From: an uncultured Akkermansia sp.
GTDB lineage: Bacteria; Verrucomicrobiota; Verrucomicrobiia; Verrucomicrobiales; Akkermansiaceae
Assembly (NCBI GenBank): GCA_947630815.1
Contig: CANRJD010000012.1
Coordinates: 1 to 35,123 of the forward strand
Direction of reading: 5' to 3'
Length of the DNA: 35,123 nt
Shown here: piece by piece, positions 1 through 35,123 of the stretch
Layout: each line of letters opens with the position of its first letter
Numbering within the stretch: position 1 is the stretch's first letter
Program-made: the position numbers and the translations under genes
Notes under the pieces: generated by a model
What the model was told of the DNA's origin: nothing
What the model saw: only the letters and a program-made list of their open reading frames with translations
The model's database searches: none

Positions 1-151
1 CGCCACTATTTTACCCCTCTCTTCTCATGACCTCAACTTTTTTTGTCATCTGTTGCATTTAATCTTGCAATCCACAGGATAGACGCGGAAATTGTTGTGC
101 GACGTTTTTTGAGCTTGCGGAATGTCGCGCTGCAAGCTATAAGTGGGGACG

Positions 152-781
152 ATGAATTTACCCAACAGCATTACCTTGGTACGTCTGGTCATGGTCATCA
201 TTTTTACGGTGGCTCTGGCCGCGGGTGCTGCCGTGTCCCCGGTTGCTGCAGAGTCCGCTCCGTTTGACGGTTGGTTCGTTGTTGTTTCTCTCCCGGCGTG
301 TGTTGCCCTCTGGGCTTTCGTTCTTGGTGCGGTGAGCGATTTTTTTGACGGGCACCTTGCTCGCAAATACGGCTTGGTCACAAATTTGGGCAAACTTCTC
401 GACCCGCTGGCGGATAAGATTTTGGTTTGCGCTGCCTTTGTATATCTGAGCTCTGTGGGCATGTGCCCGTTTTGGGTGACGATACTCATCCTGTTTCGCG
501 AGTTTTTGGTGACGGGGTTGCGCCAGCTTGCCGCACTGAAGGGAGTGGCTCTCGCTGCCGATTTATCCGGCAAGTGGAAGACCGGGTTGCAGCTCGGTTT
601 CTGCATTGCATGCCTTTTCCATTTGGCGTATGGCGGCAATGCTCCGCAGCCACTGCGTTTCTTGTCTGTGGGAGAGGGCGGAGTATGGTGCCGCTCCTTT
701 TTCCTGTGGGGCAGCGTTTTGCTCACGGTGTGGAGCGGACTGCATTATCTGGTGCGTGGGCGTCATTTGCTTCACGGATAA
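152..781 (+). CDS. pgsA: CDP-diacylglycerol--glycerol-3-phosphate 3-phosphatidyltransferase
   Basis: MNLPNSITLVRLVMV start and CDP-alcohol phosphatidyltransferase motif (DFFDGHLARKYGLVTNLGKLLDPLADK). ATG at 152 preferred over GTG at 143. Confidence 0.9.
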   Translation: MNLPNSITLVRLVMVIIFTVALAAGAAVSPVAAESAPFDGWFVVVSLPACVALWAFVLGAVSDFFDGHLARKYGLVTNLGKLLDPLADKILVCAAFVYLSSVGMCPFWVTILILFREFLVTGLRQLAALKGVALAADLSGKWKTGLQLGFCIACLFHLAYGGNAPQPLRFLSVGEGGVWCRSFFLWGSVLLTVWSGLHYLVRGRHLLHG

Positions 782-787
782 TTTTGC

Positions 788-1756
788 ATGCTCTGTGTCA
801 TGGGAACTTCCGGCGACAAACCTGAGGATGAATTGGTCGAGCGCTTCATTCGGTACATGAAGGCGGAGCGCAACGCCTCGCCGCTCACCATGGATTCCTA
901 CCGTCGCTCACTTGCCCAGTTCCGCGAGTGGATGGGCGAGCAGTTCTCTGCATGGCACGCGTGTACCTCGCAGCACTTTCGAAGCTGGCTTTACCTTGCT
1001 ATGGAACAGCAGCTCAAGTCATCCACCATCCGTCTGCGCTTTGCCGCCCTGCGCTCTTTCTACAACTATCTAGTTCGTTATGGCGAATTAGCCGTTAATC
1101 CGCTCGCGGATGTTGCTTTGCCGAAGGCGCGGCATCCCTTGCCCGTGCACCTCAATCTCAAACAGATGGAGGAGTTGCTCAACATGCCCTTCCGCATTCC
1201 GCCGGATAAAAAGAGCCCGCCCTGGCTACCGTACCGCGACGCCGCCATTCTGGAGCTGTTTTACTCTTGCGGAATGCGACTCAGCGAGCTCGTGAGTCTG
1301 AATGCAAACGCCCTGCCGGATGGCGAGGATTGTCTGCGTGTGGTCGGCAAAGGGCGTAAGGTGCGGCTCATCCCCGTGGGCGACTACGCCCGCGCGGCTG
1401 TGCGCAAATATCGCAACATGGCCGGCATCAGCGGAGTGATGCCTCTCTTCATCAGTCGCTTGGGCAAGCGGCTCACCGGTCGTAGCATCCAGCTCATGCT
1501 CGATAAGTACCTGCGTCTCTCCGATATTCCCTTCCACATCTCCCCACATAAATTGCGCCACACATTTGCCACACACATGCTGGATGCCGGTGCAGATTTG
1601 CGCGCCGTGCAGGAGCTCCTTGGTCACGCCTCGCTCTCCACGACGCAGATATACACGCACGTCACAAAATCCCGCATGAAAGAGGTGTACACGGAGGCTC
1701 ACCCACGTGCTCGCGCTACTGCGCCGGGGCGTTCTCAGCGTTCAAGTACTCCTTAA
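788..1756 (+). CDS. Tyrosine recombinase, XerC/XerD family
   Basis: N-terminal SAM-like domain plus catalytic R (CGMRLSEL), K (GKGRKVR), HKLRHTFATHML, LGHASLSTTQIYTHV; all catalytic residues present. Confidence 0.9.
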   Translation: MLCVMGTSGDKPEDELVERFIRYMKAERNASPLTMDSYRRSLAQFREWMGEQFSAWHACTSQHFRSWLYLAMEQQLKSSTIRLRFAALRSFYNYLVRYGELAVNPLADVALPKARHPLPVHLNLKQMEELLNMPFRIPPDKKSPPWLPYRDAAILELFYSCGMRLSELVSLNANALPDGEDCLRVVGKGRKVRLIPVGDYARAAVRKYRNMAGISGVMPLFISRLGKRLTGRSIQLMLDKYLRLSDIPFHISPHKLRHTFATHMLDAGADLRAVQELLGHASLSTTQIYTHVTKSRMKEVYTEAHPRARATAPGRSQRSSTP

Positions 1757-2615
1757 TTCCTTTCACCGGGAAGCGAAGACTGTTGTTTTGGAAACGAGCT
1801 AGATCGCGGCGCGCCCTTTCCGTGCTGCCAAAGAGCTGTTCCGGGCTCAACCTCTGCTCCGGAGGAACATTCAGCTTTTGCTGCAGTACAAAGAGCAAGC
1901 AGAGCAGTGAAGGTACGCGTTGTGTCGGACTTTTGTACAACTCGCGTCCCAAATTCCACGCTTCCTGCTCGCGTCCGCGAATGCGGCACAGGTTGTAAAA
2001 TTCTTGCCGTCGGTAGAGCCCGGACGCTCCGAGTTGCGTGGCGCGATGGTAGGCATCCGCCGCCTGCGCAAAGGAGGGGAAACGGTTGAGGTCTGCATAC
2101 GTATCCCCCAAGTTGAGGTACAGCAGCGCGGATTCCGGGTGACGTGCCATGCCATCCTTCAAAAAACGCACACCACGGTCAAAATAGGTTTTGGAGAGAG
2201 CCACGCGCTCGCGGTCATCCAGTTGCTCGTTGTTGATGGCATGCGCCGCTGCGTTTACAGCCATATCACGCGCGGCACTTACCCAGTAATTTTGCCTTGC
2301 CGGGTTGAGTGTCGTAGCCATTTGCCAACGCCGTTCCATAAGCGGCCAGTCCCGCTTTACCCATGCTGTCGTGGCATCCAGAACCATGATTTCTGCCGCC
2401 AAACTCCGCAGTCCCCCGAGCAGGAAAAAGGAGAGCTGCTCCCCCAGTGCATCCCGCTCCGTCAAAGCCGCGCTTTGCTCCGTACGCAGGTGCTCGGCTG
2501 CCTCCTGCGCCGCTAATCGCCTGCTCAGCGGCTGCAGCGCTGCCCCACCCGCCACCAGAATGGCCAGGCAGAAAATAGATTGCAGCGTCGCTTTTCCTAG
2601 TAATTTCATCCGCAT
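1716..2615 (-). CDS. Hypothetical membrane-anchored protein with TPR-like helical repeats
   Basis: Long ORF, N-terminal hydrophobic segment, TPR-like stretch (ALLYLNLGDTYADLNRFPSFAQAADAYHRATQLG); 13 bp downstream of the panE-like gene on the same strand. Confidence 0.65.
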   Translation of the reverse strand: MRMKLLGKATLQSIFCLAILVAGGAALQPLSRRLAAQEAAEHLRTEQSAALTERDALGEQLSFFLLGGLRSLAAEIMVLDATTAWVKRDWPLMERRWQMATTLNPARQNYWVSAARDMAVNAAAHAINNEQLDDRERVALSKTYFDRGVRFLKDGMARHPESALLYLNLGDTYADLNRFPSFAQAADAYHRATQLGASGLYRRQEFYNLCRIRGREQEAWNLGRELYKSPTQRVPSLLCLLFVLQQKLNVPPEQRLSPEQLFGSTERARRDLARFQNNSLRFPVKGIKEYLNAENAPAQ

Positions 2616-2627
2616 CGTTGCCGTGCA

Positions 2628-3545
2628 TCATGCCATCCCCAGCCTCGCGCGTATGTCTTGGCAGAGCTGTTCCCACAGCGGCACAGGAGCATTCACTTCA
2701 TGCGCTCGTCGAAGAGGCTCGCCCCATATGGCGTCATATTCCACCGGACGTCCCAAATTGTAATCCACCGCACTGCTCGGTACAAAAGGACCCATGTGCG
2801 CCGTGCGGTACATCTGCTTGTCTGCAATCCCTTCCGGAGTTGGATAACCGCGCATCTTCGCCGTCAAGCATACCTCATCAATGATGCCCCGCGCGCGCTC
2901 TTGTTGACCGGGCATCGCGAAAAGATCCACCACACTAATGCCGCCGTGTGCCAGGCAGAGTCCGTTGAAGGGGATATTCCACGTCAGCTTGCACCAGAGT
3001 ATCTGCTCCGTGTGCATGAGGGCTTCGGTATGAATCTTAGCGCGTCTGAAAAGCTCTGCCAACTCCTGCGCGCCGTGCAGCCCCTCTTCTGTGGGCAATA
3101 AAGGAGCAAATTGGATATCTCCTCCCTCCAAGTGCGTGATGCATCCTGCCTCCTTGACCATGCAGCACACAAAGCAGAGTCCCATGAACACTCGTCCCTT
3201 CGGCGCCACACGTCCGATAAGTTCCGCATTGCCCATGCCATTTTGCAGTGTCAGCACTCGCGTGTCCTCATGCATCAGCGGCGGCAGCGCAGAGGTGAAC
3301 AGATCATTGCAGCACGTTTTCCACGCCACCACGACCAGATCCACCGGACCGCATTCTTCCGGTGTACGCACTGCGTTTACCTTCTCCAGTCGTATATCCC
3401 CATCCACCGAAGTAATGCTCAATCCACGCTCCTTCACGGTTGCCCACGCCGATTTTAGTATGAAGTTCACTTCGTGCCCGGCTTCGGCTAAACGAGCGCC
3501 GTAGTAACTCCCAATTGCTCCTGCTCCTAATATTGCTATCTTCAC
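2628..3545 (-). CDS. panE: 2-dehydropantoate 2-reductase (ketopantoate reductase family)
   Basis: VKIAILGAGAIGSYYGARLAEAGHEV Rossmann start, LQNGMGN, KLTWNIPFNGLC. GTG start chosen because the Rossmann fold begins there. Confidence 0.8.
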   Translation of the reverse strand: MKIAILGAGAIGSYYGARLAEAGHEVNFILKSAWATVKERGLSITSVDGDIRLEKVNAVRTPEECGPVDLVVVAWKTCCNDLFTSALPPLMHEDTRVLTLQNGMGNAELIGRVAPKGRVFMGLCFVCCMVKEAGCITHLEGGDIQFAPLLPTEEGLHGAQELAELFRRAKIHTEALMHTEQILWCKLTWNIPFNGLCLAHGGISVVDLFAMPGQQERARGIIDEVCLTAKMRGYPTPEGIADKQMYRTAHMGPFVPSSAVDYNLGRPVEYDAIWGEPLRRAHEVNAPVPLWEQLCQDIRARLGMA

Positions 3546-3581
3546 GCACCATACATTACCACGTCCCTCCTCGCCCCGCAA
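3543..3581 (-). promoter_or_regulatory. Candidate promoter of the panE-like gene (TTGCGG-17-TAATGT, 7 nt to GTG)
   Basis: Minus strand: TTGCGG (3581-3576), 17-nt spacer, TAATGT (3558-3553), ATGGTGC, GTG (3545). Confidence 0.5.
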
Positions 3582-3599
3582 GCAAGAATGCAACCCGGG

Positions 3600-3920
3600 G
3601 CAACCGCATTAGAAAATGCAGTTGCTATGTACGATGTACGATGTACGATTTGGAATAATGCGCAGCGGAGCTGCGGGAACTTGGCGAGGCGGGCGCGGGA
3701 ACTGAATCGTGAAGGCAACCATCGGACGTGGTTACAAAGGGGCGAGGCGGCTGACGCCGCCTATGTACGATTTACGAGGTACGACGATGGCAGACGGGGT
3801 CTGCCTATTTACGATGTACGATGTACGATTTATTAATAATGTGCGCGTTGCGAAGATTTTTTTCGGATCATTAACGTATGCAGCGATCCCTCTAGATTCA
3901 TCATCATGATGACCGCCAGA
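3600..3920 (+). repeat. Repeat family 1, long copy A (mosaic, includes ACGATGT heptad blocks)
   Basis: Starts GCAACCGCATTAGAAAATGCAGTTGC; includes ATTAATAATGTGCGCGTTGCG...TCGGATCATTAACGTATGCAGCGATC...CATCATCATGATGACCGC, shared with copies at 3921, 9351 and 29642. Confidence 0.85.
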
Positions 3921-4120
3921 GCAAACGCATTAGAAAATGCGTTTGCCACGTACGATTTACGATTTATTAATAATGTGTACGTTGCGCAGATTTTTCGGAT
4001 CATTAACGTATGCAGCGATCTCTTTAGAGTCATCATGATGATTTTTGATACGTATAAATGATGATGTCAGTCAATAAGGGCCTTTTCTCTGCCGATTAAC
4101 ATCTCTCAAATTCGGTTGTC
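3921..4120 (+). repeat. Repeat family 1, long copy B
   Basis: GCAAACGCATTAGAAAATGCGTTTGCC...GATACGTAT...CAGTCAATAAGGGC...TCTCAAATTCGGTTGTC; directly follows copy A. Confidence 0.85.
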
Positions 4121-4141
4121 TTGTGGTCTATACGATTTGTG

Positions 4142-4170
4142 TTGACAAGGCGAGGGGCGGCGTGTATATA
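4142..4170 (+). promoter_or_regulatory. Promoter of ROK gene (TTGACA-17-TATATA)
   Basis: ttgaca 4142-4147, 17-nt spacer, tatata 4165-4170; ATG at 4184. Confidence 0.7.
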
Positions 4171-4183
4171 AAACAGGTACACT

Positions 4184-5581
4184 ATGAAAATCCAAGCCAA
4201 GTACACACCCGAACTGGATCCAAAGTTTGTGTCTCCCGCACTTTGGAACAAAGCCTTTGAAGAAAAAGTGGCGCAGACGCCCGGAAAGCAGAGCATCGAC
4301 ATAGCGTTGACGCGTCAGGATGGCACCTGTTTTCGATGGAGCGGAGAACTGCTGCCGGATGGAGCCGAGAACGACGAGTTGAATTTCCGGTATGTAGAGC
4401 GCATAGTGAAGTTTTTGTTGTGGATGAAGGGGGGCTGTACGGTGATGGTGGCAGGAGCTGCGAAAGTAGCGGACGCGTTGGCCGAGACTTATTGCAAAGG
4501 CGGGGCGCGAGAGTTTGATTGGGACTTCATCGGCAAGCTCATCTACGACCAGCCGATCGAGATCGTGAAAGTGGCGAGTGCGGCGGAATTACCCGCGGAG
4601 CACATGAGTTCTATCTCGCTGGGTCGCAATTTGGACGGCTACCGCATAGGATTTGACCTAGGAGGATCGGATCGCAAGGCTGCTGCGGTAGTGAACGGCG
4701 AGGTAGTATATTCCGAAGAAGTGGTGTGGAACCCCTACCACGAAAAGGATCCCAATTACCACTTGGAGGGCGTGGATGACTCGTTGAAGCGAGTGGCTAA
4801 GCATCTGCCTCAGGTGGACGCTATCGGGGGATCGGCAGCCGGAGTGTACGTGAACAATGAGCCGCGTGTGGCGTCGTTGTTCCGCGGCATAGCGCCGGAT
4901 GATTTCAAGAATGTGATACGTCCGATGTTTCACACCTTGCAGCAGAGGTGGAGCGAGAGAATGGGCAAGCATGTGCCTTTTGATGTGGTGAATGATGGCG
5001 AAGTGACGGCGCTGGCGGGCGCTATGGGCATGAATGACGATGCTGTACTGGGTATAGCAATGGGCACTTCGTTGGCCTCCGGCTACGTGGACCCGGAGGG
5101 GCACATCATGCCATGGCTCAATGAGCTCGCCTTCGTGCCGGTGGATTATCAGGAAGACGGTGGCGTGGACGAGTGGTCCAAGGACAAGGGCGTGGGGGCC
5201 ATGTACTTCTCGCAGCAGGCGGTAGCTCGTCTCGCGCCGCGGGCGGGATTTGACTTTGGCGACATGCCTTACCCCGAGCAGCTCAAGAAGGTGCAGGCCG
5301 CTATGGCGGAGGGTGATGAGCGAGCCCGCAAGATCTACGAAACAATTGGAATCGAGTTTGGTTATTCGGTGGCGTATTTCTCCCGCTTCTACAGCGTGCG
5401 CAATCTGCTCTTCCTGGGGCGCGTGGCTACGGGCGAGGGGGGGCAAATCATCATCGATAAGGCCAACGAAGTGTTGCAGGCGGAGTTCCCGGAGCTGCAC
5501 ATCAACTTGTGTGTGCCGGATGAGCGCACAAAACGTCATGGCCAGGCTGTGGCCGCGGCGTCCTTGCCGAAAATAGGATAA
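4184..5581 (+). CDS. ROK family protein / sugar kinase-like
   Basis: ROK-type ATPase motif YRIGFDLGGSDRKAAAV; IGGSAAGVYVN; VVNDGEVTALAGAMG; AMGTSLASGYV. Confidence 0.75.
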   Translation: MKIQAKYTPELDPKFVSPALWNKAFEEKVAQTPGKQSIDIALTRQDGTCFRWSGELLPDGAENDELNFRYVERIVKFLLWMKGGCTVMVAGAAKVADALAETYCKGGAREFDWDFIGKLIYDQPIEIVKVASAAELPAEHMSSISLGRNLDGYRIGFDLGGSDRKAAAVVNGEVVYSEEVVWNPYHEKDPNYHLEGVDDSLKRVAKHLPQVDAIGGSAAGVYVNNEPRVASLFRGIAPDDFKNVIRPMFHTLQQRWSERMGKHVPFDVVNDGEVTALAGAMGMNDDAVLGIAMGTSLASGYVDPEGHIMPWLNELAFVPVDYQEDGGVDEWSKDKGVGAMYFSQQAVARLAPRAGFDFGDMPYPEQLKKVQAAMAEGDERARKIYETIGIEFGYSVAYFSRFYSVRNLLFLGRVATGEGGQIIIDKANEVLQAEFPELHINLCVPDERTKRHGQAVAAASLPKIG

Positions 5582-5600
5582 GGCTCTGCATAAATCCCGA

Positions 5601-5627
5601 CGTGAGGGGCCTTTTCGGTCCCTCACG
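5601..5627. terminator. Hairpin between ROK gene and kinase gene
   Basis: cgtgaggggccttttcggtccctcacg forms a strong stem-loop; no clear T-run, so termination is uncertain. Confidence 0.4.
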
Positions 5628-5687
5628 GGGGGACTTTGCCACGCGCACCGAGGAACTAATTATTGTTTTTGGAGGGAGACGAACAAG

Positions 5688-8600
5688 ATGGCCAAGGGGA
5701 ATGAGATATGGGTGTGCCCACAGTGCGGAGCGCACGTGGACATATCCGGGCTTGGCCTGTATGCGGAAGTGGTTTGTCCGCGGTGTTATTACATGGACAG
5801 GGTCCACATGCAACTGGGCAATTTCCGGTTGGAGAGCGTCATCGGTATAGGTGGCATGAGTGTGGTGTACCGTGCGTTGGATGTGACGCTGAACCGCCCC
5901 GTAGCACTCAAGGTGCTCAATGACACATTCCGCGAACAGCCGGAGCGGATTGAGCGTTTTGAAAATGAAAGTGCCATGATGGCACGTGTTCGGCATGACA
6001 ACGTGGTCTCAGTGTATTCTGCCGGGCGGGCGTACGGACAATTCTACATAGCTATGGAGCTGGTGGAGGGCGAGAACCTGGAACAGATGGTGAGTGCGGA
6101 ACAGCCTCTGAATGCCAGGTACGCACTGGAGGTTGTGCGGCAGGTTTCGCTCGGGTTGCGCGCGGCGAGTGAGGCTGGGTTGTTGCACCGCGACATGAAA
6201 CCGGGCAACATTTTGATTACAAACGGGAAAAGGGTGAAAGTGATCGACTTTGGTCTGGCGTTGGACAACTCAACCGACGACAAGGAGGAGGTCATTTGGG
6301 CCACTCCCTACTACGTGCCTCCTGAGACTCTGAAGCGCAAGGCTGAGGATGTGCGCACAGATATCTATGCGTTGGGCATGACGCTCAAATACCTGCTGAG
6401 CGGGGTAGAAACATTTCAGGCTCCGGTTGATTCGGTGACGGCCCTGCTGGAATGCAAGAAGCAGCAGCCCTCTTTTGCTACACAACGTCCGGATTTGGAG
6501 CCCGCATTGTGTGATTTGGCGGATCACATGACGGAGTTTAACCCTGCCGGACGACCGAGCAATTATGATGAACTGCTCGAGGAGATCGACGAGGTGCAGC
6601 AGATCTTGGCAGAGCAGGAGATCGCTGAGAAGCGCGCGATATGGCGCAAGCTTGCCGGATGGTCCATATGGGCGGCAGCGGTTGTCGTGCTTGGGGCGGT
6701 GGCTGCTATGGTAGTGTCCCGGTTTGCTCCGACTGATGAGCAAGGAATGCAGTACGAGGTGGTGAAGTCGGAGTCGGTCTCTGTTGTCCCTCCCGGTGTG
6801 CCGCAGCTGGAGAAAGCGCTCGAAAAGATCAATAAAGAGGAGTATGAGAAGGCGGCGGAATATCTGCTTGCACTGGCTCGCTCTACGCAAGATACTTCCC
6901 TGCGGGCGTGGGCTGCGGGGATTTCGTTGATGCTCGGACATGTCGTGCCGATCGCCAATCCGCAGATGGAACCCGAGGCAACCCGACTGCTTCAAGAGAG
7001 TGCTCAGAACACGACTGCATCGGTGGGTCAAACACGTTGGCTCGGGCAACAGTCGCCCCAAGAGAGTGCTCAGAACACGGCTGCGTGTTCGTCGGATATG
7101 GTGGACCCCCGGGACATCATGCAGGCTGTCGTGGAGTGGTCGGAGCCTACACCGGGAGAATGGTACCGCGCCGGCACCCCATGGTCAGGGAAAAAGGTGG
7201 ATGAGCTTCAGGCAGAGACAGCGCCGGGGCCGATTCGACTGGCGCTTTTGCTGCAGCTTGCTGACCAGGCTCTGTGGGATGGTCGGGAGGATGCTGTCTC
7301 CCATATCCGCGGCAAGCTGAACGAGGCTCTCCCCAATTTGGGTCCGTACGCTGCCTTGGGGCAGCTCATTGAGCGTGTTTTCGATGCGCGAATCCTAGTC
7401 CGCAGAACGGCCAAATATATGGGGCAACGTAGCCGTATACTTGACCAGTGGCGCAAGGATTTGCCCACCCAGAGCCAAATTGATGAGCTGGGCGCCATGG
7501 CTGCCCACACGGAGTTGCCTCTCTACTTGCGCAACAAGATTTCCGTGGAGAAGGAAGCTGCTCTCGTTGCTGTCAACATGGGAAATATGCTCATGCGCAA
7601 ATTTCCGGACGCGTGCAAAAAAGGAATGACTCTTGAGCAAATGCTGAATGCCGTAGAGGTGAACTCGGGGGGGCGCTTGGTCATTATCGGTTCGTCAGCG
7701 CGTCGGGGGCGAGAGGTGCGTTACTTGACAGATAATAACAAAAACACGAGCTGGTGCGCCTCCAGCAGCGAAACCGGGCATGTCCTGCGCATCAAATTCC
7801 CCACAGAGGCTAAGATCGGTAAAATCGTTCTTGATTGGGAGGACAGTGCGCCGCAGACATACAGTCTTACCGGTTATCATCTCGACAAGCCTGTGGGAAC
7901 AGCTAATATCGCGAAGAACACGGCTTCCTCAACCATAGATATGGGAGGAGTCCTGCTCGATCGGCTCGACGTATCGCTGGAAAAAACAACAGGGAATCAC
8001 CAGCCGGGTATTCGAGAAATTGCGCTATATGATCCGGAAGGGAAACGCCTCTTCTGCCCTGAAACAGACTCCGAGAAATGTGTTAAAATCAAGGCAGACA
8101 GTGAGGAGGCGACCCATATTGCGGAATATGCGATGGATGGAGACGAGGAAACGCGTTGGTGTGCGAGTAATAATCGTTCGGGCTATTCGCTTACCCTCAC
8201 GTTCCCCAAGGCAAAGAAGTTGCGGCGTGTCAACGTAGTATGGGAGAATGCCACGAATCAGGAGGGGGTGATAGAGGGCTTCCAGGGATCCACCTGCGTG
8301 TACTCAGTACCTTTCTCAAAGAAACAGAAACGTTCGTCGGTGGATTTGCCAAAAGATGATGTGTCCGAGATGGTATTTCGGTTCACGAATACGAAAGGGA
8401 ACTGGGCGAGTATATGCGAATTAGAAATACTCGACAGCCAAGGGCGGGTTGTTACGGTGGACGGAGAAGGGGGAGGGAGATTGCCGGGGGCGCTGGCTCT
8501 TGATATCAGGACGGTCGCGGAAATAATGAAAGGAGGTACGGACGATATGTCAAGTAAGCTTTCAGGGGCGCTCGCGAGTCGTGCAACGGATGACACTGTG

Positions 8601-9101
8601 TTTGGAGCTGTAGCGCGTTCATGGCAGAGGCGATTGAATGTAGGGAAGGATGCTAGGAATATGGAGAACGAGGAATTGCAGGGTGACCGGGCAGAGGCGT
8701 TGAAAAAGATTATAGAGCGCTGCCGCCGCTGTCGTGTGACGACAGTCAACGAAAATCACTTCGTCAGATATCTGAATTCGCTGACCTTTAACGCAGGAAT
8801 GCAGAATGTCGAAGACGAACAGGAAGCTCTGTTCTTGTACCGGGCCGGTATTGTGCGCTTGGTGGATACGAAAGTGCTGCCCATGCTGGGTTTGCACGAA
8901 AATCGGATAGATTCTTTCAGCTTGGTTGCCGGGGAGATACAGCCTGTACCGGAGCAGACGGCGCGCCGCTTTGAGGAAGCGGGTTCGGGTGTGATTTTGA
9001 ACACGAACAGCCGTCTGGAGTCGTACACCGGCGAGATGAAGCCTAATCCTACTTCATTTTTACTCAATCGTGTGCCGGTGTACGACTGCCCGCCCAAATA
9101 A
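5688..9101 (+). CDS. Membrane Ser/Thr protein kinase with N-terminal zinc ribbon and two C-terminal discoidin (F5/8C)-like domains
   Basis: CPQC...CPRC ribbon; kinase motifs IGIGGMSVVYRALD, VALKVLN, LLHRDMKPGNILI, VIDFGLAL; TM helix WSIWAAAVVVLGAVAAMVV; paired DNNKNTSWCASSSETGHVLRIKFP and DGDEETRWCASNNRSGYSLTLTFP. SD-like GGAGGGA upstream. Confidence 0.88.
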   Translation: MAKGNEIWVCPQCGAHVDISGLGLYAEVVCPRCYYMDRVHMQLGNFRLESVIGIGGMSVVYRALDVTLNRPVALKVLNDTFREQPERIERFENESAMMARVRHDNVVSVYSAGRAYGQFYIAMELVEGENLEQMVSAEQPLNARYALEVVRQVSLGLRAASEAGLLHRDMKPGNILITNGKRVKVIDFGLALDNSTDDKEEVIWATPYYVPPETLKRKAEDVRTDIYALGMTLKYLLSGVETFQAPVDSVTALLECKKQQPSFATQRPDLEPALCDLADHMTEFNPAGRPSNYDELLEEIDEVQQILAEQEIAEKRAIWRKLAGWSIWAAAVVVLGAVAAMVVSRFAPTDEQGMQYEVVKSESVSVVPPGVPQLEKALEKINKEEYEKAAEYLLALARSTQDTSLRAWAAGISLMLGHVVPIANPQMEPEATRLLQESAQNTTASVGQTRWLGQQSPQESAQNTAACSSDMVDPRDIMQAVVEWSEPTPGEWYRAGTPWSGKKVDELQAETAPGPIRLALLLQLADQALWDGREDAVSHIRGKLNEALPNLGPYAALGQLIERVFDARILVRRTAKYMGQRSRILDQWRKDLPTQSQIDELGAMAAHTELPLYLRNKISVEKEAALVAVNMGNMLMRKFPDACKKGMTLEQMLNAVEVNSGGRLVIIGSSARRGREVRYLTDNNKNTSWCASSSETGHVLRIKFPTEAKIGKIVLDWEDSAPQTYSLTGYHLDKPVGTANIAKNTASSTIDMGGVLLDRLDVSLEKTTGNHQPGIREIALYDPEGKRLFCPETDSEKCVKIKADSEEATHIAEYAMDGDEETRWCASNNRSGYSLTLTFPKAKKLRRVNVVWENATNQEGVIEGFQGSTCVYSVPFSKKQKRSSVDLPKDDVSEMVFRFTNTKGNWASICELEILDSQGRVVTVDGEGGGRLPGALALDIRTVAEIMKGGTDDMSSKLSGALASRATDDTVFGAVARSWQRRLNVGKDARNMENEELQGDRAEALKKIIERCRRCRVTTVNENHFVRYLNSLTFNAGMQNVEDEQEALFLYRAGIVRLVDTKVLPMLGLHENRIDSFSLVAGEIQPVPEQTARRFEEAGSGVILNTNSRLESYTGEMKPNPTSFLLNRVPVYDCPPK
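6993..7079 (+). repeat. In-frame 66-bp-spaced direct repeat inside the kinase gene
   Basis: caagagagtgctcagaacacg at 6993 and 7059, translated QESAQNT; offset 66 bp = 22 codons. Confidence 0.8.
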
Positions 9102-9130
9102 GCGGGAAATTAGTGACCCATAATCGCATA

Positions 9131-9260
9131 CGTCCTAAGAAAAAGCAATCCCAACACGCAATTCATTTACGATTTGCGATTTGCAAAGCGATCGCGCCTG
9201 CGGCGCGGGGGTGCGTCGCATCTGCTCCGCCAAACTCGCGCGCAAGCGCGGGAACTTCCC
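9131..9260 (+). repeat. Repeat family 2, copy 1
   Basis: CGTCCTAAGAAAAAGCAAYCCC ... ATTTACGATTTGCGATTTG ... CGCGCGCAAGCGCGGGAACTT; similar blocks at 13792 and 19888. Confidence 0.6.
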
Positions 9261-9302
9261 AAACCGCACATCATGCATCGTACCTCGTACCTCGCCAACG
9301 AA

Positions 9303-9347
9303 TCATCCCAAAGCGGCAACCAAAGCGATGGTGAAGGCGGGGGAGTC
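9303..9347 (-). pseudogene. Remnant of a third cdsA copy (C-terminal tail only)
   Basis: Minus strand encodes DSPAFTIALVAALG*, matching the intact CdsA tail DSPAFTIALVAALSTF* with synonymous codon differences. Confidence 0.75.
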
Positions 9348-9350
9348 AGG

Positions 9351-9671
9351 GCAACCGCATTAGAAAACGCGGTTGCCTATGTACAACACGCACGACGGTC
9401 GTAAGTGCGTATGGACAGCGCGCAGGCGCTGCCCCGCAGGGGCGAACCGGCAGAGTGGTGCCGGTGAGTCAACTTACGAGGTACGATGTACGATTTATTC
9501 ATAATGTGCGCGTTGCGCAGATTTTTTCGGATCATTAATGTATGTTGAGATCTCTTTAGATCCATCAGCATGATGACCGCTTGTTGTCATAACTTTTGAT
9601 GCGTATTAACTGTAATATCAGTCAATAAGGGCATTCCTCTGTTGATTAACTTCTTCTCAAATGCGTTTGCC
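9351..9671 (+). repeat. Repeat family 1, long copy C
   Basis: GCAACCGCATTAGAAAACGCGGTTGCC ... triple-hairpin cassette ... ATTTATTCATAATGTGCGCG...TCAATAAGGGC...CTCAAATGCGTTTGCC. Confidence 0.85.
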
Positions 9672-10042
9672 GTGTATGTTCGCTCAATCCAGGCTTTATG
9701 GATGCCCCCATGGCGTCCAATACAAAGTCAATTCCCTCACGTCTTGCAAACTTTGCAGCAGGAACAAAATCGCTATCTCCGGCAATGAGAACGATCTTAT
9801 CCACTCGTTTTCTTCAGATCCACCGTTTTCTTGAGAAGTGGGTGATATACCTTCTTTTCAGAAGGAGCGCAATCGTAGTAAAGAACTCGGTACAAGGAGC
9901 AATCTTCCCTATCATGAGCCAGATGTCGCTGGCAATATCTGTACAAGGTATCAGCAGCTCTAGCCGGAATCTCGTGACCGGTAAAACCAACAATCTTGCG
10001 GCGATAATAGCCACCATCAACTAAAATAGCAGTCTTGATCAT
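9672..10042 (-). pseudogene. NYN-domain (LabA/PIN-like) protein, internally deleted and frameshifted
   Basis: N part MIKTAILVDGGYYRRK...LYRVLYYDCAPSEKKVYHPLLKKTVDLKKTSG*; after a frame change, VDKIVLIAGDSDFVPAAKFARREGIDFVLDAM. The middle of the family is missing. Confidence 0.85.
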
Positions 10043-10050
10043 GATAATAA

Positions 10051-10104
10051 AAAAGCCCCCACGTTCATAGATTCCCGGATGATGGGAGAATTACTGGTGG
10101 GGGC
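10051..10104 (-). terminator. Terminator/attenuator-like hairpin in the leader of the NYN pseudogene
   Basis: Minus strand GCCCCCAC (10104-10097) ... GTGGGGGC (10062-10055) followed by TTTTTTATTATCATG. Confidence 0.55.
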
Positions 10105-10275
10105 GGATAAAGTTTTCGTCGGAATCACTTCCGCTAAGAAAAAGCTACTATGTGAGAGACATTTTGTCAATCTTTATTTTTCTCTTTTGTTTATACGGTG
10201 GATCGCCAAATGAAATGCAATAAGCTCAAAGCGCCCGACGCCCCCGTGCAGGGCGATCGCGATGACAAGCGAACA

Positions 10276-11136
10276 TCAAAACATCGAAAGGGCTGCGACG
10301 AACGCGATGGTGAAAGAGGGGGAAGCGATAAGGTCGATGATACCGCCGATGCCAGGGAGGAGGTGGCTACTGTCTTTCACGCCGAGGCAGCGTTTAATGA
10401 GAGAACAGGCGAGATTTCCCATAACGGAAATCAGAAATAGCAGGGCAGAAATTGAAGCGGCAAGCAGTATGGGGCCTTCCGGCTCAACCAATCGGAGAAG
10501 CACTGTCCCACTGAGGGTGGTGAAGAGCAAAGAGCCGATGATTCCCTCCCATGATTTTTCGGGAGAGACGGCGGGACTGAAGGGACGCGAGATAAAACGA
10601 CGCCCGACGAGAGCCCCGCAGAGATAGGTCCAGATGTCGCTCATCTTTGTCACAGCGATGAAGAGAAGAAGCATGAGAGCTGTCGACGGATTCAGAAAGA
10701 ACATGGCGAGCCCAAAAAGCCACCCGGGGTAAATGAACGCAACAAGAGAAATTCCCAAGCTGCGCAGGGCTGTCTCCGGGCTGCGCACCAAGCAGTCCAT
10801 CCTCACCACTTCACAGAGAAAAGCGAGGAGAACAAATATGATGAGTCCCACCAGAGGACAAGCCGAATAATTAGTCTCCAGGGGGTAGGCAAAAGGGGTT
10901 GAGATGAAAAGGCACCACGGATATATCAACCCTGCCAACACAACGAGCCAGCGGTTTTCTCCCGCATTGCTCTTGCGCAGCATGAAAAACCACTCGACTG
11001 CTGCCAGATTGCACAGCAAAGGCACGAGCACTTGCAGACAAATTCCATCATACAAAATGCATGCCGCAGCCACCACAGCAAGACTGATGATGGTGGAGAA
11101 GAGGCGCTTGAGAAAAGTCTTGAACTTGTCGCTCAT
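10276..11136 (-). CDS. cdsA: Phosphatidate cytidylyltransferase paralog 1
   Basis: CdsA-like TM protein; KKMSDIWTYLCGALVGR-type motif (TKMSDIWTYLCGALVGRRFISRPFSPAVSPEKSWEG) and VKDSSHLLPGIGGIIDLIAS. Confidence 0.8.
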   Translation of the reverse strand: MSDKFKTFLKRLFSTIISLAVVAAACILYDGICLQVLVPLLCNLAAVEWFFMLRKSNAGENRWLVVLAGLIYPWCLFISTPFAYPLETNYSACPLVGLIIFVLLAFLCEVVRMDCLVRSPETALRSLGISLVAFIYPGWLFGLAMFFLNPSTALMLLLFIAVTKMSDIWTYLCGALVGRRFISRPFSPAVSPEKSWEGIIGSLLFTTLSGTVLLRLVEPEGPILLAASISALLFLISVMGNLACSLIKRCLGVKDSSHLLPGIGGIIDLIASPSFTIAFVAALSMF

Positions 11137-11166
11137 CGTCGCGGAAAGGTCAACTGCGAGCGGGCG

Positions 11167-12039
11167 TCAAAATGTCGAAAGGGCTGCGACAAGCGCGATG
11201 GTGAAGGCGGGGGAGTCAATGAGGTCGATGATACCGCCGATGCCGGGGAGGAGGTGGCTGCTGTCCTTCACGCCAATACCTCGCTTAACGAGCGAACCGG
11301 CGAGATCCCCCGCCACGGAGATGAAATAAACTACGACAGCGCTTATGATGGCAAACCACATGGGATATTCCGGCTCGACAAATCGGATGAGCATTACCGC
11401 GCTGAGGGTAGTGAGGATCAAGGAGCCGATGAATCCCTCCCACGATTTCTTGGGAGAGACGGTCGGGCTGAAAGGACGCGAGATGAAACGGCGTCCGACA
11501 AGAACCCCGCAGAGGTAGGCCCAGATGTCGCTGAGTTTGGTGATGACCACAATCGTCACAAGGATGGGCAGGCCATAATGCGGCTCCATATAACCGAGAG
11601 CAAAGGCAAGGAACCAGCCCGGATAAACAAAGGCGAAAACAGTGGTGCCGACGCTGCGGAGAGCTGCCTCAGCGCTCTGCTTCCCGTAATCCATGCGAAA
11701 TAATTCACAAATGACAGCGGTCAGGATAAAAAGGACGAGACAGGCAATCACAACCGGGAACACGAGGACGGGGAGTTGAGTTTGGGTATAAATTAAAGCC
11801 GCGATCCAAGGGTACAGCAGCCCTCCGATAAGGATGAGCCATCGATTGCACTCTGTTTTCTTCTCCCGCAACATCAGGAACCACTCGACGGCAGCCAGGT
11901 TGCAGAGCACGCAGATGAGCGCCGCGCAGTACCATGTGTTTTCAAAATAGTACGTCCCGCCCAACGCCGCCGCCACCACAGCAAGGACGATGATGGTGGA
12001 GAAGAGGCGCTTAAGGAAAGTTTTCAGTTTGTCGCTCAT
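11167..12039 (-). CDS. cdsA: Phosphatidate cytidylyltransferase paralog 2
   Basis: MSDKLKTFLKRLFSTI start shared with paralog 1; SPKKSWEGFIGS; VKDSSHLLPGIGGIIDLIDS. ORF extension upstream of 12039 overlaps fumarase and is rejected. Confidence 0.85.
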   Translation of the reverse strand: MSDKLKTFLKRLFSTIIVLAVVAAALGGTYYFENTWYCAALICVLCNLAAVEWFLMLREKKTECNRWLILIGGLLYPWIAALIYTQTQLPVLVFPVVIACLVLFILTAVICELFRMDYGKQSAEAALRSVGTTVFAFVYPGWFLAFALGYMEPHYGLPILVTIVVITKLSDIWAYLCGVLVGRRFISRPFSPTVSPKKSWEGFIGSLILTTLSAVMLIRFVEPEYPMWFAIISAVVVYFISVAGDLAGSLVKRGIGVKDSSHLLPGIGGIIDLIDSPAFTIALVAALSTF

Positions 12040-12068
12040 CGTCGTAAAAAGGCTGCTCCGAGCGGGGT

Positions 12069-13718
12069 TCAGTGGGCGCATCCCGGACACGCCCAACCGG
12101 CACGGATATCCGCGAAGAAGTCGTGTCCCTTGTCGTCCACGAGGATGTAGGCAGGGAAATCCTTGACGGTGATCTTCCAGATGGCTTCCATGCCGAGCTC
12201 GGGGTACTCCAGGCACTCGATGGAGGTGATGCAGTTTTTCGCGAGATCCGCCGCCACACCGCCGATGGAGCCGAGATAGAACCCGCCGTGCTTCTGACAG
12301 GAATCCGTGACGGCTTGAGAGCGGTTGCCCTTGGCAATCATGATGAGGCTGCCGCCGTGGCTCTGGAAGAGGTTCACGTAGGAGTCCATACGCCCCGCCG
12401 TAGTGGGCCCGAATGAACCGGAGGGGTAACCCTCAGGAGTCTTGGCGGGACCGGCGTAGTAGATGGGGTGATCCTTGATGTAATCCGGCAAGTCCTGTCC
12501 GGCGTCCAGACGCTCCTTGAGCTTGGCGTGCGCGATGTCGCGTCCCACAATGATGGTACCGGTGAGCGAGAGGCGCGTCTTGACCGGATACTTGGTGAGC
12601 TCGGCAAGCACCTCCTTCATGGGACGGTCGAGGTTGATGGGTACGCCGGCGCTCTTGGTCTCACGCAGCTCGGCGGGGATGTACTTGCCGGGGTCGCACT
12701 CCAGCTCCTCGATGAAAATGCCCTCCGGCGTAATCTTGGCCTTGGCGTTGCGATCCGCCGAGCAGGAGACGCCCAACGCCACCGGACAGCTCGCGCCGTG
12801 CCGCGGCAGACGCACCACACGCACGTCCAGCGCAAACCACTTGCCGCCGAATTGCGCGCCCAGTCCCAGCTTCTCCGCTTCTTTCTTTAGTTCGGCCTCG
12901 AGCTCCAGATCGCGGAAGGCGCGACCATGCTCGTTGCCGCTCGTGGGCAGGTTATCGTAGTATTTGGTCGAGGCAAGTTTCACGGTCTTGAGGCACAGCT
13001 CGGCACTGGTGCCGCCCACCACAAAAGCCACGTGGTAGGGCGGACAGGCGGCTGTGCCCAGTGTGCTCATCTTTTCCACCATGAACTTCTTGAGCGAGGC
13101 GGGGTTGAGCAAGGCCTTCGTCTCCTGATAAAGGTACGTCTTGTTGGCAGAACCACCGCCCTTCGCGATGAATAGGAACTCGTACTCCATGCCGTGAGCC
13201 GTCGCAAAGAGGTCCACCTGGGCGGGCAGGTTGGTGCCCGTGTTGACCTCGCGGTACATATCCAACGCCACATTTTGGGAGTAGCGCAAATTGTTCTTCG
13301 TGTAGCAATCGTAGGCGCCCCGGGAGATCCACTCGGCGTCATCACAGCCCGTCCACACCTGCTGCCCCTTCTTGCCTACACAGATGGCGGTGCCGGTGTC
13401 CTGGCAGAGCGGCAGCACCCCCAGTGCGGCCACCTCCGCATTTCTCAGCATGGTGAGCGCCACACTTTTGTCATTTTCCGAGGCTTGAGGATCGCTCAGT
13501 ATGCTTTGCACCATGCGCAGGTGCTCGGGACGCAGGAAGAAGGCGACATCGTGCCAAGCCGTTTCGGCTAGCAGGCGCAGCCCCTCCGGTTCCACTTTGA
13601 GCATGGAGTGCCCTTCGAAGCTGCTCACACTCACGTAGTCCTTGGTGAGCAAACGATACTTTGTGTGATCTTCCCCCATGGGGAACATCTCTTGGTAAAC
13701 AAAAGGAGGCGTTGCCAT
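12069..13718 (-). CDS. fum: Fumarate hydratase, class I
   Basis: [65 protein letters not shown] typical of class I (Fe-S) fumarases. Confidence 0.93.
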
Positions 13719-13791
13719 AACGCATTCTCTTGTACCATGCTTTGCCGCACAAAGCGAGAAAAAAATCATGCTCAGGACTGAATGCCACATC

Positions 13792-13905
13792 CGTCCCAAG
13801 AAAAAGCACCCCCCAATACGAAATTAACGGCACATCATGAAGCGTAAGCCGTTGGTTATTTACGATTTACGATTTGGGAAATTCCAGCGCTTGCGCGCGA
13901 ACTTG
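13792..13905 (+). repeat. Repeat family 2, copy 2
   Basis: CGTCCCAAGAAAAAGCACCCC ... ATTTACGATTTACGATTTGGGAAATTCCAGCGCTTGCGCGCGAACTT. Confidence 0.6.
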
Positions 13906-14027
13906 ACGAGGTTTGCCATCTTGCTGGCTTACCTCCTTCATCCATGGGAAACGCATGAGGAATGGGTTGAATGAGCCCAGAGAAGATTTTATTGGGACAC
14001 GTGTGGGAGGGCATACCTTTTCTATGC

Positions 14028-14056
14028 TTGCTAGGGGATGTAATTTTTGGTACAAT
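14028..14056 (+). promoter_or_regulatory. Promoter of M23 gene (TTGCTA-17-TACAAT)
   Basis: ttgcta 14028-14033, 17-nt spacer, tacaat 14051-14056, ATG 14064. Confidence 0.6.
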
Positions 14057-14063
14057 GGGTTGC

Positions 14064-14750
14064 ATGATGAGGGAATACCACCGAAAGATACTACTGCTCA
14101 TGGTGAGTTTGTGGCTGATGATGGCCGGTGGAGCGTGGGGGGCGACGATGGCACGGATATCCACGGATGGGAAGTGGGCGATGGTGCCGCTGGCAGACGG
14201 ATTTGACTACCCGGTGGGTAAGCCGAACGGGGAGGGCTACTACAAGTCGCGCGGATTGCGTCTTCAGATACCCCGCCACATGGGTGAGGATTGGAACGGT
14301 AGGGCAGGTGGTAATTCGGATAAAGGGGATCCGGTATATACGGTAGGGACGGGTTTGGTGACCTACGCTGCCGATGCTCGTGGACGCTGGGGGAAGGTGG
14401 TCATTGTGCGCCATGCTTTTCGCGAGCCTCGCACGGGTAAGGTGCTGTGCTGCCAGACGCTGTACGGGCATTTGGATCGCATAGATGTGAAGTTGGGACA
14501 GATTGTGAGGCGGGGAGACCAAGTTGGCACCATTGGCACAAACCGGGGGATGTACCCGGCTCATCTTCATACGGAGTTGCATTTCAATGTGCTGGTAAAT
14601 TGTGGGCAACAAGGTATCCCTAAGACTGCACGCAACTATGGGCATTTGACGCGATTCATTGAGCATTACCGCCGCTTGAGACCAGAGAGGAAGGCGGTTC
14701 GATTGCCCATAGGCTGCTTCCTGCCCTACAAGGATACGGAGGGGTTGTGA
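14064..14750 (+). CDS. Peptidase M23 family protein, secreted
   Basis: Hydrophobic N-terminus; M23 features GDPVYTVGTGLVTYAADARGRWGKVVIVRH, YGHLDRIDVKLGQIVRRGDQVGTIGTN, HLHTELHFN. Confidence 0.8.
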   Translation: MMREYHRKILLLMVSLWLMMAGGAWGATMARISTDGKWAMVPLADGFDYPVGKPNGEGYYKSRGLRLQIPRHMGEDWNGRAGGNSDKGDPVYTVGTGLVTYAADARGRWGKVVIVRHAFREPRTGKVLCCQTLYGHLDRIDVKLGQIVRRGDQVGTIGTNRGMYPAHLHTELHFNVLVNCGQQGIPKTARNYGHLTRFIEHYRRLRPERKAVRLPIGCFLPYKDTEGL

Positions 14751-15328
14751 TGAGAACGTGCTTGTTCGGTGGTACTTTTGATCCGGTACACGCCGGGCAT
14801 CTGGTCATGGCTCATGCTGTGGAGAGGCAGTTGGCGCCGGAGCGTATCGTTTTTCTGCCGGCTGCGCAATCGCCTTTTAAGACCGGACATCAGACGTTTT
14901 TCACGCCCGAACAGCGCGTGGCTATGCTGCATGCAGCCTTGGCAGATTGGCCCTTCGCGGAGGTTTCTGAGCTGGATATGCATATGGACCCACCGAGTTG
15001 GAGCTGGCGCGTGGTGGAGACTTGGATGGCGCAACATCCTGAGGATGAGCTGTATTGGTTGCTGGGCACAGATGAATGGGAGCAGCTGCACCGTTGGGCC
15101 AGGCCGGACTACTTAGCCGAGCATCTCACCTTTGTGGTGTATCATCGCGGGCAGGAACCGAAGCCGCGTCCCGGTATGCGCGCTATTTTTCTGAGAGGCC
15201 CTATGCATGCGGCATCCGCTTCAGAAATACGGAGGAGACTGGAGCGCGGCCTTCCGATACCGGATGGGTGGTTGCCGGCAGCGGTGGAAAAGATAGTGCA
15301 CGCTGTGTGTGACAAACGGCTAAAATAG
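14750..15328 (+). CDS. nadD: Nicotinate-nucleotide adenylyltransferase
   Basis: MRTCLFGGTFDPVHAGHLVMA; WLLGTDEWEQLHRW; SASEIRRRLERGLP. Start overlaps the upstream stop (TGATG). Confidence 0.93.
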   Translation: MRTCLFGGTFDPVHAGHLVMAHAVERQLAPERIVFLPAAQSPFKTGHQTFFTPEQRVAMLHAALADWPFAEVSELDMHMDPPSWSWRVVETWMAQHPEDELYWLLGTDEWEQLHRWARPDYLAEHLTFVVYHRGQEPKPRPGMRAIFLRGPMHAASASEIRRRLERGLPIPDGWLPAAVEKIVHAVCDKRLK

Positions 15329-15330
15329 CA

Positions 15331-15424
15331 GGGCAAGCGTATTAGAAAATGCGTTTGCCATTTACGATGATCAATCGACAGAAGGGAATTTCTACTATTT
15401 GACTTGGTTCAAATGCGGTTGCCC
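15331..15424 (+). mobile_element. Short MITE-like copy E of repeat family 1
   Basis: GGGCAAGCGTATTAGAAAATGCGTTTGCC at left, AAATGCGGTTGCCC at right; flanked by GGCTAAAAT direct repeats at 15318-15326 and 15426-15434. Confidence 0.6.
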
Positions 15425-15437
15425 TGGCTAAAATTGC

Positions 15438-15465
15438 TTGCCAAGAAAGCAATGCATGGTAAGAT
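15438..15465 (+). promoter_or_regulatory. Promoter of cdaA (TTGCCA-16-TAAGAT)
   Basis: ttgcca 15438-15443, 16-nt spacer, taagat 15460-15465, ATG 15475. Confidence 0.55.
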
Positions 15466-15474
15466 GAAGAGCGT

Positions 15475-16332
15475 ATGGAATTGGGAACAATCGTGAAGTA
15501 CGTGTTTGAAATCACCGTCATGTGGGTGATATTCTACCAGCTGTACCGTTTGTTCCATCGGGAGAGGGCGGCCATGATCATGGGCGGTTTGGTGATTTTG
15601 GGAGTGATCGTTTTTGCTTTTGTCAGGATCATTGATGCAACGGAGTTGGAAGTAATAGGCGGTGCGCTGGTGCCTTTGGGTACGATACTCGCCATCCTCT
15701 TTCAGAGCGAAATACGCACGGCACTAGCGCGCATCGGGCGTGGAAGCTTGAGCAAACTACTGCACCATAATGCCACGAAATCGGACTTCATTGAAAAACT
15801 GTGCGAGGCAGTGAGCTACCTGACGAACAGGCGCTTTGGGGCGCTCATCGTCATATGCCGGGAGGATAAGCTCTCGGCCCAGGTATCAAACGGGATAGCT
15901 CTGGATGCTACTTTCAGTGCCGAATTGGTGGAGAGCATTTTTTACGTGAACAAACAGGGGCAGGGCAACCCTCTGCACGATGGTGCGGCGATTATTGACA
16001 ACGAGCGTATTTTGGCAGCTGGAGTGATTTTGCCGGTCTCGGTACGTGAGCTGAAGGATAGGTCGCTCGGACTGCGCCACAAAGCAGGTATAGGCATTGC
16101 GGAAGAGTCGGATGCGGTGGTGATCATTGTGTCGGAAGAGACGGGAGGCATTTCGCTGGCGGTTGGAGGTGGACAGGGTAGCAATGTGGGCCCGGAGTTG
16201 CAGCGTGATTTAAGCATCGAACTCCTCAAAAAAAGATTGGAAGATTTACTGAACTATCATGAGCAACAGGAAACAACAAATGCCCCGGAAGACAGCGTTG
16301 ACCACGAAGCTCAAGGAAGCGCTGACGAATAA
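15475..16332 (+). CDS. cdaA: Diadenylate cyclase (DisA_N/DAC domain, CdaA type)
   Basis: N-terminal TM helices; DAC motifs DGAAIIDNERILAAGVILPVS and LGLRHKAGIGIAEESDAVVIIVSEETGGISLA. Confidence 0.93.
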   Translation: MELGTIVKYVFEITVMWVIFYQLYRLFHRERAAMIMGGLVILGVIVFAFVRIIDATELEVIGGALVPLGTILAILFQSEIRTALARIGRGSLSKLLHHNATKSDFIEKLCEAVSYLTNRRFGALIVICREDKLSAQVSNGIALDATFSAELVESIFYVNKQGQGNPLHDGAAIIDNERILAAGVILPVSVRELKDRSLGLRHKAGIGIAEESDAVVIIVSEETGGISLAVGGGQGSNVGPELQRDLSIELLKKRLEDLLNYHEQQETTNAPEDSVDHEAQGSADE

Positions 16333-16516
16333 TTGGGTACCCAAGTACTTGTGCCTGGCTCTGGCCGTCACGGTGTGGGGCCTCGCGTATTTTTCCACCA
16401 CATCACGTGAGACGGGATGGGAGAGCGATGCGCGTGAAGCGGTGCCGGAGGGAGTGCCGGTGCAGGGCAATCAGCCTCAAGAAGCGGATACTCCGGCGAG
16501 CAAGAGCCGCTCATAG
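16259..16516 (+). CDS. Small single-TM protein, possible minimal CdaR/YbbR-like partner
   Basis: 85 aa ORF overlapping the cdaA end in another frame; LTNNWVPKYLCLALAVTVWGLAYF resembles the YbbR N-terminal anchor; short polar tail. Confidence 0.55.
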   Translation: MSNRKQQMPRKTALTTKLKEALTNNWVPKYLCLALAVTVWGLAYFSTTSRETGWESDAREAVPEGVPVQGNQPQEADTPASKSRS

Positions 16517-16533
16517 AGCCAGCAGTTATATAT

Positions 16534-17178
16534 ATGAGGGGATTTTTTATCACAGGCACCGATACGGAGATAGGCAAGACCTATGTGACGTGTGCCCTAC
16601 TGAGGGATTTGCGGGCGCGGGGGATGCGCGCTATGGGGTATAAGCCGGTTGCATGCGGCGACAGAACTGACCCACGGGCTATGCGAGAGGCGGCTGGGGA
16701 GCCGGGATTGAGCTTAGAACTCATTAATCCCGTATATCTGCGTGCGGCTACTGCGCCGAGTGTAGCTGCTGAGTTGGAGCAACGAACTCTGAGAGCAGCG
16801 GATTTGGTGGCAGGGCTGCAGGCGTTGGTGTCTGCTGGGTATGACCCCCTTTTGGTGGAGGGAGCGGGAGGATGGGAGGCGCCGCTGAGCCCGGCCGGAG
16901 AAACGATGGCAGACTTGGCGGTTGAGTTGGGTTTGCCGGTGGTGCTGGTAGTGGGCAACAAGCTTGGAGCAGTGAACCATGCTATTCTCACGGTGCAAGG
17001 CATTCGTTCTCGGGGACTGGAGTGCCGCGCCATTGTGCTTAATCAGCAGAGCGAGGAGTGGGATGCGGCATGCGTGAGCAACCGCCGACTCATCGAACAA
17101 CATACAGGCTTGCCGGTTCTCGCGGAGTTGATCCGTGGGCAGGAAGATATCGACTCTCGAGCCGTACTCGGTATATAA
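16534..17178 (+). CDS. bioD: ATP-dependent dethiobiotin synthetase
   Basis: MRGFFITGTDTEIGKTYVTCALLRDL; GYKPVACG; LLVEGAGGWEAPLSP. Confidence 0.93.
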   Translation: MRGFFITGTDTEIGKTYVTCALLRDLRARGMRAMGYKPVACGDRTDPRAMREAAGEPGLSLELINPVYLRAATAPSVAAELEQRTLRAADLVAGLQALVSAGYDPLLVEGAGGWEAPLSPAGETMADLAVELGLPVVLVVGNKLGAVNHAILTVQGIRSRGLECRAIVLNQQSEEWDAACVSNRRLIEQHTGLPVLAELIRGQEDIDSRAVLGI

Positions 17179-17193
17179 TCGGACCATTTTGCT

Positions 17194-18012
17194 ATGGGGA
17201 CAAGGACATGGAAATTGCGCCGCGGCACAATGAATCTGCCGCCCGGCGGGGTGATTATGGGCATCTTGAATGTGACACCGGATTCATTTTCGGATGGCGG
17301 GCAGCACAATGAACCACAAGCTGCGCTGGAACATGCTCGGCAAATGCTGGCACAAGGTGCAGCGATTATTGATGTGGGTGGGGAGTCTTCCCGCCCCGGT
17401 GCGGCAACTGTGGATGTACAAGAAGAGCTGCGACGCGTATTGCCCGTGGTGCGTCTGCTGCGCGAACAACTGCCGACAGCCGTCATTTCCATCGACACGA
17501 GGCATGCTCCGGTAGCGCAGGCTGCACTGGATGAGGGAGCAGATATCGTGAATGACATTTGCGGGCTGGGTGACCCTGCCATGCGTGAGCTGTGCGCGCG
17601 GAGTGGCTGCGGGGTGGTGCTCATGCACATGCAGGGGGAACCATCCACCATGCAGAGCAATCCAACCTACACAAATGTGGTGGCTGAGGTGCGTGATTTT
17701 CTGCGGCAGAGGGTAGAGATGGCATGCTGCGCCGGGGTGGATCTGCGCTGCATTTGCTTGGATCCGGGCATCGGTTTCGGCAAAACGGTGCAACACAATT
17801 TGCAACTCATTGATGGGTTGGAAACTCTGCGTTACCGCGATCTGCCCATTCTCATTGGGTTATCACGCAAGCGATTTTTGGCGGAAACTCTGCCAGGGGA
17901 TGCGCAAGCTACGGTGAAAATGAGCTTGCGTGCGGCCGAGCATGGGGCAGAGATACACCGGGTGCACGAGGTGGCGCCCCTGCGTGCAGCGCTCCGCCGC
18001 GCATTTGAATGA
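17194..18012 (+). CDS. folP: Dihydropteroate synthase
   Basis: IMGILNVTPDSFSDGGQH; IIDVGGESSRPGA; ADIVNDICG; LDPGIGFGKTVQHNLQLI. Confidence 0.95.
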   Translation: MGTRTWKLRRGTMNLPPGGVIMGILNVTPDSFSDGGQHNEPQAALEHARQMLAQGAAIIDVGGESSRPGAATVDVQEELRRVLPVVRLLREQLPTAVISIDTRHAPVAQAALDEGADIVNDICGLGDPAMRELCARSGCGVVLMHMQGEPSTMQSNPTYTNVVAEVRDFLRQRVEMACCAGVDLRCICLDPGIGFGKTVQHNLQLIDGLETLRYRDLPILIGLSRKRFLAETLPGDAQATVKMSLRAAEHGAEIHRVHEVAPLRAALRRAFE

Positions 18013-18046
18013 AAAACGGCGCGGAGCAACTGTGACTCCACGCCGG
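18012..18046 (-). terminator. Intrinsic terminator for the minus-strand PA14-like gene
   Basis: Minus strand CCGGCGTGGAG-TCACAGTTG-CTCCGCGCCG followed by TTTTTC. Confidence 0.6.
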
Positions 18047-18070
18047 AAAAATGCAGCAGTTGTGCGAACC

Positions 18071-19444
18071 TTACGGCACCGCCGCCCAGATGGGAGAGTC
18101 CGGATTGAATGGGGGCAGCTGAAATCTGCCTCCGTAGAGAGATGCTCCCCCCTTCCGGAGTTGGTCGATAATCTCCTTTTGATCAGGAGATGAGAAGTTG
18201 GTGCGGAAGAGGTCAAACTGCCGCTGCTCGGTGTTGGTAAGCTGCTCAGCAGACATGTCGGTCACGTCCTCAATGAAAAGGCAGTAGCCGAAAGCACCAC
18301 CGGGAATTTCTGAGACTAAGATCTGAATAGGGTAAACCTCACCTTCTTTTACCTCGAAAACCTTGCCAGCTGTCAAACCGCCCAATTCCTGATTCCAGGT
18401 GGGGGTTTCCGGAGTTTTGATCTGGATGTATCCATTCTTGTCAGGCAGTTCACCCTTGCGCACTTTCATCCAATAATTGTTGGCAGCCGCATCACCGGAA
18501 ACCTTGTATCCCGCAATGTTGTCTTTTTCCCAGAGGGAAAGTATAATATAACCGGCTTCCAACACCACCTTATTGTCGAAACGTACACCCAGAGTATCAT
18601 CACCTACGCCTACAAAGCGAAATTTGCCGGACTTAGGCGCGCGCACATTGCCGCGGTACACACACACCCAGCCGGCGGGTTGACACACATCACTGCACTG
18701 ATAGGCGTGAGGGGCGTACGATGCTTGAGTCATCGGCACATAAAAGCTGGAGGCGTAGAGTTTTTGAGGAGAGCTGTAGAACGGAGCCAAGGCATCGCGT
18801 TGGCCCTTGTTGAAGAAATTGTTGAGCCTTTCCACGATGCGATAACTCGCATTGGCAGACGTGACATTAAAATCGTAAGTATTTTTCCCATTCCTTTTGC
18901 TGACCTTGTAGAAGGCGACCCTTTTATCCTGCTCGCTGCGCATGATGGAGGATGGAGAATTGCCATCACGGGAGAGCTTGAGATCGTAGAAAGTGCCTTC
19001 CAGAGCTGAGCCGCCGGAGGCACCGGAACCCATACCGCTACCGCCCGTCCCCAAACCATCGCCCAAACTCATGTCCATGGACATGTCGATTTGATCGAAG
19101 CTCAGGTCGCCTGCGGTGTCAATGCTGACCGGCGCCGCTACGGGGCCCACAGCATTCTGCGCTACAATGACGCTCGGAGTAACATTAGGGTTAGTGGTGA
19201 CAGACTTGGATGTCAGCTCCCTGCTCACCGGCGCATTGGTGGGAGGTCCATCCTCCGATTGGGGCACGTAGGCAATGAATTCCGTGGGGATCTCCCCTTG
19301 GATAATCAAGACCGTGAAGTAGAGAATGCTGCCGAAGAGCAAAAGCATGCCCAAGCAGACGCCGAGAGAGACGACATTGCTCATCATAGCATCCCTTTTG
19401 AGCTTGCGAAGAGCTTCATCGCTCATTTGTATGTGTAAAGACAT
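18071..19444 (-). CDS. Membrane-anchored protein with PA14-like region
   Basis: N-terminal TM helix (VVSLGVCLGMLLLFGSILYFTVLII), Gly/Ser/Met linker, then VCVYRGNVRAPKSGKFRFVGVGDDTLGVRFDNKVVLEAG (PA14-like). Confidence 0.6.
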   Translation of the reverse strand: MSLHIQMSDEALRKLKRDAMMSNVVSLGVCLGMLLLFGSILYFTVLIIQGEIPTEFIAYVPQSEDGPPTNAPVSRELTSKSVTTNPNVTPSVIVAQNAVGPVAAPVSIDTAGDLSFDQIDMSMDMSLGDGLGTGGSGMGSGASGGSALEGTFYDLKLSRDGNSPSSIMRSEQDKRVAFYKVSKRNGKNTYDFNVTSANASYRIVERLNNFFNKGQRDALAPFYSSPQKLYASSFYVPMTQASYAPHAYQCSDVCQPAGWVCVYRGNVRAPKSGKFRFVGVGDDTLGVRFDNKVVLEAGYIILSLWEKDNIAGYKVSGDAAANNYWMKVRKGELPDKNGYIQIKTPETPTWNQELGGLTAGKVFEVKEGEVYPIQILVSEIPGGAFGYCLFIEDVTDMSAEQLTNTEQRQFDLFRTNFSSPDQKEIIDQLRKGGASLYGGRFQLPPFNPDSPIWAAVP

Positions 19445-19603
19445 AGGTGATCAGGGTTAGTAATGGTATCACTATACCTCTGCGCAGGTGATTTTGCCAG
19501 TCGAAAATTGGGGTGCGAGTGTTACATCTATGTAACACGGAGTGACTGTTATTGAAGAAACCAGCGTGGGAAGGTTTCTCAATGTAGAAAGGAGAAAATA
19601 ACC

Positions 19604-19876
19604 ATGAAAGCAAAGATAATTATACCTGCCGTGCTGGCCGTAGCGTTGTTGCCGTGGGAAACCGCAGCAGCACTCACAATAAATCTCGGCAATGATCGTG
19701 ACAGACAGACTGAACGCCGCGAGGAGCGAGCCCGAGAGAGAGAACGAGAAAGAGACCGCGAGGAGCGCCGCCGTGACGGGCGTCGCGTTTATCGCGATCG
19801 AAAAGAAAATGAATTTCACCGGGTGCTCAAGAGAGTGACTCGCGATGAAGATCCGCCGCGACGGTACCATCGGTAG
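19604..19876 (+). CDS. Small secreted, highly charged Arg/Glu-rich protein
   Basis: Signal-peptide-like MKAKIIIPAVLAVALLPWETAAALT then RQTERREERARERERERDREERRRDGRRVYRDRKENEFHR; SD-like aaaggag upstream. Confidence 0.6.
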   Translation: MKAKIIIPAVLAVALLPWETAAALTINLGNDRDRQTERREERARERERERDREERRRDGRRVYRDRKENEFHRVLKRVTRDEDPPRRYHR

Positions 19877-19887
19877 TCAGGCCCACC

Positions 19888-19955
19888 CGTCCTAAGAAAA
19901 AACAACCCATTTACGATGTGCAATTTGAGAAGTTCTCGCGCTTGCGCGCGAGGAC
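19888..19955 (+). repeat. Repeat family 2, copy 3
   Basis: CGTCCTAAGAAAAAACAACCCATTTACGATGTGCAATTTGAGAAGTTCTCGCGCTTGCGCGCGAG. Confidence 0.6.
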
Positions 19956-20036
19956 AGCCGGCGGCGGCAAAGTCGTTTGGTCCCCGGTATGATTCTACTT
20001 GCAAAGGGAAGCAAATGCTGTAGAATAAGAACCGTT

Positions 20037-21626
20037 ATGGCTGACCGCAAAGACACAGATCCCGCACGAATGGAGAAAATCGTAAGTCTCTGCAAGCGCA
20101 GAGGATTCATCTTCCAAGCTGCCGAAATATACGGCGGATTGAACGGATGCTGGGATTACGGCCCATTGGGAGCGGAGTTGAAACGCAACCTGAAGGAATA
20201 TTGGTGGCGGGTGAATGTGCAAGAGCGACCGGACATTGCGGGGATGGACGGGGCAATACTGACGCACAACTCGGTGTTGGTGGCAAGTGGACATGTGAGC
20301 GGCTTTACGGATCCGCTATGCGATTGCTTGCTGAGCAAAGAACGCTTGCGTGCTGATCAAATACCGGCTCAGAGTGGTGTGGCTTTTTGGTGGAAAGGAG
20401 CATCGAAGAAGGACGGCAGTTGGAGCACAGCCAAGGAGTTTTCCATGCTGGTACCAACGGCGGAAGAAAAGGACGCTAAAACGGCGCGCAAGGGGGCATT
20501 GCAGTATTACGCGCAGGTAGCGGGCGGCAAGACCCAGCCGGCTGACATCGAGCTGGCAGGTGAAAGCACGCAGGAGGTGCACGAAAGTGTGCGCTACAAC
20601 CCCGCCAATGGTTCGCTGGTGACTGAGGCGCGCTCCTTCAACCTGATGTTCCGTACGACAATAGGTGCGGCATCGGATGAAAACGACCCGGCGAGCACCG
20701 GCTGGCTCCGTCCGGAGACTGCGCAGAGCATCTTCTGCCAATACAAAAACATACTGGACAGCTCGCGCATGAAGCTACCCTTCGGCATCGCGCAAATCGG
20801 CAAATCGTTCCGCAACGAAATTAACCCGCGCAACTTTACCTTCCGATCCCGCGAGTTTGAACAGATGGAGGTGGAATATTTCTGCCGCGCGGAGGACGGG
20901 ATACGTCTCACCGACGAATGGCTGGAGCGCTGCCTCACCTTCTACGAAAACATTGGTATTCCGCGAGACAAAATCCATGTGCTGGACGTTCCGGATGGCG
21001 AGCGCGCGTTCTACTCCAAAAAGACCTACGATTTGGAGTATGCGTTCCCCTTCGGCGTGCAGGAGTTGCAAGGGATTGCCTATCGTACGGACTATGACTT
21101 GACGCGTCACCAGGAAGGCTCAGGCAAACCCATGGAGTACTTCGATGAAACCGCACGCGAGCGCTTTATACCTCACGTGGTGGAGCCTTCTGCCGGGTGT
21201 GATCGCACGGTGCTTGCACTTATTTGCGAGGCGTACGATGAAGAGGAACTTGGCACCGACGGCAAGAGCGATATCCGTACCGTGATGCACTTCCACCCGC
21301 GCATAGCTCCCGTGAAGGCTGCCATTTTCCCCCTGCTCAAGAAAAACGAGGAGCAGGTGCGCATTGCCCACGAGATAGAGGCTATGCTTCAGCCGTATAT
21401 GAATGTCTTTTACGATGAAGCCGGGGCAGTAGGGCGCCGCTACCGCAGACAGGATGAAATTGGCACCCCATTCTGCATCACAGTGGATTTTGAGACCCTC
21501 GGCGAAGGGGAAAATGGCGATAGCTCCTTGAAGGGAACCGTCACCATACGTCATCGTGATTCGATGCAGCAGGAGCGGTTGCCCATCCAGGATTTACTTC
21601 ACTACCTGCTCCGGCGTATTCACTGA
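20037..21626 (+). CDS. glyS: Glycine--tRNA ligase (single-chain)
   Basis: KIVSLCKRRGFIFQAAEIYGGLNGCWDYGPLGAELKRNLKEYWW; FNLMFRTTIG; LRPETAQSIFCQYKN; EVEYFCR-type (MEVEYFCR). ATG at 20037 preferred. Confidence 0.95.
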   Translation: MADRKDTDPARMEKIVSLCKRRGFIFQAAEIYGGLNGCWDYGPLGAELKRNLKEYWWRVNVQERPDIAGMDGAILTHNSVLVASGHVSGFTDPLCDCLLSKERLRADQIPAQSGVAFWWKGASKKDGSWSTAKEFSMLVPTAEEKDAKTARKGALQYYAQVAGGKTQPADIELAGESTQEVHESVRYNPANGSLVTEARSFNLMFRTTIGAASDENDPASTGWLRPETAQSIFCQYKNILDSSRMKLPFGIAQIGKSFRNEINPRNFTFRSREFEQMEVEYFCRAEDGIRLTDEWLERCLTFYENIGIPRDKIHVLDVPDGERAFYSKKTYDLEYAFPFGVQELQGIAYRTDYDLTRHQEGSGKPMEYFDETARERFIPHVVEPSAGCDRTVLALICEAYDEEELGTDGKSDIRTVMHFHPRIAPVKAAIFPLLKKNEEQVRIAHEIEAMLQPYMNVFYDEAGAVGRRYRRQDEIGTPFCITVDFETLGEGENGDSSLKGTVTIRHRDSMQQERLPIQDLLHYLLRRIH

Positions 21627-21643
21627 GACCCGCGGTTCACAGC

Positions 21644-22753
21644 TCAGGAGAATTGAGCCAGCCAGTGGCGGTACGCTTCGGCATCCTGGAGAGATGGCCG
21701 AGCGGTGGCGCGGACTGTCCAGTGCATCTGTGAAGAAAGGACGCGGATTCTGGCATTGGCGAGCGCGGAATCAATGGCCGATTTATGAGCGCAGACAGCC
21801 GCGCGCGTGGAACCATGCACCATACCCATAATTTGGGGAGAGCCGAAAGGAATCGCACCGCTGCGATAGTAGCAGTGAGTCATGCAGATGTGACGTGCGC
21901 AGAGACTGCCTGCCGTCTCCTCCATTCCTGCAGGTACAGCCCACATAAGCAGCGCTGCCTCTGCTGTACCGGCGGCATGTTGCGCCGCGGGGTGAGTGTG
22001 ATTGAGAATGACAGCGAAACGCCCGATGACGCCGATCTGCGCGAGATGATGCGCGTGATCCAGATAATCGGGCAGTGGCATGTCGAGAAGAGCCGCACGT
22101 CGTTGCCAAACGGAATCACCGGGCAGAAGTTCGTCCTTTTGCAGAGGTGATCGCAGGCTGCCCAGCACCTGCAATTCCTGTTCGTTGAGCGCGGGGGCGC
22201 TGGGACGCTGCATGACGGGAGCCGTGTCATCCAAGGAGCCGGGGGGCAGGGTAGCACGACGCAAGTGACCGACACTCAGACGGAACATGCCGACCACGGG
22301 CATGATCACATGCTGCTCTGCGCCGATATGGCGGGCGAGGATGCGACAGTGTTCGACCGGACTGTCTGTCTGCTCCGGGAGACGCAGGGTCGTCCAAAGT
22401 CGGAAATCGGCCCCGGGAGCGTTGGGGTCATGGGGTTCACGAATGACAACGTGGCCGGAAAATGGATCATGCGCAACGAGCCAGTCGTAAGCGCGTTTGA
22501 GGGCTGCGGCATTCGGAAGCTGCCAGGCCACCAGACAGCCCGGGGTGAGTGAATTGCCGGGCAGGGTCTGGCGGATACTGCGGATGAGACCACGTTCCGA
22601 CATTGCGCACAGGCGCTGAAGTACTTCCTGTTCGGTCATGCCGCAGCGGGCGGCAAGTTCGGCAAAGGGACGTTCGTAAAAGCCTGAGAGCCGATCCTCC
22701 GCCACGGCGAGAAGGCGGCGGTTGGCGTCGTCATCCATGGGGGAAGAAATCAT
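21644..22753 (-). CDS. AhbA/AhbB-like (siroheme decarboxylase-related, AsnC/Lrp-type) fusion protein
   Basis: Two tandem HTH-Lrp-like halves (CGMTEQEVLQRLCAMSERGLIRSIRQTL; ALNEQELQVLGSLRSPL) and C-terminal CMTHCYYRSGAIPFGSPQIMGMVHG resembling the AhbB HCY...MIHG signature. Confidence 0.6.
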   Translation of the reverse strand: MISSPMDDDANRRLLAVAEDRLSGFYERPFAELAARCGMTEQEVLQRLCAMSERGLIRSIRQTLPGNSLTPGCLVAWQLPNAAALKRAYDWLVAHDPFSGHVVIREPHDPNAPGADFRLWTTLRLPEQTDSPVEHCRILARHIGAEQHVIMPVVGMFRLSVGHLRRATLPPGSLDDTAPVMQRPSAPALNEQELQVLGSLRSPLQKDELLPGDSVWQRRAALLDMPLPDYLDHAHHLAQIGVIGRFAVILNHTHPAAQHAAGTAEAALLMWAVPAGMEETAGSLCARHICMTHCYYRSGAIPFGSPQIMGMVHGSTRAAVCAHKSAIDSALANARIRVLSSQMHWTVRATARPSLQDAEAYRHWLAQFS

Positions 22754-23589
22754 TGCGGGTTTACAATGCCGCAATACGTGAAGAGGGTAGGATCGAGCTG
22801 CTGCTTGGCATCATCGGCAACGCGGCGGGCTTGCTCGGGGGTTTCAGTAAGGGCAAACATGCAAGAGCCACTGCCGCACATGAGAGCGGCCTGCACACCC
22901 TTCCGCTTCAGCAACCACATCTTGAACATGGCAAGAATGGGGAATTTGGCGAATACAGGGCGCTCCAAATCATTACTCAGTCGGAGCCCTCTCACCGTCT
23001 GGATATCGTACATGACCTCGCGCAGGCGGCGGGAGGCCTCGAACGCGCCATACGCCCACGGCGTACTCACTCCGAACTGAGGTTTAAGCAGAACGATCGG
23101 ACTGGTCCATTCCGCATAGGCCACGAGCGGGCGCACTTGCTCACCACGGCCAAGACAGCGGCTCAGCACGGGGTTCAGGAAAAAGGGGACATCGCTGCCG
23201 ACGGCGGCAGCCATTTCAGAGAGTTCCTCCGGAGAATACTGCGTACCGAGGATTTCGTTGACGGCCAACAGAGTTGTGGCGGCATTGGAGGAGCCGCCGC
23301 CCAAGCCGGCAGCCCACGGGATGCGTTTGGTGAGGGATATACGCTGCTTGGCCTTGCGACCGTAGTGTTTTTCGAACTCGAGGATGGCGCGAATAATTAG
23401 GTTATTTCCATCGGTTGGAAGGAGAGGATCATCGCAAAGCAGCGTGGTGGTTCGCGAATTGTGGAAGTCCAGCTCATCGACCAAGTCGAGCTTTGCCATC
23501 AGCATATCCACGTCGTGAAAGCCATCCGCCCTTTTTCCCTTAATGCGCAGCGAGAGGTTCACCTTCGCCGGGGAAGAATACGTACTCAT
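22750..23589 (-). CDS. ispE: 4-diphosphocytidyl-2-C-methyl-D-erythritol kinase
   Basis: YSSPAKVNLSLRIKGKRADGFHDVDMLM; KRIPWAAGLGGGSSNAATTL; GSDVPFFL; MCGSGSCMFAL. Confidence 0.93.
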   Translation of the reverse strand: MSTYSSPAKVNLSLRIKGKRADGFHDVDMLMAKLDLVDELDFHNSRTTTLLCDDPLLPTDGNNLIIRAILEFEKHYGRKAKQRISLTKRIPWAAGLGGGSSNAATTLLAVNEILGTQYSPEELSEMAAAVGSDVPFFLNPVLSRCLGRGEQVRPLVAYAEWTSPIVLLKPQFGVSTPWAYGAFEASRRLREVMYDIQTVRGLRLSNDLERPVFAKFPILAMFKMWLLKRKGVQAALMCGSGSCMFALTETPEQARRVADDAKQQLDPTLFTYCGIVNPQ

Positions 23590-23732
23590 GCCGTCAGGGT
23601 ACACGAAAGAGGCAAAAGAATCAAGTAGAATGTGCCGCGTAATTGTGCTTGCAATTCAGTAAAAGGTGCGCTACACTCGCCCCCAGGCGGCAGGGACGGC
23701 CGGAGCGATTTAACCGTGTGCACACCGGGACC

Positions 23733-24728
23733 ATGATACGCATATACAAACAGTCGAGTAACGGAATTTCCCGCACAGTCGGACTGGATGAGCCGGTGAG
23801 CCGCGAGGACCATATTTTTTGGGTGGATTTGCTGACGCCCGACGCGCCGGAGCTCTCGTATGTCGAGGAACTGTGCGGATTGGAGATGCCTACGAAAGAC
23901 GAGATGCGAGAAATTGAGGCAACGTCGCGTCTGTACTGCGAGGACGGCGCGCGATTTATGACCACAACGGTGCTTTCGCGAGTGGAGACGGATGACCCGA
24001 TTATTGCTGAGATTACCTTCATTTTGAAGAAGGACGTGCTCATTACCATACGTCACACGGACTCATATTCGTTCCGCGTATTTTCGCACACATTGCTTCG
24101 GGCGCAGAGTACCAACCGTGATTTCGTGTTTATCGGACTCTTGGAGACTTTGGTGGACCGCCAGGCAGACGTGCTGGAGCGGTTTGGTACGGTGCTGGAT
24201 GCACTTTCAAAAAAGGTGTTTGGTACGCACAATGCGGCGCGAAAGGGCGAGAAACAAGACGACCCGGATACTGAGGATTTACGTGATGCGTTGGAGGAAC
24301 TGGGACGTGTGGGTGATCTCATTACCCGGCAGCGTGATGCCTTGGTTAATCTGCTGCGCATGATTACCTTTGCCGGTAACGAGGATTCCTGTCTCGATGC
24401 GCACGAGAATCTTTATGTGCCGTTGCGGCCGGTGTCGCGCGATGTGAACTCGTTGGCGGAATACGCTTCCTTTCTGTCTAACAAAATCAACTTCATGTTG
24501 GACGCCGTGTTGGGGCTCATCAATATCGAGCAGAATGATATTGTGAAAGTTTTCACCATCACGTCCATTGTCTTCCTGCCGCCCACGCTGGTGGCAAGCA
24601 TTTTTGGTATGAACTACCGCTATATTCCATTTTTGGAAACGACGTGGGGTTTTTGGCTTTCGCTCATTCTGATGGTGATATCGGCGGTGTTGCCGCTCGT
24701 CATATTCCGGATCAAACGCTACATCTGA
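23733..24728 (+). CDS. corA: CorA-family magnesium/cobalt transporter
   Basis: C-terminal two TM helices with FTITSIVFLPPTLVASIFGMNY (GMN motif). Confidence 0.88.
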   Translation: MIRIYKQSSNGISRTVGLDEPVSREDHIFWVDLLTPDAPELSYVEELCGLEMPTKDEMREIEATSRLYCEDGARFMTTTVLSRVETDDPIIAEITFILKKDVLITIRHTDSYSFRVFSHTLLRAQSTNRDFVFIGLLETLVDRQADVLERFGTVLDALSKKVFGTHNAARKGEKQDDPDTEDLRDALEELGRVGDLITRQRDALVNLLRMITFAGNEDSCLDAHENLYVPLRPVSRDVNSLAEYASFLSNKINFMLDAVLGLINIEQNDIVKVFTITSIVFLPPTLVASIFGMNYRYIPFLETTWGFWLSLILMVISAVLPLVIFRIKRYI

Positions 24729-24738
24729 CATACACACC

Positions 24739-25647
24739 ATGATTGCAACACGCAAGGTTGAACAACCGCAGCAGGAAATCCACAAGGCGAATATACTCAT
24801 CGAGGCTTTGCCGTACATGCAGGCGTATCGGGATAAAACCATACTCATCAAGTTTGGCGGGTCAGCGATGGATGACCCGGAGCTGGTGAAGTCGTTGATG
24901 CGCGATATCGTGGTGCTGGAGTCCATGGGGATGAATCCTGTGGTCGTACATGGAGGAGGAAAGGCGATCTCAAAGGCCATGAATGAGGCTGGGCTGGAGG
25001 CAAAATTTATCAATGGACTGCGTGTCACCGGGGCAGATGCCATTCGCATCGTGGAGGATACGCTCACCGGCATCATCAATCCCGGGCTCGTGGAGATGAT
25101 ACGGGAGCACGGTGGGTCGGCGGTGGGTATTCCCGGCACCACAGTTTTTGTGGGTGAGAAGTTGCACGAGAAAGACGAACAGGGAGGCATCGTGGACTTG
25201 GGAATGGTGGGACGTGTGGTAGGGTGCCAGCTTTCTCGGGTTGAGGAGGCGCTCTCCCTTCAGCTGATTCCGGTCATATCACCGCTGGCCCGGGAGCTGG
25301 GTACACACCAATCGCTTAACGTGAATGCGGATTTAGCGGCAGCAGCGCTTGCGAAGGAACTCAAACCTGTGAAATTGGTCTATATCTCTGATGTCCCGGG
25401 GATTTTGCCCGACCCGGAGGACAAGACATGCATCATCAAGAGTATTGACCGGCGAGAGGCGTTTCGACTCATCGAAGATGGCACTATTTCCGGAGGCATG
25501 ATACCTAAGGTGAAGAGCGCGGTGGAGGCGCTCAATGCAGGTGTTCGCAAGGTACACTTCATCGATGGACGTTTGCCGCACACCATGCTGTTGGAGATCT
25601 TTACGCCCGAGGGAGTTGGAACGGAAATTGTGCGCGAGCAGCGCTGA
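24739..25647 (+). CDS. argB: Acetylglutamate kinase
   Basis: ILIKFGGSAMDD; VVVHGGGKAISKAM; VNADLAAAALAKELKPVKLVYISDVPGIL; GGMIPKVKSAVEAL. Confidence 0.95.
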   Translation: MIATRKVEQPQQEIHKANILIEALPYMQAYRDKTILIKFGGSAMDDPELVKSLMRDIVVLESMGMNPVVVHGGGKAISKAMNEAGLEAKFINGLRVTGADAIRIVEDTLTGIINPGLVEMIREHGGSAVGIPGTTVFVGEKLHEKDEQGGIVDLGMVGRVVGCQLSRVEEALSLQLIPVISPLARELGTHQSLNVNADLAAAALAKELKPVKLVYISDVPGILPDPEDKTCIIKSIDRREAFRLIEDGTISGGMIPKVKSAVEALNAGVRKVHFIDGRLPHTMLLEIFTPEGVGTEIVREQR

Positions 25648-25659
25648 GTATCGTTCACC

Positions 25660-26493
25660 ATGACCCCATCTCTCACTATTGGCATTTTGGCTCCGCATCG
25701 CAGCAGTACTTGCATGCGTGCATTGCAGGAGCTGCTGCAGAGCTGTGGTCAGCATGGCATCCGAGCGCATGAGCTTGGTAAGTGTACGCCGAGTGATCAA
25801 TGGCCGGATATTATTGTGTGCCTTGGCGGGGACGGCACCATTCTCTCTGCTGTTGAGCAGGCTGCGCGGCATGGCTGCATCGTTGCCGGGGTGAATTTGG
25901 GACATTTGGGTTTTTTGAGCGCCTGCGGCTGCGATGAAGTGGCAAAATTGGTTGAATCATTGGCCAAATCCGCCTATCGCGTCGAGGAGCGTTCCATGCT
26001 GCAAGTCACTCCGAGCGGTATGGGCACCACGCCGGGAGAAGCGCATCTGGCTCTTAACGAGGTGGCGCTTATGCGCGCACAGACGGGCAAAATGATTGAC
26101 GTCGATGTAGAGTTGGATGGCGCCTTGCTCAACCGTTATCACGCGGATGGTGTGCTCGTGGCCACTCCCACGGGCTCCACGGCCTATTCGCTATCAGCTG
26201 GCGGGCCGTTGCTGTGGCCCACGGCGGGTGTGATGTGCCTCACTCCCATCTGTCCGCACAGTCTCACCAACCGCTCTGTGGTACTGCCAAAGGATGTGGA
26301 GATAACTCTGCGGCCGAGGGAGAGACGCGGGCGCTCAGGGGAATCTCTCATTTACTCTACCGACGGTCAGGCCACGCATACCATCCCGCTCAATGCAGCA
26401 CTCACGATCCGCAAGTCGCCAGAAAGCCTTCGCCTGCTGTTCCTGCCCGGCAGTGATTACGCTGCTCGCCTGCGCGCTAAGCTTGGTTGGTGA
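25660..26493 (+). CDS. nadK: NAD kinase
   Basis: VCLGGDGTILSAV; GVNLGHLGFLS; LALNEVAL; DGVLVATPTGSTAYSLSAGGPLLWP. Confidence 0.93.
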   Translation: MTPSLTIGILAPHRSSTCMRALQELLQSCGQHGIRAHELGKCTPSDQWPDIIVCLGGDGTILSAVEQAARHGCIVAGVNLGHLGFLSACGCDEVAKLVESLAKSAYRVEERSMLQVTPSGMGTTPGEAHLALNEVALMRAQTGKMIDVDVELDGALLNRYHADGVLVATPTGSTAYSLSAGGPLLWPTAGVMCLTPICPHSLTNRSVVLPKDVEITLRPRERRGRSGESLIYSTDGQATHTIPLNAALTIRKSPESLRLLFLPGSDYAARLRAKLGW

Positions 26494-26542
26494 TAAAATT
26501 GGGCATTGTCATCTGGCTCATGTGTGGTAAAATGGCTCTGCT

Positions 26543-26965
26543 ATGCTGAAGGGAATATCGCCTGTCATATCGCCGGAATTGCTCAAAACGCTTGCAGAAA
26601 TGGGGCATGGGGATGAAATAGTCATCTCGGATGCTCATTTTCCGGGACACACCTACAATGCGCGAGTGCTCCGGGCGGATGGGGTAGGCGCGGATCAGTT
26701 GCTAGCGGGTATTGCTCCACTTTTTGAGCTAGATACTTACGCTACACCCGTCATCATGATGTCCGCGGTGCCGGGGGATGAGTTGGATCCGGCGGTCGAA
26801 AAGAAATACCGCGCCGCATTGGGGTACGATGGCGCTGTAGAGCGCGTGGAGCGTTACGCTTTTTATGAGCGAGCCAAAGCGGCATACGCCGTTGTCATTT
26901 CCGGTGAAACAGCAAAATACGGCAACATTATTCTTAAAAAAGGGGTGACGCCGGTGCTGGCGTGA
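26543..26965 (+). CDS. RbsD/FucU-type sugar mutarotase
   Basis: [64 protein letters not shown]. Confidence 0.88.
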
Positions 26966-26979
26966 TCGGGAAGATGGCG

Positions 26980-27024
26980 AAATAAAAATGCGGCGGGCGT
27001 CCTTGAGTCGGAGCGACCGCCGCC
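26980..27024 (-). terminator. Intrinsic terminator for the pilT operon
   Basis: Stem GCGGCGG (26990-26996)/CCGCCGC (27017-27023); on the minus strand followed by ATTTTTATTT. Confidence 0.55.
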
Positions 27025-27057
27025 GTGAGTTGCTGGCTGAACAGCCAAAGAAGAGCG

Positions 27058-28152
27058 TTATGCACCGCCGGCGTTGGCCAAGGCGGCATCATCCGGCGGC
27101 AGGAAGTTCTTAAAGCGTGCCTTGTCGATAGCTTTCATGTAGGCCTCTTGTGGGGAGACAATACCCTGCTGGAGCTTTTGCCAGATGGCATCATCCATAA
27201 ATTGCATGCCTAAGCCTTTTCCGCCCACGATGACATCTGCAAGCTTCTGCGTGGCACCTTCGCGGATGATGGCGCCTACGGCCGGAGTGGCGAAAAGAAT
27301 CTCATTGACAGCAACGCGTCCCGGCTTGTCGCAGCGCTTCATAAGCAACTGGGCGACGACCCCACGCAAGGAACCAGCAAGCATGGTGCGCGCCTGAGCT
27401 TGTTGTTCGGCGGGAAATACATCGATGATGCGATCCACCGTCTTACGTGCATTATTGGTGTGCAGCGTTCCAAAGACGAGCAAACCTGTTTCTGCCGCAG
27501 TAAGGGCGAGCGCAATGGTTTCCAAGTCGCGCATCTCGCCCACGAGCACAATATCGGCATCCTCGCGCAAGGAGGCACGCAGACCATCCGCAAACGAGGC
27601 GCAATTACTCGGTACTTCGCGTTGGGTAATGATGCTTTTCTTGGAGGGATGGACGAATTCTATAGGCTCCTCGACAGTAATGATGTGGCGCGAAAAGTTC
27701 GTGTTGATGTAGTCGATGAGTGCGGCAAGTGTGGTGGACTTGCCGGATCCGGTAGGGCCGGTAACGAGTACGAGACCGGAGCGCATTTCCCCAAAACGTT
27801 TGATCTGCTCGGGAACATTGAGTTCCTCAAGCGTGAGGATTTTGGTGGGAATGATACGGAACACACAGCAGTATCCGCGTTGCTGTTTCATGTAGTTGCA
27901 GCGGAATCGAGAATTGCTGTCCATTTCGTAAGCGAAGTCTGCATCGCCGCACTCCTCGTAGCTTTCCCAAAGCTTGGGGTCGCATATGGGCTGCATGAGC
28001 TCCACCATATCCTCGTGGGTAAGAATGTGCTCGGAAACAGGCTTAATATCGCCGTGGACGCGGATTTTTGGAGGCTGCCCTTCAGAAAGATGAAGGTCAG
28101 AGCCGCCGCGCTCCACGAGTTCCTTGAAATAGGTGTGAATTTTGGGATCCAT
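27058..28152 (-). CDS. pilT: Type IV pilus retraction ATPase PilT
   Basis: GGSDLHLSEGQPPKIRVHG; VTGPTGSGKSTTLAALIDYIN; HIITVEEPIEFVH; LREDADIVLVGEMRDLETIALALTAAETGLLVFGTLHTN. Confidence 0.93.
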   Translation of the reverse strand: MDPKIHTYFKELVERGGSDLHLSEGQPPKIRVHGDIKPVSEHILTHEDMVELMQPICDPKLWESYEECGDADFAYEMDSNSRFRCNYMKQQRGYCCVFRIIPTKILTLEELNVPEQIKRFGEMRSGLVLVTGPTGSGKSTTLAALIDYINTNFSRHIITVEEPIEFVHPSKKSIITQREVPSNCASFADGLRASLREDADIVLVGEMRDLETIALALTAAETGLLVFGTLHTNNARKTVDRIIDVFPAEQQAQARTMLAGSLRGVVAQLLMKRCDKPGRVAVNEILFATPAVGAIIREGATQKLADVIVGGKGLGMQFMDDAIWQKLQQGIVSPQEAYMKAIDKARFKNFLPPDDAALANAGGA

Positions 28153-28178
28153 GAGAGTGACAGAAGAAGGTGAGAAAA

Positions 28179-29582
28179 TTAGGCGATGGAGGACTCTGGA
28201 TGATCTTGGAGGAAGCGCTCCATAGAGACTTTATCCGTGCTTCGAGTATCGCACTCTTCAGCACTGATAATGCCCTTGAGGTACAGTTCCTGAAGGGAAT
28301 CATCCATAAGGCGCATGCCAATGGCTTTGCCGGTCTGGATGATACCGGGAAGCATGAAGGTTTTGCCTTCGCGGATACAGTTGGCCACAGCGGCGGTATT
28401 CACGAGCATTTCCAGAGCCATGATACGGCCGGTGCCATCTTTCTTGGGGATGAGCTGTTGAGAGAGAACGCCGCGCAGGGATTCTGAAACCATGATGCGA
28501 ATGTGCTCGCGTTCTTCCACCGGAAAGGCATCCAGGATACGGTCAATCGTGCGAGAGGCCGATCCGGTGTGTAGGGTGCCGAGCACCAAGTGCCCCGTCT
28601 CTGCCGCGGTGAGTGCTAGCGAGATTGTTTCCAAATTGCGCATCTCGCCTACCATGATGACATCCGGGTCTTCACGGAGAGCCGCGCGCAAGGCTCGACC
28701 GAACGATTCGGTGTGGTGACGCACCTCACGTTGGTTCACCTGACAACCGGCCGGATCAAACACGGCCTCGATAGGATCTTCCAGCGTGATGATGTGGTCG
28801 TGACGATCCTCGTTAATGAATTGAATGATACTGGCAAGTGTGGTGGATTTGCCGGAGCCCACAGATCCTGTCACAAGAATCAGACCATTAGTGAAGCGGG
28901 TGAGGGGTTTGATGAAGTCCTCCGGCAGATTAATCTCGCTCATGGTGCGAATTTTGCTATTGATGATGCGGAAGCAGAGGTCGTAGCCTAAGCGTTGCTG
29001 CACGACGGAGGCGCGGTAGCGACCGTGCTCATTAGCATAAGCAAAGTCAGCATCGCCGAACTTCTTGAGATGTTTCCATTCCTCTTCATCCAAAAAGCTT
29101 TCTGTGAGAGCCTGCGTATCCTGTTTGGTGAGTGTTGGCGCACCCTGCCAGATGGGTTGCAGCGTACCAAAACGACGCCATGTGGGTGGGCAGGCAGTGG
29201 GCAGGTGGACATCCGAACAACCACAATCTACCCCCTGCTGCAAATAGGTATCAACCGACAGGGAAATCACCACCATCAGCGGACCGTTTTCCTGTTTGTA
29301 GAGGTAGGCATGATACTTGCCACCGGGGCCGGAGAAAATAAAGTCCACGGCAGATTGGTCATTAAGCGTGGATTGTTGTTCCGGCGAAGCGCAACTTTCC
29401 ACGAGAGCCTGGACGTTTTCTGCTGTGAGTGTCGGGGCATCATCCGCTATGGGAGTGTAAGTAGCGCTTTTCATCCAATAGGGCTGCAGCCCGACGCCCA
29501 AATACAGCGCAGGGCTGAGGATGGTGCGGCTAAGCTCCAAATAGCGGTCAATATGTGTGAAGATTGGGGGTGTGTCGCTCAT
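28179..29582 (-). CDS. PilT/PilU-like ATPase with extra duplicated N-terminal domain
   Basis: VTGSVGSGKSTTLASIIQFIN; LREDPDVIMVGEMRNLETISLALTAAETGHLVLGTLHTGSASRTIDRILDAFP; two similar N-terminal segments. Confidence 0.85.
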   Translation of the reverse strand: MSDTPPIFTHIDRYLELSRTILSPALYLGVGLQPYWMKSATYTPIADDAPTLTAENVQALVESCASPEQQSTLNDQSAVDFIFSGPGGKYHAYLYKQENGPLMVVISLSVDTYLQQGVDCGCSDVHLPTACPPTWRRFGTLQPIWQGAPTLTKQDTQALTESFLDEEEWKHLKKFGDADFAYANEHGRYRASVVQQRLGYDLCFRIINSKIRTMSEINLPEDFIKPLTRFTNGLILVTGSVGSGKSTTLASIIQFINEDRHDHIITLEDPIEAVFDPAGCQVNQREVRHHTESFGRALRAALREDPDVIMVGEMRNLETISLALTAAETGHLVLGTLHTGSASRTIDRILDAFPVEEREHIRIMVSESLRGVLSQQLIPKKDGTGRIMALEMLVNTAAVANCIREGKTFMLPGIIQTGKAIGMRLMDDSLQELYLKGIISAEECDTRSTDKVSMERFLQDHPESSIA

Positions 29583-29641
29583 AAGCTGTGCAGTAAACAC
29601 TGTCTACCACAAAATGCCCGCCATGGCGAGCAAAAAACAGT

Positions 29642-29862
29642 GCAACCGCATTAGAAAATGCGTTTGCCTATGTACGATGTACGATTTATTAATAATGTGC
29701 GCATTGTGCAGAATTTTTCGAACCGTCAACGTATGCAGGGGCTTCTTTATAACCATCAGCATGATGAGTGCTTGATGTCATGATTTTTGATACGTATGGG
29801 CGGTGATATCAACCAATAAGAGTACTTCATCCGTTGATGAACTTTTCTCAAATGCGATTGCC
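29642..29862 (+). repeat. Repeat family 1, long copy D
   Basis: GCAACCGCATTAGAAAATGCGTTTGCC ... TACGATGTACGATTTATTAATAATGTGCGCATTG...CTCAAATGCGATTGCC. Confidence 0.85.
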
Positions 29863-29883
29863 GTGTCGGGAAACGCAAGCGGA

Positions 29884-29912
29884 TTGACAGAAAAAATAAT
29901 TTAGGGTATGGT
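29884..29912 (+). promoter_or_regulatory. Promoter of rlmI-like gene (TTGACA-17-TATGGT)
   Basis: ttgaca 29884-29889, 17-nt spacer, tatggt 29907-29912, ATG 29924. Confidence 0.65.
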
Positions 29913-29923
29913 GGAGATCAGAT

Positions 29924-31108
29924 ATGGGAGGACTGATCATAGCGCCCAAGGCGCGACTATTTCACGGACATGACTGGGTATATGGAACGGAGGTGCGTGC
30001 TGTGTACGGCGATCCGCAGCCGGGTGATGTGGTGGCGCTCAAAGACCAGCGTGATCGCTTTCTGGGCTCGGCTATCTACAATCCGCGATCTCAGATAGTG
30101 GCACGTCGTTTTTCGCGTCACAGGCAGGTGTTGGATGTCGATTTCTTTCGGCGGCGTGTACGGCAGGCGGTAGAGTTGCGGGAGCGGCGGATGCCGGGGG
30201 AAGAGCTGCTTCGCTTAGTATGGAGCGAGAGCGATGGCTTGCCAGGCCTCGTTGTGGATCGCTATCGGGATGTGCTGGTGGTGCAGACGCTTACCCTTGC
30301 CATGCACTTGCATGAAGAGGAAATTGTGGCGGCGCTTTGCGAACTGTTGCGGCCGACGTGCATATTGGTGCGCAATGATTCTGCGGTGCTGGCAGCAGAA
30401 GGACTGGAACAAGAAACGCATGTTGCCCACGGCGACTTGCCGACGCCCTTTGTGGCCAGCACGGGCGGGTTGAAGTTTGAGGTGGATCCGGGGCACGGGC
30501 AAAAAACCGGGCTCTACTTGGATCAGATGAGTAACTACAGCCAGGTAGCGCGCCACGCCGCCGGCAAATATGTGCTGGATTGCTTCTGCAACCAAGGCGG
30601 ATTTGCGCTCGCGTGCGCGAGGGGTGGAGCAGGGGAAGTGACGGCTGTCGATATTTCTGAGCCAGCCATAGAGGCGGTGCAAAAGAATGCTCAACTCAAC
30701 GACGTGCGCCTGAATGCAGTGGTGGCTAATGCCTTTGATTTGCTGAAGGCTGAGAGTGAAAAAGTGCGCAATGGCGCCGAACCGAAGTGGGATTTCATCA
30801 TTTTGGATCCGCCGAGTTTCACGCGAAACCGCAAGGCGCTGACGGGTGCTCTGCGGGGGTACAAGGAGATTCACCTGCGCGCGATGCAGATGCTGCCGGT
30901 GGGCGGCTTGCTGGCGACTTTCTGCTGTTCGCATCATGTGAGTCGCGAGCTGTTCCTGCAAGTGATAGCTGAAGCAGCAGTGGACGCCCACTGCACACTG
31001 AGGCTCGTGGAAGAATACGGGCAACGAGCAGATCATCCGGTGTTGCTTAATTTGCCGGAGACAAGCTACCTGCGTGGGTTTGCCTTTGAGCTGGCGCCGG
31101 GACGCTGA
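29924..31108 (+). CDS. rlmI: Class I SAM-dependent rRNA methyltransferase (RlmI/PUA family)
   Basis: N-terminal PUA-like region (GDVVALKDQRDRFLGSAIYNPRSQIVARRFS); VLDCFCNQGGFALACARGGA; FIILDPPSFTRNRKAL. Confidence 0.85.
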   Translation: MGGLIIAPKARLFHGHDWVYGTEVRAVYGDPQPGDVVALKDQRDRFLGSAIYNPRSQIVARRFSRHRQVLDVDFFRRRVRQAVELRERRMPGEELLRLVWSESDGLPGLVVDRYRDVLVVQTLTLAMHLHEEEIVAALCELLRPTCILVRNDSAVLAAEGLEQETHVAHGDLPTPFVASTGGLKFEVDPGHGQKTGLYLDQMSNYSQVARHAAGKYVLDCFCNQGGFALACARGGAGEVTAVDISEPAIEAVQKNAQLNDVRLNAVVANAFDLLKAESEKVRNGAEPKWDFIILDPPSFTRNRKALTGALRGYKEIHLRAMQMLPVGGLLATFCCSHHVSRELFLQVIAEAAVDAHCTLRLVEEYGQRADHPVLLNLPETSYLRGFAFELAPGR

Positions 31109-31114
31109 GGAAGC

Positions 31115-32011
31115 TTACGCCTGCACGGTGAGGCGCGGGGTGAGGATGGCTCGCGTGTAGGAACCGGGGGCCACATGGGTGCGTGGCCACACAATGCAGT
31201 CGTTGAGCTCCACCCCTGCCGGTACGACGGCATCCTTGCACACCACGCAGTCTTCGCCTATATCCGCTGCCGGGGAGATGGAAGCCTCCGGATGGATGCG
31301 CTGGGAAGAAGGCAGCTCCAGCAGGGCATTGAGATAGGTGGTGGGTGTACCCAGCTCGTGCCAGTGCCCCCAATCGGCCACCAGACCGCCCATGCGTCCG
31401 CAACGAATGATCTCCAGCCATGTGGGGACGATGGAAAAGGGTTCGTCCGGCGGAACATCAGGGAAAAGTTCGACGAGTTCCGGCTGCATGACGTAGATGC
31501 CGGCAAATTGGTAGGAACCCGGGTCGATGCCGAGAGCGTAGCGCATGTCAGTGACGCGACCTGTGGTGGGATCAAAGCCCACGTTTTTCTTGCCATCTAC
31601 ACTGCGCAGGGCAAGGGTCACCAAGTTGCCGGCTCGGCGGTGTTCCGACAGGAGCTCAGACACAGGAAAATCGCAGAGGATGTCGCCGTTCTGGACGATC
31701 AGCGGCTCATCCGGGTGAACAAACGGCATGATGTTGCGTACGCCGCCGCCGGAGTCCAGCGGGTGCTCCTCATGGCTCAGCAGCACGGGACAACCGCGGT
31801 ATTGCGGGTTCGGAAAGGGGAAAGCGCGCTCCCACATGACCTCCAATTGGCTGGTATTTACGAGGAACTCGGTGACACCGCAGCGCATCAAATGATCCAT
31901 GGTGTGGTAGATGAGCGGCTTTTGGAAGACGGGCAGCAGCGGTTTGGGCACGATGTAAGAGAGGGGAGCCAAGCGAGTGCCAAGGCCTGCTCCCAAGATA
32001 AAGGCTTGCAT
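31115..32011 (-). CDS. Sugar nucleotidyltransferase (NDP-sugar pyrophosphorylase-like)
   Basis: MQAFILGAGLGTRLAPLSYIVPKPLLPVFQKPLIYHTMD; VQNGDILCDFP; C-terminal hexapeptide-like region. Confidence 0.85.
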   Translation of the reverse strand: MQAFILGAGLGTRLAPLSYIVPKPLLPVFQKPLIYHTMDHLMRCGVTEFLVNTSQLEVMWERAFPFPNPQYRGCPVLLSHEEHPLDSGGGVRNIMPFVHPDEPLIVQNGDILCDFPVSELLSEHRRAGNLVTLALRSVDGKKNVGFDPTTGRVTDMRYALGIDPGSYQFAGIYVMQPELVELFPDVPPDEPFSIVPTWLEIIRCGRMGGLVADWGHWHELGTPTTYLNALLELPSSQRIHPEASISPAADIGEDCVVCKDAVVPAGVELNDCIVWPRTHVAPGSYTRAILTPRLTVQA

Positions 32012-32014
32012 AGG

Positions 32015-32599
32015 TTATGAGGCAGGTTGCACTCCAGTTCTCCTGCGGAAGCGTCGTACAAGCGCCCATAGCAGCCATATAAAGAAGATCACGCCGATAA
32101 AGGCGAGCGCGGGCAGCAGGATGGCCAACACAGAGCCTATGGCCGACAGAAAATTCTCAGATGTCGAGACAAGGAAATTGCCGAAACTTCCTGTTGTCAC
32201 GGTACTTGTCCCGCGAACTGTGGTAGTGCTCAGTTGCGTAACACCTGCCGCGCAGGATCCGGCGAGAATACCAATGGTCCACTGAAAAAAATCCGGCATG
32301 TCGGGCATCAGACCGGCAGTGACAACGGCGCCAGCCGCCAGCGCAAGAGGCGTACTCACCGTATCCAGTAGATTATCTATGAAAGGTATATAGTAGGCAG
32401 CTATCTCGACAACCGTGGCAACCAGCAAGCCGTAGAAAGCAGTGTCGCTACCTACCCACGCCAAGTGCTCGTTGACAGAGTAGCCGCCGTAGCGTACTGC
32501 AATGGCCAATGCCAAGAGCGGCAGAAACACGCGAAAACCGCAGGCAGCCGATAACGAAATGCCTGTACAGAGAGCAGCAAAGAGAGCGAGCCAATCCAT
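32015..32599 (-). CDS. DUF4126 family membrane protein
   Basis: LSAACGFRVFLPLLALAIAVRYG; multiple TM helices; AAYYIPFIDNLLDTVSTPLALAAGAVVTAG. Confidence 0.75.
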   Translation of the reverse strand: MDWLALFAALCTGISLSAACGFRVFLPLLALAIAVRYGGYSVNEHLAWVGSDTAFYGLLVATVVEIAAYYIPFIDNLLDTVSTPLALAAGAVVTAGLMPDMPDFFQWTIGILAGSCAAGVTQLSTTTVRGTSTVTTGSFGNFLVSTSENFLSAIGSVLAILLPALAFIGVIFFIWLLWALVRRFRRRTGVQPAS

Positions 32600-32614
32600 G
32601 ATTCAAAGGGTGGG

Positions 32615-33787
32615 CTAGGATTGCAAAGTTTCACAGAAATGCTCCATTTTGTCGCAGGCCTGTTCCAGCAGGTCGAATCCGGTGGCATAGCAACAACGCA
32701 GGTAGCCCTCCCCGCAAGAGCCAAAAGCTGTTCCGGGCACAGCGGCCACTTTTTCCTCTTGCAGGAGGCGCATGGCGAACTCGCGCGATGAGAGACCGAA
32801 GCGTTTCACACTCGGGAAGGTGTAAAAAGCGCCGCCCGGCAGGTGGCAGTCCAGTCCCATATCGTTGAAGCGTTTTACAATGTAATCGCGGCGGTGGTGG
32901 TAGCTGTCGCGCATCTCCTCCATGGCGGGTTTACCGTTTTTAAGAGCCTCGACCCCCGCCTCCTGACTAGTGATGGACGGGCAGATCATGGTGTAGGAGT
33001 GGATTTTGACCATTAGGTCGATGAGTTCTTGCGGTCCACAGGCGTAGCCCAGGCGCATACCTGTCATGGCGAAAGCTTTGGAGAAGCCGTGCAGCAACAG
33101 GGTGCGCTCTTTCATGCCGGGCAGAGAGGCAATGCTGGTGTGCGGCTCGTCATCGTAACGCAACTCAGAATATATTTCATCAGTGAGCACAAAAATATCG
33201 TGCTTGCAGCATATTTCCGCGATCTTTTTGAGCGTTTCCAGAGGGGCAATGGAGCCGGTGGGATTGGTCGGGAAATTGAGCATGAGCACCTTCGTTTTGG
33301 GCGTGATGGCCGCCTCCAGCTTCTGCGGCGAAAGAGCGAAGAGATCTTCAATGCTCGTCTGCACCGGGGTGGCGTGCGCATACGTCATGCACACCGTGGG
33401 CGCATAACTCACGTAACCCGGCTCGTGGTAGAGCACCTCGTCCCCCGGGTTGAGCAAGCAACGCAGCGCCAAGTCAATCGCCTGACTCACGCCGACGGTT
33501 GGGAGAATCTCACATGAGGGGTCGTACTCCACGTGGAAAAAATCCTGCACGTAGCCGGCAATAGCGCGGCGCAGGGAGAGTAAACCGTAATTGCTCGTGT
33601 AGGTGGTGTGACCTTTTTCAAGCGAATATATGGCGGCTTCACGCACGTGCCAAGGGGTTACAAAGTCGGGCTCGCCGACGCCCAAGGAGATGATGCCCTT
33701 ACTACCGATGACGAGATCGAAGAACTCGCGGATGCCGGAGCGTGGCAGCTGCGCAATTTGTCGGGAGAGCGTGTGGTTCCAGTCCAT
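32615..33787 (-). CDS. Pyridoxal phosphate-dependent aminotransferase, class I/II
   Basis: LGVGEPDFVTPWHV; NFPTNPTGS; DEIYSELRYD; HGFSKAFAMTGMRLGYACG. Confidence 0.92.
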   Translation of the reverse strand: MDWNHTLSRQIAQLPRSGIREFFDLVIGSKGIISLGVGEPDFVTPWHVREAAIYSLEKGHTTYTSNYGLLSLRRAIAGYVQDFFHVEYDPSCEILPTVGVSQAIDLALRCLLNPGDEVLYHEPGYVSYAPTVCMTYAHATPVQTSIEDLFALSPQKLEAAITPKTKVLMLNFPTNPTGSIAPLETLKKIAEICCKHDIFVLTDEIYSELRYDDEPHTSIASLPGMKERTLLLHGFSKAFAMTGMRLGYACGPQELIDLMVKIHSYTMICPSITSQEAGVEALKNGKPAMEEMRDSYHHRRDYIVKRFNDMGLDCHLPGGAFYTFPSVKRFGLSSREFAMRLLQEEKVAAVPGTAFGSCGEGYLRCCYATGFDLLEQACDKMEHFCETLQS

Positions 33788-33790
33788 AGG

Positions 33791-34267
33791 TCAGGGAGCA
33801 ACACTAATGCGCTCTGTGCAGGATGGTTCGTCGAACATGAGTCCGTAGAGTTTGTATGTTTTGAGTCGAAAGTGTGTCGCCGTGGAGATGATGCCATCCA
33901 TGCTGGAAAGCTTGTCCGTGACGAAACGCGCAACTCCCATCAAATCTTTTGCTTCTACCATAAGCAGCAAGTCATAACCGCCCGACATGAGGTAGCAGCT
34001 CTTCACCTCATCAAAGCGCGCTATGCGTTCGGCTAAACGGTTGAACCCGCCCTCTCTTTCCGGGGTGCAGCGTACCTCGATGAATGCAGCCACTCCCACC
34101 GAATCGTCGTTGACGATCGTTTGATAACCTACGATGCGCCCTTCGCCTTCCAACTGCGCGCGAGCGGCGGTCACTTCCTGCTCATCGGCGCCCAGTCGAG
34201 CAGCAATTTGCTTGTCGGTTAGCCTGGCATCTCCCTCTAGTAGTTTGAGTAATGCTTCCAGAGTCAT
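33791..34267 (-). CDS. Lrp/AsnC family transcriptional regulator
   Basis: LLEGDARLTDKQIAARLGADEQEVTAARAQLEGEGRIVGYQTIVN HTH; C-terminal RAM-like domain (SGGYDLLLMVEAKDL). ATG at 34267 preferred. Confidence 0.88.
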   Translation of the reverse strand: MTLEALLKLLEGDARLTDKQIAARLGADEQEVTAARAQLEGEGRIVGYQTIVNDDSVGVAAFIEVRCTPEREGGFNRLAERIARFDEVKSCYLMSGGYDLLLMVEAKDLMGVARFVTDKLSSMDGIISTATHFRLKTYKLYGLMFDEPSCTERISVAP

Positions 34268-34274
34268 GCCCGCC

Positions 34275-34303
34275 AGTATATCACACACCATTCTCCTTGG
34301 CAA
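34275..34303 (-). promoter_or_regulatory. Promoter of the Lrp-led operon (TTGCCA-17-TATACT)
   Basis: Minus strand ttgcca (34303-34298), 17-nt spacer, tatact (34280-34275), 7 nt, ATG. Confidence 0.65.
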
Positions 34304-34324
34304 GCCGCGAAAAGACACCACCAA

Positions 34325-34720
34325 GGCAACCGCATTAGAAAATGCGGTTGCCTATGTACGATGTTGGATGTACGATGTACAACACGCACGACGGCTGTAA
34401 GTGCGTATGGACAGCGCGAAGGCGCTGCCCCGGAGGGGCGAACCGGCAGGGTGGTGCCGGTGAGTCAATTTGGAATTTAGCGCGCCTGTGGCGCGGGAAT
34501 TCTGCAAAGCAGGTGCAGAGGGATGTGGTGGAACCATGCGCGAGTTTGGTTAGGAAGGGGCGGTGGCAGACGGAGCCTGCTTATGTACGATGTTGGATGT
34601 ACGATGTACGATTGCAACGTGCCTGCAACGGGTCTGCAACAGACTTGCCCCGCAGGGGCGGTGGCGCCTAGCGGTGCCCATGTACGATGTGCGATTTCGA
34701 TTTTAGCGCGCGTGGCTCGG
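34325..34720 (+). repeat. Repeat-rich intergenic mosaic, family 1 copy F plus heptad and hairpin modules
   Basis: GGCAACCGCATTAGAAAATGCGGTTGCC, ACGATGT heptads, triple-hairpin cassette 34379-34468, GCCCCGCAGGGGC; no clear family-1 right end. Confidence 0.75.
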
Positions 34721-34880
34721 GGATGCAGAGCGCATGCGATGCCCGCAGGGCGCGGGGGCAATGTGGTGACGAGGCGTCAACGGAAGGCGAGTCTGCAAGT
34801 CGGCAAGCCATGATTCTAATTTTTTAACACATCTTGCACAAGGCGTAGTGAATAAAGCTTTTGTTCTCTTATTCAAGTGC

Positions 34881-35071
34881 ATATCTCTTTTTGAAAGAGA
34901 TGTACCGGCTGATGAACTCTACTTAATTGGAGACAAAGAATTTACCCTTTTATACAACAACAATTTCATACCGTTCTCATGACAGAATTTTTGCCATGGT
35001 CAGATGCCAATGCTTTCTCTCTAAAAGTTTTTTTGCCTTTTAGGCTGTACATCTCTTTCAAAAAGAGATAT
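34881..35071. repeat. 25-bp inverted repeat pair enclosing about 141 bp
   Basis: ATATCTCTTTTTGAAAGAGATGTAC (34881-34905) and its exact reverse complement GTACATCTCTTTCAAAAAGAGATAT (35047-35071). Confidence 0.9.
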
Positions 35072-35123
35072 ACTCGCCCTCATACGGCAGAGACAGGGCC
35101 GGAGCTTCAAACTTTTATTTTTA

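Follow-up and report, generated by a model that had tools for sequence, protein, structure and literature searches.

Type I MITEs are mobilized by insertion sequences (IS) with the same ends. MITEs inside pseudogenes were reported in Anabaena sp. 90 (PMC3542288), and deletions by homologous recombination between copies of transposable elements, MITEs included, are known (PMC9330008, section 5.1). Tandem paralogy, disruption by a MITE and MITE-bounded deletion are all kinds of events already known. Our literature search found no published description of a tandem cdsA array, no account in Akkermansia of the MITE described here, and nothing relevant on MITEs with 10-bp duplications.

We analyzed a DNA stretch of 35,123 nt (in the following, the window), which is contig C12 of a genome of 2.09 Mb in 130 contigs (G000). 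Among named genomes, its closest relatives are MAGs of uncultured Akkermansia whose isolate names contain "Lapin" and which we took as originating from rabbits. The window carries a short multicopy element with the ends of a 1314-1315 bp IS and with 10-bp duplications, as known for type I MITEs, but its own genome has a transposase remnant only. As in Anabaena sp. 90, the MITE at this locus lies within a pseudogene. One copy left, mismatched flanks and lost intervening DNA are shared with the deletions caused by inter-element recombination, whereas the second copy before the deletion has to be postulated here. As for tandem duplication of cdsA (phosphatidate cytidylyltransferase, PF01148), two intact paralogs are present here, three in G016 and one in several relatives; in contrast to a simple duplication, one copy here is a pseudogene. 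We conclude, with a probability of about 90%, that the segment at 9303-9347 stems from the 3' end of an old third cdsA gene of a tandem array, and that this gene decayed in several steps, MITE insertion and a deletion among them.

Both intact cdsA genes of the window are on the minus strand, paralog 1 at 10276-11136 (PF01148, E 5e-40) and paralog 2 at 11167-12039 (PF01148, E 9e-49), and they are the only intact cdsA genes in their own genome. The reverse complement of 9303-9347, GACTCCCCCGCCTTCACCATCGCTTTGGTTGCCGCTTTGGGATGA, translates into DSPAFTIALVAALG followed by a stop codon. Its first 13 residues all agree with the CdsA paralog 2 tail, DSPAFTIALVAAL (13/13), and 10 of 13 agree with paralog 1. 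At the DNA level, a stretch of 24 nt is identical to cdsA paralog 2 and the differences in the remainder are synonymous. The first-pass annotation had described the segment as nearly identical to the paralog 2 tail, with codons differing synonymously, and our comparison agrees with both statements, the latter for the positions outside the identical stretch. The in-frame TGA at 9303-9305 may differ from the original stop, because the intact cdsA genes continue with STF or SMF before their stop codons. The cdsA domain reading frame is not intact, with about 14 codons in the window and truncated and disrupted versions in relatives, and most likely the remnant has no function.

Since the remnant is short, and its final residue and stop are unlike those of the intact cdsA genes, we considered that the match of 14 codons arose by chance or convergence and is unrelated to cdsA. 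The best match within the window outside the cdsA genes was 6/13 residues, and in 20 Markov simulations of the window the best match reached 6-7/13, compared to the 13/13 observed. Furthermore, the same tail is found 3' of a cdsA pseudogene of 490 bp in the relative G084. The simulations and the relatives led us to reject a chance match, the probability of which we regard as negligible.

We inspected the same locus in relatives to see whether three tandem cdsA genes are present, and this is the case in G016: three intact genes in the same orientation lie between fumarase and the kinase gene. Past the third cdsA lies a fragment of an NYN-domain gene, to which a small piece of the same tail, CAACTCCCCCGCTTTCACCATCGC, is joined directly. 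In G084 (L113), the order is an intact NYN gene, a cdsA pseudogene of approximately 490 bp, an element of 242 bp, ACTCCCCCGCTTTCACCATCGCTTTGGTTGCCGCTTTGGGATGA, noncoding DNA, and the kinase gene. The G084 tail is 98% identical to the window remnant (9303-9346, minus strand), and the noncoding DNA and kinase gene beyond are the same. The G082 contig (L065) shows the NYN gene, followed by approximately 490 bp of cdsA pseudogene sequence. This sequence begins around residue 117-121, contains a stop and a frameshift, and ends after ATCGACTCCCCCGC, where the repeat element starts; this left junction is the same as in G084. In G087 (L117), the pseudogene lies beside the kinase gene and is unbroken across the DSPA site, without any element (empty site). 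In G088, a different contig carries the NYN gene together with the initial part of the pseudogene. Homology of the pseudogene to the CTP_transf_1 family (PF01148) is supported by 77% identity to CdsA2 over 140 aa in G084 and by the PF01148 matches of the intact neighbors. The earlier proposal of a former cdsA array at this locus is therefore supported by the three intact genes of G016 and by the longer pseudogene that adjoins the NYN gene on its 3' side in G084, G082, G088 and G087, at this position wherever the contig extends to the kinase gene.

A tree of the common 490 bp grouped the pseudogenes of G082, G084 and G088 as a clade of their own next to that of cdsA2 (supports 0.93-0.97). It rules out a recent DNA copy of cdsA2, in line with the first-pass annotation, and sets these pseudogenes apart as a separate old paralog. 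The G087 pseudogene grouped with the middle gene of G016 in this tree, and perhaps the copies exchange segments. Which cdsA copy bears the tail type FVAALSMF and which FVTPFLLF varies from genome to genome, and the sole intact cdsA on the G082 contig combines a cdsA2 body with a tail of the cdsA1 type. The exchange of gene ends between the paralogs is directly visible from these tail types across genomes. The number of intact cdsA copies varies among close relatives, with 1, 2 or 3 copies (window 10276-12039; L063, L065, L066). The paralogs have near-identical ends, and their central parts have diverged. Both features would be expected if a tandem array undergoes gene conversion and unequal crossing-over.

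The repeat next to the remnant extends from 9347 to 9674 on the minus strand (328 bp), with the left end CACGGC at 9674 and the right end CCCTG at 9347. It was thought before that the cdsA homology stops 1-3 bp before the repeat. There is no such gap: the element starts exactly at 9347 (CAGGGCAACC...), and the first coding base of the remnant on the minus strand (G, 9347) is common to the element end. No ORF of at least 80 aa is present within 9347-9674. The 16-mer of the left end (up to 1 mismatch) occurs 103 times in the own genome (approximately 2.1 Mb) and 0 times in the reversed control. When the flanking bases of 47 copies from this and related genomes were compared, 17 showed at least 8 of 10 matching positions, indicating a 10-bp duplication, whereas the flanks of the window copy are mismatched (2/10). 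Target duplications of the ISAs1 family have 8-10 bp. The duplication of 10 bp in 17/47 copies and at the G084 copy of this locus fits this range; it is lost at the window copy. Judged from its ends, copy number and duplications, the repeat is best classified as an ISAs1-family MITE. The flanks were also inspected for a palindromic target motif (TCAAG...CTTGA), and base counts of the 17 duplicated sites gave no clear consensus. Several copies (L149, L134, L166, L130) have TTGAC just outside the right end, and in some of them a sequence resembling TATAAT comes next, so that the element would seem to lie directly upstream of promoters in many cases. A segment of 97 bp (9379-9475, plus strand), which is absent from the G084 copy in the alignment, has a second copy with 94% identity at 34375-34471 (repeat D10); it forms part of some MITE copies and is also present at other places in the genome.

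An autonomous IS of 1314-1315 bp that shares its ends, the terminal inverted repeats, with the MITE was found in G087, G016 and G084. The G087 IS (L191) is flanked by a 10-bp duplication, AACCAAGGGG, and its right end is identical to that of the window MITE (21/21), while the left end is 90% identical over 21 positions. Its transposase belongs to the ISAs1 family (NF033564, E 1.9e-100, 336 bits at a cut-off of 70; also PF13808 and PF01609). In the own genome, which is 87% complete, a transposase of the ISAs1 kind was seen only as a remnant (G000:C119). The shared ends suggest that the MITE was probably mobilized by an ISAs1-family transposase.

The relatives also reveal how the element came to lie beside the cdsA tail. 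In G084, it is flanked on both sides by the 10-bp duplication ACTCCCCCGC, and it therefore represents an insertion into the pseudogene. One copy of this duplication is retained in the window inside the remnant (9337-9346, minus strand), and the other copy is gone. We also considered that the repeat brought the cdsA tail from elsewhere as transduced flanking DNA, since the remnant adjoins the element end. However, among the repeat matches in the own genome only the window copy extends across the cdsA tail, in G084 the element separates two halves of a single gene, and the site in G087 is empty. The own-genome matches and the G084 halves led us to reject this explanation, which is hardly credible.

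Repeat insertion or recombination had been suspected of deleting most of the third cdsA copy, and this holds only in part. The insertion itself deleted nothing, as both halves and the 10-bp duplication are present in G084. All four relatives that carry the longer pseudogene lack its first third, at the junction with the NYN gene, and this includes G087, whose DSPA site is free of the element. The middle was probably removed in the window by a later, element-bounded deletion. Compared to G082, the window lacks 535 bp (L065 3717-4251), which correspond to the NYN end and all of the pseudogene as far as the element. The loss is also seen relative to G084 and ends exactly at the left end of the MITE: the NYN gene of the window ends at GAGCGAACATA and is followed immediately by the CACGGC of the MITE, which the duplications at other copies in the own genome confirm as a left end. 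The left 203 bp of the window MITE are only 86.7% identical to the G084 copy, compared to 95-96% for the adjacent noncoding DNA (Fisher p 0.002), and the G084 copy has a left end of another type, CAGGGT.

The mismatched flanks, a left half unlike the G084 copy and an extra segment of about 97 bp led us to propose that the window MITE is probably a hybrid of two copies. With moderate confidence we favor recombination between two direct MITE copies, the second of them postulated, as the cause of the 535-bp loss. As the relatives show, the third cdsA copy lost its first third, in place of which the NYN gene with its leader is found, and gained frameshifts or stops. A MITE inserted in the DSPA codons of the pseudogene with a 10-bp target duplication, which the relatives likewise show. 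In the proposed last step, a second MITE would have lain in the 3' end of the decayed NYN gene in the lineage of the window, and recombination between the direct copies would have removed 535 bp. What would remain is one hybrid MITE, beyond which the cdsA tail lies isolated. None of the genomes examined showed a MITE at the NYN site.

The loss ends exactly at the left end of the MITE, without microhomology and with mismatched flanks, which would also fit a deletion driven by the transposase, in which the MITE in the cdsA pseudogene attacked the adjoining NYN gene and the DNA between was removed. Such a deletion would leave the original element in place, yet the window MITE resembles the G084 copy in its left half no more closely than it does other copies, and its end type differs from that of the G084 copy. 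In addition, the own genome yielded only a transposase remnant. We consider an adjacent deletion unlikely. It is also conceivable that the true locus retains two MITEs and the pseudogene between them, and that the short-read assembler merged the MITEs. The MAG is fragmented (130 contigs, the smallest examined of about 3 kb), has about 100 MITE left ends, and merging of two MITEs would look alike. Assemblies of relatives are interrupted here as well: L065 terminates within the element, and in G084 the break falls between cdsA1 and NYN. On the other hand, no further piece of the pseudogene was found among the contigs of about 3 kb and up in the own genome, and we regard an assembly collapse as rather improbable. 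Recombination between two direct MITE copies thus remains our preferred explanation of the loss.

The NYN gene of the window (9675-10042, minus strand; PF01936) is itself a pseudogene, with an internal deletion of 240 bp relative to the intact gene of G084 (L113 233-913) and its 3' end cut at the MITE. Apparently the same deletion occurs in the window (9797-9830) and in G087 (L117 6100-6160), whereas the otherwise closer G084 and G082 have the full gene. This pattern conflicts with the distribution of the insertion, unless the deletion arose twice or was exchanged by recombination, and it suggests recombination between lineages or repeated slippage. The leader of the NYN gene (10043-10135, minus strand) is conserved across the genus and contains a GC-rich, terminator-like hairpin and a U-run directly before the start codon. 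A nine-sequence alignment showed compensatory changes, with two-sided changes in 7 of the 19 predicted pairs, and a search of Rfam gave only sub-threshold matches, to TEG147. From these features, the leader may act as an attenuator.

On the other side of the remnant, the window encodes a Ser/Thr kinase of 1137 residues with F5/F8-type domains (5688-9101, plus strand), which diverges fast: identity is 86% in G084, but in G016 and G087 it falls to about 50% in the N-terminal and 33% in the C-terminal part. The gene next to it (4184-5581) is 92-99% identical.

Since each step at this locus is of a known type, the value of the finding lies mainly in annotation, where the repeat is to be listed as a mobile element, at whose edges small fragments of genes are to be expected. 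A MITE family and its probable source transposase are identified in uncultured Akkermansia. The closely related genomes display the loss of a duplicated gene step by step, from the intact array to a truncated pseudogene, the insertion and the element-bounded deletion. It is a tentative idea, which we rate below even odds, that a previously undescribed, abundant ISAs1-derived MITE family of rabbit-gut Akkermansia repeatedly prunes decaying tandem genes by MITE-MITE recombination. If this is true, the numbers of cdsA copies and remnants would record MITE activity across closely related species.
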